Below the pieces are notes generated by a model. That model did no database searches, was not told the origin of the DNA, and worked only from the letters and a program-made list of their open reading frames with translations. Below, piece after piece: positions 1-64,000 of a stretch of 64,000 nucleotides of DNA (position 1 is the first letter of the stretch; each line of letters starts with the position of its first letter). The translations under genes and the position numbers were made by a program. The DNA lies in the NCBI GenBank assembly GCA_947493885.1, contig CANLTE010000003.1:1-64000 (forward strand), given 5' to 3'. This DNA comes from an uncultured Maribacter sp. (GTDB lineage Bacteria > Bacteroidota > Bacteroidia > Flavobacteriales > Flavobacteriaceae).

Positions 1-54
1 GATCAAAGAAACCTAAGAAATAAACAACAATCGACAAGGTTAGAAACTAATTTA

Positions 55-87
55 GTGTAAACCATAATCTTTAACTTGTGTAAACCA
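55..87 (+). repeat. 11-bp direct repeat upstream of the first acetyltransferase
   Basis: The sequence GTGTAAACCAT occurs at 55-65 and again at 78-87 (the second copy begins with the g at 77 or 78), about two helical turns apart. The same word, TGTAAACCATAGC, is part of the right end of the structured element near 1368-1380. The copies may be leftovers of cassette ends or protein-binding sites. No promoter could be placed with confidence. Confidence 0.4.
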
Positions 88-115
88 TGTCTCTTTACGA
101 ACATTGAATACTAAG

Positions 116-583
116 ATGAAAAACAGCTTTAAAATTTTGAGAATTCAGGGAAATGATATTGAGCGATTCAAAGAACTTATAGAACTACTGAATGAGGTTT
201 TCAAGGAGCCTAACAAAGTAGCTTCAGAAAGGCAATTGAAAAAATTATTGAACAAACCCGATTTTTATGTAATTGCTGCAATCCAAGAAGATAAAGTTAT
301 TGGAGGGTTAACTGCTTATGAATTGGAACGATATTATACGGATAAGAGTGAATTATATATTTATGATATAGCAGTTAAAACGGAACTTCATAATAAAGGA
401 ATAGGAAAGAAATTAGTTGACTATATAAAGGATTATTCAACCAAAAACGGAATTGAAGAAATTTTTGTTGAAGCCCACTCAGAAGATGAACAAGCAGTTA
501 AGTTTTACGAATCTGCTTTTGGTAAAAGTGAAAAGGTAGACCACTTTAATTTTGAAATAAACTATCCGCAACAACGTATGTAA
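116..583 (+). CDS. AAC(3)-I-like GNAT N-acetyltransferase
   Basis: Predicted acetyl-CoA-dependent N-acetyltransferase of 155 residues from the ATG at 116; an in-frame TTG at 104 is less likely. The acetyl-CoA loop NKGIGKKL is at residues 93-100. The stretch SELYIYDIAV at 78-87, the GGLTAYEL segment at 63-70 and the HFNFEI end at 143-148 recall, from memory, AAC(3)-I aminoglycoside 3-N-acetyltransferases (SEIYIYDLAV, GALAAYVL, MHFDID). That family is classically found in integron cassettes, and this gene sits beside attC-like repeats. Substrate use is inferred; it could act on another small amine. The gene is short, single and separated from its neighbours. Confidence 0.75.
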   Translation: MKNSFKILRIQGNDIERFKELIELLNEVFKEPNKVASERQLKKLLNKPDFYVIAAIQEDKVIGGLTAYELERYYTDKSELYIYDIAVKTELHNKGIGKKLVDYIKDYSTKNGIEEIFVEAHSEDEQAVKFYESAFGKSEKVDHFNFEINYPQQRM

Positions 584-676
584 AACATAAGCTATCAAGA
601 TGAAAATTAGAGTATTTTTATACCCTACGTTGCATATACAAGATCATTCTACCGCGTACCTACAGACTGAATAAAT

Positions 677-1228
677 ATGATTGACAAAAAATTAAAAGAC
701 TCAGAAATTTCATTCGGGAAAGCTAACAAATCTGACTCGCTTCGAATTTCAATTTTGCTTAAAACGGTAAATATTGAAGCCTACGCTTGGAATGGTATTA
801 GCTCTGAAATTGCCAGTTATACTACTAAACGATTTTCGCCTGAAAGTATTGAGAGGATTATAAACCAAAGCCCCGAACAACTAATAATAGCCTATAAAAA
901 TGGCAATCCCATTGGAGTAGCCGAAGTGTTATATAAAAGTAAATGTCCAATTAAAAATACAGATGTTCCTGAATTGAGTAAGTTATATGTTCTTGCAAGG
1001 TTTTATGGACAGGGAATTGGATTGAGATTACTACATGAAGCCGAAAAAGAAATATGGAGAAAAGGATTTAAAGAAGTTAATTTGGAGGTTTGGACAAATA
1101 ATAATAGGGCTATTGTGTTTTATAAGAAGCGTGGATATCAATCAATTGGAACGGTGAATTTTCCAATGGACGAAAATACATATGAAAATCTTGTAATGAA
1201 TAAAGTTCTTAATGAAGAAAATGAATAA
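677..1228 (+). CDS. GNAT family N-acetyltransferase
   Basis: A 183-residue single-domain GNAT enzyme. Motif A, FYGQGIGLRLL, is at residues 109-119 and gives the acetyl-CoA pyrophosphate loop. It follows the strand ELSKLYVL, and the C-terminal part has the usual NNNRAIVFYKKRGY segment (motif B, start of the last helix). General N-acetyltransferases of this shape (RimI-like) act on small amines or protein N-termini; the substrate cannot be told. The gene starts with ATG 93 bp after the previous gene, in a series of unrelated single genes separated by structured spacers. Confidence 0.8.
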   Translation: MIDKKLKDSEISFGKANKSDSLRISILLKTVNIEAYAWNGISSEIASYTTKRFSPESIERIINQSPEQLIIAYKNGNPIGVAEVLYKSKCPIKNTDVPELSKLYVLARFYGQGIGLRLLHEAEKEIWRKGFKEVNLEVWTNNNRAIVFYKKRGYQSIGTVNFPMDENTYENLVMNKVLNEENE

Positions 1229-1238
1229 ATGTACAGAT

Positions 1239-1392
1239 GCATAACTATATTTAATCGCAATTAGGTAGTCTTGACGCTTCGGGAGACTTCGCTAGAATTC
1301 ACCCGGAATTGCTAAACCGAAAATAAACGCTAATTTAACTGGCAACTGTTGGTTATCTGAGATTGTTGTAAACCATAGCTAAACCGTTGGAT
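1239..1392 (+). repeat. attC-like structured spacer A
   Basis: Nested inverted repeats fill the gap between two acetyltransferase genes. GCATAAC (1239-1245) faces GTTGGATGC (1386-1394). GCAATT (1257-1262) pairs with AATTGC (1307-1312). AGTCT (1267-1271) pairs with AGACT (1284-1288) around a GACGCTTCGGG loop. The right end GTTGGAT matches the integron core GTTRRRY and lies 16 bp before the next start codon. GCATAAC differs from RYYYAAC at one base. The layout is like an integron attC site, but no integrase gene is present in the window. Confidence 0.5.
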
Positions 1393-1408
1393 GCAATTAA
1401 AGTAAACT

Positions 1409-1954
1409 ATGAACTTCAAGTATAGAAAAGCAAGTTTTGATGATATAAAGGAGCTAGAGAAATTGATTGAAATTTCAGCTAAATCAATAAATTCTTCATT
1501 TTATACCGAATCTGAAATAAATGCTGCTTTGGGTAACGCGTGGACCGTTGACAGACAGCTTATAATTGATAAAACATATTGGTTGGTTGAAAATGAAAAA
1601 GGAAAAATTATTGGATGTGGTGGCTGGAGTAAAAGAAAATTATTATTTGGAAAATCAGAATCATTAAGCCTAGATAAAACAGAATTAAAACCTGATTTTG
1701 AACCAGCTAGAATTAGAGCTTTTTTTGTTCATCCAGAATACAAGCGTATGGGTATTGGAAAAGAATTGCTAAAAATATGCGAGAAAGAAGCAGTATTACA
1801 AGGTTTTAAATCTTTAGAATTAGTTGCGACTCTTAGTGGAGAAAAACTGTATTCTGCAAATGAATATATGGAAATAAAAAGATACGAAGTTGAATTAGGA
1901 AACGGAATAACAAATAAGGTAGTTTCAATGAAAAAAGTATTACCAAAGAACTAA
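1409..1954 (+). CDS. GNAT family N-acetyltransferase
   Basis: A 181-residue GNAT enzyme with the acetyl-CoA loop YKRMGIGKELL at residues 111-121, preceded by the strand ARIRAFFVHPE. The family transfers an acetyl group from acetyl-CoA to an amine; the acceptor is unknown. A KRKLLFGKSESLSLDKTELKPD insert before motif A is typical of a YitH/ElaA-like environmental subgroup but gives no function. The ATG follows closely after a GTTGGAT repeat end. It is the third acetyltransferase in the first 2 kb, which fits a collection of mobile single-gene units. Confidence 0.8.
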   Translation: MNFKYRKASFDDIKELEKLIEISAKSINSSFYTESEINAALGNAWTVDRQLIIDKTYWLVENEKGKIIGCGGWSKRKLLFGKSESLSLDKTELKPDFEPARIRAFFVHPEYKRMGIGKELLKICEKEAVLQGFKSLELVATLSGEKLYSANEYMEIKRYEVELGNGITNKVVSMKKVLPKN

Positions 1955-2027
1955 CTACAACAAAACCTAGAATTAATGCGAATTTTACGCTTAAATTTAA
2001 AAGCTTGCGTATATTTATAATGTCGCC

Positions 2028-2061
2028 AAATCCTTAGACCCGATGCTTCGGGGGTAGATTT
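2028..2061 (+). repeat. Hairpin with CTTCGGG loop in spacer B
   Basis: In the 222-bp gap between genes, AAATC (2028-2032) pairs with GATTT (2057-2061), and inside it CCCGA (2039-2043) pairs with TCGGG (2048-2052). The loop side reads GATGCTTCGGGG, close to GACGCTTCGGGA in spacer A. No T-run follows, so it is not a normal terminator. It probably belongs to the same family of structured spacers; its outer ends are not clear. Confidence 0.4.
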
Positions 2062-2176
2062 GAACAAAAAAATAAAACTAAACAGTACGCTTTAGCTTCG
2101 TGAGTAAACCGAAACGAAAAGTTTCCTTATATCATGCTATGCTTAGACAAACTACTGTGCCCCATTTGAATAAATA

Positions 2177-2764
2177 TTGGAACTATACAAAAATATATTA
2201 GGAAATATCAAAAAATATGTTGCTCTGAACAAAGAGGAAACTGAAAAACTAATTTCCATAATCCAAACAAAAAAAATAAATAAACGTGAGTTAATCGACC
2301 AACCAAGTTTCGTTAGTAAATATCGTAATTATATTGAAAAAGGAGCTTTCCGTTCCTATTTTATCGACCATGAAGGAAAAGAACATACAATACAAATTGC
2401 AGTCGAAGACCACTTTACAAGCGATTTTTACAGCTACATAACCCAAACACCTGCCACTTTATTTGTTGAGGCTTTAGAAGATTCCTTAATCCTTCAAATG
2501 GCTTATAAGGATATAGAAGGACTCTGCAAGGAAATTCACGCATTGAGTGAGTACTTCAGAATTACAACAGAAAGGGCGTTTGCCTTTTCAAGAAGAAGGG
2601 CTTTGTCAAATTTGAGTATGACTGCGGAGGAACGATTTTTAGAACTAGAACAGCGATACCCAAACATTGTTTATCGTGTTCCGCAAAAAGTAATTGCTTC
2701 ATATTTAGGCATTACGCCTGAGTTTATGTCAAAAATCAGAAAAAGCCTTAGCTCAAAAACTTAA
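2177..2764 (+). CDS. Crp/Fnr family transcriptional regulator
   Basis: A 195-residue protein with an N-terminal cyclic-nucleotide-binding-like beta-roll (residues about 25-115) and a C-terminal winged helix. The recognition region VPQKVIASYLGITPEFMSKIRKS at the C-terminus is typical of Bacteroidetes Crp-like proteins, which usually lack a clear cAMP-binding arginine-serine motif, and I do not see one here. The likely start is TTG at 2177, since no ATG fits the N-terminus. The cupredoxin and SDR genes follow in the same direction 66 bp downstream and may be its targets; this is inference. Confidence 0.8.
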   Translation: MELYKNILGNIKKYVALNKEETEKLISIIQTKKINKRELIDQPSFVSKYRNYIEKGAFRSYFIDHEGKEHTIQIAVEDHFTSDFYSYITQTPATLFVEALEDSLILQMAYKDIEGLCKEIHALSEYFRITTERAFAFSRRRALSNLSMTAEERFLELEQRYPNIVYRVPQKVIASYLGITPEFMSKIRKSLSSKT

Positions 2765-2830
2765 TCTACTTCAAGTTTTAAGTGCTGAATCTAACAGACT
2801 TTTGTAGAGTTAATTTAAAACTTTATAAAA

Positions 2831-3220
2831 ATGAAAAAAGTAGTTTCAGTGCTTACATTTATTTGTGCTCTAGGTATTAATCAAAATGTAAAAGCACAAA
2901 CAATGGAAAAAGATGTAACAATTATCGAACTAATTCAAACAGAGGGACAATTTGAAACTCAAGAGCTAAACTTGACTTCTGGTAAGTATCAATTTAGAGT
3001 AGTAAACAAAAATGTTGACAAAGATTTAGGTTTTGTTATTCAAAAAGAAGAAAACAAAGATGCAGACATAATGAAAACTGCTGTACTCAATTCATTTACA
3101 ACTGCCTATGTAAAAAAGGGAGAAGTTCAATATACGGGAATTGTTGAACTTAAAGATGGTAACTATGTTTATTCATGCCCATTAAATCCAACACCGCATT
3201 ATAAATTAATCGTAAAGTAA
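2831..3220 (+). CDS. Secreted cupredoxin-like protein
   Basis: A 129-residue protein with a Sec signal peptide ending near VKA-QT (residues 20-23). The mature part is short and beta-rich (GKYQFRVVNKNVDKDLGFVI, then KGEVQYTGIVELKDGNYVYSCPLNPTPHYKLIVK). The C-terminal Cys and His (YSCPLNPTPHY) are in the place of cupredoxin copper ligands, although the spacing and a missing clear N-terminal His leave metal binding uncertain. It lies 4 bp before the SDR gene, so the two are almost certainly co-transcribed. It may act as a periplasmic copper or electron-transfer protein. Confidence 0.65.
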   Translation: MKKVVSVLTFICALGINQNVKAQTMEKDVTIIELIQTEGQFETQELNLTSGKYQFRVVNKNVDKDLGFVIQKEENKDADIMKTAVLNSFTTAYVKKGEVQYTGIVELKDGNYVYSCPLNPTPHYKLIVK

Positions 3221-3224
3221 GTTT

Positions 3225-4052
3225 ATGAAGAATTGGTTTATAACAGGAATTTCAAGCGGATTGGGCAAAGCACTTGCAGAATCTGTCATTGAAAATGGAG
3301 ATTTTGTGATTGGCACTTATAGAAATCAAGCACAAGTAGATGAATTTAATACCAAATATGTTGGTAAAGCGCATGCCATACTTTTGGATATTATCAATGA
3401 ACAGCGTATTGAAAAAAGCGTTTCAAAGATTATTTCAGATTTCGGAAAAATTGATGTTCTAGTCAACAATGTAGGAATTGGTTTTGTAGGAGCAGTCGAG
3501 GAAACTTCCATGAAAGAGGTTAAAGATGTTTTTGATGCCAATTTTTTTGGCACTTTAAAATTAACTCAAGCAGTTTTACCTTTTATGCGAAAAGCAAAAA
3601 GTGGAAACATTGTTCAGATCTCATCACATGGGGGAATTAAAGCGTTTGCAGGATTTGGAATTTATAATGCGAGTAAATTTGCAGTTGAGGGATTTAGCGA
3701 GGCGTTGGCTCAAGAAGTCGCACCACTCGGAATAAAAGTTTCAATTGTTGAGCCAGGTCCTTTCAGAACAAAATTCGCAGGAAATGGACTAGGACTTGCA
3801 AAAAACGAAATTGACGACTATTCTGAAACCGCAGGAGCTTTCAGAAATAAATTAAAAAGTGTTGACGGAAAACAAGAAGGTGACCCAATAAAAGCTTCTA
3901 AAGCAATAATTGATTTAGTTAATTCGGAAAATCCTACACTTCGTTTACCACTTGGTAAAGTTGCTCTTGTGACAATTGGAATGAAATTAGAAAGTGTTAA
4001 ATCGGACTTGGAAGCAAACAGAAAGGTAGCTGAAAATGTAGTGTACGGATAA
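3225..4052 (+). CDS. SDR family NAD(P)-dependent oxidoreductase
   Basis: A 275-residue classical short-chain dehydrogenase. The nucleotide-binding glycine motif TGISSGLGKAL is at residues 7-17, NNVG follows at about 81-84, the catalytic Ser is in QISSHGG, and YNASK (Tyr-x-x-x-Lys) follows. An adenosine-pocket DI and the PGPFRTKF segment after the active site are also present. The substrate is unknown; many relatives are annotated as general oxidoreductases or retinol-type dehydrogenases. It starts 4 bp after the cupredoxin stop codon and so belongs to the same operon. Confidence 0.85.
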   Translation: MKNWFITGISSGLGKALAESVIENGDFVIGTYRNQAQVDEFNTKYVGKAHAILLDIINEQRIEKSVSKIISDFGKIDVLVNNVGIGFVGAVEETSMKEVKDVFDANFFGTLKLTQAVLPFMRKAKSGNIVQISSHGGIKAFAGFGIYNASKFAVEGFSEALAQEVAPLGIKVSIVEPGPFRTKFAGNGLGLAKNEIDDYSETAGAFRNKLKSVDGKQEGDPIKASKAIIDLVNSENPTLRLPLGKVALVTIGMKLESVKSDLEANRKVAENVVYG

Positions 4053-4056
4053 AAAT

Positions 4057-4187
4057 GTGCAACAACAACGCATACAAAAATAGCGGTTTGGGCACAAGTC
4101 TAAACCGTTTTTGCGCTTAAATAAGTAAATTGCTCTCGGAAAGTTCCGTACGTAAAACTTTCAATTTTCCAAATACATACGTTGGAT
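4057..4187 (+). repeat. attC-like structured element C
   Basis: A nested inverted-repeat element after the SDR gene. The outer ends are GTGCAAC (4057-4063) and GTTGGAT (4181-4187), with AACGCAT (4067-4073) facing ATACGTT (4177-4183). An inner hairpin CGGTTT (4084-4089) / AAACCG (4102-4107) encloses the 12-nt loop GGGCACAAGTCT. A second hairpin GAAAGTT (4139-4145) / AACTTTC (4156-4162) follows. GTTGGAT fits the integron core GTTRRRY, and GTGCAAC is one mismatch from RYYYAAC. The inner hairpin is matched by the element at 9314-9429. Confidence 0.55.
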
Positions 4188-4294
4188 TCAATAAAATAAA
4201 TTATAGACAGTAACGGGCAATATGCTTTGCTGAAAAATCTATAGAAAAATTATTCTTTATTTTTGAATCTGACAAGAAATAGAGTTTCTAATTC

Positions 4295-5131
4295 ATGAGC
4301 ACTACACAACCAACCAAAGATGAAGTAAAAACGGCATGGCATAAATTTACCAGCAGCTCTGTAGGGTATTGGTTTCAGAAATTAATTGTATTGACAATTT
4401 TCTCTTTGGTAGTAAATCATTTAGCATCGCGAGAAAGTTTTCCAGATAGTGAATCGTATAGATTTCCTTTAGAAGGTTTTTTCGCGTCTATTGCTTTATG
4501 TATTATCATTGGAATTATAACAGATCTTAATTTTAAATTTTACAAGAAAAAGCATTTTTCCAAAAAGTTAGAAGTTGTTACTATTGTATGGTTTATGGCT
4601 TCTACTCTAGGGTATATTACAATAATGTATATCCCTTTAAATATTATTTTAAATGTAATCGCGAGTGGACAGACCGAGCTTTATTATATATTAATTGGTT
4701 TGCTAATAACCTTGTTGCTGAGTTTTATTCTCATAAGCTTATTGTATGCGCAAGACATATACGATTTGTATAGATTATCTATAAAAGACGCTGCGATTAC
4801 CATTGAAAGTGGAGCGAAAATGACAAAGGTTACGTATGAAAATATTGCGTGCTTTTACATCGAAAATAAAATTGTATACACAGTTCAAAATAACGGTACA
4901 GCAATTAGCACCGACTTTACATTAAATGAGCTCGAAGAAAAAATAAACAATCAGTTATTTTTTAGAGCCAATCGTCAAATTATCTTTCACAAAGATGCAG
5001 TTGAACAGATTGAGAAGATTGAAAATGGCAAGTTGCGTATTCGGTTAAAAACTTCCAGTGAAAACGGTTCGATTCCTGAAATTAATATTAGTCGTTACAA
5101 GCGCAAGGAATTTATGAATTGGTTTAAATAA
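4295..5131 (+). CDS. Membrane-bound LytTR-domain transcriptional regulator
   Basis: A 278-residue protein with four predicted membrane helices in residues about 28-150, followed by a C-terminal LytTR DNA-binding domain (about 165-278). The LytTR hallmarks are the FFRANRQIIFHKDAVEQI segment and the later ISRYKRKEF strand. Proteins with this layout occur in Bacteroidetes without a response-regulator receiver domain and presumably sense a membrane signal directly. No histidine kinase is adjacent. The neighbouring CPBP protease gene 113 bp downstream is a possible partner, by position only. Confidence 0.8.
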   Translation: MSTTQPTKDEVKTAWHKFTSSSVGYWFQKLIVLTIFSLVVNHLASRESFPDSESYRFPLEGFFASIALCIIIGIITDLNFKFYKKKHFSKKLEVVTIVWFMASTLGYITIMYIPLNIILNVIASGQTELYYILIGLLITLLLSFILISLLYAQDIYDLYRLSIKDAAITIESGAKMTKVTYENIACFYIENKIVYTVQNNGTAISTDFTLNELEEKINNQLFFRANRQIIFHKDAVEQIEKIENGKLRIRLKTSSENGSIPEINISRYKRKEFMNWFK

Positions 5132-5244
5132 ACTATCGACTATTCAGTTATAAATTTAAGACCATTCAGTAAAAACATGCTTATTTAAAGAGGCTTTCAG
5201 AGATTTTGTTCATTATTTCGTTTAGAATTTAAAATCAAAAAACA

Positions 5245-5907
5245 ATGAACAAAATTACGTTAAGACAAACATTAATTCCATTAATTACCATTGCAATCAT
5301 CTGCTTTATATGGTTTGGACCAATTCGTTTAAGTTATATAGAAAATATTGTTATTTCTATATTAATCATTATTGCAAATTATGTAGAATATAAAGGAAAA
5401 CCATTTTCAGCACTTGGATTTAGACGTGAAAAATTCACTTTTAAAAATATCCTAGTATTTGCTCCATTAGTTGCACTAGGGCTCTTTGTTTTTTATGTAT
5501 TTGCATTGGTTCCTTTAATTACAAAATTAACAGGAACTCCTATAGATTATTCTAGTTTTGAGCAATTGAAAGGAAATCTTCCAGCCTGTTTAATTTCATT
5601 GATATTAGTTTGGGCAACCGCGGGGTTTGGAGAAGAAATTATCTTCCGCGGTTATTTTATGCGACAATTTGTAAAATTCTTTGGAGAAAGTAAAGTCAGT
5701 ATTGTGCTTAATATTGTTTTATTTGCTTGTTTTTTTGGCTTTATGCATAGCTATCAAGGGATTACAGGGCAACTTGTTACCGGAGTAATAGGAGCGCTAC
5801 TTGCTCTGATATTCTACTTGCGTAAATACGATTTGTGGTTTCTTGTTGCTGTTCACGGTTTTTTTGACACTATTGCTTTAATTTGTATTTACCTTGGTTT
5901 GGTGTAA
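5245..5907 (+). CDS. CPBP family intramembrane glutamic endopeptidase
   Basis: A 220-residue polytopic protein with six or more predicted membrane helices. The CPBP (Rce1-like, Abi) signature is complete: EExxxR as EEIIFR at residues 130-135, a His in FGFMHSYQG (168) and a His in VAVHGFFDT (204). The family contains membrane proteases linked to prenyl-protein processing, bacteriocin self-immunity and peptide-pheromone systems; the substrate here is not known. The gene stands alone between two structured spacers, and the LytTR regulator lies upstream in the same direction. Confidence 0.8.
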   Translation: MNKITLRQTLIPLITIAIICFIWFGPIRLSYIENIVISILIIIANYVEYKGKPFSALGFRREKFTFKNILVFAPLVALGLFVFYVFALVPLITKLTGTPIDYSSFEQLKGNLPACLISLILVWATAGFGEEIIFRGYFMRQFVKFFGESKVSIVLNIVLFACFFGFMHSYQGITGQLVTGVIGALLALIFYLRKYDLWFLVAVHGFFDTIALICIYLGLV

Positions 5908-6004
5908 AAATAGCATATAATTAAACCTAAAAGTGTTTGACGGTAAATTCAAAAGTTTTGACTAAGTGCTTAATTAAAAGTTCACTACTTTTAATTCTCG
6001 TAAT

Positions 6005-6035
6005 AACCATAGCCAATACGTTAGATAAGATTATA
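6005..6035 (+). repeat. Cassette-type right end with GTTAGAT
   Basis: This stretch matches 1371-1401 over most of its length: both begin AACCATAGC, contain CGTTRGAT at the same distance, and end in ATTA-rich sequence. The core GTTAGAT is at 6020-6026 and the next gene starts at 6040. A left partner in the AT-rich gap after the CPBP gene is not clear. The shared right end supports a repeated element placed just before gene starts. Confidence 0.5.
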
Positions 6036-6039
6036 ACAA

Positions 6040-6645
6040 ATGAAAATTGCATACATACTATTTGATGACATAACGCTTTTAGACTTTATAGGGTTTTATG
6101 ACCCGATAAAGAATATAAAAACGAAAGGGTTTATGAAAAACCTGAATTGGGATTTGTGTGCGACAAAAAAAACGATAAAGGATAGTTTTGGATTAGAAAT
6201 TGTTGTAGATAAAATTAAACCAAATTTATCGAGTTACGATATGATAGTTGTACCTGGGGGATATGGAACAAGAGAACTTCAATATAATATAGATTTTATT
6301 GAATGGTTGAAAACCGCAGAAGGTGTCAATTATATAGTATCCATATGCACTGGTAGTCTTCTACTTGGTGCAGCTGGATTTTTGAATAACAAAACCGCAA
6401 CCACCAATTTTAGTGCATATAAATTATTGGAACAATATTGCGAAAAGGTTGTTGAAGCAAGAATTGTTGATGACCATAATATCATAACAGCAGGAGCAGT
6501 TGCATCGTCATTGGATTTGGGTCTATATGTAACCGAAAAACTTATTGGAAAGGAAAAATCCGAAGAAATACGCATTGGAATGGACTATCATCCTCAGAAA
6601 TTTGAAATAATTACAGTAGCAAACACAGGGGATAAAACTATCTAA
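6040..6645 (+). CDS. DJ-1/PfpI family protein
   Basis: A 201-residue class I glutamine-amidotransferase-like protein. The nucleophile elbow SICTGSLLLG carries Cys103, and PGGYGTRE at 72-79 supplies the conserved glycines and Glu79. Proteins of this family include glyoxalase III/deglycase-like enzymes, isonitrile hydratases and stress proteins. The length and the start MKIAYILFDDITLLDFIGFYDP best fit the isonitrile-hydratase/AraC-N-terminal-like branch without an HTH domain. It is a single gene starting 14 bp after a GTTAGAT repeat core. Confidence 0.8.
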   Translation: MKIAYILFDDITLLDFIGFYDPIKNIKTKGFMKNLNWDLCATKKTIKDSFGLEIVVDKIKPNLSSYDMIVVPGGYGTRELQYNIDFIEWLKTAEGVNYIVSICTGSLLLGAAGFLNNKTATTNFSAYKLLEQYCEKVVEARIVDDHNIITAGAVASSLDLGLYVTEKLIGKEKSEEIRIGMDYHPQKFEIITVANTGDKTI

Positions 6646-6724
6646 TAGGAGTGTAATGGTAAGGTTGTACTTGTTTTTTATCCTACTTGCCATATATTTA
6701 AGGATATAGCTAACGAAAACAACC

Positions 6725-7339
6725 ATGGAAATTATTTTAAAAAACTTTTCTGAAATTAATTGGGTGCAAGTATTTGCTGGTTCCCTAATTCCTGTACTGA
6801 TTTATTTTTTTCAAGTGATAACCACCTCTGTTAAAAACAAAAAACTTAATAATTGCTTGGTAGGTGATTGGTATTCTTATCATTATTCCAGAAGAAATTT
6901 CAATCCAACTTTTAGAAAGGCAAAATGGGAAATTAGAGCAAATTATTTTAGAAGAAGTTTAGTTATCAAAATTACAGATGAGGATAAAAATAAAACGGAA
7001 CTGAAATATTTTGGTAGGGTAAAATTTGATGATAATTATATTGCCATTAATCTTACAGGTAAGAATCATTCTGAAATTGTTCAAACAAGACTATTGAAAC
7101 CAATTCCTAATGATGACACTATAATGTTAGGATTTGAACTTGCCAAGGATTTTGATCATGAGATCTACACCTCAGTTGTGTTTATTTGTAAAAATAAAAG
7201 AACGGACAACATGGCAAAAACAATCCTTAAGGAATCAGTAGAATGGTATGAAGATGAACAATGTATAAGACTCTCAAAAAAACCGGTAGCAACTGATAGC
7301 ATGCAAAAAAAACAGGAGTTGAATAGCAATAAATACTGA
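6725..7339 (+). CDS. Membrane-anchored beta-rich protein of unknown function
   Basis: A 204-residue protein that I cannot assign to a family. One N-terminal membrane helix (residues about 13-32) is followed by a cytosolic domain that opens with GDWYSYHYSR (about 47-56) and alternates short beta strands (SLVIKITDED, LKYFGRVKF, YIAINLTG, SVVFICKN). A compact beta barrel on a membrane anchor is likely. That layout recalls lipocalin-like or Cap15-type membrane effectors, but no cyclic-nucleotide synthase is nearby, so this is only an analogy. The gene stands alone 79 bp after the DJ-1 gene. Confidence 0.55.
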   Translation: MEIILKNFSEINWVQVFAGSLIPVLIYFFQVITTSVKNKKLNNCLVGDWYSYHYSRRNFNPTFRKAKWEIRANYFRRSLVIKITDEDKNKTELKYFGRVKFDDNYIAINLTGKNHSEIVQTRLLKPIPNDDTIMLGFELAKDFDHEIYTSVVFICKNKRTDNMAKTILKESVEWYEDEQCIRLSKKPVATDSMQKKQELNSNKY

Positions 7340-7367
7340 TTACTTTTTTTCTTAAAAGCTTTCGTGG

Positions 7368-7412
7368 CTCCAAATCTTTTGAATCGTTTTGTATTTATTT
7401 TAAAGATTGGAG
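7368..7412 (+). repeat. Long bulged hairpin before the WYL regulator
   Basis: CTCCAAATCTTT (7368-7379) pairs with AAAGATTGGAG (7402-7412) along 11 bp with a single unpaired A in the left arm. No T-run follows on the plus strand. The downstream sequence TACGTTGTTTAC resembles the CGTTG ends of the other spacers. A hairpin with a one-base bulge is characteristic of folded attC sites. On the other hand, it could simply be a transcript-end structure of the preceding gene. Confidence 0.45.
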
Positions 7413-7479
7413 TTTTAAGCGCTACGTTGTTTACAAAAGATTGTTGTAGGTTGTTAAAAAAAAGTAGCAACATTAAAAA

Positions 7480-8169
7480 ATGGAATATTCAGAAACAAAT
7501 AGACTATCAAGATTAACAGCAATCTTAATTCAATTACAGACGAAACGAATTATCACTGCTGCTGAATTAGCCAGAAAATTTGATGTTAGTAAAAGAACCA
7601 TCTACAGAGATATTAAGGCATTAGAAAAATCAGGTGTTCCTGTACTAACCGAAGAGGGAAAAGGCTATACATTAATGGAAGGATATAAAGTTCCGCCTGT
7701 GATGTTCACAGAAAAACAAGCAAACGCCTTAATACTTGCAGAACAGTTAGTACTGAAAAACAAAGATGCCTCCTTTGTAAAGGATTATTCAGAAGCAATT
7801 GTTAAAATAAAGTCAATTCTAAGGTATACCGCTAAAGACAAAGCAAATTTACTCGCTAATAGAACTCAATATAACCAAGTCATAAATCAAGGCAGAAATA
7901 GCAATAACTTGTCTGATTTACAAAATGCGCTTACAAGTTATAACCTCGTCAAAATACAATATACCAACAAGGAAGGAATTGCAACGAAAAGGTTGATAGA
8001 GCCATTTGCATTATTGAATTCTGAAAATTGGTATTTGGTTGCCTTTTGTCGTCTACGTAAGGAGTTTCGGTTTTTTAGATTAGACAGAATCAAAAAAATT
8101 GAGATTCAACTGGAAAACTTTGAACCACATAATATGACTTTACAAGAATATTTTGACAAATACCATTAA
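7480..8169 (+). CDS. WYL-domain helix-turn-helix regulator
   Basis: A 229-residue YafY/DeoR-like regulator. An N-terminal HTH_11 winged helix (residues about 8-62; AAELARKFDVSKRTIYRDIKALE) is followed by a WYL domain (about 130-225; ALLNSENWYLVAFCRLRKEFRFFRLDRI). WYL domains bind nucleic-acid-type or small ligands and control the DNA-binding part. The epoxide-hydrolase-like gene begins 77 bp downstream in the same direction and is a plausible target, but that link rests on position only. Confidence 0.85.
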   Translation: MEYSETNRLSRLTAILIQLQTKRIITAAELARKFDVSKRTIYRDIKALEKSGVPVLTEEGKGYTLMEGYKVPPVMFTEKQANALILAEQLVLKNKDASFVKDYSEAIVKIKSILRYTAKDKANLLANRTQYNQVINQGRNSNNLSDLQNALTSYNLVKIQYTNKEGIATKRLIEPFALLNSENWYLVAFCRLRKEFRFFRLDRIKKIEIQLENFEPHNMTLQEYFDKYH

Positions 8170-8246
8170 CTATTTTTCCCCCTTGCCATAGGGCTGTCGC
8201 TTGCCAGATATTTATTTGTAGTAGTTAATAATTAAAATAGATAAAA

Positions 8247-9203
8247 ATGACAAGTACAATTACCTATCCAGCTGATTTCCCAGAACCAACTCTAATTTCG
8301 GTCAACGGCGTGCAACTCGAAGTCTTTGAAGCGGGCCAACAAAATATAGGAAAACCTATCGTATTATGTCACGGCTGGCCAGAGCATGCTTTTTCTTGGC
8401 GCTATCAGATACCGGTTCTTGTGGCAGCTGGTTACCACATTATTGTCCCTAACCAGAGAGGTTATGGGAACTCATCTCACCCAAGCAATGTAACTGATTA
8501 TGATATTGAACACTTAACGGGTGACCTAGTTGAGTTACTGGATTATTACGGTTATGAAGATGCAACCTTTGTTGGTCATGATTGGGGGGCAATGGTTGTT
8601 TGGTGGCTTACCTTACTACATCCAAAGAGGGTAAGCAAAATAATAAACTTGAGTGTGCCTTATCAGGAACGTTGGGAAAAACCTTGGATAGAGTTGATGG
8701 AAGCAATGTTTGGCAAAGATTTCTATTTTGTCCATTTTAATAGGCAACCAGGTGTGGCGGACACCATTTTAGAAGAAAACGCATCTCAATTCCTTCGTAA
8801 TATGTACCGAAAGAATGTGCCTTTAAAAAAGCAGCAGCCAGGTATGGCAATGATTAATTTAGCAATATCAGAAACTCCATTTGGTGAGCCAATAATGAGC
8901 GATAACGAATTGGCTGTTTTTGTTTCTGCTTTTGAAACATCGGGGTTCACAAGTAGTATAAATTGGTACAGAAACCTTGACCGTAATTGGCACTTATTGG
9001 CAAAAGTAAACCCAATTATCCAACAGCCTGCACTAATGATTTATGGTAAGCGAGATACTGTAGCTAAGTCAGAAAAACTGGTAGATTTTGTACCCAATGT
9101 AGAGGTGGTTAATCTAGATTGCGGTCATTGGATACAACAAGAAATGCCAGAAGAAACAAATCAAACAATTTTAAAATGGTTGAAACTCCAAAATCAAAGT
9201 TAG
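8247..9203 (+). CDS. Epoxide-hydrolase-like alpha/beta hydrolase
   Basis: A 318-residue alpha/beta-hydrolase fold protein. The oxyanion motif HGWPE is at residues 42-46, the nucleophile elbow is GHDWGAM with Asp112 in place of Ser, and the catalytic His is in CGHWIQQE near residue 295. Asp as nucleophile together with HGWPE points to the epoxide hydrolase / haloalkane dehalogenase group, with epoxide hydrolase favoured. The protein lacks a signal peptide and so acts in the cytosol. The natural substrate is unknown. It follows the WYL regulator. Confidence 0.8.
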   Translation: MTSTITYPADFPEPTLISVNGVQLEVFEAGQQNIGKPIVLCHGWPEHAFSWRYQIPVLVAAGYHIIVPNQRGYGNSSHPSNVTDYDIEHLTGDLVELLDYYGYEDATFVGHDWGAMVVWWLTLLHPKRVSKIINLSVPYQERWEKPWIELMEAMFGKDFYFVHFNRQPGVADTILEENASQFLRNMYRKNVPLKKQQPGMAMINLAISETPFGEPIMSDNELAVFVSAFETSGFTSSINWYRNLDRNWHLLAKVNPIIQQPALMIYGKRDTVAKSEKLVDFVPNVEVVNLDCGHWIQQEMPEETNQTILKWLKLQNQS

Positions 9204-9313
9204 TATTAAAACTAAGCTTGAAAAGCAATAGAAGTCAATGAACTAGAGAATTATTCGCATTCTTGCCATGTTGAAATCTAAACAACCTAGGTGAAAGAAA
9301 AAATGGCTTGTAG

Positions 9314-9429
9314 CATTATATGAAAGAAAAACGATTTGGGCTCATAATCAAATCGTTTTTGTGTTTAATTATATTGCTAATTAAAGGTAGTAGTTCTTTA
9401 AGCTACAATACAATAACCGTTGTATAATG
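9314..9429 (+). repeat. attC-like structured element D
   Basis: The element has outer arms CATTATA (9314-9320) and TATAATG (9423-9429). An inner 11-bp perfect hairpin, AAAAACGATTT (9327-9337) / AAATCGTTTTT (9350-9360), has the 12-nt loop GGGCTCATAATC. A second hairpin, TTAAAG (9381-9386) / CTTTAA (9396-9401), follows. The layout repeats that of 4057-4187: the same loop length, the same GGGC at the loop start, and stem bases that differ by matched changes (GATTT/AAATC versus GGTTT/AAACC). The right end reads CGTTGTAT. Confidence 0.55.
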
Positions 9430-9440
9430 TTTACGTAAAT

Positions 9441-9913
9441 ATAAAATCAAGAGTTTTAATAATTGTGTTTTTTGTATGTCTCAGTTGCAAAAATGTACCC
9501 AAAAAAGAAACTTAAGAAATACAAGTTACAGTTGATTCAATTGGATTGAGGGTAAAATCCACGGAAAAAAATCAATAAACTCAAATCTGATTTCTTTTAT
9601 TGAAAATCCGATAGATCTACATGATTTGAAAAAAAGTAGAGGAGGATATGTAACAACAGACCTTACCAATGGGCTGAAATTTTATTTTCACCCCAAAATT
9701 ATGGACTCAATATTTTATTCGTATGATTTATTTACCGAAAATATTCAAGAAAAAGGAGTTAACAAAGCGATAGTCTTTAAGTATAGCGTTAACAAACATA
9801 GCTATGAAGATGAAACTTTGGGCTTTCCAGCTATTATTGTTAATTTAATCGCTGCTTTTAAAATTATGAGTTTAATACAGTCCAAACCACATTATGATAA
9901 TAAGACACATTAA
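9441..9913 (+). pseudogene. Decayed lipoprotein gene
   Basis: The frame from 9441 reads KSRVLIIVFFVCLSCKN, a typical Bacteroidetes lipoprotein signal with lipobox LSC, but it begins with ATA instead of ATG. It stops at TAA 9513, resumes in the same frame (EIQVTVDSIG) and then shifts near 9545. The remainder continues in another frame to the stop at 9911-9913, about 120 residues (ending SLIQSKPHYDNKTH). The start-codon loss, the in-frame stop and the frameshift together show a broken gene. The mature part belongs to no family I recognise. Its end overlaps the start of the glycosidase gene. Confidence 0.6.
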
Positions 9914-11141
9914 AAAAACGGGAATCAGTATTGTTTTGCTATTCATAGGAATCAATTTTCTATCAAGTCAAGAGATAAAAACTAACGAAAGTGCCTCTTA
10001 CAAACGTTTTCGTGAAGGTAAAATTCGCTATGAAAAACACAATGAGTTTAATACGCAATTTAAATACGTAAAACTAGAAGGGTTTAATTTTGAAGAAGGA
10101 GTTGAACGTTATTATCCTTCAAGTGTTATAAAAGTAGATAGTACTTATTATATGTGGTATTCAAAGCCGCCCTCTTTTTCAAAAGTAGTTGGCCCAAATG
10201 AAGCAACAGATTCAACTAGAGCTTTTCATTGGGATCTATGTGAAGTATGGTATGCGACTTCTACAGATGGATACAAATGGAAAGAACAGGGTATTGCAAT
10301 TCCCCGAGGTGCGAAAGGGAGCTACAATCATCGCAGCGTTTTTAATCCAGATATCCTGGTCGCAAATGGAAAGTATTATATGTGTTATCAAGCAGCAGGA
10401 AGTATAAAAGATGCGCGCTGGTCTAAATTGTTTAAAACATCAGGCGATTTTGTGCCTAACGTAATTGGTATGTCAGTGGCTGATTCGCCTAATGGTCCAT
10501 GGAAGGCGCTAGATGCACCTATATTAAAACCTGGCCCAGAAGAAGATGCTTGGGATGGAGAGGTTATACACGAACCTACTTTTTTTGTTAAAGGAGGTCA
10601 ATACTATTTATATTATAAAAGTGATGGACGATTACCTTGGAAGCCAAATATCACTCCAGGAGACTTTAATAAAAAACATGCAGATATGCCACTAGCAACA
10701 GGAGTTGCCATAGCAGATAATCCTGAGGGGCCATATATTAAATCTAAATACAACCCTGTTCTTATTGGAGGACACGGAAGTATGGTTTGGCCATACCGTA
10801 ATGGGGTATGTGCTACTTTACCCGAAGGACCAGAAAGAAATAGTATTTTATTCTCTGAAGACGGAATTAATTTTTATCCTGTTATTCAGGGATTAACGGT
10901 TCCTAAAGGGGGAGGTGCTTATCGTTCAGGAAAGTTTATTGATGTTGATGAGCAGCCAGGGCAAGGTTTAACTTGGGGAGTAGGGCACGCGTTTTACCCG
11001 CAATATCATTTTGTTCGTTTTGATTGTAACTTATCTATAGAGAAAGGAGATAAAGTACGGAAGGAATATCAAATGGTGCAAGATTATATGAATAGCGATG
11101 GTTATGAGTTTGATCCTAGTTTAGACCCTAATCATAAATAA
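9894..11141 (+). CDS. GH117-like secreted glycoside hydrolase, divergent
   Basis: A 415-residue protein with a Sec signal peptide (residues 1 to about 25, INFLSSQ) and a five-bladed beta-propeller pattern. Sequence such as YVKLEGFNFEEGV, EVWYATSTDG, RSVFNPDIL and IADNPEGPYIKSKYNP strongly recalls GH117 3,6-anhydro-L-galactosidases, which finish agar breakdown in Zobellia. The three acidic residues I remember for that family appear changed: RDPSS is YYPSS (73-77), HDPT is HEPT (226-229) and GHE is GHG (293-295); His294 remains. It may have another substrate. No other agar-degrading enzyme is in the window. Confidence 0.65.
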   Translation: MIIRHIKKTGISIVLLFIGINFLSSQEIKTNESASYKRFREGKIRYEKHNEFNTQFKYVKLEGFNFEEGVERYYPSSVIKVDSTYYMWYSKPPSFSKVVGPNEATDSTRAFHWDLCEVWYATSTDGYKWKEQGIAIPRGAKGSYNHRSVFNPDILVANGKYYMCYQAAGSIKDARWSKLFKTSGDFVPNVIGMSVADSPNGPWKALDAPILKPGPEEDAWDGEVIHEPTFFVKGGQYYLYYKSDGRLPWKPNITPGDFNKKHADMPLATGVAIADNPEGPYIKSKYNPVLIGGHGSMVWPYRNGVCATLPEGPERNSILFSEDGINFYPVIQGLTVPKGGGAYRSGKFIDVDEQPGQGLTWGVGHAFYPQYHFVRFDCNLSIEKGDKVRKEYQMVQDYMNSDGYEFDPSLDPNHK

Positions 11142-11179
11142 TATTATCCTTTTTTCTTTAGCTGTAAGTGCTATTGTCA

Positions 11180-11209
11180 TCAGATAAATAATAAAACTTC
11201 TCAGACAAA
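11180..11209 (+). promoter_or_regulatory. Probable AraC-type operator at the araC-like gene
   Basis: Two 9-bp half-sites, TCAGATAAA (11180-11188) and TCAGACAAA (11201-11209), lie 21 bp apart, exactly two helical turns. A -7-like box TAAATTTC is at 11230-11237. The whole 30-bp unit recurs with only two changes at 12083-12112, at the same distance from a -7 box. It is probably bound by the AraC-family protein encoded just downstream, giving autoregulation. Confidence 0.6.
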
Positions 11210-11245
11210 TCTAAAAGGTCTTTTTTACTTAAATTTCGACCAATT

Positions 11246-12094
11246 ATGGAAGTTAAAACAATTAACCTGTTGGGTCGACCTGTATTCAATTTGGTTACAA
11301 TACAAGATATTGTACATATGCCAACTCCAATGCCGGAAGATGAAGCTGCATTTGTATATGTCTTAGAAGGGGAATGTATTAGTTACTCAGAAGTTGAGGA
11401 AATTAATATAAGGACTAATCAAGCCGTTCTTGCCAAATGTGGTAATAGTACATTTAGAACATTAAAAGTAGGCAATAGCTCAAAGTATTGCGCATTAACT
11501 GTTAAATTCCACAAAGATATCTTGGAAGAATTATATGAAAATTCATCCACTCCACTTATACCATCAAAAGAGCATCCTTTGCTGGTTAACTATACAAAGC
11601 TGGAAGTTAACAAGATTATTAATCAGTATATCAATGGATTAGTTCCATATTTTGAGAATACAAGTTTTCTTTCAGAAGACCTGCTTGTACTTAAATTAAA
11701 AGAACTTATTGTTTTGCTATTACAAACAAAAAATGCTCCAAAGGTCTTGGGGATTATGAATAATCTCTATGAAAAAAAGGTTTTTAAATTTAAGGAGATA
11801 ATAAAATCACACATCTGCTCTTCATTGAATATAAGTGAGTTAGCGCAATTGACAAATCACAGTCTTTCCTCTTTCAAGAAAGAGTTTAACCGTATTTACA
11901 ACGACACTCCAAATAATTATCTTATTACACAACGAATAGAGCTTGTGGCTAAATCTTTAATTACAACAGACAGTTCAATTAGCAATATTGCCTATGATTG
12001 TAGATTCAAAACGCTTGCTCATATGTCTAGGGTTTTTAAAACCAAATACGGTATGTCGCCTACTAAATACAGACAAAACTTCTTAGACAAATAA
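11246..12094 (+). CDS. AraC family transcriptional regulator
   Basis: A 282-residue regulator. The N-terminal part (about 1-150) is a cupin-like sensor domain (FVYVLEGECISYSEVEE). The C-terminal 100 residues contain two helix-turn-helix motifs, LNISELAQLTNHSLSSFKKEF and the second with SISNIAYDCRFKTLAHMSRVF, ending in YGMSPTKYRQ. The effector is unknown. The upstream 30-bp operator repeat and its copy beyond the gene's end imply that it controls itself and the SRPBCC-Crp operon that follows. The last codons overlap one half-site of the downstream operator. Confidence 0.9.
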   Translation: MEVKTINLLGRPVFNLVTIQDIVHMPTPMPEDEAAFVYVLEGECISYSEVEEINIRTNQAVLAKCGNSTFRTLKVGNSSKYCALTVKFHKDILEELYENSSTPLIPSKEHPLLVNYTKLEVNKIINQYINGLVPYFENTSFLSEDLLVLKLKELIVLLLQTKNAPKVLGIMNNLYEKKVFKFKEIIKSHICSSLNISELAQLTNHSLSSFKKEFNRIYNDTPNNYLITQRIELVAKSLITTDSSISNIAYDCRFKTLAHMSRVFKTKYGMSPTKYRQNFLDK

Positions 12095-12112
12095 TAAAAC
12101 TTCTCAGACAAA
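12083..12112 (+). promoter_or_regulatory. Probable AraC-type operator for the SRPBCC-Crp operon
   Basis: Half-sites TTAGACAAA (12083-12091) and TCAGACAAA (12104-12112) are 21 bp apart and flank the same 12-bp spacer as the copy at 11180-11209; 28 of 30 bases agree. A -7 box TATTTTTG lies at 12133-12140, 20 bp after the operator, as in the first copy. The second half-site takes the place of the -33 element, which suits an activator. Confidence 0.65.
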
Positions 12113-12161
12113 CTTGTGCTATTAACGCCTGTTATTTTTGTGTTATTCTAATCTAAAAATA

Positions 12162-12785
12162 ATGGAGGTAAATAGGTTTAAAACATTTTTCTTAACAGGA
12201 ATAATGTTAACGACATTTAGCACAATAGTTATGGCGCAAAAAGAACTAAAGTACAAGGAAATTAAAATGACAAAAACAAGTGAGGTTATTAATGTATCAG
12301 CAGATGAACTTTGGGAAATTATTAAAGATCCAAAATCTGTTGAAAAATGGAGCACACTTATTGATTCTGCGAGGATTTCAGGAGAGCCAGAATTCGATGG
12401 AGTTACTTGCAGTGAAAGAGTTTGTAAGGTGAACGCAAAAGGGCATCATGATTCGTATGAAAAAATAGCTTCGTACAGTGAAAAAACTCGCGAAATAAAT
12501 TTTATTTCAACAAAAAGGCCCAGCTTTATTTTGTATGTAGATACGCATTGGAAGGTAATTGAAATTGGTCCGGAACAGTCAGTCATCCAAATGAATAACA
12601 CAATGCATCTTAAACGATTTATGGGGTTTTTACTTGGCGGATTAATGAAAAAAAGTATTTTCAAAAATATTAATAACGGTATTGAGGATTTAACTGTATT
12701 TGCCGAAACAGGGGAAATTTCTGAAGCTAAAAAAAGCAGAATTGAAGCGCTTAAAAAGGAAAATAAAGAAAACCGTCTTGAATGA
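12162..12785 (+). CDS. Secreted SRPBCC (START-like) family protein
   Basis: A protein of about 207 residues from the ATG at 12162; a longer TTG start at 12138 overlaps the promoter and is unlikely. It has a signal peptide ending at STIVMAQ, then an SRPBCC/polyketide-cyclase-like fold (VINVSADELWEIIKDPKSVEKWS, about 30-190) that typically binds a hydrophobic small molecule, and a charged C-terminal helix (KSRIEALKKENKENRLE). Its stop overlaps the start of the Crp gene in an ATGA, so they form an operon probably controlled by the AraC protein upstream. Confidence 0.75.
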   Translation: MEVNRFKTFFLTGIMLTTFSTIVMAQKELKYKEIKMTKTSEVINVSADELWEIIKDPKSVEKWSTLIDSARISGEPEFDGVTCSERVCKVNAKGHHDSYEKIASYSEKTREINFISTKRPSFILYVDTHWKVIEIGPEQSVIQMNNTMHLKRFMGFLLGGLMKKSIFKNINNGIEDLTVFAETGEISEAKKSRIEALKKENKENRLE

Positions 12786-13351
12786 AAACTATTCTAATAG
12801 ATACCATAAAGGAAAAGGTTAATATCTCTGATGATGACATTAAAATAGTAACTTCTTATTTTCAAATTATACCCAAACGTAAAAATGAATATTTGGTCAA
12901 TGAAGGTGACAAGTCTTTATATCTATACTTTATAATTGATGGATTTGTTAGATGCTTTCTAACTGATGAGGGAAACGAAATAACAACGCAAATTTATACA
13001 ACTAAAGATTTTGTGACTTCTTTTGAAAGTTTTCTTAATAATGATTTCTCGAAAGAAAATATTCAATGTACTTCTGATTGTGCATTGTTAAGAATTTCGA
13101 AAGATGAATATCAACGTTTGCACAACGAGGTGTCAAATTGGTCAATATTTTGTAAAAGCGTGTACGAAGACCAAATTATGAGAATTTCAGAAAGAGCATA
13201 TTCTCTTCAAAAATTATCTGCATCAAACAGATACGTAAAACTATTAAATACACAACCGCAAATAGCTTTAAATATAGCAGTAAAACATTTAGCATCTTAT
13301 CTTGGAATTCAACCACAATCTTTGAGTAGAATTCGAAAATCTATTAAGTAA
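12782..13351 (+). CDS. Crp/Fnr family transcriptional regulator
   Basis: A 189-residue protein with a cNMP-binding-like domain (residues about 20-115; NEYLVNEGDKSLYLYFIIDGFVRC) and a C-terminal winged helix with recognition helix YLGIQPQSLSRIRKS. It is of the short Bacteroidetes type. It starts within the stop codon of the SRPBCC gene (ATGA), which indicates translational coupling. The operon thus joins a ligand-binding-type secreted protein and a regulator under the AraC operator, giving a possible two-step regulatory chain. Targets are unknown. Confidence 0.85.
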   Translation: MKTILIDTIKEKVNISDDDIKIVTSYFQIIPKRKNEYLVNEGDKSLYLYFIIDGFVRCFLTDEGNEITTQIYTTKDFVTSFESFLNNDFSKENIQCTSDCALLRISKDEYQRLHNEVSNWSIFCKSVYEDQIMRISERAYSLQKLSASNRYVKLLNTQPQIALNIAVKHLASYLGIQPQSLSRIRKSIK

Positions 13352-13381
13352 CAAATGTGATTTTTATTGGTTTTATACCTC

Positions 13382-13410
13382 CATACTTTTGAAAAAAAAA
13401 TGAAAGTATG
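13382..13410 (+). promoter_or_regulatory. -7 box inside an inverted repeat at the MBL gene start
   Basis: The -7 box TACTTTTG (13384-13391) is part of CATACTTT (13382-13389), which is an exact inverted repeat of AAAGTATG (13403-13410) covering the ATG at 13408. The layout leaves an untranslated leader of only about 10 bases. A TTTG -33 element at the right distance is not obvious. The palindrome could be an operator that overlaps both promoter and start codon. Confidence 0.45.
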
Positions 13411-14139
13411 AACAGCGTAATACCAATTTCAATCTGGTCAAGAGGATTAATCAATTGTTTCTTAATTAAAGGTACTCATAAACATATTTTAGTAGATACT
13501 GGAGTTCCAAACAGTGAAAAAAAAATTCTAAAACAATTAGCTCAACATAACATTAACTATAGAGATATTGGATTAATAATAGTTACACATTCTCATATAG
13601 ATCATTTTGGAAGCGCAGCTAAATTAAAAGAAACACTTAAAGTATCTATTCTTGCTCATGAATTGGATCAAAATTCTTTTATTGCTGGGAGAGCAGACAT
13701 TTCCACAATGAAGCTAAATAAATCGCATTGGTGGTTATTTAAACAAATAATAAAAAATCAAAATACAGTTCCGTTTACCCCAGATATTCTTTTAAAAGGT
13801 GACCAGGTTTACGATTTATCAGACTGGGGAGTGCAAGGAAAAGTAATTCACACTCCGGGGCATACTCCAGGTTCAATCTCTATTATTTTGGATAATGGAG
13901 AAGCCATAATTATGGATATGATGGCCTCGGGTATTTTATTAGGAGGTGTCTTATTTCATTCGCGGGTAAAACATCCTCCTTTTCACAATAACTTATATGA
14001 ACTTAAAAAGAGTTTTGATAAAGTATTATTGGAGAAGGGCGAGAGGTATTATTTGGGGCACGGAGGGTCTTTGAATCGCGCGCAAGTAAAAAAATATTAT
14101 GACAAATACTTGAAACATTTAGACAACATAATGGTATAA
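13408..14139 (+). CDS. MBL-fold metallo-hydrolase
   Basis: A 243-residue metallo-beta-lactamase-fold hydrolase. The metal site HxHxDH is HSHIDH at residues 61-66. The second metal motif, HTPGHTPGS, carries the third His, and a later Asp (IIMDMMASG) and GHGGS complete the set. Enzymes of this shape include glyoxalase II-like and lactonase-like hydrolases; the substrate is not evident. The protein lacks a signal peptide. The start at 13408 is set by a competing upstream ATG that stops after three codons. Confidence 0.85.
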   Translation: MNSVIPISIWSRGLINCFLIKGTHKHILVDTGVPNSEKKILKQLAQHNINYRDIGLIIVTHSHIDHFGSAAKLKETLKVSILAHELDQNSFIAGRADISTMKLNKSHWWLFKQIIKNQNTVPFTPDILLKGDQVYDLSDWGVQGKVIHTPGHTPGSISIILDNGEAIIMDMMASGILLGGVLFHSRVKHPPFHNNLYELKKSFDKVLLEKGERYYLGHGGSLNRAQVKKYYDKYLKHLDNIMV

Positions 14140-14343
14140 TATGGAATGGTTAGATGCTTCTACTATACAAACAGATTCTTGCTACTGCTTCTATATTTTA
14201 AAAATTACTAAGTGATTTTTTGTTAGTATCCATTATTAACTTCTAGATTTAAAAACATTACTTCGGAATTTTAGCCGCAACAAAACGTTAGCTCGGTCGT
14301 TTATAGTTTTAATTGTACACATTTTTAAACTAAAGCAGCTCAA

Positions 14344-15486
14344 ATGAAGAACCAAAAAAAACGAATGCAGATAGGAGAGGGGAGAATTAGTGGAGCTATT
14401 TCAATATTTCTTGGTTCTCTTTCATTGGTTGGAATACTATGTTTTAAGTTTCCAGAGCAATTAACAACACCTGAATTTCGTGAGGTATATTCTGCAAGTA
14501 TGGTTGAAAACCTTATGCTGGGAGGTATTATTGCTACGTTTCTTTTTGCCTTAATAAGCATATTACTAAACAAGAATAAAAAAAATGCGGCAATCGGAAT
14601 TTGTTTAGGGGTTTTAGCTATAGTATTTGGAGGGTTCTCTGTAGAAGGCAGAGCAGTAGAAAAAATAGACTGGAGTGTTGGTTTAGATTGGCTTATTCTG
14701 GATTTACTTATAATGGCATTGCTATTTGTACCTATAGAACTTGCTTTTCCAAAAAATAAGTTACAATCTAAATTTCATGAGGAATGGAGAACAGATTTGA
14801 TCTATTTTGGAATAAGTCATTTGGCAATTCAATTATTTGGGGTAATAACGAAAAAGCCCGCCGTTGCTTTTTTTGGTTGGCTTAATTTAGAACAAGTTCA
14901 TATTTGGGTTTCAGAACTACCTTTTGTGGTGGAGTTATTCATAGCGTTATTAATTACAGATGTATTTCAGTATTGGGCACATAGGTTTTTTCATTCGCAT
15001 CATTATTTATGGAGGTTTCATTCTATACATCATTCAACCGAAAATATGGATTGGTTGGCAGGTTCAAGAACCCATTTTATAGATATATTTTTTACCCGAA
15101 GCATTACGTATATTCCACTTTATGTACTTGGTTTTTCTACATTAACATTTAATGTATATATTTTATTTATTGCCGTTCATGCAGTGTTAATTCATGCGAA
15201 TACTAGAATTAATTTTGGCTTCTTAAAGTATATCATAACTACACCCCAGTATCACCACTGGCATCATTGTGAAGAACCAGAGCATTATGGCAATAATTTT
15301 GCTGTGGTATTTCCTTTTATTGATAAAATTTTTGGAACCTATTATCTTCCCGGAAATAAATGGCCAAAAGGAACAGGGTTAGTTGATGCATCATTTCCCA
15401 AAGGTTTTGTTAAACAATTAGTATTTCCGTTTACAAAAAACCCTTTTAAAAATGATTTGTTACCAGAAGAGAGAAGTAAACGATAA
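14344..15486 (+). CDS. Sterol desaturase / fatty-acid hydroxylase family protein with extra N-terminal helices
   Basis: A 380-residue membrane protein. Residues about 15-100 form three extra membrane helices not needed for the family. The di-iron histidine clusters follow in the C-terminal part: HRFFH, HSIHH and HHWHH. Such enzymes hydroxylate or desaturate lipids with O2. A second, shorter family member without the N-terminal extension is encoded at 49092-50048. The 204-bp gap before the gene shows no repeat or terminator that I can support. Confidence 0.85.
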   Translation: MKNQKKRMQIGEGRISGAISIFLGSLSLVGILCFKFPEQLTTPEFREVYSASMVENLMLGGIIATFLFALISILLNKNKKNAAIGICLGVLAIVFGGFSVEGRAVEKIDWSVGLDWLILDLLIMALLFVPIELAFPKNKLQSKFHEEWRTDLIYFGISHLAIQLFGVITKKPAVAFFGWLNLEQVHIWVSELPFVVELFIALLITDVFQYWAHRFFHSHHYLWRFHSIHHSTENMDWLAGSRTHFIDIFFTRSITYIPLYVLGFSTLTFNVYILFIAVHAVLIHANTRINFGFLKYIITTPQYHHWHHCEEPEHYGNNFAVVFPFIDKIFGTYYLPGNKWPKGTGLVDASFPKGFVKQLVFPFTKNPFKNDLLPEERSKR

Positions 15487-15533
15487 CCTATCTAATAAAT
15501 ATTATCAGTATTCGTTAAAAAAGAAATAACACA

Positions 15534-15944
15534 ATGAGAAGTTTAGTTTACACCTTAATAATGGTTTTTAGTTTTTATGGTTTAGAAGGCCAAGAAAAAA
15601 TAAAAAAATCTGATTTGATTGGAAAATGGAAATTATCTGAATCTTTTATAAGCGCAGGAGGAGGTAAACATTGGGTAACTGCTACTGATGGTGATAAATA
15701 TGAATTTTTTGATGATGGAACTTTTAGTTCAAGTAAATATTCAGAATGCACAACGGGTGTTTTTTTTATTGATGAAAGCACATTGTTTCTGAAGTATAAA
15801 TGTGATGGATTTGAATCTAATTTTGAAAATAAAAAAGGGTATATAACATATATATTAAAGTTTGAATCGGATTCCTTTATTGCCACACCCACCAGTGGAC
15901 CAATTTGCACCGAAGGATGTAGTTATAAGTATATTAAAGAGTAA
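15534..15944 (+). CDS. Small secreted lipocalin-like protein
   Basis: A 136-residue protein with a signal peptide (residues 1 to about 19, FYGLEGQ). The mature part opens with LIGKWKLSES and continues with short strands (KYEFFDDGTFSSSKY, STLFLKYKC, KGYITYILKFESDSFIAT), a lipocalin-like or META-like beta barrel common in Bacteroidetes. Four Cys (about 80, 97, 121, 125) may form disulfides. Its function is unknown. It lies 47 bp after the sterol-desaturase-like gene and is probably co-transcribed with it. Confidence 0.6.
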   Translation: MRSLVYTLIMVFSFYGLEGQEKIKKSDLIGKWKLSESFISAGGGKHWVTATDGDKYEFFDDGTFSSSKYSECTTGVFFIDESTLFLKYKCDGFESNFENKKGYITYILKFESDSFIATPTSGPICTEGCSYKYIKE

Positions 15945-16133
15945 AACGCTCCTTTTTAAGATTATTTTTCCACTAATATCAACTCATATAATTACTATTT
16001 GTCCACATAAGTCTACCTATCTTTTTTAATTCTAACCTAAATTTTTAGCATATAAATTTAGAATTACTGTAACGGTCATCTTTTGAATGTGTCTAAGTTA
16101 TAAAGCAGGTATAAGTAATATAAATTAAGCTTT

Positions 16134-16607
16134 ATGATTAAAAAAACACAAATTAAATGGGTACTGGTGGCACTATTTTTTGCTACCTCAATTATTAACG
16201 CGCAAACCAAAAAGACGACAATGGAAGAACAAAGTGTAGTAAGTACAATTGAAAAAATGACAACAGCTTTTAGCAATAACGATGTTGAAAAGATAATGTC
16301 TTGTTATGAGCCTAATGCAGTAATAGTTTTTGAACCTGAGTCGCCAATATCTGATGCCAATGTTTTGAAGAAAATGTTTACAGAAATGATTAAGGTTAAT
16401 CCAATATTTACGTATGGAGAACACGAAGTATTTATTAAAGGAGATATAGCAATACATATTAATCCCTGGGAAATGACAGGAGAAGCTCCAGATGGTACTA
16501 AAATTAAAGAAAGTGGGTTGTCATTAGCAGTTTTACGAAAGCAAGAAAATGGAGAATGGCTTATGATTATAGATAATCCTCATGGGCAATTTTTACTGAA
16601 TAAGTAA
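16134..16607 (+). CDS. Secreted SnoaL-like / DUF4440-type protein
   Basis: A 157-residue protein with a signal peptide (residues 1 to about 23, ATSIINAQ). The mature part is a nuclear-transport-factor-2-like alpha+beta barrel: STIEKMTTAFSNNDVEKIMSCYEPNAVIVFEP, and a C-terminal LAVLRKQENGEWLMIIDNPH. The family includes steroid isomerase-like and SnoaL enzymes as well as stress-related ligand-binding proteins; no catalytic residues can be assigned. The sigma-factor gene follows after 66 bp in the same direction. Confidence 0.75.
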   Translation: MIKKTQIKWVLVALFFATSIINAQTKKTTMEEQSVVSTIEKMTTAFSNNDVEKIMSCYEPNAVIVFEPESPISDANVLKKMFTEMIKVNPIFTYGEHEVFIKGDIAIHINPWEMTGEAPDGTKIKESGLSLAVLRKQENGEWLMIIDNPHGQFLLNK

Positions 16608-16673
16608 AGGCTTGGTTTTGTGGCAATTTGCCTTTCTTGGGAAAGGTAAATTGTCATATATTTAAAATATAAA

Positions 16674-17546
16674 ATGAAGAAAGAACAGATAAATGTTTCG
16701 GCCACCGATGCTATTTTAATAGGGCAATCTCTCGCAGGAAATAAGAAAGCTTTAGAAAGTCTAATAAAAAAACATCAAGATTGGATTTATAATATTGCTT
16801 TAACTTTTGTTGGAGACAGTAATGAAGCTGCTGATTTAACTCAAGAGGTTTTAATAAAAGTGGTGACTAAACTAGATTCATTTAAGCAAAAAAGTAACTT
16901 TAAAACCTGGGTTTATCGTATTGTTAAAAATCACTTTTTAAATATGAAAAGAGGAAAAAATGAAACCATTCCTCTTACATTTGAAGCCTTTGGTGAAGGA
17001 TTAGACCAACTGCCAGATGAATCGCTCTCAAACTATTCGCATGAAACCGAAAAAAAAGCTTTGGTTGAAGAAGCTAAAATTAGCTGTATGAAAGGGATGT
17101 TGTTATGTCTTGATAGGGAACAACGATTAATATTTATTATGGGCGAGTTGTTTGAATTTACGGATACTATTGGAGCTGAGATTATGGAAATTTCTAAAGA
17201 AAATTTTCGAATTAAGCTTCATAGAGCAAAAAAGCAGCTTTACAGTTTTATGAACAACAAATGCGGTCTTATTAATAAAAGTAATCCATGTCGTTGTGCG
17301 AGAAAAACTGCAGGTTTTATAAAAATGGGTTATGTGGACCCTATAAACTTACACTTTCAAAAAAATACAATTACACATATTAATGGTGTTATTGATAAAA
17401 AATTGGAGCAATATAAGGGAGAGGTTATTTCGGAATATCAAAAATTATTTCAAGAACACCCCTTTTTACAAAGTCCAGATAAATTAGCATCTATAAAAAA
17501 ACTACTTTCCTCTAAGGCTATAAAGGAAACCTTTGATTTTCAATAA
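16674..17546 (+). CDS. Sigma-70 family RNA polymerase sigma factor with Cys-rich C-terminal extension
   Basis: A 290-residue ECF-type sigma factor, longer than the usual 170-200. Region 2 spans about residues 20-95 (HQDWIYNIALTFVGDSNEAADLTQEVLIKV, TWVYRIVKNHFLN). Region 4 is at about 130-190, with its helix-turn-helix degenerate (IGAEIMEISKENFRIKLHRAKKQL). A further 90 residues begin CGLINKSNPCRCARKTAGF, a Cys-x8-Cys-x-Cys cluster that could bind zinc. No anti-sigma gene is adjacent, so the tail may control the protein itself. The preceding SnoaL-like gene may be in the same operon. Confidence 0.8.
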   Translation: MKKEQINVSATDAILIGQSLAGNKKALESLIKKHQDWIYNIALTFVGDSNEAADLTQEVLIKVVTKLDSFKQKSNFKTWVYRIVKNHFLNMKRGKNETIPLTFEAFGEGLDQLPDESLSNYSHETEKKALVEEAKISCMKGMLLCLDREQRLIFIMGELFEFTDTIGAEIMEISKENFRIKLHRAKKQLYSFMNNKCGLINKSNPCRCARKTAGFIKMGYVDPINLHFQKNTITHINGVIDKKLEQYKGEVISEYQKLFQEHPFLQSPDKLASIKKLLSSKAIKETFDFQ

Positions 17547-17601
17547 TTAATTTTCTTTTTACTTTAATCCAATAAAGACAAAGCAACCTCAATAGAGTTG
17601 G

Positions 17602-18145
17602 TTAGTTGTTTTTTATTGGGTTTAATTTAGATACCACTCTAATTCCATTATACAGGGTATAAAAAAGAGAGGCAAGAGATTTTAAGTCGTTGTTGGTTTT
17701 TAATTGGTTGTTTTCCTTTCCTTTTTTTAAATACTCGTAAAATAAGTTTTCAAAATCTTGTTTATTTTGTTCTAAAACTAGTAAAAGATTTTCATCATTC
17801 GGAACAAGTTCAGTTGTAGTATTTTACCACAAAACAACCTTTACGGTCTTTATCATTTACTGCTTCTTTTATAGCAACATCAAAAAGTTTAGAAAAACCA
17901 CTTTTAACATTCGGATGATTTTGAAAAAATGTACTTAACCATGCTAAATTTTGCTTTCTATATAGGTCAAAAGATTTTTTAAAGAGTTGTTCTTTATCAC
18001 CAAAAGTATCATACAAGCTGGCACGGTTAATACCTAAATGATTTACCAAATCTTGAACAGAAGTGGCTGCATAACCCTGTTTCCAAAACAAATTCATTGC
18101 TTTGGAAAGCACCATTTTTTCATCAAATAATTTAACTCTTGGCAT
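17602..18145 (-). pseudogene. TetR family regulator, frameshifted
   Basis: An intact N-terminal TetR domain (VQDLVNHLGINRASLYDTFGDKEQLF, residues 29-54) runs to KGCFVV (residues 102-107), then hits a stop at codon 112. Removing one A from the four-A run (plus-strand TTTT 17822-17825) restores a frame that continues NTTTELVPND and ends IKNN at 17602, a full-length 180-residue TetR. So a one-base insertion or a sequencing error disrupts the ligand-binding part. It lies downstream of the SDR gene, and both genes have similar palindromic operators upstream. Confidence 0.75.
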
Positions 18146-18154
18146 AGAAAAAAA

Positions 18155-18181
18155 GTAGAAGCCCCAACCCAGCGCTTCTAC
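18155..18181 (-). terminator. Terminator between the SDR and tetR genes
   Basis: GTAGAAGC (18155-18162) and GCTTCTAC (18174-18181) form a perfect 8-bp stem with an 11-nt loop. On the minus strand a run of seven T follows at once. The T-run ends only a few bases before the tetR ATG, so transcripts starting at the SDR promoter should end before tetR, and tetR's own promoter must read through it or the hairpin acts as an attenuator. Confidence 0.65.
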
Positions 18182-18193
18182 AAAAGTAATTTA

Positions 18194-18211
18194 TTGGAAT
18201 TTTCATTCCAA
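18194..18211. promoter_or_regulatory. Probable TetR operator upstream of tetR
   Basis: TTGGAAT, 4 bp, ATTCCAA is a perfect 7-bp inverted repeat. It has the same 7-4-7 shape and core (TTRGAAY, RTTCCAA) as the site at 19012-19029 upstream of the SDR gene. Two such sites around one SDR/TetR pair fit autoregulation plus control of the SDR gene by the TetR protein. Confidence 0.6.
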
Positions 18212-18228
18212 AACATAACCTAAAAAAA

Positions 18229-18984
18229 TTACCCTAGTAGTGGATTAATATTAATACCACCGTCAATATTATATTCGCTACCCGTAATAAAAGAAGCATT
18301 ATCAGACGCTAAAAAGGATACTAGTTTAGCAATGTCTTCTGGCTGACCAAATCTTTTTAAAGGAATACGATTTTGCATGGCTTCAGCAAATCCGTTCAGT
18401 TGTTCTTCTTCCATTCCGGTTTTACCAAAAATTGGAGTATAAACAGGACCTGGATTTACAGAGTTAATTCGAATTTTACGAGGAGCTAGTTCGGTTGCAG
18501 CGGTACGAGTGTATGAATTTAACGCTGCTTTAGATGCTGCATAAACTGCCGTGTTTGGCATACCAGTATAGGCATTTACCGAAGATAAATTTATGATAGA
18601 AGCTCCGTCGTTTAAAATCGGCAAAAACTTTTCAGTCGTAAATAAAGCTCCTTTAAAATTAATACCCATTTGATGGTCAAACATTTCTTCACTTATTTTA
18701 CCTACTGGAGCTGGTTGAAAAATACCTGCATTTACAAATAATACATCAACTTTACCCAATTCGGTTTTAACTTGTGATACCAAATCATCTATTGCTGAAA
18801 CGTTTTTAACATCAGCGACAATTCCTTTAACACCTAATTCTTGCGCTGCGGCGTTAACTCTTTCAGAATTACGTCCTGTAATTACTACTGTAGCACCCTT
18901 ATTTTTTAGTTCTTGTGCTGAGGCATAACCAATACCGCTATTTCCTCCTGTTACAACAGCTACTTTACCGTTTAAATTACTCAT
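18229..18984 (-). CDS. SDR family oxidoreductase
   Basis: A 251-residue classical short-chain dehydrogenase. Cofactor motif TGGNSGIGYAS is at residues 12-22, NAG follows at about 86-88, and the active-site Ser is in NLSSVNAYTG with YAASK. The end NIDGGININPLLG is typical of the FabG-like/glucose-1-dehydrogenase branch. The substrate is unknown. The gene is controlled by a TetR-type palindrome in its promoter (19012-19029). Such SDR/TetR pairs usually respond to xenobiotic or quinone-like compounds, but that is inference. Confidence 0.85.
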   Translation of the reverse strand: MSNLNGKVAVVTGGNSGIGYASAQELKNKGATVVITGRNSERVNAAAQELGVKGIVADVKNVSAIDDLVSQVKTELGKVDVLFVNAGIFQPAPVGKISEEMFDHQMGINFKGALFTTEKFLPILNDGASIINLSSVNAYTGMPNTAVYAASKAALNSYTRTAATELAPRKIRINSVNPGPVYTPIFGKTGMEEEQLNGFAEAMQNRIPLKRFGQPEDIAKLVSFLASDNASFITGSEYNIDGGININPLLG

Positions 18985-19011
18985 TTTATATTTTTTATTA
19001 TGTTAATTATA

Positions 19012-19029
19012 TTAGAACGATTGTTCCAA
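19012..19029. promoter_or_regulatory. Probable TetR operator upstream of the SDR gene
   Basis: TTAGAAC, GATT, GTTCCAA (19012-19018, 19019-19022, 19023-19029) is an inverted repeat with one mismatch, lying 28 bp before the SDR start codon on the minus strand. It matches the site at 18194-18211 in spacing and core bases. TetR-family proteins typically bind palindromes of this kind over the promoter. Confidence 0.6.
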
Positions 19030-19111
19030 ATAAAAATATAATTTTAAGATTTATTTATAAAAAAGTTATACTGACGCAATTTTTTTAGATTTGATTATTA
19101 ATAGAATTATT

Positions 19112-19669
19112 ATGCATAAAACAAATATTTCTCAAACAGATTATAAAATAAGACTTGCTACATTAGTGGATCAACCTAAAATATTAGACCTGTATAAAAA
19201 AGTTGCGAAAAACGCTGGTGGAATTGCTAGAACAGCTGAAGAAGTCACCGAAGAATACATTAAGAATAATCTTGAAAAATCAGATAATAGCGGAATTTGT
19301 TTAGTTATAGATGACCCTTCTGCCAACCGTATAATTGGTGAAATACATTGTTATAAATTAGTTCCTAAAATTTTTAGGCATATATTAACGGAACTTACTG
19401 TAGTTGTAGATAATGAATACCAAAATAAAGGACTAGGGAAATTACTATTTACTTCGTTATTTAACATTATAGAAACCAGTAGAACAGATATTTTAAGAGT
19501 GGAGTTAATTGCAAGGGAAAGCAATGAAAAGGCCATAAGATTTTACGAAAAACTTGGTTTTAAAATTGAAGGCCGATTTGAAAAACGAGTCAATGGTGTT
19601 GAGGCAGATATACCTATGGCATGGTTTAATGAAAATTACGTATCTGAAACGTCTACCAAAGATATTTAG
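19112..19669 (+). CDS. GNAT family N-acetyltransferase
   Basis: An enzyme of about 185 residues from the ATG at 19112; a TTG at 19091 is possible but unneeded. The acetyl-CoA loop YQNKGLGKLLF follows the strand ILTELTVVVDNE. The end EKLGFKIEGRFEKRV is typical of RimJ/phosphinothricin-type acetyltransferases. The substrate is unknown. The gene is divergent from the SDR gene and shares the promoter region that holds the TetR palindrome, so it could also respond to that regulator. Confidence 0.8.
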   Translation: MHKTNISQTDYKIRLATLVDQPKILDLYKKVAKNAGGIARTAEEVTEEYIKNNLEKSDNSGICLVIDDPSANRIIGEIHCYKLVPKIFRHILTELTVVVDNEYQNKGLGKLLFTSLFNIIETSRTDILRVELIARESNEKAIRFYEKLGFKIEGRFEKRVNGVEADIPMAWFNENYVSETSTKDI

Positions 19670-19726
19670 TTAAATAACGTGTTTTTAAAAGATAAAAAAG
19701 ATCATCCATCATAAAGAAGATTACTA

Positions 19727-20308
19727 ATGAAAAGAATAACCGTTTTTTGTGGTTCAAGTTTTGGAACAAATAAATATTACGAAAAGCATGCTGAGCTTCT
19801 TGGACAAAAACTAGCACAAGAAAAAATAGAATTGGTATACGGAGGAGCCAATGTTGGGTTAATGGGAGCTGTTGCAAATGGAGCATTGTCTAAACAAGGT
19901 AAAGTTATTGGAGTTTTACCTAATTTTTTGGAATCTAAAGAAATAGCGCATAAAAACCTTACCGAACTAATTCTTGTGGATACAATGCATGAACGTAAAA
20001 CAAAAATGAATGAGCTCTGTGATGGTGTAATTGCATTACCAGGTGGTTTTGGTACACTCGAAGAGGTTTTTGAAATGCTCACTTGGGGGCAGTTGGGATT
20101 ACATAAAAAACCAATTGGAGTGTTAAACACTAATGGTTTTTATGATTCATTAATCAATCATTTAGATAAAATGGTAGATGAGGGCTTTTTAAAAGAAGTA
20201 AATAGAAATATGTTATTAATTAGTAGCGATATTGATGTTTTATTAGCTCAAATAAAATCATATAAAGCTCCTGAGGTTGAAAAATGGATAACAAAAACAA
20301 CAACTTAA
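19727..20308 (+). CDS. LOG family protein (nucleoside-monophosphate phosphoribohydrolase)
   Basis: A 193-residue Rossmann-like protein with the family signature PGGFGTLEE at residues 105-113 and the N-terminal GSSFG and YGGANVGLMG segments. LOG proteins cleave the N-glycosidic bond of cytokinin riboside 5'-monophosphates or, in most bacteria, of AMP and similar nucleotides. The catalytic Arg of the family is probably in HERKTKM (89-95). The protein is cytosolic. The gene lies 57 bp after the GNAT gene in the same direction. Confidence 0.9.
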   Translation: MKRITVFCGSSFGTNKYYEKHAELLGQKLAQEKIELVYGGANVGLMGAVANGALSKQGKVIGVLPNFLESKEIAHKNLTELILVDTMHERKTKMNELCDGVIALPGGFGTLEEVFEMLTWGQLGLHKKPIGVLNTNGFYDSLINHLDKMVDEGFLKEVNRNMLLISSDIDVLLAQIKSYKAPEVEKWITKTTT

Positions 20309-20372
20309 AAAATACCTAAATTACAATCTAATTTGATCTACGTTAAAGATTTAGAATTTTAATTTTTTTTGT

Positions 20373-20972
20373 TTGGAGGAAGAAAAATATATTAAAGGGC
20401 TTAGAGATAAAATGAATAGTTATGCACCAATTTCTAACGAATCTTGGACACATATTAAATCGTTAATTAGTTTTAAGCAGCTTAAGAAAGACGATGTTTT
20501 ATTGCGAAATGGTCGTATAGCTAAAAATATATATTTTGTTTGTAAAGGAGCCCTAAGAGCCTATGTTATAGATTACAATGGAAATAGTTATTCCAAAAAT
20601 ATATTTTTAGAAGATAACTTTGCTGGTTCTACAGTTTCATTTCTATTATCAAAACCGTCTGACTTTACCTTAGAAGCTTTGGAAGACACCACTTTAATTT
20701 GTATAGAATATAAAAAGTATAGACATTTTGTAGATGAGCGTATGGATTTAAAAAACTTCTATATAGCGTATTTAGAAAAGAATTGGATTATAGAAAAAGA
20801 GCAGCGAGAGGTTTCTTTAGTAATGGAAAATGCTACTGAAAGGTATCGTAAATTATTGTTACAGCATCCAAATATAGACAGTAGAATTCAGCAACTTCAT
20901 ATAGCTTCCCATTTAGGAATTACACCAACTCAATTAAGTAGAATTCGAAAAAAGCTTAATAAAAACACCTGA
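20373..20972 (+). CDS. Crp/Fnr family transcriptional regulator
   Basis: A 199-residue regulator with a cNMP-binding-like beta-roll (about 30-120; DVLLRNGRIAKNIYFVCKGALRAYV) and a winged helix with recognition helix HLGITPTQLSRIRKK near the C-terminus. The chosen TTG at 20373 keeps the conserved KYIKGLRDKM N-terminal helix; an ATG at 20412 would cut it off. It is the third protein of this type in the window and, like the others, precedes unrelated genes. The small transporter gene downstream is a positional candidate target. Confidence 0.8.
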   Translation: MEEEKYIKGLRDKMNSYAPISNESWTHIKSLISFKQLKKDDVLLRNGRIAKNIYFVCKGALRAYVIDYNGNSYSKNIFLEDNFAGSTVSFLLSKPSDFTLEALEDTTLICIEYKKYRHFVDERMDLKNFYIAYLEKNWIIEKEQREVSLVMENATERYRKLLLQHPNIDSRIQQLHIASHLGITPTQLSRIRKKLNKNT

Positions 20973-21050
20973 ATCAACATATGTAAAGGCATGGTAGTTT
21001 TTCTCTATTTATTTTTGAAAGGTAAATAGAAATTAACCTTTTATCAATAT

Positions 21051-21500
21051 ATGAATCACTATACTTTATTGCTCATGGCATTTATAGGTGGAGTGTTTTT
21101 AGCTATGCAAGGAGGCATAAACGCACATTTGGGCGTTCTACTTAAAAACCCATTACTGGCATCTATGGTAGCCTTTACATGTAGTAGTTTTTTCGCATTA
21201 GTAATTGTGGCATTAAGTTTAAAAACGCCACCAAGCTTAAGTTTAGTTAAAAGCATTCCAATTTATTTATGGTTTACAGGTGGATTGTTTAGCGTTATAG
21301 GCATAAGCTTGTATTATTTTACGATACCAAAATTGGGGGTTTCAACTATGATTTCCTATGGACTGTGTGGCCAGTTGTTTTTTGCAGTTGTAGCCGGACA
21401 TTTTGGATGGCTTAATTTACCCGCCGAGCCTATTACCATGCAAAGAACATTGGGATTGGCTGCAATGATAACTGGAATATTTTTAATTAATTGGAAATAA
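21051..21500 (+). CDS. DMT family transporter, YdcZ/DUF606 type
   Basis: A 149-residue membrane protein with five predicted helices. The start FIGGVFLAMQGGINAHLG and the GLCGQLFFAVVAGHFGW segment are characteristic of the DUF606 half-size members of the drug/metabolite transporter superfamily. These probably work as dimers; the substrate is unknown. The next gene starts 2 bp after its stop codon, so the two are translated from one mRNA. Confidence 0.85.
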   Translation: MNHYTLLLMAFIGGVFLAMQGGINAHLGVLLKNPLLASMVAFTCSSFFALVIVALSLKTPPSLSLVKSIPIYLWFTGGLFSVIGISLYYFTIPKLGVSTMISYGLCGQLFFAVVAGHFGWLNLPAEPITMQRTLGLAAMITGIFLINWK

Positions 21501-21502
21501 GT

Positions 21503-22219
21503 ATGAGTGCAAACACAATACAATTAAACATAAAAAACCTGACCGAGTTATGGAAAACTGTAAGCGAGTTTAATAATACTTCGGAATATAATTATATAGC
21601 AAGGGGAAATTTAAAATGGCCCAATAGGTTATGGTTTAATGGAGATGTAACCCAAGAAAAAATGTTATCAGCTAAAAATAAAGTGTTTTCGCAGTATAAA
21701 AACCTTGTTATTGCTTATTGGGATATCTATGGAAGTAATTCCAGTAAAATATTTGAACAACACGGGTTTGCAAAGCAATTTGAACAAGTGGGAATGTCTC
21801 TTAAACTTACTGAGCCATTTAAAACGTCTAAAAAAATAAAATTAAACTTAGTTACTAATATCGAAGAGGGGGAGCTTTGGAGTGAGTTATTTAAGGCGTC
21901 GTTTGGATATGAAATACATCCTAAGATTGTGGCCAATACCCATAAAAAAGTTAAATACTACATAGCTTATTTCAAAGATAAAGCTATTGGAACGGCGATA
22001 ACTTACCAAACAGAGAATGTAACGGGTGTTCATGCAGTTGGAATAATTCCAGAATACAGAAGGATGGGATATGCTGATTTATTGATGCGATTAGTACTTA
22101 ATGAAGCCATAAAAGATAAAAGTGAGTATGTAACGTTGCAAGCTTCTGATTTAGGAAAAAAAATGTATCTAAACTTGGGGTTTAGAGAAGAGTTTATTTT
22201 AAAAAATTATGCCTTGTAA
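21503..22219 (+). CDS. GNAT family N-acetyltransferase, two-domain type
   Basis: A 238-residue protein from the ATG at 21503. The C-terminal half holds the active GNAT domain with YRRMGYADLLMRLVL as acetyl-CoA loop, in place of the usual GxG the sequence GYA. The N-terminal half (LKWPNRLWFNGDV to GMSLKLTEPF) looks like a degenerate second GNAT-like domain. The function is unknown. It is coupled to the small transporter upstream by a 2-bp gap, which suggests joint handling of one compound. Confidence 0.7.
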   Translation: MSANTIQLNIKNLTELWKTVSEFNNTSEYNYIARGNLKWPNRLWFNGDVTQEKMLSAKNKVFSQYKNLVIAYWDIYGSNSSKIFEQHGFAKQFEQVGMSLKLTEPFKTSKKIKLNLVTNIEEGELWSELFKASFGYEIHPKIVANTHKKVKYYIAYFKDKAIGTAITYQTENVTGVHAVGIIPEYRRMGYADLLMRLVLNEAIKDKSEYVTLQASDLGKKMYLNLGFREEFILKNYAL

Positions 22220-22471
22220 CGCTATGATAGCTGTTTTTTAGGTTACAAATATTAATTTTTATAAATCTAGTCTAAAATTCATTTTAAAGGCAACACCCCA
22301 ATTTTCATGAATAATATCTCTACTTTTTTGACATAGTAAAAAATTAACGCGAAAAAAAAACGCTTAGGGTATGTTAAGTTTGCTAACAAAAATCTGAACA
22401 GATTTTCTATTCAATTCGTATTCATTAAATTAGTTGTGTAGGAATAAAAATTTGGAACTAAAAAAATAAAT

Positions 22472-23104
22472 ATGATACCTGTTAACGATTTACTATTATT
22501 TGCACTAGCATCATTGATTATGGTTATTTCACCTGGACCTAATATGATATATTTAATATCCCGGTCGTTATCACAAGGTAAAAAAGCGGGGGTTATTTCT
22601 TTATTTGGGGTAATGTGTGGCTTTTTGTTTCATATTTTAATGGTTTCTTTTGGACTTACCGCAATATTTTTCGCTGTACCTTACGCATTTATTATTGTTA
22701 AATTTTTGGGTGTAGGTTACTTACTTTATTTAGCATACAGCACGGTGAAGTCTAAAGACAAAATCTTTGATGCGAATCAAGATTTAAAGTCAGATAAGCC
22801 TTTAAAACTTTTTAATATTGGGTTGTTAACCAATGTTTTAAACCCAAAAATGGCAGTGTTTTATCTTTCTTTTTTTCCTCAATTTATAAAATCGGAATAT
22901 GGTTCCATACTTGGTCAAAGTTTTCAACTTGGAATTGTTCAGGTAATCATTAGTTTTTCGGTTAATTTATTAATAGTGCTATCAGCTGCGAAAATGGCAA
23001 GTTGGTTTTCTAAGAAACCAATTTGGCTTAGAATTCAAAAATGGTTTATGGCATCTGTACTTACCGGTTTAGCGGTTAAAATGGCATTGACAAAAGCAAA
23101 GTAA
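22472..23104 (+). CDS. LysE/RhtB family translocator
   Basis: A 210-residue membrane protein with about six predicted helices and the family N-terminus VISPGPNMIYLISRSLSQGKKAG, followed by LFNIGLLTNVLNPKMAVFYLSFFPQF. Members export amino acids such as lysine, threonine and homoserine lactones. The specific substrate cannot be read from sequence. The next gene, for a small secreted protein, starts 3 bp after the stop codon. Confidence 0.9.
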   Translation: MIPVNDLLLFALASLIMVISPGPNMIYLISRSLSQGKKAGVISLFGVMCGFLFHILMVSFGLTAIFFAVPYAFIIVKFLGVGYLLYLAYSTVKSKDKIFDANQDLKSDKPLKLFNIGLLTNVLNPKMAVFYLSFFPQFIKSEYGSILGQSFQLGIVQVIISFSVNLLIVLSAAKMASWFSKKPIWLRIQKWFMASVLTGLAVKMALTKAK

Positions 23105-23107
23105 ACC

Positions 23108-23605
23108 ATGAGAAGCAAACTTATATATGTTTTTTTATTTATTTCGGTCTTTGGTTTTAGTCAAAAAAATGAACTTAAAGCGTTTTCTAACCTTGTAAAC
23201 AAAATGTGGGTTGCAGAAGGCAATTGGGGAGATGGAAGTAAGTTTAAACAAAAAGTTGTAATGAATTTTGATTTAGACAGTACGCTTGTTGTTGTTAAGT
23301 CATACGGGTTTATTGATAAGGAGCAAACTAAGTTTGGACTTAGAAGCCGAGGTATAAGACAATTTGATAAAAAAAATAACAAAATAAAATTTTGGGAGTT
23401 TGATGTTTTTGGGGAACTAACTCGCGGAGAGGTGTCTTTTGAAGATAAAAGTGTTTTATACCAATACGAATATGGAGATACTAAACTAACTGATATGTGG
23501 GAGTATGTCGATGAAAACACTTATAATTTTAAAGTTGGTAGTTTAGAGGAGGGTAAATGGAAGCAACTGTATTTAAATACACAGTTTAAGATAGAAGAAA
23601 AGTAA
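23108..23605 (+). CDS. Secreted protein of unknown function
   Basis: A 165-residue protein with a short signal peptide (FLFISVFGFSQ, residues 10-20). The mature part is beta-rich (VVMNFDLDSTLVVVKSYGF, KIKFWEFDVFGELTRGEVSF, LYQYEYGDTKLTDMWEYV) and resembles lipocalin-like or DUF6265-type proteins of Bacteroidetes; I do not recognise a family with confidence. It is co-transcribed with the LysE exporter upstream (3-bp gap) and probably the TfoX-like gene downstream (17-bp gap). Confidence 0.6.
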   Translation: MRSKLIYVFLFISVFGFSQKNELKAFSNLVNKMWVAEGNWGDGSKFKQKVVMNFDLDSTLVVVKSYGFIDKEQTKFGLRSRGIRQFDKKNNKIKFWEFDVFGELTRGEVSFEDKSVLYQYEYGDTKLTDMWEYVDENTYNFKVGSLEEGKWKQLYLNTQFKIEEK

Positions 23606-23622
23606 ATCTTTAAAAAAGTAGC

Positions 23623-23952
23623 ATGGAGTTAAGAGAAGAGAAGCTTCAGATTTATGACGCACTTGTAGCTAAATGTAGTAGGTTTAAAAGAAAAGGTAAA
23701 ACCATGCCTTATACTTCAGCAAATGGTTATATGTTTTCACTTTTTAATAAAGCAAATGAAATTGGAATTCGGTTTTCAAACGAAACTCAGAAAAAATACA
23801 TTTCTGAATTTAATACCACAATATATAAATCTTACAATGCGGTAATGAAAGGCTATGTTTTAATACCAGAAGAAATGTTGAAAGACTTAGATATGGTTGC
23901 GAAATATCTAAATGAAAGTTACGATTATGTAATGAGTCTTCCTCCAAAATAA
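23623..23952 (+). CDS. TfoX N-terminal-like small protein
   Basis: A 109-residue cytosolic protein. The order KGKTMPYTSANGYMFSLFNKANEIGIRFS and then GYVLIPEEMLKDLDMVAKYLNESYDYVMSLPPK resembles the TfoX N-terminal / YjhX-like fold, in which a substrate-shaped pocket is formed by a small beta sheet. Many such proteins in Bacteroidetes have no known role. It follows the secreted protein by 17 bp, at the end of the LysE operon, and a hairpin follows its stop codon. Confidence 0.55.
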   Translation: MELREEKLQIYDALVAKCSRFKRKGKTMPYTSANGYMFSLFNKANEIGIRFSNETQKKYISEFNTTIYKSYNAVMKGYVLIPEEMLKDLDMVAKYLNESYDYVMSLPPK

Positions 23953-23953
23953 T

Positions 23954-23986
23954 AAACCTCCGGTTTAAAGTTAAAACCGAAGGTTT
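23954..23986. terminator. Hairpin between convergent genes
   Basis: AAACCTcCGGTTT (23954-23966) pairs with AAACCGaAGGTTT (23974-23986) with one internal mismatch and a 7-nt loop. A-rich sequence on one side and T-rich on the other suit both strands. It lies between the end of the plus-strand LysE operon and the minus-strand lipoprotein gene, so it probably ends both transcripts. Confidence 0.55.
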
Positions 23987-24032
23987 AAAAAATATTCTAG
24001 TATAATAGTAACTTCAAAAATTACTATAAACT

Positions 24033-24620
24033 CTATTCAACAGTTACTGAAAAGTTTTGAGCAATGTCCGTTTCTCCTCCAGCGTCGTTTAATGAACCAT
24101 CGTTAGGTTTTTTTGGTTCGTGACGTAAAGTAATTTGTAAAGCACCTGAACCTGCATCTCCAGTTGTAAGGCTAAAACTGAGACCTATAGGGTTGCCATT
24201 TCCATCTTGATCTGTATAAGTAACTCCTGAAACAGAACCTGAAGGAGTAAAGAAAAATTGATGTTCTTCATCTTTTTCTTCTATCTCTTCTGTAATATCT
24301 TCAGCAGGACTTTCGGTTTCATTTAGAAGCTCAATACTACCAGCGTATGTGGAGTTAGCTACTAAATTACCAGAGATTGTAATTACAGGAGCGTTTGGTC
24401 CGTCTCCATCTAAATCCTTAGACTCTAATATAATATCAGGAGAACCAGCTGATGTTAAGGTTACCGTTATGGTAGTGATAACCTCTTCCTCTACAACTGG
24501 ATCAGGGTCTTCATCATCATCGGAACAAGATGTAACGAAGCATAATGAAAAAATTATAGCAGAAGTAAACAAAGCTCTGCTTAAAATTGATTTTTTTACT
24601 GGTAAATGGCTCTTTTTCAT
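24033..24620 (-). CDS. Acidic lipoprotein paired with the TonB receptor
   Basis: A 195-residue lipoprotein with signal and lipobox FVTSC (Cys near residue 32), followed by an Asp-rich SDDDEDPDP linker. The mature part has Ig-like beta strands and the very acidic DITEEIEEKDEEHQFFF segment, followed by ITLRHEPKKPNDGSLNDAGGETDI. Close relatives, as I recall, commonly follow TonB-dependent receptors in Flavobacteria. Here it starts 16 bp after the receptor gene on the same strand. It could be a surface partner that hands over a metal ion or metal complex. Confidence 0.7.
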   Translation of the reverse strand: MKKSHLPVKKSILSRALFTSAIIFSLCFVTSCSDDDEDPDPVVEEEVITTITVTLTSAGSPDIILESKDLDGDGPNAPVITISGNLVANSTYAGSIELLNETESPAEDITEEIEEKDEEHQFFFTPSGSVSGVTYTDQDGNGNPIGLSFSLTTGDAGSGALQITLRHEPKKPNDGSLNDAGGETDIAQNFSVTVE

Positions 24621-24636
24621 TTTAAATAAATTAAGG

Positions 24637-27033
24637 TTAATAATTATAAATTAGTCGTAGACTAATGTTTCTACCCTGATTATTTACGAAATAGCGTAAA
24701 CGGTTAAGGTAGTCTCTGTAATTAGTATTAGTTATGTTAGTTATATTAAGACCAATACTTAAATCGTTCTTTTTTTGAATTGAAAACTTACTTGAAGCAT
24801 CAAAAGACAAAAGATGATAAGCAGGTGGTGGTGTGTTAATGTTTAATTCTTTTTCTCTTTGTTCTTGCGGTGAGAAAACGGTAATATTAGGAGGAAAACG
24901 TTTTTGTTCAAATACATATTGGCTTTCCAATGTAACTATGAAATTATTCCATTTGATATTTGAATAGGATATACTATTATTCAAATTAGCAGCAGGAATA
25001 TTTATTAACGGAATATTTGTAGATTCATCAGTACCTTTTACATAAGAAAATTTATGATTGGTTCTAATCTTTGAAGTCCAGTTAGTATACAAAGAAAAAT
25101 CAGTCCCTAACAATAAAGCGTTCGTTTGTCTATAAGACCATACCGGGAATGATCCTCGAATTGTAAATTGTAAGTCATTGGGCTCAGCAAGAATAAAGTT
25201 TTTGATACTGTTTAGGTAAGGAGCTAAAACAAATCCCCATTTCTGAGAATTAAGTTGGTATGATAAAGAAATTTTTCTTGAAGATTCATTTTTAATTCTT
25301 AAATCTCCTAGTTCAATACGAGCAGCAGAATGGTGTAAACCGTCACTGAATAGTTCAGAAGGGTTTGGGGCTCTTTTAGCTAAAGATAAGTTTAATTTTA
25401 AAGTTTGATTTTCTTTTAAGTTGTATTGCAGGCCTGTCATTGCAGATACATTGTGATAGTCAAAAATAGGGTTTACCAAATATTGAGTTCCTGTATCATT
25501 AATGATTAATTGACTAAAATCTCCATCATAACCTCGTTCTTCCCAGCTTGATTTTCTATAGAATTTTTTGGCGTTCATTCTAGTAAAATCATAACGGACT
25601 CCTGCATCTATTGTTAAATTGGGTTGAATTAAGAACTCTCCTAAAACAAAGGCTCCAAAATCATATTTATTATAATCTGGTATCAACCTTCTAACCCTGG
25701 TTTCGGGATTAGCAAAATTCTTTTGAAACCTTCCTAAAGCTCCAAGTTTAAATTCAAACTCCTTACTGGAATCTAATTGAATTGTAGATGAAAAGGTATG
25801 AGTTGTGAGCTTTAAATCTAATGAGGCATTATTAGCATTGTCACCAATGCGCCGATCAAATTCAAACCTTCTATTATTTTGAAAATCATATTGTACGTTT
25901 AATTTACCAAAACCAGTAAAGCGTCTATAGTAGTTTAACTTTGCTAAATGGTGGGTAACTTCTTGACTTGGCTTATCCACTTTATATGAAAAATCATTTA
26001 TAATTAAAGGAGTAGGGCTTTCTATAGCCGTAATTAAATCATCAGTATTACCGATATGAGATGATGCCAAGATGCCAATGTCTGTTTTAAAAAAAGAGTA
26101 ATATCCATCCCATCCCTGTACAAAATCTCTTTTTCCAATACTAAGAGAAATTCCATTTTCTTTAATCCCCGTATTTGATAGTAAATATTCGGGTGCTTCA
26201 ATATCGCCTAAGCGTTTAAGTGAACCTTGGGCTTTTAAGTAAAAACCAGATTCGAAAGATTTTGTTAAAGAGGTACTGATATTCCCTCCGCGACCATTAG
26301 TGGATAAATTTAGTTGGGTTTTTCCATAGAGAGAATCCGTTCTTGCAATTGGTAAAGGTTTTAATATAATTACTCCGCCAATGGCATCACCTCCATATTC
26401 TAAAGCCGCTGACCCTTTTATTAAACTAATATGTTGATTGGCGTTTACATCGATATTTGGAGCATGTTCTTGACCCCATTCCATATCTTGCATTCTAGTG
26501 TTGTTGTTAAGAACAAGTACACGACTTCCACTTAGACCTTGAATTACAGGTTTAACTATATTTGCCCCAGTGTTTAAGGATGAAACTCCAGTCATGTTTT
26601 TTAAAGCATCTCCAAGACTTTTTCCGCTGGATTTTTCAAAATCTTCTTTACTTAACTTATCTTCTTGACTTGAATTTGTGTTTTTTTGTTCATTACCTAT
26701 TACTTTAACTTCATTTAGTTCCTCCAAATGATGTTCAATTCTTATTTTTTGGTAAGTATTGCCATTTACGGTAATAGTTATAAACTGGGTTCTACAGTTT
26801 GGGTGTGATACTTCAAGTTCAATAACACCATTACAAAGTGTTTTAAAATTAAATTTTCCAAATTTATCCGAAGTAGTACTCTGGTTTTTTCCCGTAATTG
26901 TAATTGTTGCATTTTCTAAAACAGTTTTGTCATGAAAATCAATTACTTCACCAAACAAAATTGAATTGCAATCTTGAGCAAATGATATATTACCTGAAAT
27001 ACAGGTAAAAATTAAGATTATAAAAAACCTCAT
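24637..27033 (-). CDS. TonB-dependent outer-membrane receptor, probable metal uptake
   Basis: A protein of about 798 residues from the ATG at 27033; the longer frame to 27063 is unlikely. It has a signal peptide (ISGNISFAQ), a carboxypeptidase-regulatory-like beta sandwich (about 25-100), a plug domain (ALKNMTGVSSLNTGANIVKPVIQGLSGSRVLVL within about 115-225) and a 22-strand barrel ending NISLRLIYNY. The GQEHAPNIDVNANQHI segment is typical of ZnuD-like/HmuR-like metal receptors. The neighbours, a His/Cys-rich small protein upstream and an acidic lipoprotein downstream, support metal transport; which metal is inference. Confidence 0.8.
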   Translation of the reverse strand: MRFFIILIFTCISGNISFAQDCNSILFGEVIDFHDKTVLENATITITGKNQSTTSDKFGKFNFKTLCNGVIELEVSHPNCRTQFITITVNGNTYQKIRIEHHLEELNEVKVIGNEQKNTNSSQEDKLSKEDFEKSSGKSLGDALKNMTGVSSLNTGANIVKPVIQGLSGSRVLVLNNNTRMQDMEWGQEHAPNIDVNANQHISLIKGSAALEYGGDAIGGVIILKPLPIARTDSLYGKTQLNLSTNGRGGNISTSLTKSFESGFYLKAQGSLKRLGDIEAPEYLLSNTGIKENGISLSIGKRDFVQGWDGYYSFFKTDIGILASSHIGNTDDLITAIESPTPLIINDFSYKVDKPSQEVTHHLAKLNYYRRFTGFGKLNVQYDFQNNRRFEFDRRIGDNANNASLDLKLTTHTFSSTIQLDSSKEFEFKLGALGRFQKNFANPETRVRRLIPDYNKYDFGAFVLGEFLIQPNLTIDAGVRYDFTRMNAKKFYRKSSWEERGYDGDFSQLIINDTGTQYLVNPIFDYHNVSAMTGLQYNLKENQTLKLNLSLAKRAPNPSELFSDGLHHSAARIELGDLRIKNESSRKISLSYQLNSQKWGFVLAPYLNSIKNFILAEPNDLQFTIRGSFPVWSYRQTNALLLGTDFSLYTNWTSKIRTNHKFSYVKGTDESTNIPLINIPAANLNNSISYSNIKWNNFIVTLESQYVFEQKRFPPNITVFSPQEQREKELNINTPPPAYHLLSFDASSKFSIQKKNDLSIGLNITNITNTNYRDYLNRLRYFVNNQGRNISLRLIYNY

Positions 27034-27103
27034 AATGAGTATGTTTACGCTAATAATGGTCAAAAAGCCTTTTAAGCTTTTGACAGATTTTTATATTTTG
27101 GAG

Positions 27104-27409
27104 TTAAACCAAAACAGGAGGGGGGCGGCCGAAAAGACTATAAGATTCGGTGTTTTTATAGATTCTAAGAAAAGTAGTTTCAAAAGAATCTGGCGTAAAA
27201 GGATAGTTAACAGGGTACTCAAAAGAAATAAAATCCTGAAAAAGAAACTCAGAATTTTGATTCTCAATGGCAGATTCACAAATTAAACAGTTTTCAATTG
27301 AATCGTGATCAGAATCTTCATGACAATAAGCATGCAAAGCTGAGACTTTGAAAAACATCAAAATCAGCAGTAGGAATGTTATAATGTGTTGAATTTTTTT
27401 TAAATACAC
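27104..27409 (-). CDS. Small His/Cys-rich membrane-linked protein
   Basis: A 101-residue protein with a GTG start, an N-terminal hydrophobic helix (IITFLLLILMFF) and then the sequence YCHEDSDHDSIENCLICES (residues about 28-46), a dense set of Cys, His and acidic residues suited to metal binding. The C-terminus ends in GRPPPVLV, a tail I associate with small proteins found upstream of TonB receptors in Flavobacteria (DUF2946-like). It probably sits in the periplasm and senses or binds the metal that the receptor takes up. Confidence 0.65.
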   Translation of the reverse strand: MYLKKIQHIITFLLLILMFFKVSALHAYCHEDSDHDSIENCLICESAIENQNSEFLFQDFISFEYPVNYPFTPDSFETTFLRIYKNTESYSLFGRPPPVLV

Positions 27410-27413
27410 GAGG

Positions 27414-27421
27414 CAAAAGTA
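27414..27421 (-). promoter_or_regulatory. -7 box of the metal-uptake operon
   Basis: On the minus strand TACTTTTG matches TAnnTTTG, right before the GTG start region of the small His/Cys protein. A 6-bp inverted repeat, GTTAAG (27443-27448) / CTTAAC (27454-27459), lies about 22 bp further upstream. It could be an operator or the transcript end of the gene at 27455; the T-run is on the wrong side for that gene. Confidence 0.4.
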
Positions 27422-27454
27422 AGCAAAGTATTAATACATAATGTTAAGGAAAAC

Positions 27455-27781
27455 TTAACTATTTTTTTTAAATAAGAAATGCAACCCCATTCTGCTTAAC
27501 ATTTTCTTTTCAAAATTCCAGAAAAATTTAAATTGACCAAATAACCAACCTATAGCAACTAGAAGCACTTGGTAAATAGGAAAAATAATCAAAACTCGTA
27601 AAGTAATATACAAAACATCACCCCACCAAGCGTTGGAAAAAGAAGCTCTTTCAAGTCCAATAAGGTGTAATAATGGTTTTGCTAAAAATACAGCAGTTGA
27701 TCCTGTAACCGAAAAAACAATAAGGATTACAATAATTTGAAAGTTGGAATTAATGCCCCAACGTTGTTTTAATTTCTCCAT
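27455..27781 (-). CDS. Conserved Flavobacterial membrane protein, DUF6787-like
   Basis: A protein of about 108 residues from the ATG at 27781 (MEKLKQRWGINSNFQ), with two predicted membrane helices (IIVILIVFSVTGSTAVFL and LRVLIIFPIYQVLLVAIGWLFG) and a cytosolic tail FWNFEKKMLSRMGLHFLF. It resembles the DUF6787 family, sometimes mislabelled as a diacylglyceryl transferase. The function is not known. It is the last gene after the DUF6146-like lipoprotein gene, on the same strand, separated by about 30 bp. Confidence 0.65.
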   Translation of the reverse strand: MEKLKQRWGINSNFQIIVILIVFSVTGSTAVFLAKPLLHLIGLERASFSNAWWGDVLYITLRVLIIFPIYQVLLVAIGWLFGQFKFFWNFEKKMLSRMGLHFLFKKNS

Positions 27782-27812
27782 GCTAAATAAATTCGCATGC
27801 AAAGATACTTTA

Positions 27813-28277
27813 TTAAATTCTAGGAATAAAAGAACCTAAGCGTTGATTGTATTTTCTTTGGAAAAAAATAAAATAATTAAAAAGCTTATAGTTTACCTCA
27901 TAACCATAATCTATATTTCTATCATAATTTATTTGTAATTCGTATAAACGAGGATTGAAGTTAAAAGGTTGGTTAACTCTTATGTTCCATTCCGTAACGT
28001 ATATATTGTTTCTGTTTTCAAGAAATGATTGCGAATAGTATCCTTCAGGTCTTGCCGTACTAACTAACCAAGCATTAAACCCAGGTTCTATTATGGTAAT
28101 TTCGTATTCCGTTTTATCACTCGAAATAGTAATGGTATCCCCTTCCACCTGATTAAAAGCAACTTTTTCTTGATCAGACACGGTAACATTAGAAGCTTTT
28201 TTAGCACCATTACAACTGCTTACAATAATGCTAAGGATAAAACAGAAAAAAACTATTATGTAAAAATATTTTTTCAT
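27813..28277 (-). CDS. Lipoprotein, DUF6146-like
   Basis: A protein of about 154 residues from the ATG at 28277 (MKKYFYIIVFFCF) with lipobox IVSSC. The mature part reads YEITIIEPGFNAWLVSTARPEGYYSQSFLENRNNIYVTEWNIR and ends in aromatic-rich helices with FFQRKYNQRLGSFIPRI, matching my memory of DUF6146, a lipoprotein family of Flavobacteriia without known role. It precedes the DUF6787-like gene on the same strand and is probably co-transcribed with it. Confidence 0.7.
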   Translation of the reverse strand: MKKYFYIIVFFCFILSIIVSSCNGAKKASNVTVSDQEKVAFNQVEGDTITISSDKTEYEITIIEPGFNAWLVSTARPEGYYSQSFLENRNNIYVTEWNIRVNQPFNFNPRLYELQINYDRNIDYGYEVNYKLFNYFIFFQRKYNQRLGSFIPRI

Positions 28278-28488
28278 ACGTATTAAAGTTACATAATTTT
28301 TGGTAAACAACTAGTTGTAAATTAGTTAATACGTTAATTTGGCTAGTATAAGTTCTGCTGTTTTTTAAAAGTTATGTTTAAGAAATTAGGAAGAAAATTA
28401 TGCTTCAAAAAAGGATATAAGTTACATCTTTGTGGTAGATATTGCATTGTTTTTTTATCATCAATCAGCATTAATTTTGAATAATAAA

Positions 28489-29796
28489 ATGGATTTAACA
28501 TTGAATATTCCAGATACCACAAAACCCAGAGTAGTAATTATTGGAGGAGGTTTTGCAGGAGTTTCTATTGCAAAGGAATTGGTAACACGCGAAGATTTTC
28601 AAATAGTACTCTTAGATAGGCAAAATTATCACACATTTCAACCCTTGTTGTACCAAGTGTCTACTTCTTCATTAGAACCAGAATCTATAGCCTATCCGTT
28701 GCGGAAAATTGTAAAACGAGGAAAAAACACTTTTTTTCGTATGGCGGAGGTGTTGAGTGTGGATTCTTCAAATAAAGAAATCAAAACAAATATCGGAGAT
28801 ATTACCTTTGATTATTTGGTAATTGCTACTGGAGCACGAACCAATTTTTTTGGAAATAAAACTATTGAGCGTAATGCTATGCGTATGAAAAGTGTTCCTC
28901 AAGCTCTTAAGTTACGTAGTTTGATGCTTGAAAATTTAGAACAAGCAGTAATAACTCCGGGCAAAGAATTAAGAAAAGAACTTTTAAATTTCGTAATTGT
29001 AGGTGCAGGGCCAACAGGGGTTGAGTTAGCTGGAGGTATTGCAGAATTAAGAGCTAATGTATTACCAATTGATTATCCTGATATGGATTTTTCTGAAATG
29101 GAAATACATATTATTGAAAGTGCAGATAGGATTTTACCCCCTATGAGCCCTGAAGCAAGTAAAAATGCTCAGAAGTTTTTGAAAAGGTTAGATGTGAATA
29201 TTCATTTAAATACTATGGTAACTGATTATGAAAATCATGAGGTGGTTACTAATACCGATTTAAAATTGAAGGCTGCTACATTTGTTTGGTCGGCAGGCGT
29301 TACAGGCGCGCCTATTAACGGAATAAATGGAGAAGCTTTGATAGAACGTGCGAATAGGTATAAAGTAAATGAATATAATCAAATAGTAGGTTTTAAAAAT
29401 ATGTTTGCTATAGGTGATATTGCGCTAATGCAGACTCGTAAATATGAAAGAGGGCATCCAATGGTTGCACAACCTGCTATACAGCAGGGGAGGCTTTTGG
29501 CAAAAAATTTACTTGCAATGCATAAGGGAAAAAAAATGAAACCCTTTAAATATTTTGATAAAGGATCCATGGCAACTATAGGTCGAAACAAAGCAGTTGT
29601 TGATATTAATAAACTACGTTTTGGAGGCTTCTTTGCATGGTTTATTTGGATGTTCATACACCTAGTTTTTTTGGTAGGTTTTAGAAATAAGATAATTACG
29701 TTGTTCAACTGGGTTTACAACTATATTAATTTTGATAAAGCATCTAGATTAATAATTACTCCATTTAAAGCGAAAGAGGATACGGATGTAGTATAA
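28489..29796 (+). CDS. ndh: Type II NADH dehydrogenase (NAD(P)/FAD-dependent oxidoreductase)
   Basis: A protein of about 435 residues from the ATG at 28489. It has an N-terminal FAD Rossmann motif IIGGGFAGVSIAKEL, a second NADH-binding motif VIVGAGPTGVELAGGIAEL, the NDH-2-type YHTFQPLLYQV segment and a FAD-binding GDIA near residue 310. C-terminal hydrophobic stretches (GGFFAWFIWMFIHLVFLVGF) attach it to the membrane. It oxidises NADH and reduces quinone without pumping protons. A bidirectional terminator follows. Confidence 0.85.
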   Translation: MDLTLNIPDTTKPRVVIIGGGFAGVSIAKELVTREDFQIVLLDRQNYHTFQPLLYQVSTSSLEPESIAYPLRKIVKRGKNTFFRMAEVLSVDSSNKEIKTNIGDITFDYLVIATGARTNFFGNKTIERNAMRMKSVPQALKLRSLMLENLEQAVITPGKELRKELLNFVIVGAGPTGVELAGGIAELRANVLPIDYPDMDFSEMEIHIIESADRILPPMSPEASKNAQKFLKRLDVNIHLNTMVTDYENHEVVTNTDLKLKAATFVWSAGVTGAPINGINGEALIERANRYKVNEYNQIVGFKNMFAIGDIALMQTRKYERGHPMVAQPAIQQGRLLAKNLLAMHKGKKMKPFKYFDKGSMATIGRNKAVVDINKLRFGGFFAWFIWMFIHLVFLVGFRNKIITLFNWVYNYINFDKASRLIITPFKAKEDTDVV

Positions 29797-29803
29797 TTAA
29801 AAT

Positions 29804-29833
29804 AAAAAAGCCAGATATTAATCTGGCTTTTTT
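29804..29833. terminator. Bidirectional terminator between ndh and DUF937 genes
   Basis: AAAAAAGCCAGAT (29804-29816) and ATCTGGCTTTTTT (29821-29833) form a perfect 13-bp inverted repeat with a 4-nt loop, with A and T runs on both sides. It serves the plus-strand NADH dehydrogenase and the minus-strand DUF937 gene. Confidence 0.9.
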
Positions 29834-29855
29834 ATTTTAATTATAGGGAAATCGT

Positions 29856-30500
29856 TTATTTTCCAAAAAGACCTCCAAGTAATCCACCAAGACCACCGCT
29901 ACTTTTTTGACTTCCGCCACCTAGTACCATTCCCGCAACATCATCTAAAATACTACCATCTCCATCTGAATCTAAAAAAGACTCAATTAAAGATTGTTGT
30001 TTGTTGGCATTATTGCCGCCACCAAGTAAACCTCCTAAAATATCTCCAAGACCATTGGCACTACTTACGTTTTGTTGTCTGGTTTGTTGTCCAAGAAGTC
30101 CCATTAAAATAGGAGCAGCTACTTTTAAAATGCTCCCAACGGAACTAGCATCAATACCTGACTTTTGACTTAATGCGCTTTCTACTTGCGGTTGTTTAGA
30201 TCCTAAAATGTGACCTAATATTCCAGCGCCATCATCCATTACAGATTGGTCTACACCACCACCAAAAAGACCACCAAGGTCATTTAAAATACCACCGTCG
30301 TGTTTCTTATTTAAAGCATTCAATAATCCCTGAGCACCTTCAGGCGTTGAAGCGTTTTTTTTCATTGCTCCCATTAACACAGGCATAGCCATGCTAAGTA
30401 AACCAGCTGTTTTATCCTCTGATTGACCTGCTTGACCTGCAACTCCGCTAATTAATTGTTTCCCAATTGGGCTGTTTAGTAAGTCTAATAATCCTGACAT
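29856..30500 (-). CDS. DUF937 domain-containing protein
   Basis: A 214-residue cytosolic protein with repeated short helices and Gly-rich linkers (LNDLGGLFGGGVDQSVMDDGAGILGHILG, ILGGLLGGGNNANKQQ, GGLGGLLGGLFGK). The pattern of paired AGILGHILG and APILMGLLG helices and a DSDGDGSILDDVAGM segment is that of DUF937, related to YidB. The role is unknown; the family is widespread in Bacteroidetes near serA/serC. It ends the minus-strand group that begins with serC. Confidence 0.8.
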   Translation of the reverse strand: MSGLLDLLNSPIGKQLISGVAGQAGQSEDKTAGLLSMAMPVLMGAMKKNASTPEGAQGLLNALNKKHDGGILNDLGGLFGGGVDQSVMDDGAGILGHILGSKQPQVESALSQKSGIDASSVGSILKVAAPILMGLLGQQTRQQNVSSANGLGDILGGLLGGGNNANKQQSLIESFLDSDGDGSILDDVAGMVLGGGSQKSSGGLGGLLGGLFGK

Positions 30501-30557
30501 TTTTTATAGTTATATTAAGTTATGTTTTCAATGTACAAAAAAGACTTGATAATGTCT

Positions 30558-31511
30558 TTAAGCTTTTATTAATTCAATTATTTGATTAGCAAGTTCCATG
30601 CCAATCCTGTCTTGAGCTTCACCCGTGGCTGCACCTATATGTGGTGTTAACGATATATTTGGGTGCATTAATATTTTTATTTCAGGTTTGGGCTCTGATT
30701 CAAACACATCTAATCCAGCAAAGGCAATTTTATTATTGTCTAAAGCATCAATTAGTGCTACTTCATCAATAACGCCACCTCTGGAAGCATTAACAATACC
30801 TGCATTATTTTTCATAATCTCTAACTCCTTCATCCCAATAACGTATTCTTTCTGAGCAGGAACATGTACCGTAACAAAATCAGAACTTTTTAAAACCTCC
30901 TCTTTAGATAAGCTTGTAAAGTTGAAAGAAACAGACTGTCCATCAAAAAAAGAAACTTCAAGCGAGGCTTTTTCAATAAATGGATCGTGGTAAATAACTT
31001 TCATTCCAACACCTAATGCTACTTTAGCGGTAGCTTGACCAATTCTTCCAAAGCCTATTATACCTATGGTTTTTTCTCTTAATTCGGTTCCACCAGCATA
31101 GTCTTTTTTAAGTTTTTTAAACTTACTATCTCCTTCAAGAGGCATGTTTCTGTTAGAGTCGTATAAATACCGAACACCACCAAATAAATGTGCAAAAACC
31201 AATTCTGCTACCGATTCTGAAGAGGCTGCTGGAGTGTTAATAACATGTAAACCTTTTTCTTTAGCATAAACAACGTCAATATTATCCATACCAACGCCAC
31301 CGCGACCAATTAGTTTTAAACTCGGACAATTGTCAATTAAACTTTTACGAACTTGGGTAGCGCTACGTACTAATAAAGCAACAATGTTATTTTGATTTAT
31401 AAAATTTTCCAACTGTTCTTGAGCAACGGTTGTAGTTAATACTTCAAAACCATTTTTTTCAAGTTCAGAAATTCCGGATTGCGAAATTCCATCATTAGCT
31501 AATATTTTCAT
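30558..31511 (-). CDS. serA: D-3-phosphoglycerate dehydrogenase
   Basis: A protein of about 317 residues from the ATG at 31511. It is a D-2-hydroxyacid dehydrogenase: cofactor motif GIIGFGRIGQATAKVALGVGMKVIYHDP, an Arg in NASRGGVID and the catalytic His in SLTPHIGAATGEAQ. It oxidises 3-phosphoglycerate to phosphohydroxypyruvate with NAD+ in serine synthesis. It is of the short type without a C-terminal ACT domain, so feedback by serine is not expected from the sequence. serC lies 18 bp upstream on the same strand and performs the next step. Confidence 0.9.
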   Translation of the reverse strand: MKILANDGISQSGISELEKNGFEVLTTTVAQEQLENFINQNNIVALLVRSATQVRKSLIDNCPSLKLIGRGGVGMDNIDVVYAKEKGLHVINTPAASSESVAELVFAHLFGGVRYLYDSNRNMPLEGDSKFKKLKKDYAGGTELREKTIGIIGFGRIGQATAKVALGVGMKVIYHDPFIEKASLEVSFFDGQSVSFNFTSLSKEEVLKSSDFVTVHVPAQKEYVIGMKELEIMKNNAGIVNASRGGVIDEVALIDALDNNKIAFAGLDVFESEPKPEIKILMHPNISLTPHIGAATGEAQDRIGMELANQIIELIKA

Positions 31512-31529
31512 TTGCAATGTTTTAATAAA

Positions 31530-32594
31530 TTACCCTTTTCGCTCTAGTTCGCTCATTACATCAACAAGAACACCAACACTTTCTAGTGAAAGTGCGTTGT
31601 ACATAGATGCACGGTAACCACCCACAGAACGGTGACCATTTAATCCATTTATTCCAGCTTCAACCAGCATTTGGTCGAAAACATCCTTAAGTTTAGGGTC
31701 AGTAAGGTTAAAAGTTGCATTCATATTAGAACGATCTTCTTTTTTTGCAAATCCTTCAAAAACAGGATTTAAATCTATTTCAGAATAAATTAACCTCGCT
31801 TTTTTATCATTAATTTCTTCTATAGCTTCTATACCACCAAGATTTTGAAGCCACTCCAAAGTAAGCATTGAAGTATAAACCGCAAATACGGAAGGTGTAT
31901 TAAACATGCTGTCTTTGCTAATGTGAACTTTATAATCTAACATTGAAGGTATAGTTCTAGACACTTTTCCTAAAATATCCTCTTTTACAACCACTAATGT
32001 TGTTCCTGCAGGACCCATATTTTTTTGTGCTCCTGCATAAATTAAGTCAAATTGAGAAAAGTCTAACTGTCTTGAAAAAATATCAGAACTCATATCACAA
32101 ACTAACGGAGCATCTGTTTTTGGAAATTTTTTAAGCTGAGTTCCAAAAATAGTATTGTTAGAAGTTAAGTGTAAATAATCAAGCCCTTTAGGTACGGTGT
32201 ATCCTTTAGGAATATAATTAAAGTTTTCGTCTTTTGAAGATCCAACTTCCACAACTTCACCAAAAAGTTTTGCTTCTTTAATAGCTTTGGTACTCCAGGT
32301 ACCAGTATTTAAATACCCTGCTTTTTTTTCTAAAAGATTGTAAGCGGTCATTAAAAAAGAAGTACTGGCTCCACCTTGTAAAAAAAGCGCCTGATACCCT
32401 TTATCTTTTAAATCTAATAATTCAAGGGTAAGGTCTCGTGCCCTATCCATAACAGCAACAAAATCTTTACTACGATGAGAAATTTCAATAAGAGAAAGAC
32501 CTGAGGAGTTAAAATCCATTACTGCTTCAGAAGCTTTTAAAAGAACTTCTTTTGGTAAAATACAAGGGCCTGCACTAAAATTGTGTTTTTTCAT
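31530..32594 (-). CDS. serC: Phosphoserine aminotransferase
   Basis: A 354-residue PLP enzyme with the typical N-terminus MKKHNFSAGPCILP, an FLQGGAS motif and the PLP lysine in YAGAQKNMGPAGTTLV, plus the C-terminal GHRSVGGYRASMYNAL. It converts phosphohydroxypyruvate and glutamate to phosphoserine and 2-oxoglutarate, and also acts in pyridoxal synthesis. serA follows 18 bp downstream. The pair is co-transcribed and gives the first two serine-specific steps. Confidence 0.95.
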   Translation of the reverse strand: MKKHNFSAGPCILPKEVLLKASEAVMDFNSSGLSLIEISHRSKDFVAVMDRARDLTLELLDLKDKGYQALFLQGGASTSFLMTAYNLLEKKAGYLNTGTWSTKAIKEAKLFGEVVEVGSSKDENFNYIPKGYTVPKGLDYLHLTSNNTIFGTQLKKFPKTDAPLVCDMSSDIFSRQLDFSQFDLIYAGAQKNMGPAGTTLVVVKEDILGKVSRTIPSMLDYKVHISKDSMFNTPSVFAVYTSMLTLEWLQNLGGIEAIEEINDKKARLIYSEIDLNPVFEGFAKKEDRSNMNATFNLTDPKLKDVFDQMLVEAGINGLNGHRSVGGYRASMYNALSLESVGVLVDVMSELERKG

Positions 32595-32710
32595 TTTGAT
32601 TTAGATTCTTGTCTGATGCTACTCAGCGTTATTATAGGTTTAAAAAAATGTGAACATCAAAGGTCTTAAAAATAATGGAAAACCTTGTCATGTAATGTTG
32701 TAAATATTAG

Positions 32711-33775
32711 TTACGTTTTTAACAAGAAGTCAACAGTATCAATGTCATCTGCATACTCATAAAGTTTGGGTTTTTGCGTTTGTCCAAAACTAATTTCATT
32801 GTTAGTAACTCCTTCCGAAACAATGCATTGTAACTTTTCTTCATCGGTAACTGTTAGTTGTTGGGTTAAGGTATCAACAGTATCATAATATTCATAAAAT
32901 AGAGTGGCAATGGGGGAGGCGTATTGTTTGTCTTCCTTAAGCATTAAAAATCCATTTTCTAAGATTTTAAACTCACTCATTAAATAAACAGCTTTATTGT
33001 AATCGTAGTTATTGGCGTATTTTGCCTGATTTATTATAGGATTGTACTTATAAATTGCTTTAAAAAAAGAATCAAATTTATATCCATTAGGAATAAATAA
33101 TTTGGAAACACTGCGGCATCCTAAACCATAATATCTAAAGATGTCCTCTCCTAAAGCTTCAAGCTGTTCTAAAGTTTCCTTACCAGTTAAAATGGCAACA
33201 GAATTTCTGTTTTTACGAATTATATGAGGTTTTTTACTGAAATAGTGCTCAAAATAGCGAGCAGTATTATCACTTCCTGTCGCAATTACAGCATCAAAAT
33301 TTTCTAATCTACCATCCGTAAATGTAATTTGCTTTTCAATAGAAGGCTCAACGTGTATTAGATATTTAGAAATAAAAGGAAGTAAAGCTTTATCACTCGA
33401 AGATAATTTTACAAGCGCTTTATTGCCCGTTAATAAAACTGCCAAAAAATCATGAAATCCAACCAAAGGAATATTTCCCGCCATTATTAAGGCAACTGTT
33501 TTTTGGCTGTTTTCATTAAGATTATAGTTGTTTAACCAATTTTCTAAGTGACTTTTTGTTAATAGTTTTTGCCAGTTGTCTATAGAGAAAATAATGTTTT
33601 CTTGAGTAAACCATCCGTTATAATGTTTTGCATAAGCTACCAACTCAGAGAATTGAGTTAACCATTCTTCATTTTGCGAGCTAATATTTGCATTATTATT
33701 AGTGTATTCACAAAATTCCTTGAAGAATTCTCCTAGTTTAACAAAAGCTTGCAGTCTTAAAGTATGGTTTGTCAT
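32711..33775 (-). CDS. Acyl-CoA reductase, LuxC-like
   Basis: A protein of about 354 residues from the ATG at 33775 (MTNHTLRLQAFVKLGEF); the longer frame to 33850 overlaps the promoter. It resembles the LuxC/acyl-CoA reductase branch of the aldehyde dehydrogenase superfamily: VALIMAGNIPLVGFHDFLAVLLTGNKALVKLSS and HIIRKNRNSVAILTGKE, with the Cys in YYGLGCRSVSKLFIP as likely nucleophile. It would reduce an acyl-CoA or similar thioester to an aldehyde with NADPH. The ferredoxin gene is divergent from it and shares its promoter region, a conserved pairing in Flavobacteria. Confidence 0.8.
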   Translation of the reverse strand: MTNHTLRLQAFVKLGEFFKEFCEYTNNNANISSQNEEWLTQFSELVAYAKHYNGWFTQENIIFSIDNWQKLLTKSHLENWLNNYNLNENSQKTVALIMAGNIPLVGFHDFLAVLLTGNKALVKLSSSDKALLPFISKYLIHVEPSIEKQITFTDGRLENFDAVIATGSDNTARYFEHYFSKKPHIIRKNRNSVAILTGKETLEQLEALGEDIFRYYGLGCRSVSKLFIPNGYKFDSFFKAIYKYNPIINQAKYANNYDYNKAVYLMSEFKILENGFLMLKEDKQYASPIATLFYEYYDTVDTLTQQLTVTDEEKLQCIVSEGVTNNEISFGQTQKPKLYEYADDIDTVDFLLKT

Positions 33776-33779
33776 TATA

Positions 33780-33819
33780 TTTGTAAAAAAAATTATTTGG
33801 CGGTAACTTTGCAAAAGTA
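33780..33819. promoter_or_regulatory. Divergent promoters of ferredoxin and acyl-CoA reductase genes
   Basis: For the ferredoxin gene, TTTG (33780-33783), a 20-bp spacer and TAACTTTG (33804-33811) match the Bacteroidetes -33/-7 consensus (TTTG, 19-21 bp, TAnnTTTG). On the minus strand, TACTTTTG (33812-33819) is the -7 box of the acyl-CoA reductase gene. The two -7 boxes are directly adjacent, so the promoters probably compete. Confidence 0.7.
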
Positions 33820-33859
33820 TATATACTGCGACAAAATAAGTTAAAAACAAAGAAATATT

Positions 33860-34213
33860 ATGGCAATAATCATAACAGATGAATGTATAAACTGTGGGGC
33901 TTGCGAACCTGAATGTCCTAATACGGCTATTTATGAAGGAGCTGATGAATGGAGATACAGTGATGGTACTTCGTTAGAAGGCGATGTAGTTTTGCCAAAC
34001 GGCAAGGCTGTTAATTCTGATGATGCACAGGAACCTATAAGTGATGAATTTTATTATATATCTCCTGATAAGTGTACTGAGTGCAAAGGTTTTCATGATG
34101 AACCGCAATGTGCTGCTGTTTGTCCAGTAGACTGCTGTATTCCTGATGAAGATAATGTGGAGTCAGAAGAAGAACTTTTAGGAAAACAAAAATTTATGCA
34201 CCCAGAAGGGTAA
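33860..34213 (+). CDS. 2[4Fe-4S] ferredoxin
   Basis: A 117-residue ferredoxin with the cluster motif [13 protein letters not shown] (Cys 9, 12, 15, 19) and a second, [21 protein letters not shown], separated by a 40-residue insert, the Azotobacter FdI/YfhL-like layout. It carries electrons at low potential. It is transcribed from a consensus promoter and divergent from the acyl-CoA reductase gene, for which it may supply electrons, although LuxC-type enzymes use NADPH. Confidence 0.9.
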
Positions 34214-34232
34214 TAAAAAACTTTTTAATTTT

Positions 34233-34261
34233 AAAAGCCCAATGCAATGCATTGGGCTTTT
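34233..34261. terminator. Bidirectional terminator after the ferredoxin gene
   Basis: AAAAGCCCAATGC (34233-34245) and GCATTGGGCTTTT (34249-34261) form a perfect 13-bp inverted repeat with a 3-nt loop and a T-run on the plus strand. It separates the plus-strand ferredoxin gene from the minus-strand TonB receptor gene. Confidence 0.9.
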
Positions 34262-34291
34262 TGGTTAAACAAACTACTCAACTCAAATAAA

Positions 34292-37240
34292 TCAAAAGTT
34301 AAAGCCTAGTTTAGCATAGTAATAAGCTCCTCCGAATCCCATTTGTACAGCTTCCCAGTATCCTCCTGAATCTGTTTCGCCATCATTTTGTTGATCGGGG
34401 TAAACGTTAAATAGGTTATTTCCGCCAATATTGAGTTTTAGACTATTGGTTAGGTCAAATCCAAAGTTTAAGTCAACAGTCATTTTAGCTTCAAAAATAT
34501 CTTCAGTATCAGCAAAATCTACAACCACAACTTCACTGAATCTAGTTGTAGCAAGGGAAACGTCAAACTTTTTTCTTGCATATCCCAAGTTTAAACCTAA
34601 TTTACTGTCAGGAGCAGAGGCTAATAAGAAGGATTGATCTCTTCTTCCGAAAAAAGTTTCCTGATCTAATGTTCCATTGTTTACACTCTTAATTTTCATG
34701 TTATTAAAGTTACCAGTGAAAATTGCAGATAGGCTCCCATTATCAATATGTTTTTTCCAAGAAAGAACCACATCTAAACCTGTTGTTTGTGTATCTGCAC
34801 CGTTTACAAAAAACTGGGCGTTAGCAACATTAGGTATTTGGGGCGCATCAAATGGGCTGGTAAGTACAATACGATCTTGAATATCTATGAAATAACCATC
34901 TACAGTAGCATTAAAGTTACCAAACGAAGCCGTAAACCCTAGACCAGCATTAATAGCCTTTTCCTCATTTAATGCATCAATTCCGAATGAAGCTGTCACA
35001 GGGCTATTGTTAGGGGATAATAAAGACTCTTCAGCAACACCTCCATCAAAACTTGTGAATTTAAGGTTGTAATAAATTTGAGCTAAAGATGGTGCTCTAA
35101 AGCCAGTACTTACCGATCCTCTAATATTAAAATTTTCAGATGCTTTTAAACGCATGGCAAGCTTTCCGTTTATGGTATTACCAAAATCACTATAATCTTC
35201 ATACCTAACCGCAGCACTTAATAAAAAGGTTTCAGAAAAATCTATTTCAGCATCAGCATATAAAGAAACGTTAGATCGGTTACGGTCAACTTCATTTGCG
35301 GGACTATATCCTGGGAAGCCTTGAGAACCACCAGGCCTTAAGTTTCCTGTTTCCGGGTCAGTAGGTTGTATTTGAGTAGATGGATCCGTAATTAATAATC
35401 CGTTAGTGTCAAAAGTACCGTAAGCAGTTTCTTCCCCTGCAAAAATCACAAAATTCTCATTTCTATATTCAGCACCAAATGCAAAATTTAATCCTTCTAA
35501 AATATCTTCATAATATTTGGAAAAATCTAAGTTTAAGGTGTTTTGAGTTAAACTATGTCCTCCAGCATCAAAATCTGTTGGGGAGGATTCCTGTAATGAA
35601 GCGTTTAAGCTTCCTTTAATGAAGTAATGAAAATTATTTTTTCCGTAAGTATTACTGAAATCCACTTTCCATCCATTATCCAATTCCGTTTTAAACCCTG
35701 CAGATATAGAGTTGTCTGTAATAATTGAAGTAATTCTAGGAGTGAATCCATCAGGGTACCTGCTTATTACATTACGTTCAGTTGGGTTGTTTCTTGTAAA
35801 GGCAAAAGCATCCGTATCTCTATAGTTTCTCCCTCCAAATGCATATATCTCCGACTTATCAGAAACAGGAATAGATGCATTTAGCATGAAGTTGAACCCT
35901 GTAATAGCGGCCTCTCCAAATCCTCTTCTAAAATTGTACCCTGGACGTAAGGTTTTGTTTTTTTTGATGTATTCGGTAGTTAGGTTTACATATCCTCTTT
36001 CTCCAATTCCGATTCCATAGTTAATTCCAGCTTTAATGGATCCACCATCAAAATTTTGGTCGCTTCCAATTTGATTTCCATCTTTATCAGTGTCTAACCT
36101 ATTACCATCAGTATTTGGAGTTCCATCAGGAAAATCTCCATCTGCGTTAGCGTTGTAAGCGCCATAACTAACAAATCCACTTACTTCATCAACATTATTT
36201 TTTAAAACAATGTTAATTACACCAGCAATTGCATCTGATCCATATTGTGCAGCAGCGCCATCTCTAAGTATTTCAATTCTTTTTATAGCACTTGTTGGTA
36301 TTGCATTTAAATCGGTACCTGTATTACCTCTTCCTCTGGTTCCAAAAATGTTTATTAATGAAGATTGGTGTCTTCTTTTTCCATTAATTAATACAAGCGT
36401 TTGGTCAGGACCTAATCCACGTAATGAAGCTGGGTCAATATGATCAGCTCCATCAGAACCAGATTGTTTATTTGCATTGAATGAAGGAGCAGCGTATTGT
36501 AGTAATTGATTTACTTCAATACTACCACTTTGTGTAGCTACATCGGCCACATCAATAATGTCAACTGGTACAGATGAATCTGTTGCGGTTCTTTTTGGAC
36601 TACGTGACCCTACAACTTGTACTCCATCCAATTGCACACCTTCACTTAGGCTCACATTTATAGTAGTGTTCTGTCCAACTGTTTTTTCCAAAGTTGTAAA
36701 ACCTATGTAACTATAAACCAGAGTTGCACCTTCTGAAACGGTTATCTCATAATTTCCATCAAAGTCAGTTGTGGTTCCGTTTGTAGTTCCTTTTTCCACA
36801 ATATTTACACCACCTAAAGGCTCTCCGTTTTGGTCGCTTACTATACCGGAAATAGTATTTTGAATGGTTTGTAGTATTATGGTAGTATTAAAATGACCAC
36901 TTTGCGCCATTTTAGGTTTGGCCGTCTTAGTTTTTTTAATTTTTTTATGATATACTACGTAATAATTGTTTCCGAGGTACTCAAAGTCGAACCTGGTATT
37001 TTCCTCTAATTTGTTAATAATAACTTCCAGCGTGGCATACCTATACTCTTCGGGATTTAACTTTGTATTTGACACTATGGCTGGGTTATAGGTGAAGTAT
37101 ACCTCATGCTCAGAACTAATAGTATTTAAAAATTCTGATAGAGTAATGCTTTTAAGGGATGCCTTGGCTGCCTGTATTTGAATTGAGAATAAGCCAATAA
37201 GCAGTAAAAAAAGAATAGTTTTGAGTTGTTTTTTTAGCAT
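34292..37240 (-). CDS. TonB-dependent receptor with STN signalling domain
   Basis: A 982-residue outer-membrane receptor. After a signal peptide (FSIQIQAAKA) comes a secretin/TonB short N-terminal (STN) domain (about 30-100; SLKSITLSEFLNTISSEHEVYFTYNPAIV), then a carboxypeptidase-like sandwich (ISGIVSDQNGEPLGGVNIVEKGTT, about 130-215), a plug ([27 protein letters not shown]) and the barrel ending YYYAKLGFNF. The STN domain talks to the FecR-type protein encoded just upstream. No SusD partner follows, so a soluble ligand such as a metal complex or small oligomer is more likely than a polysaccharide. Confidence 0.9.
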   Translation of the reverse strand: MLKKQLKTILFLLLIGLFSIQIQAAKASLKSITLSEFLNTISSEHEVYFTYNPAIVSNTKLNPEEYRYATLEVIINKLEENTRFDFEYLGNNYYVVYHKKIKKTKTAKPKMAQSGHFNTTIILQTIQNTISGIVSDQNGEPLGGVNIVEKGTTNGTTTDFDGNYEITVSEGATLVYSYIGFTTLEKTVGQNTTINVSLSEGVQLDGVQVVGSRSPKRTATDSSVPVDIIDVADVATQSGSIEVNQLLQYAAPSFNANKQSGSDGADHIDPASLRGLGPDQTLVLINGKRRHQSSLINIFGTRGRGNTGTDLNAIPTSAIKRIEILRDGAAAQYGSDAIAGVINIVLKNNVDEVSGFVSYGAYNANADGDFPDGTPNTDGNRLDTDKDGNQIGSDQNFDGGSIKAGINYGIGIGERGYVNLTTEYIKKNKTLRPGYNFRRGFGEAAITGFNFMLNASIPVSDKSEIYAFGGRNYRDTDAFAFTRNNPTERNVISRYPDGFTPRITSIITDNSISAGFKTELDNGWKVDFSNTYGKNNFHYFIKGSLNASLQESSPTDFDAGGHSLTQNTLNLDFSKYYEDILEGLNFAFGAEYRNENFVIFAGEETAYGTFDTNGLLITDPSTQIQPTDPETGNLRPGGSQGFPGYSPANEVDRNRSNVSLYADAEIDFSETFLLSAAVRYEDYSDFGNTINGKLAMRLKASENFNIRGSVSTGFRAPSLAQIYYNLKFTSFDGGVAEESLLSPNNSPVTASFGIDALNEEKAINAGLGFTASFGNFNATVDGYFIDIQDRIVLTSPFDAPQIPNVANAQFFVNGADTQTTGLDVVLSWKKHIDNGSLSAIFTGNFNNMKIKSVNNGTLDQETFFGRRDQSFLLASAPDSKLGLNLGYARKKFDVSLATTRFSEVVVVDFADTEDIFEAKMTVDLNFGFDLTNSLKLNIGGNNLFNVYPDQQNDGETDSGGYWEAVQMGFGGAYYYAKLGFNF

Positions 37241-37255
37241 AGTTTTTGTTTTTAA

Positions 37256-38251
37256 TTATTGGGTAGATATTACTATTGAGTCATTTCTTTTAATAAGTTT
37301 TATTCCAGCAGACTTTTCAATTGCTTTTAAACATATTTCGATATTTTGATTAGGAATTCCTCCAGAAATTATTATTTGTTCTAAGTTTTTTTCCTTAAAA
37401 TATATAGGTAATCCGTAGGTAGATTCTATATTTTTCATGACTGTTTTAAGTGTCTGATTATTGAAAATATAAGTGCCATTTCTCCATAATTTATACGGAT
37501 TTTTTTTAGAAACTTTAGTATGGGTTATTTTTTCTGTTTCCTTTGAGAAAGAAACAAACTCCCCAGGGTTTATTTTTTTAGTAACACCGTTTTTAAGAAC
37601 CAAGTGAATAGATCCTTCGTCTAAAACTACATCTGTTTTTTTATCGCGAGTATTTACATGAAACTTGGTTCCATACACTTCTACCTTAAGGTCATTAGTC
37701 GTAACCCAAAATTTTGCTTTAGTAGAAGGAATAGGTTTTACTTTAAAATACGCTTCCCCAACTAGGGTTACGTTTCTGGGGTTTTGTTTCGAATAGGTAA
37801 TAAATGAATTACCATTAAGAACAACAGAAGTTCCATCGGGTAAGGTTAGATTAATAATTTCTCCAAAGGCGGTTTCGTGTGTAATAGTAGCATTATTGTT
37901 GGAAACAAGAACAACAAAAATGATAGCTAAGACTGCTGCAATACCATATGGAATATAGGAAAGAATATTTTTTTTAGTTTGTTTATGCTTTTTTATAGCA
38001 AAAGTAGCGTCTATTGTTGTAAGCACCTTGTTTAACTCCTTTTCTACAGTATCATTTGGTAATTCTGTTTTATTAAAATTAATGCCAATGACTATAGATT
38101 TAGCAAGATCTATAGTTTCTATTTTTGACTCGTTATTAGAAATCCAAGAATTCCAATAATTAATATCATTTTGGTTTTTCTTTTTAGCCCAATTAATAAA
38201 GGAGGTATCCTCTAATAAATTTTCTAAAAGTTTTTGATCTATATTATCCAT
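37256..38251 (-). CDS. FecR family anti-sigma factor
   Basis: A protein of about 331 residues from the ATG at 38251 (MDNIDQKLLENLLED); a longer ATG start at 38269 is possible. A cytosolic N-terminal part (about 1-85) binds the sigma factor, one membrane helix (YGIAAVLAIIFVVLVS, about 100-118) follows, and a periplasmic FecR domain (TLPDGTSVVLNGNSFITYSKQ to GEFVSFSK) plus a C-terminal STN-like lid (NQTLKTVMKNIESTYGLPIYF) complete it. It lies 16 bp before the STN-receptor gene. It should relay receptor occupancy to the ECF sigma encoded at 41463-42038. Confidence 0.9.
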   Translation of the reverse strand: MDNIDQKLLENLLEDTSFINWAKKKNQNDINYWNSWISNNESKIETIDLAKSIVIGINFNKTELPNDTVEKELNKVLTTIDATFAIKKHKQTKKNILSYIPYGIAAVLAIIFVVLVSNNNATITHETAFGEIINLTLPDGTSVVLNGNSFITYSKQNPRNVTLVGEAYFKVKPIPSTKAKFWVTTNDLKVEVYGTKFHVNTRDKKTDVVLDEGSIHLVLKNGVTKKINPGEFVSFSKETEKITHTKVSKKNPYKLWRNGTYIFNNQTLKTVMKNIESTYGLPIYFKEKNLEQIIISGGIPNQNIEICLKAIEKSAGIKLIKRNDSIVISTQ

Positions 38252-38316
38252 TATAGGGTGTATATTCATTAATAAAGAGGCAATAATAAATAATATATAC
38301 CCTAATTTTTATAAAA

Positions 38317-38340
38317 AAAGACCGCCAATTGGCGGTCTTT
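38317..38340 (-). terminator. Palindromic terminator downstream of the STN-less TonB receptor
   Basis: A perfect 24-bp palindrome (AAAGACCGCC around AATT) lies at 38317-38340 and is followed by a run of seven T on the minus strand. A second perfect palindrome of 16 bp, AATCACTTAAGTGATT, is at 38349-38364, two bases past the stop codon. The pair separates the receptor gene from the FecR gene, so FecR needs its own promoter or partial read-through. Confidence 0.8.
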
Positions 38341-38366
38341 AATTTTTTAATCACTTAAGTGATTGA

Positions 38367-41285
38367 TTATTTGAGGCTTAAGCTAACTCTAGCAAATAAA
38401 AATCTACCTCCAATACCAAATTGTTGAGCTCTTCTTGACCAATCAAAACGTCCAGAACTTCTATTAGTTCCTCCATCAGCAAGTTCTTCAGCAGCTCTAT
38501 CTGGGTAAATATCAAACAAATTATTAGCTCCAACTGTAAAAGTAAGTGCATCTGTAACTTTATATCCGATAGATAAATCTGTAACTAATTTGGTGCCAAA
38601 TACTTGTTGCCTGTCAACATTCGTAGTGGCTTCTGTTACTTCTCCAAAATATACATTTCTTAGAAAAACGATTAGTTTGTTTGAAGTTAAGCTGTTAGAT
38701 AAATTAATCTTAGTTCGCGGTACAGCTTCTTCTAAGTATACACGACTATCTTCAGGAAAGTAAGTACCAACCAATCCCGCGTTTTCTAGAACTTGCGAAG
38801 CATTTATATCACCAACTTGTTTAGTTTTAGAAAAAGTACCTGCTAAGTCTGATTTTAATTTCCAGTTATCACCTAGTATTGCTTTATGGGTAATTACAAC
38901 ATCTAAACCTTTTGATTCAGTATCGATTGCATTTGCAAAAAATGAAGCTGCTGTTGCATTTGCCTGTCCAAGTAAAACATCTAACTCTGATCCAGTTCCA
39001 GGCCCTCTAAATTGTCCAGTATACACAACTCTATCATTGATTTTAACAAAATAACCGTCAATGGTAAAGGTTAGGTTAGCATCGGGTATTTTAGCTGTTA
39101 ACCCAAGACTAGCACTAGAAGAAGTTTCCTCTTTTAATTGAGGAATACCTAAAAGACTTGCCGCTCTACTATCATTAGCAAAAGTACCAACCTCTTGAGG
39201 GTCTCCGTTTTGATCAAAAATAGTAGAAGTGGAATTAAAGTTAATTTGATGTAATGATGGAGCTCTAAAACCGGTATTAACAGCTGCGCGTATATTAAAA
39301 TTGTCTGAGATTTTATATCTGGTTGCTAGCTTAAAATTAATAGTAGAACCAAAATCACTATAGTTTTCAAATCTAGTAGCAAAGCTTGCTAAAAATTTCT
39401 CCGAAAAATCGGCTTCAATATCAAAATATCCTGCAACACTACTTCTGCCTCGGGATAGTTCATTGTTAGGGCTGAAGCCTGGGAAAACTTGTGACCCACC
39501 TGGTCTTGAATTTCCAAAAAAGTCTTGTGAAGGTTGTTGAGAAGCAAGGGTAATTACCTGTCCGTCCCCTGTATATTGCGAGTACGAAGCCTCTTCTCCA
39601 GCAACTATTTCATAATTTTCTACTCTATACTCAGCTCCAAAAGCAACATTTAAACCGGACATAATATCATCAAAAAACTGACTTATATCTAAGTTTGTGG
39701 TATTCTGAGCGAATGAAAATCCACCTGCATCAAATTTTGTTGGAGAGGAACTTTGTTGAGAAGCATTAAACGTATTTCCTATGGTATATAAAAATGAATT
39801 TTTTCCGTAGGTATTACTAAAATCCACATTCCAATCTCCAATTTTACCTTTTATTCCCGCAGATAATGAACGATCCTTAATGTTAGAGTTAATCTCCGGT
39901 AAAAAACCATTTATATACGCAGGTGTAAATGTTCTACTCTGGTTTGGTAATCTATAAAATCCTGCAGAATTTCCAGTTCTTGAGCTTATGCCGGCGAAGG
40001 AGTATATTTCAGTACCATTGTCATCTAATGGTAATGAAAAATTAGCAAAAAATCTACCTCCTCGTAAAGCTGATTGTCCAACACGCATATTGTAATCGCT
40101 ACGTTGTTGGCCTCTAGCCGCAAGTTCAGAATCTGTAACATCAGCAGATAAAACAGTTCTTAGCTCATCTTTTGTTGTTGCGCCATTTAAGTTTATTCCA
40201 GCACTGTTAGCATATTGAATAACATCTGCAACGTCATCATCCAGTAAATTTGAGATATCATACCCATCATTACTCGCAAATCTTTCAACGGTATTGTAAG
40301 CGTTAAAAACATTGCCTTCCCATTCTTTCATTCGACTATAATCTTGTCGAACATCAAAATCTCCGGAAAACGTAATATAACCACCTTTATCACCTAAAGG
40401 TAGACCATAACTTGCTCCAACATTTGTTGTTTCACCGTCAGAGCCACCTGTTTGTCCATTAGCATTTTTAGTGAAATTGGCCCCAGTTGTTACTGATGCA
40501 TTCAATTCATTTACAGAAGTATTTAAAACAATATTTATTACACCTGCAATAGCGTCAGAGCCGTATTGAGCAGCAGCTCCATCTCTTAAAACTTCAATTC
40601 TTTTTATGGCAGCGGCAGGTATTGAATTTAAATCTGTTCCCACGCTTCCTCGTCCAAAAGTTCCATTTACATTAATTAGAGACGATGTATGTCTTCTCTT
40701 CCCATTAATCAATACTAATACCTGATCAGGACCTAAACCTCTTAAAGAAGCTGGGTCAATATGATCCGTTCCGTCAGAAATTGTTTGGGTATTAGATGTA
40801 AAAGAAGGTGCAACGTAATTTAAAATTTGATTTAAATTTACTTGTGGAGCTACAGAATTTAGGGTTTTTACATCTATAACATCTACAGGAACAGAACTTT
40901 CTGTAGCAGTTCTGTTTGGATTTCTAGACCCAATAACAATGGCTTCAGAAAGTTCAACTCCAGCGACCAGAGTGACATTTATTGTTGAACCGTTTACTGT
41001 TACCTCCTTGGTGGTAAAACCAATATAAGATACTACTAAGACATCCCCAGTACTAGCGTTAATGGTATAGTTACCATCAAAATCGGTAGTTGTTCCTGTG
41101 CTAGTACCTTTTACAACGATGGAAGCTCCAGGCAAAGGCTCTCCATCTTCATCCAGTACCTTTCCAGTTACTGGTTCTTGTATATTATATACAATTGTTT
41201 TTTCGGAATGAATAGCATGTGCTCCCGAGATACCTAATAAAAGAAACAAAGAGAGTACTGTACTAAGCATTTTAGTTCTTTTCAT
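38367..41285 (-). CDS. TonB-dependent receptor without STN domain
   Basis: A 972-residue outer-membrane receptor closely related to the one at 34292-37240: [32 protein letters not shown] and [28 protein letters not shown] are nearly the same. After a signal peptide it starts directly with the carboxypeptidase-like sandwich ([20 protein letters not shown], about 40-125) and so lacks the STN signalling part. The barrel ends [10 protein letters not shown]. It lies between the sigma and FecR genes. Probably it is the transport receptor whose expression the locus controls; the ligand is not known. Confidence 0.9.
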
Positions 41286-41450
41286 AATTTTGAGTTTTGT
41301 TGTTAGTAATTAGTTGAAACTTAACATTAGAAACTTTTCAACTACAATAGGAGGTACTACTGTAATTAATAAATCGCCATTTTGTTTAATAGAAACCGAA
41401 GCGTTTAAGCTACTTGTTCTCTATTAAGAGTCATAATTCAAAAAAATATA

Positions 41451-41468
41451 CCCTAAATTATTTTAGGG
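41451..41468 (-). terminator. Terminator at the end of the ECF sigma gene
   Basis: CCCTAAA (41451-41457) and TTTAGGG (41462-41468) form a 7-bp stem with a 4-nt loop that includes the sigma stop codon. On the minus strand TATATTTTTTTG follows. It may reduce read-through into the receptor gene, whose start is 166 bp further. Confidence 0.6.
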
Positions 41469-42038
41469 ATTTAAAATGTGTTGAAGTGCTTTAGACTCAG
41501 ATTTGTTTCTGAGTTTTACAAAAGCCTTTTGTAATGTGTTTTGAACACTTTGATAAGTAATGTCCATAACCTCGCTAATTTCTTTTGTGGTTAACAAGCT
41601 ATAGTACTTTAAATATATAGCTTCTCTTTCGCGAGTAGAAAGACTGTTTATAAGTGTGGTTAATGTTTTATTTTTTATTAAAAAATTTTCTTGCTGAATG
41701 TGAATTTCCTCTGCTGAAAACACAAAATCTTTATTAGACTCAAACAAGTCATCATAAGATAAATGTTTTTTTTCCTTTTTAATATGTTTAAATAAATACC
41801 TCCGAAACGAAATATACAAATAGGATTTTACATTTAAAACATTTTCCAGCTTATTTTTGTTTTCAAATAAATACACAAAAAAGTTTTGTAAACAGTCTTC
41901 GGTAAGTTCTTTGTTTCCTGAAATTTTAACACCATAATTATGTAGCATGGGGTAGAAGTGCTTAAACAAACCAGAAAAAGCGTTTAAGTCTCCCTTTACA
42001 AATAAAAACCACAATGATTTTTCGGGTGAAAACTCCAT
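41463..42038 (-). CDS. ECF sigma factor, FecI-like
   Basis: A 191-residue sigma-70 factor of the Bacteroidetes ECF type. Region 2 is at about residues 15-85 (FYPMLHNYGVKISGNKELTEDCLQNFFVYLF, YISFRRYLFKHI), and region 4 at about 130-182 (LSTREREAIYLKYYSLLTTKEISEVMDITYQSVQNTLQKAFVKLR). With the FecR protein it forms a cell-surface signalling pair. Its gene comes first in the minus-strand locus, separated from FecR by a complete receptor gene. Confidence 0.9.
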   Translation of the reverse strand: MEFSPEKSLWFLFVKGDLNAFSGLFKHFYPMLHNYGVKISGNKELTEDCLQNFFVYLFENKNKLENVLNVKSYLYISFRRYLFKHIKKEKKHLSYDDLFESNKDFVFSAEEIHIQQENFLIKNKTLTTLINSLSTREREAIYLKYYSLLTTKEISEVMDITYQSVQNTLQKAFVKLRNKSESKALQHILNP

Positions 42039-42208
42039 ATAGTTACAAGTAGGATATTATCAAATATATATTTTTTTAGTTAAAACGGTGTTAATAATTA
42101 GTCTTAAAAGATGTTTTTGTTAACTAAACAATAATTAGATGTTGTTGTTGATAGTTTAGCAAAATAAGATACCGATCATTTGTAATCCATAATTATAGAA
42201 GTAAAAAC

Positions 42209-42216
42209 TATATTTG
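42209..42216 (+). promoter_or_regulatory. -7 box of ychF
   Basis: TATATTTG matches TAnnTTTG and lies 21 bp before the ychF start codon. A TTTG at 42179-42182 is 26 bp upstream, longer than the usual 19-21 bp, so the -33 element is uncertain. Confidence 0.5.
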
Positions 42217-42236
42217 CATTTTTAAAACCATTTTAA

Positions 42237-43331
42237 ATGAAAGCAGGTATCGTTGGATTGCCAAATGTTGGAAAATCAACACTATTTAATTGTTTATCAA
42301 ACGCAAAAGCTCAAAGCGCAAATTTTCCTTTTTGTACAATTGAACCTAATATAGGAGTTGTTAATGTTCCAGATGTTCGCTTGGAAAAATTAGAAGAATT
42401 GGTTACCCCAGAGAAAGTAATACCTGCAACAGTAGAAATCGTTGACATTGCTGGTTTGGTAAAGGGAGCTAGCAAAGGTGAAGGTCTTGGAAATCAGTTT
42501 TTAGGAAATATTAGGGAAACTGATGCCATTATTCATGTGTTACGCTGTTTTGATAACGACAATATTGTTCATGTGGATGGTTCTGTTGACCCAATTAGAG
42601 ACAAGGAAACTATTGATATGGAATTGCAGTTGAAAGATTTAGAAACTGTAGAGAAAAAACTAGATAAAGTAAAGCGAGCTGCAAAGACTGGTAATAAAGA
42701 AGCTCAGAAAGAAGAAGCTATTCTTTTAGCTATAAAAAATGGATTAGAAGCAGGGACATCTGTAAGAGCTATCGAAATTAGTGACGAAGATAGATTGGAG
42801 TTTGTTAAGCCATTACAATTTATTACGGACAAACCAGTAATGTACGTTTGTAATGTTGATGAGGGTGCAGCTGTATCTGGAAATGCCTATGTTGAAAAAG
42901 TACAACTAAATGTGGCTCAAGAAAGTGCTGAAGTCGTAGTATTGGCTGTAGGAACAGAAGCTGATATAACAGAACTGGATTCTTATGAAGAACGTCAAAT
43001 GTTTTTAGAAGATTTAGGTTTGGATGAGCCAGGTTCTGCTAAATTAATTCGTGGTGCGTACAAATTATTGGAATTGGAAACCTATTTTACTGCTGGAGTA
43101 AAAGAAGTACGCGCTTGGACTATTCCTGTTGGAGCAACAGCGCCGCAAGCGGCAGGAGTAATTCATACCGATTTTGAAAAAGGATTTATTAGAGCTGAGG
43201 TCATTGGATACAATGACTATGTAACTTTTGGAAGCGAAGCAAAAGTTAAAGAAGCTGGTAAAATGCGAGTAGAAGGTAAGGAGTACATTGTTAAAGATGG
43301 TGATGTTATGCATTTTAGGTTTAATGTGTAG
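42237..43331 (+). CDS. ychF: Redox-regulated ATPase YchF
   Basis: A 364-residue Obg-family P-loop protein with full length for the family. It has the G1 motif GLPNVGKST at residues 6-14, the G3 segment [20 protein letters not shown], a coiled-coil insert and the C-terminal TGS domain (about 280-364; [16 protein letters not shown]). YchF/OLA1 proteins bind ATP in preference to GTP and associate with ribosomes; the G4 motif here is NVDE instead of NKxD, as expected for YchF. A terminator follows its stop codon. Confidence 0.95.
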
Positions 43332-43348
43332 TGCTGTTACAATATTAT

Positions 43349-43375
43349 AGGCTCTAAAAATTAAGAGCCTTTTTT
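43349..43375 (+). terminator. Terminator of ychF
   Basis: AGGCTCT (43349-43355) pairs with AGAGCCT (43364-43370), with an 8-nt loop and a following run of six T. It lies 17 bp after the ychF stop codon. Confidence 0.85.
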
Positions 43376-43444
43376 ATACCTGAACATCGTATTTTTAATA
43401 TTCAAGTTCGTAGATTATTTATGCTTTAAAAGTATTTTAGTTTG

Positions 43445-44353
43445 ATGATAAAGAGTATGTCATCAAGATTTGTAGGTATAACTTTTGCAATATTAGGAGT
43501 AGTGCTTTTTTCTGCGAAAGCAGTAATGGTTAAACTGGCGTATAACTTTGATGTAGATTATACTTCGCTTTTGCTTTTTAGAATGGTTTTTGCACTTCCA
43601 TTTTACTTGGGGATTATTTTTTTAAATAGACCTTTAAAAACATCTGATAAAAGAGCAAAAGATTATTTCTGGTTGGTGTTTTTTGGTTTTGTTGGATACT
43701 ATTTGGCAAGCCTTTTTGATTTTATAGGACTTCAATATCTAAAAGCAGGTTTAGAGCGTATTATTCTTTTTATATATCCTACATTGGTTGTTTTTTTTAC
43801 CTGGTTATTTTTTAGAAAAAAAATTACCCAAATACAAAAGGCTGCAATTTTGGTTACTTATTTTGGTGTTATTGTTACATTTTGGAACGAGATAGGAATT
43901 ACTGGAGATACTATAATTTGGGGAGCTTTTTTAATTTTTTTAAGCGCAGTTACATATGCTTTATATTTGGTGGGGAGTGGTTGGCTAATACCTAAGTTTG
44001 GGGTATTGTTATTTACATCATATGCAATGGTTATTGCTACCCTATGTATAAGTATTCACTACTGTTTTGTTGGAGATTTTAATTTGTTTAATTATCCTAA
44101 AGAAGTTTATTTTTTAGGAATAGCAATGGCAATTTTTTCAACATTATTACCCTCCTTTTTAGTTTCTGCTGCAATTGAAAGGCTTGGGGCATCAACCTTT
44201 TCAATTTTTGGTAGCTTAGGACCCGTATCTACAATAATACTCGCGTTTTTCTTTTTAAACGAAAAAATTACAGGAATTCAAATTTTAGGTATGTCCATAG
44301 TTTTAGCTGGTGTTAGCCTTATTTCATACAAGAAAAATAAAAAAGTAGCTTAA
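43445..44353 (+). CDS. EamA/DMT family transporter
   Basis: A protein of about 302 residues with ten predicted membrane helices arranged as two EamA repeats (residues about 12-145 and 158-295). Typical segments are FRMVFALPFYLGII in the first half and IERLGASTFSIFGSLGPVSTIILAFFFLNEKITGIQILGM in the second. The family exports amino acids, nucleosides or other metabolites; the substrate is unknown. Starts at ATG 43445 and ATG 43457 are both possible. Confidence 0.85.
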   Translation: MIKSMSSRFVGITFAILGVVLFSAKAVMVKLAYNFDVDYTSLLLFRMVFALPFYLGIIFLNRPLKTSDKRAKDYFWLVFFGFVGYYLASLFDFIGLQYLKAGLERIILFIYPTLVVFFTWLFFRKKITQIQKAAILVTYFGVIVTFWNEIGITGDTIIWGAFLIFLSAVTYALYLVGSGWLIPKFGVLLFTSYAMVIATLCISIHYCFVGDFNLFNYPKEVYFLGIAMAIFSTLLPSFLVSAAIERLGASTFSIFGSLGPVSTIILAFFFLNEKITGIQILGMSIVLAGVSLISYKKNKKVA

Positions 44354-44478
44354 AATCATAAAAAGGTTAACTATATCAACAAAAACAAGCTTTTTATTGT
44401 TAATTACTTTACGTCATATGGGTTTCATTTTTTTAGAAGACGTGCTATATTAGCAACACTTTGTAAAAATCCCAATTC

Positions 44479-46335
44479 ATGGCAGAAAACACCCAATATA
44501 CCGAAGATAATATTCGTTCGTTAGACTGGAAGGAGCATATTCGTATGCGTCCTGGTATGTATATTGGAAAATTAGGAGATGGCTCGTCAGCAGATGATGG
44601 TATTTATATTCTTTTAAAAGAGGTAATAGACAATTGTATTGACGAATTTGTAATGGGTGCGGGTAAAACCATTGAAATTTCTATTAGAGATAAAATGGTT
44701 AATGTTCGTGATTATGGGCGCGGTATTCCGTTAGGGAAGGTCGTGGATGTTGTTTCCAAAATGAACACTGGTGGTAAATATGACTCTCGTGCATTTAAAA
44801 AGTCTGTTGGTCTAAATGGTGTTGGTACAAAAGCCGTGAATGCTTTATCAAGCTTTTTTAAAGTGCAATCATCTAGAGATAGTCAAATAAAGACCGCTGA
44901 ATTTAGTAAGGGTAATCTTGTAACGGAAGAGGGACCGTTAGAAAGTTCACAGCGAAAGGGAACTAAAGTATCCTTTATTCCAGATGAATTAATCTTTAAA
45001 AATTATAAATACAGGAATGAGTATGTAGAACGTATGCTTAAAAACTATGTGTACTTAAATCCTGGTTTAACAATAATTTTTAATGGTGAAAAGTTTCACT
45101 CAGAAAATGGATTAAAAGACCTTTTAGAGGATAATAACAATGTGGATGATATGTTGTATCCAGTTATTCATTTAAAAGGAAATGACATTGAAGTAGCAAT
45201 TACACATAGTAAAACACAGTATAGCGAGGAGTACCATTCATTTGTAAATGGTCAAAATACCACACAAGGGGGTACACACCAATCAGCGTTTAGAGAAGCT
45301 ATAGTTAAAACGGTTCGTGATTTTTATGGAAAAAATTATGAAGCTTCAGATATTCGTAAATCTATTATTTCAGCAATATCTATTAAGGTTATGGAACCTG
45401 TTTTTGAAAGTCAAACAAAAACAAAGCTGGGTTCAACAGATATGGGTGGAGATTTACCAACTGTGCGTACATATATTAATGACTTTGTTGGAAGGTACCT
45501 TGATAATTATTTACATAAAAATTCGGAAACAGCAGAACTTTTGCAGCGTAAAATAATGCAAGCAGAAAAAGAGCGAAAGGAGCTTTCTGGAATACGAAAA
45601 CTTGCAAAGGATCGTGCTAAAAAAGCAAGTTTACACAATAAAAAATTACGTGACTGTCGTGTACACTTAGGAGATACTAAAAAAGATAGATGTTTAGAAA
45701 GTACACTTTTTATCACTGAGGGAGATTCCGCTTCAGGTTCTATTACAAAATCACGTGATGTAAACACACAAGCTGTTTTCAGCCTAAGAGGTAAGCCTTT
45801 AAATTCTTATGGAATGTCTAAAAAGATAGTTTATGAGAATGAGGAGTTTAACTTACTTCAGGCTGCATTGAATATTGAAGAGTCAATGGAAGATTTACGA
45901 TATAATAATATTGTAATTGCAACAGATGCCGATGTTGATGGAATGCATATTAGGTTGCTGCTAATTACATTCTTTCTTCAGTTTTTTCCGGAACTAATAA
46001 AAGAGAATCATCTTTACATATTACAAACACCATTATTTAGAGTTCGTAATAAAAAAGAAACCATATATTGCTACAGTGAGGAAGAACGTAAAAATGCTAT
46101 TGAAAAGCTTTCTGGGAAACCTGAGATAACCCGATTTAAAGGTTTGGGTGAAATATCGCCAGATGAGTTTAAACATTTTATTGGGGATGATATTAGACTA
46201 GAGCCCGTAATGCTAGATAAGGCAATGTCAATTGAAAATCTATTGCAATTTTACATGGGAAAAAACACTCCTGACCGTCAAAAATTTATTATCGAAAATC
46301 TTAAAGTTGAGATTGATTTGGTAGAACAAAACTAA
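44479..46335 (+). CDS. parE: DNA topoisomerase IV subunit B
   Basis: A 618-residue ATPase subunit of a type IIA topoisomerase. It has a GHKL ATP site ([36 protein letters not shown]), a transducer domain and the TOPRIM segment TEGDSASGS and [10 protein letters not shown]. The EGDSASG version, not EGDSAGG, indicates ParE rather than GyrB. With ParC it unlinks daughter chromosomes. parC starts 33 bp downstream and the two form an operon. Confidence 0.95.
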
Positions 46336-46368
46336 TTATAAACCTAACAAAATACGTAGCTGCCCTTT

Positions 46369-49008
46369 ATGGAAGAAAATGAAGAGCTGAACGAAGAGCA
46401 AAACGAAAATATTGAAGATTCTCAAGAGGCCTTAGTAAAGGTCACGGGAATGTATAAAGATTGGTTTTTAGATTATGCATCTTATGTAATTTTAGAAAGA
46501 GCGGTACCAGCAATCGAAGACGGTTTTAAACCCGTTCAACGAAGAATTTTACACTCATTAAAAGAACTAGACGACGGGCGTTATAATAAAGTAGCAAACG
46601 TTGTTGGGCACACCATGCAGTATCATCCACATGGTGATGCGAGTATTGCAGATGCAATGGTTCAGATTGGTCAGAAAGACCTTTTAATTGATACTCAGGG
46701 TAACTGGGGTAATATTTTAACTGGTGATAGAGCAGCAGCTTCGAGATATATTGAAGCGCGATTATCTAAGTTTGCTTTAGAAGTAGTTTTTAGTCCAAAA
46801 ATTACGGAGTGGCAGTTATCTTATGACGGGCGTAAAAAAGAACCTGTAAATCTACCAGTTAAATTTCCCTTATTATTAGCGCAGGGGGCAGAAGGTATTG
46901 CTGTTGGTTTGTCAACGAAAGTACTACCGCACAATTTTAACGAACTTATTGATGCTTCAATAAAACATTTAAAGGGACAACGATTTAAGCTTTTTCCTGA
47001 CTTTCCAACTTCTGGAATTATAGACGTAAGTAATTATAATGATGGTTTAAGAGGAGGTAAAGTTCGTGTAAGAGCCAAAATATCACAGTTTGATAAAAAT
47101 ACGTTAGTAATTAATGAGATTCCATATGGAACAAATACATCTTCGTTAATTGATTCTATCCTTAAAGCAAATGAAAAGGGTAAAATTAAAATTAAAAAGA
47201 TAGAGGATAATACGGCTGCAGAAGTTGAAATATTAATTCATTTGCCAAGTGGAATTTCTCCAGATAAAACAATTGATGCGCTATATGCTTTTACGGCATG
47301 TGAATCTTCCATTTCGCCTTTAGGTTGTATTATTGAGGATAACAAACCTTTGTTTATTGGAGTTACCGAGATGTTAAGGCGTTCTACAGATTATACGGTA
47401 GAGTTGCTAAAAGCAGAACTCGATATTCAATTGAATGAATTAATGGAGCAATGGCATTTTGCTTCATTAGAGCGTATTTTTATAGAAAACCGTATTTACC
47501 GAGACATTGAGGAAGAAGAAACCTGGGAGGGTGTAATACAAGCTATTGATAAAGGGTTAAAACCATATACAAAGCATTTAAAAAGAGCGGTTACTGAGGA
47601 AGATATTGTAAGACTTACTGAGATTCGAATTAAACGAATTTCTAAGTTTGATTTGGATAAGGCGCAACAGTATTTGGATAGTCTCGAAGAAAAAATAGCT
47701 GAAGTAAAACATCATTTAGCACATTTGATTGAGTTTGCCATTGACTATTTCAAAAAATTGAAGAGCACTTATGGTAAAAATCGTGAGCGTAAATCTGAAA
47801 TACGGGTTTTTGATGATATCGAAGCTACCAAAGTAGTTATTAGAAACACTAAACTTTATGTAAATAGAGAAGAAGGTTTTGTAGGCACGTCATTACGTCG
47901 TGATGAATATGTAACAGACTGTAGTGATATTGATGATATTATTGCTTTTACACGTGATGGTAAAATGATGATATTTAAAGTGGATACAAAAGTGTTTGTG
48001 GGTAAAAATATTATTCATGTAGCTGTGTTCAAAAAGAAGGATAAGCGTACCACGTATAATATGATTTATAAAGATGGTAAGGGAGGCCCAACGTATATAA
48101 AAAGATATAATGTTACCAGTGTTACTCGTGATAAAAGTTACGACTTAACAAATGGTAGTCCTGGGTCCTTGGTGTTGTATTTTACGGCAAATCCAAATGG
48201 AGAGGCTGAGGTTGTTACAGTTAACCTTCGTCAGGTAGGCAGTATTAAAAAATTAAAATGGGATATAGACTTTGCAGATGTGCTTATTAAGGGAAGAACA
48301 TCTAAAGGTAATATTGTTTCCAAATACGCGGTAAAACGTATTGAACTTAAGGAAAAAGGTGTTTCAACATTAAAGCCCCGTAAAATATGGTTTGATGAGG
48401 TAGTACGCCGCCTAAATGTAGATGGAAGAGGAGAACTGTTAGGAGAATTTAGAGGAGATGATTTATTACTCATAATCACTCAAAAAGGAGTTGTAAAAAC
48501 AATGCTTCCAACACTAACATCTCATTTTAATGATGATATGATTGTACTGGAAAAATGGAATCCTAAAAAACCAATTTCCGCCATTCATTGGGAAGGCGAA
48601 AAAGAGCGTTTTTATGTGAAACGTTTTTTGATTGAAAATGAGAATAGAGAGGATTTGTTTATTACCGAACATCCTAAGTCATATTTAGAGCTGGTTTCTA
48701 CGGATTGGAGACCTGTAATAGAATTAGAGTATCCAAAACCAAGAGGAGGGGAACCTAAGCCTAGTACAACGGTTGATATCGAAGAGTTTATTGCTATAAA
48801 AGGGCTAAAAGCAATAGGGAATCAGTTAACATCGGAAAAAGTAAAAAGTATTAACGCTTTAGAACCTTTACCGTTTGAGGAACCAGAACCTATTAAATCT
48901 GAAAATATCGAAGTTGTTGATGAAGAGAATGTAACGCCTTCTGAAGCAAATAATATTTCCGGTAGTGAAGAGGATTTAGACGATGAGGGACAGATAACTC
49001 TTTTTTAA
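46369..49008 (+). CDS. parC: DNA topoisomerase IV subunit A
   Basis: An 879-residue DNA-cleaving subunit. The catalytic Tyr is Tyr127 in AASRYIEAR. The quinolone-determining motif reads HPHGDAS, with Ala91 at the usual Ser position and Asp95 at the acidic one. A coiled coil (KYDLDKAQQYLDSLEEK-like segment near 430) and a C-terminal beta-pinwheel (about 500-800) follow, ending in an acidic tail. It is in an operon with parE. The Ala is probably normal for Bacteroidetes ParC but would weaken the water-metal bridge that quinolones use. Confidence 0.95.
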   Translation: MEENEELNEEQNENIEDSQEALVKVTGMYKDWFLDYASYVILERAVPAIEDGFKPVQRRILHSLKELDDGRYNKVANVVGHTMQYHPHGDASIADAMVQIGQKDLLIDTQGNWGNILTGDRAAASRYIEARLSKFALEVVFSPKITEWQLSYDGRKKEPVNLPVKFPLLLAQGAEGIAVGLSTKVLPHNFNELIDASIKHLKGQRFKLFPDFPTSGIIDVSNYNDGLRGGKVRVRAKISQFDKNTLVINEIPYGTNTSSLIDSILKANEKGKIKIKKIEDNTAAEVEILIHLPSGISPDKTIDALYAFTACESSISPLGCIIEDNKPLFIGVTEMLRRSTDYTVELLKAELDIQLNELMEQWHFASLERIFIENRIYRDIEEEETWEGVIQAIDKGLKPYTKHLKRAVTEEDIVRLTEIRIKRISKFDLDKAQQYLDSLEEKIAEVKHHLAHLIEFAIDYFKKLKSTYGKNRERKSEIRVFDDIEATKVVIRNTKLYVNREEGFVGTSLRRDEYVTDCSDIDDIIAFTRDGKMMIFKVDTKVFVGKNIIHVAVFKKKDKRTTYNMIYKDGKGGPTYIKRYNVTSVTRDKSYDLTNGSPGSLVLYFTANPNGEAEVVTVNLRQVGSIKKLKWDIDFADVLIKGRTSKGNIVSKYAVKRIELKEKGVSTLKPRKIWFDEVVRRLNVDGRGELLGEFRGDDLLLIITQKGVVKTMLPTLTSHFNDDMIVLEKWNPKKPISAIHWEGEKERFYVKRFLIENENREDLFITEHPKSYLELVSTDWRPVIELEYPKPRGGEPKPSTTVDIEEFIAIKGLKAIGNQLTSEKVKSINALEPLPFEEPEPIKSENIEVVDEENVTPSEANNISGSEEDLDDEGQITLF

Positions 49009-49091
49009 ATAAACTATTATTTTAAATCATAATCTGTAATAGCTTATATTATAGGTTAGTTATTAATTACTTTTAGCGTAAATTTTTTTTT

Positions 49092-50048
49092 ATGGATTTT
49101 ACCAACCCCCTGGTTTATGGAGTGCCTTGTTTTATAGCCTTTATTTTATTGGAATTAACTTATAGCAAAACACACGGTGATGATGATTTGTATGAATGGA
49201 AAGACCTTTTTGCCAGTGGAGCTATGGGAGTGGGTTCTGCTATTATTGCACCATTAATAAAAGTAATTTCGGCTATTGTAATCTTTGAATTCATGTATGA
49301 ATTATGTAATCCAATAGTTGATGGGGTCAGAACAAATGTCTTAGGGTATGAGTCTTTTGGATATGTATGGTATATATGGCTACTATGTCAATTAGCAGAT
49401 GATTTTACATATTACTGGTTTCATAGAGCTAATCATGAAATTAGAATTTTGTGGGCAGCCCATATTGTACATCACTCTTCCGATAACTTTAATTTAGGTA
49501 CCGCTGTTCGTAACGGTTGGTTTACCATTTTGTATAAACCACTGTTTTATATGTGGATGCCCGCTATAGGTTTTCCTCCGGAAATGGTAGTTGTATGTTT
49601 GGGTATCGAAGCCTTATGGCAATTTCAATTACATACGGTTTATATACCTAAAATGGGTTGGGTAGAAAAAATAATGAATACGCATACTATGCATCAGGTG
49701 CATCATGCCCAGAATGTGGAATACTTAGATAAAAACCATGGTGGGTTTTTAAATATTTTTGATAAAATGTTTGGTACTTGGAAAGAGTTAGATGATGATG
49801 TTGATGTAAAATATGGAGTAATACACGCACCAGATTCTTATAACCCTATTGTAATACTTACCCATGAGTTTAAGGACATTTGGAACGACATGAAAAAATC
49901 TCCAAAATTGTATCATAAATTTATGTACATTTTTGGACCTCCAGGTTGGAGCCATGATGGTAGTACTTTGACGGTAAAACAACAGCAAAGACTATTTAAA
50001 GAACAAAAAGATAAAAACCCAGAAGTAGCATTTAGTAGACCTAATTAA
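49092..50048 (+). CDS. Sterol desaturase / fatty-acid hydroxylase family protein
   Basis: A 318-residue membrane di-iron protein with His clusters WFHRANH, HIVHHSSDNFN and HTMHQVHHAQN, and about four membrane helices in the first 190 residues. The family hydroxylates or desaturates lipids using O2; the pattern HHSSDNFNLGTAVRNGW is shared with Bacteroidetes proteins annotated as alkylglycerol-monooxygenase-like. It is simpler than the paralogue at 14344-15486, which has an N-terminal extension. It follows parC by 83 bp. Confidence 0.85.
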   Translation: MDFTNPLVYGVPCFIAFILLELTYSKTHGDDDLYEWKDLFASGAMGVGSAIIAPLIKVISAIVIFEFMYELCNPIVDGVRTNVLGYESFGYVWYIWLLCQLADDFTYYWFHRANHEIRILWAAHIVHHSSDNFNLGTAVRNGWFTILYKPLFYMWMPAIGFPPEMVVVCLGIEALWQFQLHTVYIPKMGWVEKIMNTHTMHQVHHAQNVEYLDKNHGGFLNIFDKMFGTWKELDDDVDVKYGVIHAPDSYNPIVILTHEFKDIWNDMKKSPKLYHKFMYIFGPPGWSHDGSTLTVKQQQRLFKEQKDKNPEVAFSRPN

Positions 50049-50193
50049 AGTTAATAAATTACATTGTTTATTGTGGATAATCTCTTTAAATACTTATTCA
50101 TTAAATTCGGGTCAAATGTCTAAATACTGCGTATTGTTGTCTGTTTTCAATTAAGTGTTTTATATATTTTTGAAGAAATAAAACTCTTAAAAA

Positions 50194-50766
50194 ATGAAAC
50201 GATTTTTTGTAATTACGGGAATACTTATTAGTCAAATATTTTATTCCCAAACCGCTGAAGAAATTCAGGAGATTAAATATGCAAGTGAAGCTGCTCCAAA
50301 TCACATCACCGATAATGCCAGCTTTATGATGTTTAAAGATGGAAAATATGTGGAGATTAAAAAAGGTACTAATAACTTCACCTGCTTTGTTATTAGAAAT
50401 CAGAATGGAAGGTACGAACCTTCTTGCTTAAATGAAGAAGCTATGCGTTCTATTTTTCCTACTTATGAAATGCATACACAACTTTTGTATAACGAGGTAT
50501 CAGATAAAAATGCTTTGATAAAAATAGAAGAAGCGTTTAAGGAAGGAATAATACCAACAGCCGAGACTGGAGCCTTAGTATATATGATGTCTCCAAATAA
50601 TAAAGTATATAATCCCAATACAAAGTCACTAATTAAGATGCCTGCACATCAAATGTACTTTTATCCTAAAATTTCTGATGAAACATTTTCCTTAACGGGT
50701 ACGTCACCATGGTTATGGCAAGGATATCCTCATTTATCCTCGCTAATAGTATTGACTGATAATTAA
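50194..50766 (+). CDS. Secreted protein of unknown function
   Basis: A 190-residue protein with a signal peptide (ISQIFYSQ, residues 12-19). I do not recognise the family. The mature part contains short strands (NASFMMFKDGKYVEIKKGTNNFTCFVIRN) and then a helix (ALIKIEEAFKEGI). Two Cys (about 64 and 77) could form a disulfide. The sequence does not suggest an enzyme. It stands alone; the 293-bp gap downstream shows no repeat or terminator that I can support. Confidence 0.55.
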   Translation: MKRFFVITGILISQIFYSQTAEEIQEIKYASEAAPNHITDNASFMMFKDGKYVEIKKGTNNFTCFVIRNQNGRYEPSCLNEEAMRSIFPTYEMHTQLLYNEVSDKNALIKIEEAFKEGIIPTAETGALVYMMSPNNKVYNPNTKSLIKMPAHQMYFYPKISDETFSLTGTSPWLWQGYPHLSSLIVLTDN

Positions 50767-51059
50767 GAACTGTAAAAAAAACTAAGAATGTATTAAGAAA
50801 TAGCTTTGTAAAATGTATGGATAGTTACAGCTTATAAAGCTATTTTTTATAATAATTTTATTTTATAGGTGTAAAGGGCTAGCTTAATAACACTACGTTA
50901 GATTATTCCAAGCGTTTATTTATAACACTTCATTATTACGCTACTAATAAATTCTGTATTCTATAATTATAAGTTAGCGTATATTTGGTTTTTTCTAGGA
51001 TAGAATCATGGTAGAATTATTTTTATTGTGAAATAGCTATAACTCTTTAGACTAATTAA
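50767..51059. other. Gap without recognised features
   Basis: The 293 bp between the secreted protein and the potassium channel gene is AT-rich, has no ORF of note, and no clear hairpin with a T-run or consensus -7/-33 pair. The potassium channel promoter must lie here but I cannot place it. Confidence 0.5.
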
Positions 51060-51992
51060 ATGACGGAAAATTTAAAAGAGAAAGTAAAAGAGTTTGGATT
51101 AGGCACCAAAACCTCTTACAGAGGTTATAGAGCTTTAAATAAAAATGGAACGTTTAATGTAAAGAAAATTAATACCCCGTTTTTAGAACGTATTAATTTT
51201 TTTCACACATTAATTTCAATGTCTTGGATTAAGTTTCTTGGTGTTATTCTTTTAGGGTATTTTGTAGTAAATATACTTTTCGCAACCATATATACTTTAC
51301 TAGGTGTTGAGAACCTTACGGGGGTGGATAATTCTTCGGTTGAGAGTAATTTTCTGGAAGCCTTTTTCTTTAGTGCGCAAACCGTAACTACTCTTGGTTA
51401 TGGTAGAGTAGCTCCAATAGGTTTGTTGGCTAATATTGTTGCTGCAATTGAGTCTATGTTGGGATTGTTGTCTTTTGCATTAGCTACGGGAATGCTCTAT
51501 GGAAGATTTTCAAAACCTTCTCCTAAAATTAAATATAGTTCTAATGCGGTGGTAGCTCCATTTAATGCCATTAATGCTTTTATGATTAAAATTGTAAATC
51601 CTCAAAAAAATCAATTGTTGGAGCTAGAAGCTAAGCTTACATTGTCTATGAAAAAAGATGGTTCTGACGTACGGGACTTTTATAATCTAGAACTCCAAAT
51701 TCCTAAAATTGTCTTTTTTCCGTATATGTGGACTATTGTACATCCTATTGATGAACAAAGCCCTTTATTTAATTTAGATGAAGCTGCAGTTTTGGAGAAA
51801 GATGCTGAGTTTATAGTTTTTGTAAAGGCTTTTGATGAGTCGTTCTCGCAAACCGTGTATTCCAGGTCTTCTTATAAAGCCTCTGAAATTAAGTGGGGAG
51901 AAAAGTTTGTATACACGGTTAAGCAGGGAAGTGAAGGTATGATTGTAGATGTGGGAAGACTTAATGAGACCGAAAAAGTGGTATTAAATTAA
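51060..51992 (+). CDS. Inward-rectifier (Kir-type) potassium channel
   Basis: A 310-residue protein of the KirBac type. It has two membrane helices (about 57-82 and 120-143) around the pore loop with the selectivity filter TLGYG at residues 111-115 (SAQTVTTLGYGRVAP), and a C-terminal cytosolic immunoglobulin-like Kir domain (about 155-305; PFNAINAFMIKIVN, LEAKLTLSMK, TIVHPIDEQSPLF). It should conduct K+ and be gated by ligands on the cytosolic domain. A terminator follows its stop codon. Confidence 0.9.
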   Translation: MTENLKEKVKEFGLGTKTSYRGYRALNKNGTFNVKKINTPFLERINFFHTLISMSWIKFLGVILLGYFVVNILFATIYTLLGVENLTGVDNSSVESNFLEAFFFSAQTVTTLGYGRVAPIGLLANIVAAIESMLGLLSFALATGMLYGRFSKPSPKIKYSSNAVVAPFNAINAFMIKIVNPQKNQLLELEAKLTLSMKKDGSDVRDFYNLELQIPKIVFFPYMWTIVHPIDEQSPLFNLDEAAVLEKDAEFIVFVKAFDESFSQTVYSRSSYKASEIKWGEKFVYTVKQGSEGMIVDVGRLNETEKVVLN

Positions 51993-52021
51993 AAACCTCA
52001 GACTATAAGAATGAGGTTTTT
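51991..52021. terminator. Bidirectional terminator
   Basis: AAAAACCTCA (51991-52000) pairs with TGAGGTTTTT (52012-52021), with an 11-nt loop and a T-run after it. It sits between the convergent Kir channel (plus) and terC-like (minus) genes. Confidence 0.85.
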
Positions 52022-52052
52022 TAATTTCAACTATTAATTTTTTTAGGGATAC

Positions 52053-52850
52053 CTAGTGAGTTGTTTTTTTATTTTTCTTCATTCTTAAATCAAAAAACTC
52101 AACCATTAATGAGAAGGCGATTGTAAAGTATAGGTAACCTTTTGGTATAACACCTACTTCATTGTCAAAAACAACCAAATGTGCTAAATGAGCTGCTTCA
52201 GCAATAAGCATAAACCCTATCAAAATCAAAAAGGATAAGCCTAGTATTTGAACAGAAGGGTGACGGTTAACAAATTCACCAACTGGGTTAGCAAATAACA
52301 TCATAATAATAACAGAAATTACAACAGCAACGATCATTAATATTAAAGCATCGTTTGGGTTAGGCGATATTCCGTTTGTCATACCAATAGCAGTAAGAAT
52401 GGAATCAAAAGAAAAAACAATATTAATAACTGTAATTTGCATTATTGCATTACTTAATGTTTTGGACCGAGCTTTAGTAACCTCGCGTTCATCGTGACCT
52501 TTGTCTTCAACTTTTTCATGTATTTCTTTGGTGCTTTTATAAAGCAGAAAAAGTCCGCCAGCAAAAAGAATTAAAGCTTGTCCGCTAATACCACCAGAAA
52601 TCCAATCAGAGTCAAAAACCCAAAAAGGTTTTTTCATTGAAGTTAGTAACGATATACCAAAAAGCAGTACAATACGCATAGCCATGGCTAAAATTAAACC
52701 AATATTAGTAGCCTTTTTTCGTTGAGCGGGTTCAAGTTTTCCTGCAGCAATAGATATAAATATAATATTGTCTATTCCCAGAATAATTTCCAAAAAGGTA
52801 AGCGTTAAAAGGGCTATCCATGCATCTGGATTTGCGAAAATTTCAAACAT
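52053..52850 (-). CDS. TerC family membrane protein
   Basis: A 265-residue protein with seven predicted membrane helices. The family's Asp-containing helices are visible as FLEIILGIDNIIFISIAAGKL near the N-terminus and VINIVFSFDSILTAIGMTNG in the middle. TerC/Alx-type proteins are linked to manganese export and metal loading of secreted proteins, and in other bacteria to tellurite resistance. The function here is inferred from family. It lies 2 bp after the small lipoprotein gene on the same strand. Confidence 0.9.
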   Translation of the reverse strand: MFEIFANPDAWIALLTLTFLEIILGIDNIIFISIAAGKLEPAQRKKATNIGLILAMAMRIVLLFGISLLTSMKKPFWVFDSDWISGGISGQALILFAGGLFLLYKSTKEIHEKVEDKGHDEREVTKARSKTLSNAIMQITVINIVFSFDSILTAIGMTNGISPNPNDALILMIVAVVISVIIMMLFANPVGEFVNRHPSVQILGLSFLILIGFMLIAEAAHLAHLVVFDNEVGVIPKGYLYFTIAFSLMVEFFDLRMKKNKKTTH

Positions 52851-52852
52851 AG

Positions 52853-53230
52853 TTAATCAATTTTTATAGCGGTTCCTGTTTTTACAGTAAGTTGTTTAAG
52901 CGGGTCTTTAACAGCATTTTTATATTCAAATGTGTACGAAGAGTCGGTAGTGCTAACAATTTTATAATGGATTCCCATTTTGTTGTTTAAATCTTGAAGC
53001 ACAAATTCGCAATCGTTAAACCATCTTATAGAAGCACTATCTATTTTACCTTCAAAATAGTCAACACTATATTTTTCACCTCTCACAAACTTCCCTTTTT
53101 TCTTTTCTCCATTTATTTCGTATTCAAAAGAAAAAGTTCCAGTACGATAATCTTTACAGTCGCGTTTAGGAGCATAACATGAGCTTATAAAAACAAAAGT
53201 TATTATAATGAAAAAGTGCTTTTTTAACAT
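52853..53230 (-). CDS. Small lipoprotein of unknown function
   Basis: A 125-residue lipoprotein with lipobox ISSC (Cys18) and a mature part beginning YAPKRDCKDYRTGTFSFEYE, followed by KYSVDYFEGKIDSASIRWFNDCEFVLQDL and KIVSTTDSSYTFEYKNA. It is beta-rich, possibly a small barrel. Relatives in Flavobacteria are uncharacterised. Its stop is 2 bp before the terC-like start, so the two genes are co-transcribed. Confidence 0.65.
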   Translation of the reverse strand: MLKKHFFIIITFVFISSCYAPKRDCKDYRTGTFSFEYEINGEKKKGKFVRGEKYSVDYFEGKIDSASIRWFNDCEFVLQDLNNKMGIHYKIVSTTDSSYTFEYKNAVKDPLKQLTVKTGTAIKID

Positions 53231-53352
53231 AACTGCAAAATAAACAAATTACAAGATACCAACCCTTTTTTCAAATAAATTTATTGGTGATAATTCCATA
53301 CTTAATTATTTATGTAGTTCTGTTTTGTACTTTTGCCTCTTATAAAATTGTT

Positions 53353-54459
53353 ATGATTATTACAGAAAAAAAGTATCAGAATATTAAGGAATCAAGTGTA
53401 ACAGGAAGGTATGTTACAAACATCCAAACTGATGCTTTTCTTGATAGGCTTAATTTTGGTAAGGTTGAGGAATTAGGTAGGTCTGAAAAAGACCGAGCAA
53501 TTAGAGGTATCACCGTTGGGAAAGGAAAAATAAAGTTACTTATGTGGTCTCAAATGCATGGTAATGAGTCTACAACGACAAAAGCGGTTTTAGACTTTTT
53601 AAACTTTCTTAAGTCGGGAGAAGAAAAGGCAAAGCAGTTTCTTAAAAGTTGCACTATAAAAATTATTCCCATTCTTAACCCTGATGGTGCTGTTGCGTAT
53701 ACGCGAGTTAATGCTAATAATATTGACTTAAACAGAGATGCTCAGGACTTAAGTCAGTCAGAAAGCAATGCTCTTAGAAATACGTACCAATCTTTTGTGC
53801 CTGATTTTTGTTTTAATCTGCATGACCAAAGAACAATTTTTAATGTTGGTGAAACCAAAAAGCCGGCTACGGTGTCATTTTTGGCTCCAGCTTTTAATGA
53901 AGAGCGTAGCATATCTGAATCCCGAAAAAAAAGTATGCAACTTATTGCAGCAATGAATCATGAAATTCAAAAGTATATACCCAATCAGGTAGGTAGATAT
54001 GATGATGGTTTTAACGCAAATTGTACAGGAGATGCTTTTCAAATGATGAATACGCCAACGATGCTTTTTGAATCTGGTCACTTTCCAGAAGATTATGATA
54101 GAGAAAAAACAAGAGAATTTATTTTTTATGCTTTATTAAAAGCTGTTGAAACCGTAAGTGAGAATACTATTGACGAGTTTAGCATTGAAGACTACAGCAA
54201 GATTCCCGAAAACGGAAAAATGTTTGTTGATGTACTTATTGAAAATGCAGAGGAAATAGATTCATTGTTACCAAAAAAGAGCATTATATCTATTCTTTAC
54301 CGAGAAACCCTAGAAAACAATACTATTAGATTTGTGCCTGAAATTGTGTATAAAGGAATAAAAGATAAAACGGTTTTCGGGCATAAAACTTACAATTGTT
54401 CGCTAAGTAATGATTTAGACGAACTTAAAAAAGAAAAGTACTGGTCAATTTTAGCATAG
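53353..54459 (+). CDS. M14 family zinc carboxypeptidase
   Basis: A protein of about 368 residues from the ATG at 53353; an earlier TTG at 53284 is unlikely. It has the zinc motif HGNE at residues 69-72 (His69, Glu72), NPDGAVAYTRVNANNIDLNRDAQ, the third zinc ligand His in NLHDQRTIF, and the catalytic Glu in MLFESGHFPEDY. No signal peptide is evident, so it acts in the cytosol or by another route. It removes C-terminal residues from peptides, or cell-wall peptides in some relatives. Confidence 0.85.
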   Translation: MIITEKKYQNIKESSVTGRYVTNIQTDAFLDRLNFGKVEELGRSEKDRAIRGITVGKGKIKLLMWSQMHGNESTTTKAVLDFLNFLKSGEEKAKQFLKSCTIKIIPILNPDGAVAYTRVNANNIDLNRDAQDLSQSESNALRNTYQSFVPDFCFNLHDQRTIFNVGETKKPATVSFLAPAFNEERSISESRKKSMQLIAAMNHEIQKYIPNQVGRYDDGFNANCTGDAFQMMNTPTMLFESGHFPEDYDREKTREFIFYALLKAVETVSENTIDEFSIEDYSKIPENGKMFVDVLIENAEEIDSLLPKKSIISILYRETLENNTIRFVPEIVYKGIKDKTVFGHKTYNCSLSNDLDELKKEKYWSILA

Positions 54460-54523
54460 CGTTATTAAGTTTTTGTTAAATTTATACAATTCATTACATT
54501 TTTTTCAATAAAATCTAAGATTT

Positions 54524-54555
54524 GTTGAGTTTAATTCTATAATTCTTTATTTTTG
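54524..54555 (+). promoter_or_regulatory. Promoter of the Lrp-like gene
   Basis: GTTG (54524-54527), 20 bp, then TATTTTTG (54548-54555) fits the Bacteroidetes consensus (TTTG, 19-21 bp, TAnnTTTG) with one mismatch. The start codon is 22 bp beyond the -7 box. Confidence 0.6.
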
Positions 54556-54577
54556 TAGCTGTAATATTAACACTATC

Positions 54578-55057
54578 ATGGGTAAAATTAAATTAGACGA
54601 AATTGACCATCAAATTCTGGACATGTTGATTGATAACACCAGAACTCCATTTACTGATATAGCTAAAAAACTTTTAATCTCCGCGGGTACTGTTCACGTA
54701 AGAGTTAAAAAAATGGAAGAGGCAGGAATTATAAAAGGTTCTTCTCTTACACTTGACTACGTAAAGCTTGGATATTCTTTTATTGCTTACGTTGGTATAT
54801 TTTTAGAAAAAACGCATCAAACTAAATTTGTTTTAGAGCGCTTAAATGAAATTCCGAATGTAACGGTTGCTCACATAACAACAGGTAAATTCAATATTTT
54901 CTGTAAAATAAGAGCCAAGGATACAAATCACGCTAAGAATATTATTTTTAAAGTAGATGATATTGATGGTATTAGTAGAACCGAAACTATGATTTCGTTA
55001 GAGGAAAGTATTAACGATAAGAAAAGACTAATGCATACCATTTTTAATGAGTTGTAA
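54578..55057 (+). CDS. Lrp/AsnC family transcriptional regulator
   Basis: A 159-residue protein with an N-terminal winged helix (residues about 8-55; LDMLIDNTRTPFTDIAKKLLISAGTVHVRVKKMEEAG) and a C-terminal RAM/ACT-type ligand-sensing domain (about 70-150; KTHQTKFVLERLNEIPNVTVAHITTGKFNIFCKI). Such proteins respond to amino acids and form octamers. Targets are unknown; the amino acid genes nearby (proline and alanine dehydrogenase) are plausible but only by position. A terminator follows. Confidence 0.9.
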   Translation: MGKIKLDEIDHQILDMLIDNTRTPFTDIAKKLLISAGTVHVRVKKMEEAGIIKGSSLTLDYVKLGYSFIAYVGIFLEKTHQTKFVLERLNEIPNVTVAHITTGKFNIFCKIRAKDTNHAKNIIFKVDDIDGISRTETMISLEESINDKKRLMHTIFNEL

Positions 55058-55081
55058 TTAGAAAAAAGTTTAATAAACTAG

Positions 55082-55115
55082 AGTCCCAATTAAATTTTTT
55101 AGTTGGGACTTTTTT
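55082..55115 (+). terminator. Terminator of the Lrp-like gene
   Basis: AGTCCCAA (55082-55089) and TTGGGACT (55103-55110) form an 8-bp stem with a 13-nt loop and a run of six T. The DinB gene starts at 55129, close to the T-run, so it needs its own promoter or partial read-through. Confidence 0.85.
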
Positions 55116-55128
55116 AATGCTACAAAGG

Positions 55129-55647
55129 ATGAAATTATCGCAATTAGACAAAACTGAATTTGAAGAGTTTTATGGTTTTTATCTTGGTCAATTGGATGAA
55201 AATACATTATTGTTAAATGAATTAAAAAAGGGAAAAGAAGCTCTTAAAAATTATATAGAAAACTTATCTGAAGAAAAAGGATTGTATAAATATGAGATTG
55301 GTAAGTGGACGATAAAAGAAGTGCTGGTTCACATTACGGATGCAGAAAGGGTTTTTCAACATCGAGCATTCAGATTTTCTAGGCAAGAAGGAGTTTCTTT
55401 ACCTGGTTTTGACCATAATACTTTTATAAAAAATTCCAGAATAAATAATAGAAGTTTACAAAGTATTCTAAAAGAATATATTGGGATAAGAGATGTTTCC
55501 ATCACTTTATTTGAAACCTTTAACGATGATGAGTTGCGTTTAAAAGGTATAGCAAGTGATATTCAATGGAGTGTAGGAGGGCTTGGTTTTGTTATTAACG
55601 GCCATCAAAAACATCATTTAAAAATATTGCAGGAAAAATATATTTAA
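55129..55647 (+). CDS. DinB family protein
   Basis: A protein of about 172 residues. The four-helix bundle of the family is visible with LKNYIENLSEEKGLYKYEIGKWTIKEVLVHITDAERVFQHRAF; the His of VHITDAE, and the two later His in INGHQKHHLKIL, form the usual metal triad. The ATG at 55129 has an AAAGG ribosome site in front, whereas the ATG at 55117 abuts the terminator T-run. DinB-like proteins are metal-dependent thiol transferases or DNA-damage-induced proteins; which one applies is unknown. It is convergent with the next gene, overlapping by 4 bp. Confidence 0.85.
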   Translation: MKLSQLDKTEFEEFYGFYLGQLDENTLLLNELKKGKEALKNYIENLSEEKGLYKYEIGKWTIKEVLVHITDAERVFQHRAFRFSRQEGVSLPGFDHNTFIKNSRINNRSLQSILKEYIGIRDVSITLFETFNDDELRLKGIASDIQWSVGGLGFVINGHQKHHLKILQEKYI

Positions 55648-55925
55648 TCCATTTCTTTCAGGTCAGAGGGGGCGTGTTCCTGTTTAATATCTAGTTCCTT
55701 TTCAATAGAATCATCAAAATTAGAAATAAAGCTAGCCAAACTATTACTAATTTTTACCAAGTAAATAGTGTCCTCGGTTCTTAATTCAACTGTTTCTATT
55801 ATTTCTCCTTGAAGGTTTTTAAACATTATAATATCATCATCACCATATCCATCTGGGTAGGCTTCAATTAATAATGCGGTAAGTTCATGGTCTAACTTTT
55901 TGTAACTAATAAGTTTACGTAACAT
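55644..55925 (-). CDS. Conserved acidic protein of unknown function
   Basis: A 93-residue cytosolic protein, rich in acidic residues (TYPDGYGDDDIIMFKNLQGEIIETVELRTEDTIYLVKI-type strands, ending HAPSDLKEMD). It has no motif that I recognise. Short proteins with this YPDGYGDDDII pattern are widespread in Flavobacteria without a known role. It ends 4 bp inside the DinB gene and stands alone on the minus strand between DinB and aroB. Confidence 0.7.
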   Translation of the reverse strand: MLRKLISYKKLDHELTALLIEAYPDGYGDDDIIMFKNLQGEIIETVELRTEDTIYLVKISNSLASFISNFDDSIEKELDIKQEHAPSDLKEMD

Positions 55926-56026
55926 AAAGGTTTAGGTTTACGGGTTAATTATATTCCTAAACTAATTATTAAATGTATTGGTAATTACAAAGAGTTGTAA
56001 AACGTAAGTTTTAGTATATGTAGGTA

Positions 56027-57088
56027 TTAATCTTTGTAGTAGGAAAATGCTTCGGCAAATAAATCGTTATTAATTTTAATGTCTATTGCAGTTTCTCCAA
56101 TGCTTTTTAGCAATACAAAATTGATGTTACCGTGAGAGTTCTTTTTGTCGAACTTTAATAGTGTAAGGATATTTTCAATATCATTTTCAGTAAACGACAC
56201 TTTTTTGTATCTATTTAAAAAGGTAGATTTTATATCCTCTAACTCAGCTAATGATAGCCCTGTTAATTTATAAGATAAATAAGCCTCTAAAATCATTCCA
56301 ACAGCAATCGCTTCTCCATGAAGTAGAGTCTCATGATTGTCACTTTCTAAAAAGTAAGATTCAATTGCATGTCCTAAGGTGTGTCCGTAATTTAATGTCT
56401 TTCTGATGTTTTGTTCAGTAGGATCTATAAGAACAACCTCATTTTTAATAAGAACAGATGTATAAATGTGCTTATCAACACCATCATAACTGTTTATTTG
56501 CTGTAATGTCTTCCAGTACGAAGCATCTTTAATTAAACCGTGTTTAAGCATTTCTGCAAAGCCACTATTTAATTGTCTTTCTTCAAGTGTTTTTAGAAAA
56601 GCGGGAATAACCAAAACCATTTCCGCTTGGTTAATAACTCCAACTTGGTTTTTTAAAGCACCTAAATCCACCCCAGTTTTTCCACCTACAGAAGCATCAA
56701 CCATTGCAAGTAAAGTTGTTGGAACATTAATAAAGTCAATACCTCTTTTAAAAGTCGAAGCTACAAAACCACCTAAATCAGTAAGTACGCCTCCACCTAA
56801 ATTAATTAATAGGCTTTTACGGTCTGCATCTAATTCTGATAAAGCATACCATACCTGAGTACAAGTTTCTATATTTTTATTAATCTCACCAGATACTATT
56901 TCAATAATCTCATATTCATAATCGCCATGTATTTCAGCCATAAATTGTGGTAAACAATGTTCATGCGTGTTTTCATCAACCATGATAAAAACTTTAGAAT
57001 ATTTTGAAGATTCTAAATGTGAATTTAATGCAGCGTATGCTGTCTCATTAAAATGAACGGAATATGACGAGCTGGTAATAGACTTCAT
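56027..57088 (-). CDS. aroB: 3-dehydroquinate synthase
   Basis: A 353-residue enzyme of the shikimate pathway, converting DAHP to 3-dehydroquinate with NAD+ and a divalent metal. It shows the NAD/metal segment LLINLGGGVLTDLGGFVASTFKRGIDFINVPTTLLAMVDASVGGKTGVD and the metal His ligands in LNYGHTLGHAIE and LLHGEAIAVGM, with QVGVINQAEMV in between. The length fits the family. It is divergent from the proline dehydrogenase gene. Confidence 0.95.
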   Translation of the reverse strand: MKSITSSSYSVHFNETAYAALNSHLESSKYSKVFIMVDENTHEHCLPQFMAEIHGDYEYEIIEIVSGEINKNIETCTQVWYALSELDADRKSLLINLGGGVLTDLGGFVASTFKRGIDFINVPTTLLAMVDASVGGKTGVDLGALKNQVGVINQAEMVLVIPAFLKTLEERQLNSGFAEMLKHGLIKDASYWKTLQQINSYDGVDKHIYTSVLIKNEVVLIDPTEQNIRKTLNYGHTLGHAIESYFLESDNHETLLHGEAIAVGMILEAYLSYKLTGLSLAELEDIKSTFLNRYKKVSFTENDIENILTLLKFDKKNSHGNINFVLLKSIGETAIDIKINNDLFAEAFSYYKD

Positions 57089-57136
57089 GAAATTAACTTG
57101 ATTTTTGTCTTTAAGCTTAAGACAATTTAAAGCCTA

Positions 57137-57209
57137 CAAATTTACACTTTATAGCGTAAAATAAAGCTTGTTTTTAGTGATAAGAATATAAAATGTGTTA
57201 TTATATTTG
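57137..57209. promoter_or_regulatory. Divergent -7 boxes of aroB and proline dehydrogenase
   Basis: On the minus strand TAAATTTG (57137-57144) lies 49 bp before the aroB start. On the plus strand TATATTTG (57202-57209) lies 23 bp before the proline dehydrogenase ATG at 57232. Both match TAnnTTTG. No TTTG lies at the right distance from either, so the -33 elements are weak. Confidence 0.5.
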
Positions 57210-57231
57210 ATTGACTAAGATTTTTATAATA

Positions 57232-58401
57232 ATGACTGATATTTTTGAGAATACTGCAAATGCTTTTGCACTAAAAACAGACTCCGAATTAGAAAGAGCA
57301 TACTTTTTATTTAAATTAATTGCTAACGAACCCCTTGTTAAGTTGGGTACTTTAATGACAAATTTTGCAATCAAAACAAACATGCCGGTTGAAGGATTAA
57401 TTAGAGCGACTGTGTTTGATCATTTTTGTGGAGGAATCAATGAAGAAGATTGTTTGCCTATTGTAGATAAAATGTGGCAGAAAGGAGTGAGTTCGGTTCT
57501 TGATTATTCGGTTGAAGGAAAGGAAGGGGAGGAGCACCCATTTGATACAGCTATGGGTAAAATTTTAAAAATTTTAGATTTCTGTAAAGAGAAAGATTCA
57601 ATTCCGTTTGTGGTTTTTAAGCCTTCTGGTTTTGGAAGATTTTCATTGTATTATAAAAAAGGAGCAGGAGAAACCTTTACACAGGATGAAGAAGAAGAGT
57701 GGCAAAGAATTGTCGGTCGTTTTGATAAGGTTTGTAAAAAAGCCCATGATTTAGGAGTGTCTCTTTTAATTGATAGTGAGGAAAGTTGGATGCAAGATGC
57801 AGCCGATGAATTGGTAGAGGAGATGATGGTAAAGTATAATAAAGAAAAAACCATAGTTTTCAACACTATGCAAATGTATAGATGGGATAGGTTAGATTAT
57901 TTAAAAGGATTACGAAAGCGGGCACAAGAAAAAGGATTTAAAATTGGAATAAAGGCAGTAAGGGGAGCTTATCTAGAGAAAGAAAATGAAAGAGCTGCAG
58001 AAAAAGGCTATGCTTCTCCTATATGTTCTAGTAAACAGGAAACGGATTATAATTTTGATTCTGGTATCTCTTATATAATTAGCCATTTAGATGAAATTTC
58101 GCTATTCGCAGGAACTCATAACGAGGAGAGTTCATATAAGTTAATAGCACTCATGAAGAAAAAAGGCATTGATAAAAATGACCCAAGAGTTTGGTTTGGG
58201 CAGTTATATGGAATGAGTGATCATATATCCTTCAACTTAGCTAGTGAAGGATACAATGTGGCTAAATACGTTCCATTCGGACCAGTTAGAGATGTTATGC
58301 CATATCTTATTAGAAGAGCAGAAGAAAACACTTCGGTTGCAGGACAAACAACAAGAGAATTATCGTTGCTAAAAATTGAAAGAAAACGTAGAAAAATTTA
58401 G
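57232..58401 (+). CDS. Proline dehydrogenase
   Basis: A protein of about 389 residues from the ATG at 57232, with the single-domain PRODH layout. It shows the FAD-barrel segments SVLDYSVEGKEG, PFVVFKPSGFGRFSLY, VSLLIDSEESWMQDAADELVEEMM, TMQMYRWDRLDYL, and the RGAYLEKENERA and YVPFGPVRDVMPYLIRRAEEN motifs near the C-terminus. It oxidises proline to pyrroline-5-carboxylate and passes electrons to quinone. The P5C dehydrogenase gene is not nearby. It is divergent from aroB, as commonly seen in Flavobacteria. Confidence 0.95.
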   Translation: MTDIFENTANAFALKTDSELERAYFLFKLIANEPLVKLGTLMTNFAIKTNMPVEGLIRATVFDHFCGGINEEDCLPIVDKMWQKGVSSVLDYSVEGKEGEEHPFDTAMGKILKILDFCKEKDSIPFVVFKPSGFGRFSLYYKKGAGETFTQDEEEEWQRIVGRFDKVCKKAHDLGVSLLIDSEESWMQDAADELVEEMMVKYNKEKTIVFNTMQMYRWDRLDYLKGLRKRAQEKGFKIGIKAVRGAYLEKENERAAEKGYASPICSSKQETDYNFDSGISYIISHLDEISLFAGTHNEESSYKLIALMKKKGIDKNDPRVWFGQLYGMSDHISFNLASEGYNVAKYVPFGPVRDVMPYLIRRAEENTSVAGQTTRELSLLKIERKRRKI

Positions 58402-58418
58402 AAAATAGAATAAATTTT

Positions 58419-58799
58419 TTAGCGTTCTATTTTATCAATTCTAGTCTTATTGGGACAATTTTTTACGGTAATAGTTGCGGGTTGATTTTTAATAGTCCCT
58501 TCCACAATATATGTTCTACAAGGAACAGATTTTGTATTACTCTTTCCAAAATCAATATCACCATTGGTTAAGAGTAGTTTTATGTCTAAAGTGTCTAATT
58601 GTTTGTTTGCAAGTAAACTACTTACTTCATTAGAATACACTACAGGTTTGGAACGAATATCTTTAAGTGTTCTACAGTTTGGAAAATAACAAAATGAAAC
58701 ACCTGTTTCATCGGATTTTTTCTTGAAAAAGAAAGTTAAAAAAACAATACCTATGGATAATCCGAAAATAAAATATCCCAGGCGCTTTAAAAAGCCCAT
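58419..58799 (-). CDS. DUF4258 domain protein
   Basis: A 126-residue protein with an N-terminal membrane helix (LGYFIFGLSIGIVFLTFFF, about 8-26). The soluble part contains SFCYFPNCRTLKDIRSKPVVYS and CRTYIVEGTIKNQPATITVKNC, with Cys residues in pairs. It resembles DUF4258, a family without known function. It starts 1 bp after the alanine dehydrogenase gene and so is co-transcribed. It is probably periplasmic. Confidence 0.75.
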   Translation of the reverse strand: MGFLKRLGYFIFGLSIGIVFLTFFFKKKSDETGVSFCYFPNCRTLKDIRSKPVVYSNEVSSLLANKQLDTLDIKLLLTNGDIDFGKSNTKSVPCRTYIVEGTIKNQPATITVKNCPNKTRIDKIER

Positions 58800-58800
58800 A

Positions 58801-60000
58801 TTAAAAAATTAAGAAATTTATATCGCTGTATTTAAGGTCAAACCATTCTCCTACAGCTTTACTGGTTAAAATACCGTGGTACATATACAAACCGTTTCTA
58901 AGTCCGCGATCAAAATGTAAAGAGTTTTCAATACCACCGTCTTCACCTAGTTTTAATAAATAAGGCGTAAAAATATTGCTGATAGAAACTGTTGCCGTTT
59001 TTGGATATCTAGAAGGTATATTAGGAACTCCATAATGAATTACCCCACATTTTTTAACAGTAGGTTTATCGTGGGTAGTAACCTCACTAGTTTCAAAACA
59101 TCCGCCCATATCTATACTAACATCAATAATCACAGCGTCCTTTTTCATATTCTCCACCATAGTTTGCGAAACTACAACAGGTGACCTGTTTTGACCACGA
59201 GTAGCTCCTATGGCTACATCACAGCGTTTTAGTGATTTTAACAGGTTTTTAGGCTGTATGGTAGAAGTGTAAACTGTTTGTTTTAGGTTAGCTTGTATTT
59301 TACGAAGTTTTGTTAACGAGTTATCAAATATTTTTACGTTAGCTCCTAATCCAATAGCTGATCTAGCAGCAAATTCGCCAACTGTACCTGCGCCAATAAT
59401 AACAACTTCAACGGGCGGAACACCACTGATGTTGCCAAACATTAGTCCATTACCTTTATTGGTGGCAGCCATAAGTTCTGAGGCAATTAGTACTGAAGAT
59501 GTTCCTGCAATTTCACTTAAAGAACGTACAGCAGGAAATTTCCCATCTTCATCTTGAATATATTCAAAAGCTATTGCGGTAATTCGTTTTTTTGCGAGTT
59601 CTTCAAAATAGTTTTTCTCTCTGGTTTTTATTTGTAAGGCTGAAATTACTGTTGCTTGCGGACTAAGCATCTTAATTTCTTCTAATGTAGGAGGTTCTAC
59701 TTTTAATAGAAGAGGACAAGCAAAAACTTTTCTAATATCGCTGGTAACTTCGCCTCCTGCGTTTGTATAATCACTATCAGAAAAATGTGCGCCTTCACCA
59801 GCACCAGATTCAATCAAGACTCTATGTCCGTTTGCAGTAATAGCATTCACAGCATCTGGAGTAAGGCAAATACGTTTTTCTTGATATTGTTTCTCCTTAG
59901 GTAAACCAATAAAAAGTTCTCCCTTTTGTTTTAAAATCTCAAGAGTTTCCTCTTGTGGAAGTAATTGTTGTTTACTAAATGGAGAAGTTGGTTGATTCAT
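58801..60000 (-). CDS. ald: Alanine dehydrogenase
   Basis: A 399-residue NAD+-dependent enzyme interconverting alanine and pyruvate plus ammonia. Visible motifs are the N-terminal GLPKEKQYQEKRICLTPDAV (substrate-site Arg and Lys), VVIIGAGTVGEFAARSAIGLGANVKIFD for NAD binding, and SVDMGGC-like IDVSIDMGGCFETS. The layout is that of the AlaDH/PNT family. The DUF4258 gene follows after 1 bp. A 207-residue membrane protein gene lies 90 bp upstream on the same strand. Confidence 0.9.
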   Translation of the reverse strand: MNQPTSPFSKQQLLPQEETLEILKQKGELFIGLPKEKQYQEKRICLTPDAVNAITANGHRVLIESGAGEGAHFSDSDYTNAGGEVTSDIRKVFACPLLLKVEPPTLEEIKMLSPQATVISALQIKTREKNYFEELAKKRITAIAFEYIQDEDGKFPAVRSLSEIAGTSSVLIASELMAATNKGNGLMFGNISGVPPVEVVIIGAGTVGEFAARSAIGLGANVKIFDNSLTKLRKIQANLKQTVYTSTIQPKNLLKSLKRCDVAIGATRGQNRSPVVVSQTMVENMKKDAVIIDVSIDMGGCFETSEVTTHDKPTVKKCGVIHYGVPNIPSRYPKTATVSISNIFTPYLLKLGEDGGIENSLHFDRGLRNGLYMYHGILTSKAVGEWFDLKYSDINFLIF

Positions 60001-60090
60001 ATTTAGGAGTAATCAAGACCTATGAACTAGGCTAACATCAAATTTACAACTTTTAATGAATAAAAAAACTTAATTAAATGAAGATTGGGA

Positions 60091-60714
60091 TTACCCTTTC
60101 ATGTTAAAGAGTTCTTGTACACCTTCTTTGCATAATGAAGCGATATTGATTACCTCACTTTTAACGTCAAGGAAGATTTGTTTAAAGGCTCCGGGGCGTT
60201 TGCTATAGTTGATTTGCTCATTTGAATCCCTTTTTGCTTTTAGGTTTTCAAGCTCTTCCTCCATTGCTTTTAAATCAATACCATTAACATATTTGTCGTA
60301 TAACTTAATTCTAATGAAGTAAACAAACGGAATTACCACCATGCAAACGGGGATTACCCACCAAATACTACTTGTGTCAATAGCTTTACTTTCTGAAAAT
60401 ACTTCAAATAATTGAAAAGCGTACATGCAAATAGGAATCAGAATAATATGATACCACCATTGTTTACAAGTAAAAAACCAAAATATTAATAGATATAGGG
60501 GGATTATTTTTCCTGTGATAAACCAAATATGAGTAGATACACTATTAAAGCCATTACTTCCAATAGTTATACCTAAAAACGAAACAGTTTCTTCCGCATT
60601 ATTGTCTGGGAGATAATCATAAACTTTAAAAACAAAAGGAGTAATTGCAATTAGAAATACCATAAAAGATTCTATTACAATTTTGTTTTTTACTTTATTT
60701 TTGTCGTGTTTCAT
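60091..60714 (-). CDS. Single-module WW-type membrane protein of unknown function
   Basis: A 207-residue membrane protein with four predicted helices (about 12-30, 62-82, 88-106, 118-136) and a cytosolic coiled-coil tail (EEELENLKAKRDSN). The third helix begins with WW (residues 86-87) in CKQWWYHIILIPICM, followed by QLFEVFSESKAIDTSS. The same module is found twice in each of the two proteins encoded at 61300-62517 and 62974-64000. The family is unknown to me. It is probably co-transcribed with ald. Confidence 0.65.
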   Translation of the reverse strand: MKHDKNKVKNKIVIESFMVFLIAITPFVFKVYDYLPDNNAEETVSFLGITIGSNGFNSVSTHIWFITGKIIPLYLLIFWFFTCKQWWYHIILIPICMYAFQLFEVFSESKAIDTSSIWWVIPVCMVVIPFVYFIRIKLYDKYVNGIDLKAMEEELENLKAKRDSNEQINYSKRPGAFKQIFLDVKSEVINIASLCKEGVQELFNMKG

Positions 60715-60761
60715 AAGTCATTATGAAATAATAATATTGTCAATAAATTAACAACAAAAAA

Positions 60762-60780
60762 AGGGCAAAAATATTGCCCT
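60762..60780 (-). terminator. Terminator of the small lipoprotein gene
   Basis: AGGGCAA (60762-60768) pairs with TTGCCCT (60774-60780) with a 5-nt loop; on the minus strand seven T follow. It lies between the small lipoprotein gene and the membrane protein gene on the same strand and separates their transcripts. Confidence 0.8.
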
Positions 60781-60827
60781 AATAATTATAATAAATAAAG
60801 TATTTTACTTTAATAGAAAGTTGTTTG

Positions 60828-60971
60828 TTATTTCCTATTACCCTTTTCTACTTTGTTTCGATCAATTCCCTTTTCGTATAGGGTATCATCTTCTGAAGTA
60901 TTGTTTTCACAAGAAGCGGCTAATAATGTAACACAAGCCATAAGGCCAAATAAAAATTTCTTCATCTTCAT
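60828..60971 (-). CDS. Very small lipoprotein
   Basis: A 47-residue ORF (45 residues if the second ATG at 60965 is used). The signal MKKFLFGLMACVTLLAASC ends in the lipobox LAASC, and the mature part is only 26 residues: ENNTSEDDTLYEKGIDRNKV and a basic KGNRK tail. A terminator follows. It is too short for standard gene callers and may be a lipid-anchored peptide. Small lipoproteins of this type are common in Flavobacteria; no function is known. Confidence 0.6.
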   Translation of the reverse strand: MKMKKFLFGLMACVTLLAASCENNTSEDDTLYEKGIDRNKVEKGNRK

Positions 60972-61299
60972 AAGTTTTAATTAGTTAATAAATGGAGCAT
61001 TCTCGCGGCTAATGTAGGGAAAAAAGTAAAACAACTTAGGGTTAAAATGTTAAAAAAGTGCATTTCGTCGATAAAAAATTTGTTTTTGTCGAAATTTTTC
61101 GATAAACAGTAAATTTTGTAAAATAAAATTCTAAAAAAAACGTTAATGGAAACATTTTTATCTTTCAGATATAATTTTTTAAGGAATAAATGAGTCTTTT
61201 TAATACCAAGTTGTTGTATTTTATGACTAAAATTTTCTCCAACTCCATAATATAATTACTACTATTGCTGTCTTTAATTTTTATAAGACGTTTATCTGA
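60972..61299. other. Intergenic region before the two-module membrane protein
   Basis: This 328-bp AT-rich gap holds two copies of TCGATAAA at 61068-61075 and 61099-61106 with TCGAAA between them, and a -7-like box TACTATTG at 61260-61267, 32 bp before the next ATG. An 11-mer ACTACTATTGC around the latter (61258-61268) recurs at 62933-62943 before the paralogue. I see no other gene. Confidence 0.5.
61258..61268 (+). promoter_or_regulatory. Shared promoter word of the paralogous membrane protein genes (copy 1)
   Basis: ACTACTATTGC lies 31 bp before the ATG at 61300. The same 11-mer at 62933-62943 lies 30 bp before the ATG at 62974. Within it TACTATTG is one base from TAnnTTTG, so it may be the -7 box of both. 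Confidence 0.5.
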
Positions 61300-62517
61300 A
61301 TGAAATCATTTTGGAAGAAAAAGTTTATATGGGATGTTTCTATGGCAATACTAATAATGGTGTTACCTTACGTTTTGCTAATTCATACTCTTTTTGATAC
61401 TAATAAAAATTTTATAGTTTGTTTTGGATTCAAGTATTTTCATGGTTATCAGGGCAACGATACCTTTCTTTATTTGGTTCTTAGTATTGGCATTATTTGT
61501 GTTTTATTGGCTTTATGGTTTGTAAATAATTCAAGATGGTGGGGTTACTTCATTTTATTTCCATTGGTTGTTTGGTTGGATAGATACTTTAGAAAAGTTT
61601 TTAAAAACTTAGATTTTATAAAGGAAAATGAAATTGTTTTTTCCATTGTTGTTAATCTTTTTGTGATTGGTTTATTGATTGTAATTAAGAAAAGACTATA
61701 TAGTAAGGAAGTTATTGGAGTTTATATGTTTCAATACACTAAAGGATTTCTAGGATTAAAACTTTTTTATACTTCAATTCATCAGCAATTTTTGGTTGCT
61801 GAAAAAGTAGAAAATGATGAAGAATATCTTGGGAAAAGAGTAAAAAGCAAAATGTTGATTCAGGAAAAATTGTCCAACTTTTTTATCAAGGAATCTGAGT
61901 TTTTTAAGAAAAAACCTACTGAGTTTTTCTTTGCTTTTGTCTTGTTTTTAACACCTTTTTTGACATATACGAGTGATATCTTATCAACTCAACATCAGGA
62001 AACTTTACTTCTAACTTTTGGACTGTTTGATTTTGCTCAATATTATTCAAATAATTGGTTTTTTATTTGGTTTATTACTGTTAAGCTTTCATTGTTAATA
62101 CAATATATTATTTGGTTTGTTTCTCAAAATGAATGGTGGCGTTTTGCAATATTGTCGCCCATTGTGTTAACAATATACCAATTTACCGAGGTGTTTGGAG
62201 AAACACAAACAATTGACGAATCGTCTTTTTTAAGAGCCGTCCCAATAATTGGTTTAGTGATTTGTTTTATTTTATTATTTTCTAGAGTAATAAACTATAA
62301 ATCCAAAATATTAAATATTTACGATGAATTATCGTCGGAAATTGAAGTGCTTTTACAAAAAGTAGGGGAAGATAAAACAATGTTGTATCAACAAAAATTT
62401 CAGTTTAGTGAATTAACTAAAAGTAAAATAAAGTCTTCCGAAAAACTCAAACAATTATTTCAATTAAAAAAAGAGTTGCAGGATGAGCTTGAAAATAAAT
62501 CAAGTTTTACAAAGTAA
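61300..62517 (+). CDS. Two-module WW-type membrane protein of unknown function
   Basis: A 405-residue membrane protein. Two copies of a four-helix module are present: residues about 12-130 (WW at 80-81, SRWWGYFILFPLV) and about 208-330 (WW at 279-280, NEWWRFAILSPIV). A charged helical linker lies between them (150-205), and a coiled coil forms the end (335-400). The second half resembles the complete protein at 60091-60714 (EVFGETQTIDESS against EVFSESKAIDTSS). The start shares a strong match with the gene at 62974. Its function is unknown. Its end overlaps tsaE by 11 bp. Confidence 0.65.
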   Translation: MKSFWKKKFIWDVSMAILIMVLPYVLLIHTLFDTNKNFIVCFGFKYFHGYQGNDTFLYLVLSIGIICVLLALWFVNNSRWWGYFILFPLVVWLDRYFRKVFKNLDFIKENEIVFSIVVNLFVIGLLIVIKKRLYSKEVIGVYMFQYTKGFLGLKLFYTSIHQQFLVAEKVENDEEYLGKRVKSKMLIQEKLSNFFIKESEFFKKKPTEFFFAFVLFLTPFLTYTSDILSTQHQETLLLTFGLFDFAQYYSNNWFFIWFITVKLSLLIQYIIWFVSQNEWWRFAILSPIVLTIYQFTEVFGETQTIDESSFLRAVPIIGLVICFILLFSRVINYKSKILNIYDELSSEIEVLLQKVGEDKTMLYQQKFQFSELTKSKIKSSEKLKQLFQLKKELQDELENKSSFTK

Positions 62518-62914
62518 TTCTTCTTTCATTAGGGCTTACAACTTCAATAGTTACTCGTTGACAATCTTCGGGTAGGAAAGAATTTATTTTCTCAGCCCAT
62601 TCAATAAAAACCCAGTTATCTTGATAAAGGTAATCCTCAAAACCTAAATCTAAGGCCTCAGTTTCGTCATTCAATCTATAAAAATCAAAATGATGTCCCA
62701 ATACTTTTCCATTAGGTAAGTTGTATTCGTTTACAATTCCAAAAGTTGGACTATTAGCAATATTTTTACCACCTAATTCTTTAACCAAAGCCTTGATTAA
62801 TGTGGTTTTTCCTGCACCCATATCGCCATAAAAACATAATTTTTTTGACTTTGTATTTGACAACAATTCGTGGGCTATTTGTTGTATTTGATTTTCTGTA
62901 TAGATTTTATTCAT
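62507..62914 (-). CDS. tsaE: tRNA threonylcarbamoyladenosine biosynthesis ATPase TsaE
   Basis: A 135-residue P-loop ATPase with Walker A GDMGAGKTT at residues 30-38, the NSPTFGIVNEY segment and the HHFDFYRL stretch typical of TsaE. It works with TsaB and TsaD in forming t6A37 in tRNAs decoding ANN codons. A -7 box TAAATTTG at 62961-62968 (minus strand) lies 47 bp upstream. It is placed between two paralogous membrane protein genes on the other strand; in related genomes tsaE is often next to ald. Confidence 0.95.
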   Translation of the reverse strand: MNKIYTENQIQQIAHELLSNTKSKKLCFYGDMGAGKTTLIKALVKELGGKNIANSPTFGIVNEYNLPNGKVLGHHFDFYRLNDETEALDLGFEDYLYQDNWVFIEWAEKINSFLPEDCQRVTIEVVSPNERRITL

Positions 62915-62932
62915 TGGAAATCTAATAAAATA

Positions 62933-62943
62933 ACTACTATTGC
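62933..62943 (+). promoter_or_regulatory. Shared promoter word of the paralogous membrane protein genes (copy 2)
   Basis: The second copy of ACTACTATTGC, at the same distance from its gene as copy 1. Little else of the two upstream regions agrees, so the word is probably kept for function. Confidence 0.5.
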
Positions 62944-62960
62944 ACCCTTGACTTCAAAAG

Positions 62961-62968
62961 CAAATTTA
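62961..62968 (-). promoter_or_regulatory. -7 box of tsaE
   Basis: TAAATTTG on the minus strand fits TAnnTTTG. It is only 5 bp from the start codon of the divergent membrane protein gene at 62974. Confidence 0.45.
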
Positions 62969-62973
62969 AGTAG

Positions 62974-64000
62974 ATGAAATCGTTTTGGAAAAGAAAATTT
63001 ATTTGGGATGTTACAATGGCTGTTTGCATTACTGTACTACCAATTATTATTTATACTCATACTTTATTTGATACTAATAAAAATTCGATAAATGTTTTTG
63101 GTTTTAACTATAATCATGGGGTGATGGGTAATGATACTTTTGTATGGGGTGCTTGTCTTGTCATAATTCCATTTATTCTGTTTTCATTGTGGTATATTAA
63201 TAATACGTATTGGTGGAAAGATTACATTCTTTTGCCAATGGTAGTTAGTTTGAATTTAATTACTACTGGTTTTTTTAAATTTCCAGATTTTATTGAAAAA
63301 TATATCTTGTTTGTTTTATTTTTTTTTATAGTACTTGTTTGGAGGGTTTTAGAAAAAGTAAGACGTATGATTGTAAAATTTGAGGTAATAGATAATTTAG
63401 AAGTTACCATTGTCGACTACCTTAACGCAATAAAAGGAAAATATAGATATTTAAACAAGAGTATTGTTTCTTTAAGGGAGAATCGAGAGTTGATTTCAAG
63501 TGATGAATATTTAAAAAAAATTACGAGTACTCAAATTCAAATAAAACAGGGTTTGCAAGGTGTTAGAAAAAGCAAAAAAAATTACGAGCGAAGGAATAAT
63601 TTTGATTTTTTAATTATTGTATGTTTTATATTTTGTTTCTTTTTAATTCAATTAAATAAATTGTTACCTGAGAGATTTTTAAAGTCAATTTTGGTTGTGT
63701 TTAACCTCAATAACCATGGCTTTCCTGATATACAAACCTATATTTACCTGATTGTGGTTAAACTTTGTTTATTAATTCCGCTGTTTCTGTGGTATGTTAC
63801 TCAAAAAAATTGGTGGAGATACGCTATTTTTTCACCCATTACTTTAACAATGTATCAACTTTGGGAAATAACATTACCTACCTATTATATGGATGAAGTA
63901 TCTATTTGGCATGCTATGCCAGTGGTCATATTAATAATCCTGTTTACTGCTATGCTTTCTAAACTTATAAACTATAAGTTTAGAATACTTGATATTTATA
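62974..64000 (+). CDS. Two-module WW-type membrane protein, partial at the window edge
   Basis: The frame is open from the ATG at 62974 to the end of the window (342 codons so far). The N-terminus MKSFWKRKFIWDVTMAV is nearly the same as that of the gene at 61300 (MKSFWKKKFIWDVSMAI), and HTLFDTNKN follows in both. It has two four-helix modules with WW at residues 80-81 and 280-281, separated by a charged linker (130-208) longer than in the paralogue. A recent tandem duplication is likely. The function is unknown. Confidence 0.65.
   Translation, partial: MKSFWKRKFIWDVTMAVCITVLPIIIYTHTLFDTNKNSINVFGFNYNHGVMGNDTFVWGACLVIIPFILFSLWYINNTYWWKDYILLPMVVSLNLITTGFFKFPDFIEKYILFVLFFFIVLVWRVLEKVRRMIVKFEVIDNLEVTIVDYLNAIKGKYRYLNKSIVSLRENRELISSDEYLKKITSTQIQIKQGLQGVRKSKKNYERRNNFDFLIIVCFIFCFFLIQLNKLLPERFLKSILVVFNLNNHGFPDIQTYIYLIVVKLCLLIPLFLWYVTQKNWWRYAIFSPITLTMYQLWEITLPTYYMDEVSIWHAMPVVILIILFTAMLSKLINYKFRILDIY

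Follow-up and report, generated by a model that had tools for sequence, protein, structure and literature searches.

The end of a 64,000-nucleotide stretch of DNA from an uncultured Maribacter sp. (the window, by which we mean this whole stretch) encodes three membrane proteins built from a common module with a WW motif, raising the question of what such proteins do and with which partner. The initial annotation located their reading frames correctly, and did not list a small gene, pep, that we find between the single-module protein (X) and the first of its two-module relatives (X2a and X2b). The features of the window are as follows:

58801-60000, minus strand: ald (alanine dehydrogenase), the usual neighbour downstream of X
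60091-60714, minus strand: X, 207 aa, a single four-helix WW module and a helical tail, presumably on the cytosolic side
60762-60780, minus strand: terminator-like hairpin between pep and X
60828-60971, minus strand: pep, 47 codons, encoding the precursor of an exported (lipo)peptide
61258-61268, plus strand: ACTACTATTGC, 5' of X2a
61300-62517, plus strand: X2a, 405 aa, with module 1 at about residues 1-135, module 2 at about residues 208-340, then a helical tail
62507-62914, minus strand: tsaE, the conserved neighbour upstream of pep-X
62933-62943, plus strand: ACTACTATTGC, 5' of X2b
62974-64000, plus strand: X2b, a two-module paralogue that continues beyond position 64,000 and completes at 397 aa

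Here pep lies directly upstream of X, and X2a is situated between tsaE and pep in antiparallel orientation. The hairpin between pep and X is weak, because one terminator-like hairpin was found in the region where shuffled sequences lead us to expect 1.1. The word ACTACTATTGC occurs twice in 64 kb, each time 31-42 bases before an X2 start, a pattern that 0 of 100 shuffles reproduced; with the start MKSFW(K/R)KFIWDV common to X2a and X2b, this bears out the claim that both genes share a start and a promoter word. X2a and X2b are only 37% identical and are therefore not recent duplicates, as the same annotation had called them.

The module itself is common to all three proteins, as had been proposed. 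BLASTP aligned the X module with module 2 and module 1 of X2a (E = 3e-18 and 2e-9) and twice with the complete X2b (5e-16 and 4e-5), and W79, W86, W87, P94, Q101, E104, D113 and S116 are among the columns that do not vary when the three are aligned. The two halves of the X2 proteins are homologous to each other. AlphaFold models contain four long helices per module with WW opening the third, as read from the sequence at the outset; an SS said to follow this helix was not conserved among eight same-genus orthologues. The locus is hypervariable, and X2b and its positional counterpart in a same-genus genome (G004) are identical at about 28% of aligned protein columns.

Family searches placed the module in no known family, in agreement with the first impression. 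The module proteins of the window matched no family model below E = 0.1; 50 X orthologues gave scattered best Pfam matches, none convincing (DUF2070, best E 2.5e-4, 3/50), and equally scattered NCBIfam matches (best E 1.6e-3). No kinase or other enzyme domain was present among the Pfam and NCBIfam matches of X and X2, nor any TPR family among the Pfam matches of X. Searching X against PDB sequences, and the viral pep and X against PHROGs, returned nothing usable, and no plasmid copy of X2a was found. With the single-module X model (pLDDT 79, pTM 0.48), Foldseek returned no match at E = 0.001 (best 0.59), and the best VIA hit (YnaI, Z 5.4) lay in the range of common helical arrangements. LytS-type sensor kinases have a 4-TM sensor module, and one of them (L126) weakly matched the X profile, with an hhalign probability of 90.6 over 46 columns; two others gave 1.2-1.3 and all three aligned gave 38.7, and a chance match is plausible because many genomes were searched.

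The distribution of the genes indicates that pep is the partner of X. X was present in 212 of 299 sampled Flavobacteriaceae genomes, and a pep profile, which matches the window genome at E = 1.9e-19, detected pep immediately 5' of X for 96 of 100 X ORFs (95 loci). The four others comprise a locus with pep downstream of X (L086), one with a clear but unscored pep (L186), one that reads N at this position and one with no candidate pep ORF of at least 28 residues (L173). Loci fetched after the profile had been built carried pep at 30 of 33 X ORFs, and in 43 core loci pep accompanied 47/49 single-module X ORFs versus 0/263 other ORFs of at least 200 aa, with tsaE upstream of pep-X in 43/43 and ald downstream in 42/43. 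By genome, pep at E of about 1e-8 or better was found in about 172 of 212 X-positive versus 1 of 87 X-negative genomes (lists compared by eye), the exception (G190) having, between tsaE and ald, no X and a pep-like ORF that lacks the usual tip. At E = 0.01 the profile matched 284/299 genomes, an uninformative count because it also matches other lipoprotein signals. Among ORFs of at least 260 aa, pep occurred at 1/35, and since that one (L120) is itself single-module by eye, X2 proteins are without a pep of their own; this 35-ORF set and a 32-ORF set both contain two copies cut by an edge (L028, L029) as well as a single-module ORF, L146, joined by L120 in the 35-ORF set. Outside the family, a class-level search gave two weak matches only and an order-level search two genomes (G692 and G705), and G692 has two pep-like genes whose downstream ends each overlap an ORF of 200-216 aa with a multi-helix appearance, which is suggestive and was left out of the counts.

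The pep precursors carry an export-type signal and a short variable C-terminal unit. The window pep is 47 aa long, with a lipoprotein-type signal peptide (..LLAASC) and a basic tip, GIDRNKVEKGNRK, lacking the P..G-like end found in 44/96 precursors; a core pattern was present in 73/96. Tandem units were counted by pattern in 10/96 precursors, some containing 2-4 copies of a unit of about 10-15 residues, and one locus (L077) has pep genes in tandem. The units appear hydrophilic by eye. A lipobox was present in 59/96 precursors and absent in 37/96; with a tip-only model trained on 31 lipobox peptides, 14 non-lipobox tips averaged 12.6 bits versus 0.03 for 280 shuffles. No maturation protease was found, nor any dedicated processing gene in the pep-X pair. 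Family searches with pep gave matches limited to the signal region; for the PG1828 family of lipoproteins (NF050142) the window pep scored 21.3 bits against a cut-off of 50, over residues 3-28 only.

We compared pep tips with X in 90 loci, which remained from the 96 pep-bearing ORFs once five additional copies in tandem and a locus whose ald was short had been set aside, and counted identical X sequences once. Among eight pairs with ald identity of at least 0.96 (96-99%), four had X identities of 0.49-0.72 and different tips, and the other four had X identities of 0.86-0.94 and identical or similar tips. Across 94 close pairs (58 loci), tip similarity went with that of the X membrane region at a partial r of 0.69 (reached by 0 of 2000 within-clade permutations, whose mean was itself nonzero at 0.38) and did not follow the cytosolic part (partial r 0.17, reached by 1623 of 2000). 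Tips were more similar to those of the nearest X by membrane part than to those of the nearest by cytosolic part (Wilcoxon p = 0.002), ald (p = 0.018) or tsaE (p = 0.008). When all 4005 pairs are taken, the signal peptide tracked X no less well than the tip (partial 0.49 versus 0.41), and it is only between close relatives that the tip excels. Conservation is low in the distal C-tail of X (mean identity 0.34 over the close pairs; 0.45 for the C-tail in the pair L176/L191), the juxtamembrane stretch 139-160 being the only conserved part of the tail (0.75), so that no constant output part emerges. The co-variation of tip and X is also expected if pep is a subunit that stays bound to X, or a toxin that X neutralises. 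The former, in which pep would be a regulatory or structural subunit that stays on X in the envelope with no communication between cells, would account for the tight linkage as well, and a lipobox in over half of the precursors makes anchoring possible; we regard it as improbable, the least likely of the alternatives, given the tandem repeats, the 37 precursors with no lipobox, and similar tips occurring across genera alongside similar X membrane parts.

Both genes also occur in temperate phages. All six viral elements found, among them Cellulophaga phage Ingeline with its putative peptide NYEPPIDKGVPPPTNG, carry pep and X, and 4/6 have, in tail-to-tail orientation, a repressor-type gene related to the HTH-like gene that neighbours X2b. 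By PHROGs, the Ingeline HTH protein is a transcriptional regulator or repressor and both integrases tested (Ingeline, L234) are integrases; pep-X sits at the integrase/repressor region in Ingeline and is accompanied by an integrase in L234. The L234 phage precursor contains IDKDKYEIPPNG and IDKDNYEIPPNG, and the former recurs without change as the tip of peptides from hosts, L153 for example. Genes for small lipoproteins and for 4-TM proteins in such positions are known to act in exclusion (Ltp of TP-J34, RexB of lambda), which raises an alternative that we judge unlikely: the pep lipoprotein and X, made by hosts and prophages, would together keep the DNA of related phages from entering or cause their infections to abort, and the hypervariability of the locus would reflect an arms race. 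Against this, PADLOC gave a single weak match for X2 (1/15, E 0.008), and the pep unit, which is short and in some precursors repeated, varies in step with X itself, its cytosolic part excepted, although pep and X might still be shifted together by an arms race with a single external target.

A toxin-immunity pair, with pep as a bacteriocin-like peptide or toxin, X as its 4-TM immunity protein and X2 as orphan immunity genes, would explain why a small exported peptide is followed directly by a 4-TM protein of matched specificity and why X2 copies lack a peptide. In two loci exporter genes (HlyD type, with C39-ABC by Pfam in one) adjoin the HTH-like gene and X2, but they are neighbours of X2, not of pep, which has its own Sec-type signal; the hydrophilic appearance of the units, the presence of X in over two-thirds of the genomes and its constant place in the 43 loci inspected likewise make this explanation improbable.

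We tentatively favour, as somewhat short of probable, a co-adapted ligand-receptor pair, most likely a peptide signalling system used by hosts and temperate phages. We infer from the sequences that pep is released, that X is its receptor and that binding conveys a signal. Export of the precursor would run through Sec, with a lipoprotein signal in general and an ordinary signal peptide in one clade, and the unit of about 10-15 residues at its C-terminus, present in 2-4 copies in some precursors, would presumably be cut free as the ligand. The membrane/periplasmic part of X, from TM1 up to the loop that precedes TM4, would recognise this unit, and the cytosolic helices of X would relay the signal into the cell. 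Such a system would most likely report kin density or identity, with alleles ("pherotypes") exchanged between species; temperate phages would employ their copies of the pair, which mostly face a repressor-type gene, in the lysogeny decision, and the X2 proteins would derive from a receptor of this kind and lack a peptide. The sensor suggested by the initial annotation for an uncharacterised membrane system thus persists in the favoured reading, which adds what had been overlooked, namely the hypervariable pep partner and the occurrence of the pair in temperate phages. More speculative, and possible at most, is the full version, in which an undescribed peptide language is common to Flavobacteriaceae and the temperate phages that infect them, with multi-copy lipopeptide pheromones, a new four-helix receptor class, cross-species pherotypes and phages that can emit host-type peptide to steer lysogeny, an arbitrium analogue in Gram-negatives.

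We found no description of a Flavobacteriaceae peptide communication system of this kind in the open-licence papers searched. If the signalling reading is true, it would give this large family peptide communication through a receptor type with no detected relatives. The Ingeline authors suggested a density response from its integrase and LuxR genes (PMC8776804), for which pep-X would offer a concrete mechanism. Even under the alternatives, pep-X is an undescribed, hypervariable, phage-shared two-gene family that keeps its chromosomal place in 43/43 loci inspected.

Among known systems, the RRNPPA/arbitrium systems of Bacillota (Rap-Phr, AimR-AimP) comprise two adjacent genes, with an exported propeptide, a cytosolic TPR-domain receptor whose activity changes when the peptide binds, and use by phages; the hosts of pep-X are Gram-negative. 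The pair resembles them in its propeptide gene beside a partner gene (96/100 X ORFs), multi-unit propeptides and phage carriage, and multiple pheromones have been described in the Rap systems of phages (PMC11343458). Unlike their receptors, X is by model a 4-TM membrane protein with no similarity detected to a known family and no TPR match. In agr and ComQXPA, a polymorphic peptide is linked to a membrane receptor, a histidine kinase, whose sensor part varies in step with it. The pep tip likewise varies with the membrane part of X, whereas no histidine kinase was detected in X, the pair has no dedicated processing gene and there is no sequence match. Class II bacteriocins, which kill cells lacking the immunity protein, pair a small peptide gene with a following gene for that small multi-helix protein of matched specificity; pep-X shares this gene order and matching and differs in its short repeated units, its fixed chromosomal position in the loci seen and its Sec-type signal. 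With the superinfection exclusion genes Ltp and lambda RexAB, the lysogeny region of a temperate phage encodes a small lipoprotein or a protein with 4 TM helices; pep-X is alike by description, but chromosomal copies of pep-X are present in most sampled genomes of the family.

The window is the initial 64 kb of contig C3 in a 3.84 Mb genome, and the genes considered here are as follows:
60091-60714, minus strand: X, a membrane protein with a single four-helix WW module
60828-60971, minus strand: pep, a small gene (47 codons) for an exported (lipo)peptide, MKMKKFLFGLMACVTLLAASCENNTSEDDTLYEKGIDRNKVEKGNRK, between tsaE and X on X's strand
61300-62517, plus strand: X2a, a two-module paralogue of X
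62974 onward, plus strand: X2b, a two-module paralogue (397 aa in total)

Sequence comparison confirmed the initial annotation in that X, X2a and X2b share one module; X2a and X2b, which it had called recent duplicates, are just 37% identical to each other and therefore are not. In AlphaFold models of X (pLDDT 79.3, pTM 0.48) and X2a (pLDDT 78.0, pTM 0.68), each module has four long helices, with WW opening helix 3 and additional helices past helix 4; X and module 1 also have a small beta hairpin joining helices 1 and 2. From the charged flanks we infer that both ends are cytosolic. The module gave no usable match in family libraries or the PDB. A sensor-kinase-like protein (L126:5172-6200) has a 4-TM N-terminus weakly similar to X, likely by chance.

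The products of pep and X are very probably a co-adapted exported peptide and its membrane partner. A profile made from 45 such peptides detected pep next to 90 of 99 distinct single-module X ORFs, some of them truncated at the ends of their loci. In a larger set, where both tsaE and ald (alanine dehydrogenase) were in view, it did so for 96 of 100 X ORFs (95 loci), including 30 of the 33 fetched after the profile was built. Across 43 core loci, pep accompanied 47/49 single-module X ORFs and 0/263 other ORFs of at least 200 aa, and no two-module ORF had a pep of its own. By pattern, the signal peptide carried a lipobox in 59 of 96 pep and lacked one in 37, an [IV][DE][KR]xx[IVL]-like core occurred in 73, a P..G or similar terminus in 44, and at least two units in 10; precursors at L044 and L049 repeat VDKTKIPSQAKKQSF, and pep genes occur in tandem at L077. 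A model of the tip (the C-terminal unit of pep) alone, trained on 31 lipobox peptides, gave 14 non-lipobox tips an average of 12.6 bits versus 0.03 for 280 shuffles. A 130-aa lipoprotein with repeated TDGEDDLPGQ units (L245:10915-11307) matched the pep profile weakly (E 7e-4).

X was present in 212 of 299 genomes sampled from the family. With other genes sometimes intervening, tsaE lay upstream in 43/43 loci examined and ald downstream in 42/43 (at L099 the contig ends); porX lay on the far side of tsaE in 40. A second chromosomal X copy has its own peptide, with tips such as IDKDKYEIPPNG, and lies within ~1.3 kb of tRNA-Gly/tRNA-Leu genes in seven of nine further loci fetched (L240-L246), a typical phage attachment setting; a search of L240-L246 for relatives of the two phage integrases detected none. 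Outside the family, an order-level search found matches in two genomes. In G705 (L120), pep with terminus SGIDPRDIRIPSHG precedes an X-like gene at an unrelated genomic place. Small lipoproteins of G692, from another family, with termini AIEKDKVEHPGNTK (L226:1504-2218) and AIEKGEIEPPGDRRK (L230:1504-2200), each overlap a multi-helix-looking ORF of 200-216 aa, possibly a distant version of pep-X.

Compared with the same-genus genome G004 (L004), nucleotide identity was 0.98-0.99 for aroB, proDH, the DUF4258 gene and ald, 0.99 for X2a and tsaE, 0.98 for the HTH-like gene and, further away, 0.91-0.94 for porX, HD and lpxD, versus 0.73 for X, 0.84 for pep and 0.58 for X2b. X2a is 99% identical to its G004 counterpart, and the adjoining X2b shares only ~28% of columns with its own. 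Among eight locus pairs with ald identity of at least 0.96, four had X at 0.49-0.72 and differing tips (L101/L166, L001/L004, L049/L168, L176/L191) and in the other four (L059/L112, L170/L193, L203/L204, L084/L085) X at 0.86-0.94 came with tips that were identical or similar; tsaE identity spanned 0.69-0.99 over both groups combined. Three tandem 318-aa X2 genes (L122:571-4371) have ends better conserved than the middle, and two X2 genes (L076:2610-5129) have nearly identical C-terminal and divergent N-terminal parts, which suggests mosaic exchange.

In 94 pairs from 58 loci (ald distance <0.12), with ald, tsaE and signal peptide as controls, the tip correlated with the X membrane part (residues 11-117; r = 0.69, 0/2000 within-clade permutations, null mean 0.38) and scarcely with the cytosolic part (139-207; r = 0.17, matched by 1623/2000). 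Corresponding values were 0.55 (0/2000) and 0.14 at an ald threshold of 0.15, and 0.42 (0/2000) and 0.02 at 0.20. The tip's role is visible only among close relatives, because across the full 4005 pairs the signal peptide follows X no worse than the tip does (0.49 vs 0.41). When the nearest X was picked by membrane part, its tip was more similar than when it was picked by cytosolic part (Wilcoxon P = 0.002), ald (P = 0.018) or tsaE (P = 0.008). The G004 X membrane part is nearest that of L038 (0.69), with L057 at 0.67, L044 at 0.64 and same-genus L001 at 0.62, and its tail is nearest L001 (0.75) among those listed; G004, L038, L044 and L049 carry a KIPSQ tip, and L057 another. These data show tip and membrane part changing together; constancy of the output part does not follow, because close pairs share little of the distal C-tail (0.34). 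Stretch 139-160 is well conserved (0.75), and the tail is identical in L101/L166 versus 0.45 in L176/L191. The pep-X pair could well be a signalling pair, a reading we place just short of even; a peptide-immunity pair appears improbable, and a bound subunit without communication quite improbable.

Nine records of Cellulophaga phage Ingeline matched X by tblastn (E 1e-9). Near its integrase lie a 49-aa lipobox gene with terminus PPIDKGVPPPTNG, the X homologue, a short gene similar to the tail of X2 and, in convergent orientation, an annotated HTH-regulator gene, which PHROGs groups among transcriptional regulators and repressors. Its product is related (E 3e-16) to that of the HTH-like gene tail-to-tail with X2b just beyond the window, itself without a Pfam match at 1e-3. 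Four scans of viral contigs yielded five further elements; pep directly preceded X in 6/6, Ingeline included (recognised there by eye and at profile E 0.041, in the other five at E 3e-13 to 1e-4), with a related HTH gene tail-to-tail in four. L234 and L236 carry two units apiece, one L234 unit being identical to host tips such as L153's. Chromosomal loci L247 and L248 look prophage-like by eye. Among bacterial X2 ORFs with enough flank, 29/32 were followed within 3 kb by an HTH-like gene, tail-to-tail in every case (gap of at most 60 bases in 18); L079 has it without X2. We infer that X2 may derive from phage-type modules of pep-X with an HTH gene. An arrangement like that of bacteriocin export occurs at L123:1-7206 and L124:7322-12722, where X2 and the HTH-like gene adjoin an HlyD-type protein, identified by Pfam in both, and a C39-peptidase ABC exporter, identified by Pfam in L124 and judged by eye in L123. 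Superinfection exclusion by pep-X seems rather unlikely.

Searches of openly licensed papers gave nothing on the pep-X system among the matches listed. The Ingeline authors proposed a host-density response based on phage integrase and LuxR genes, and the passages of their paper on that response make no mention of pep and X (PMC8776804). If pep-X is a signalling pair, its multi-unit precursors would resemble those of the Rap systems of Bacillus phages, for which propeptides holding several pheromones are known (PMC11343458).
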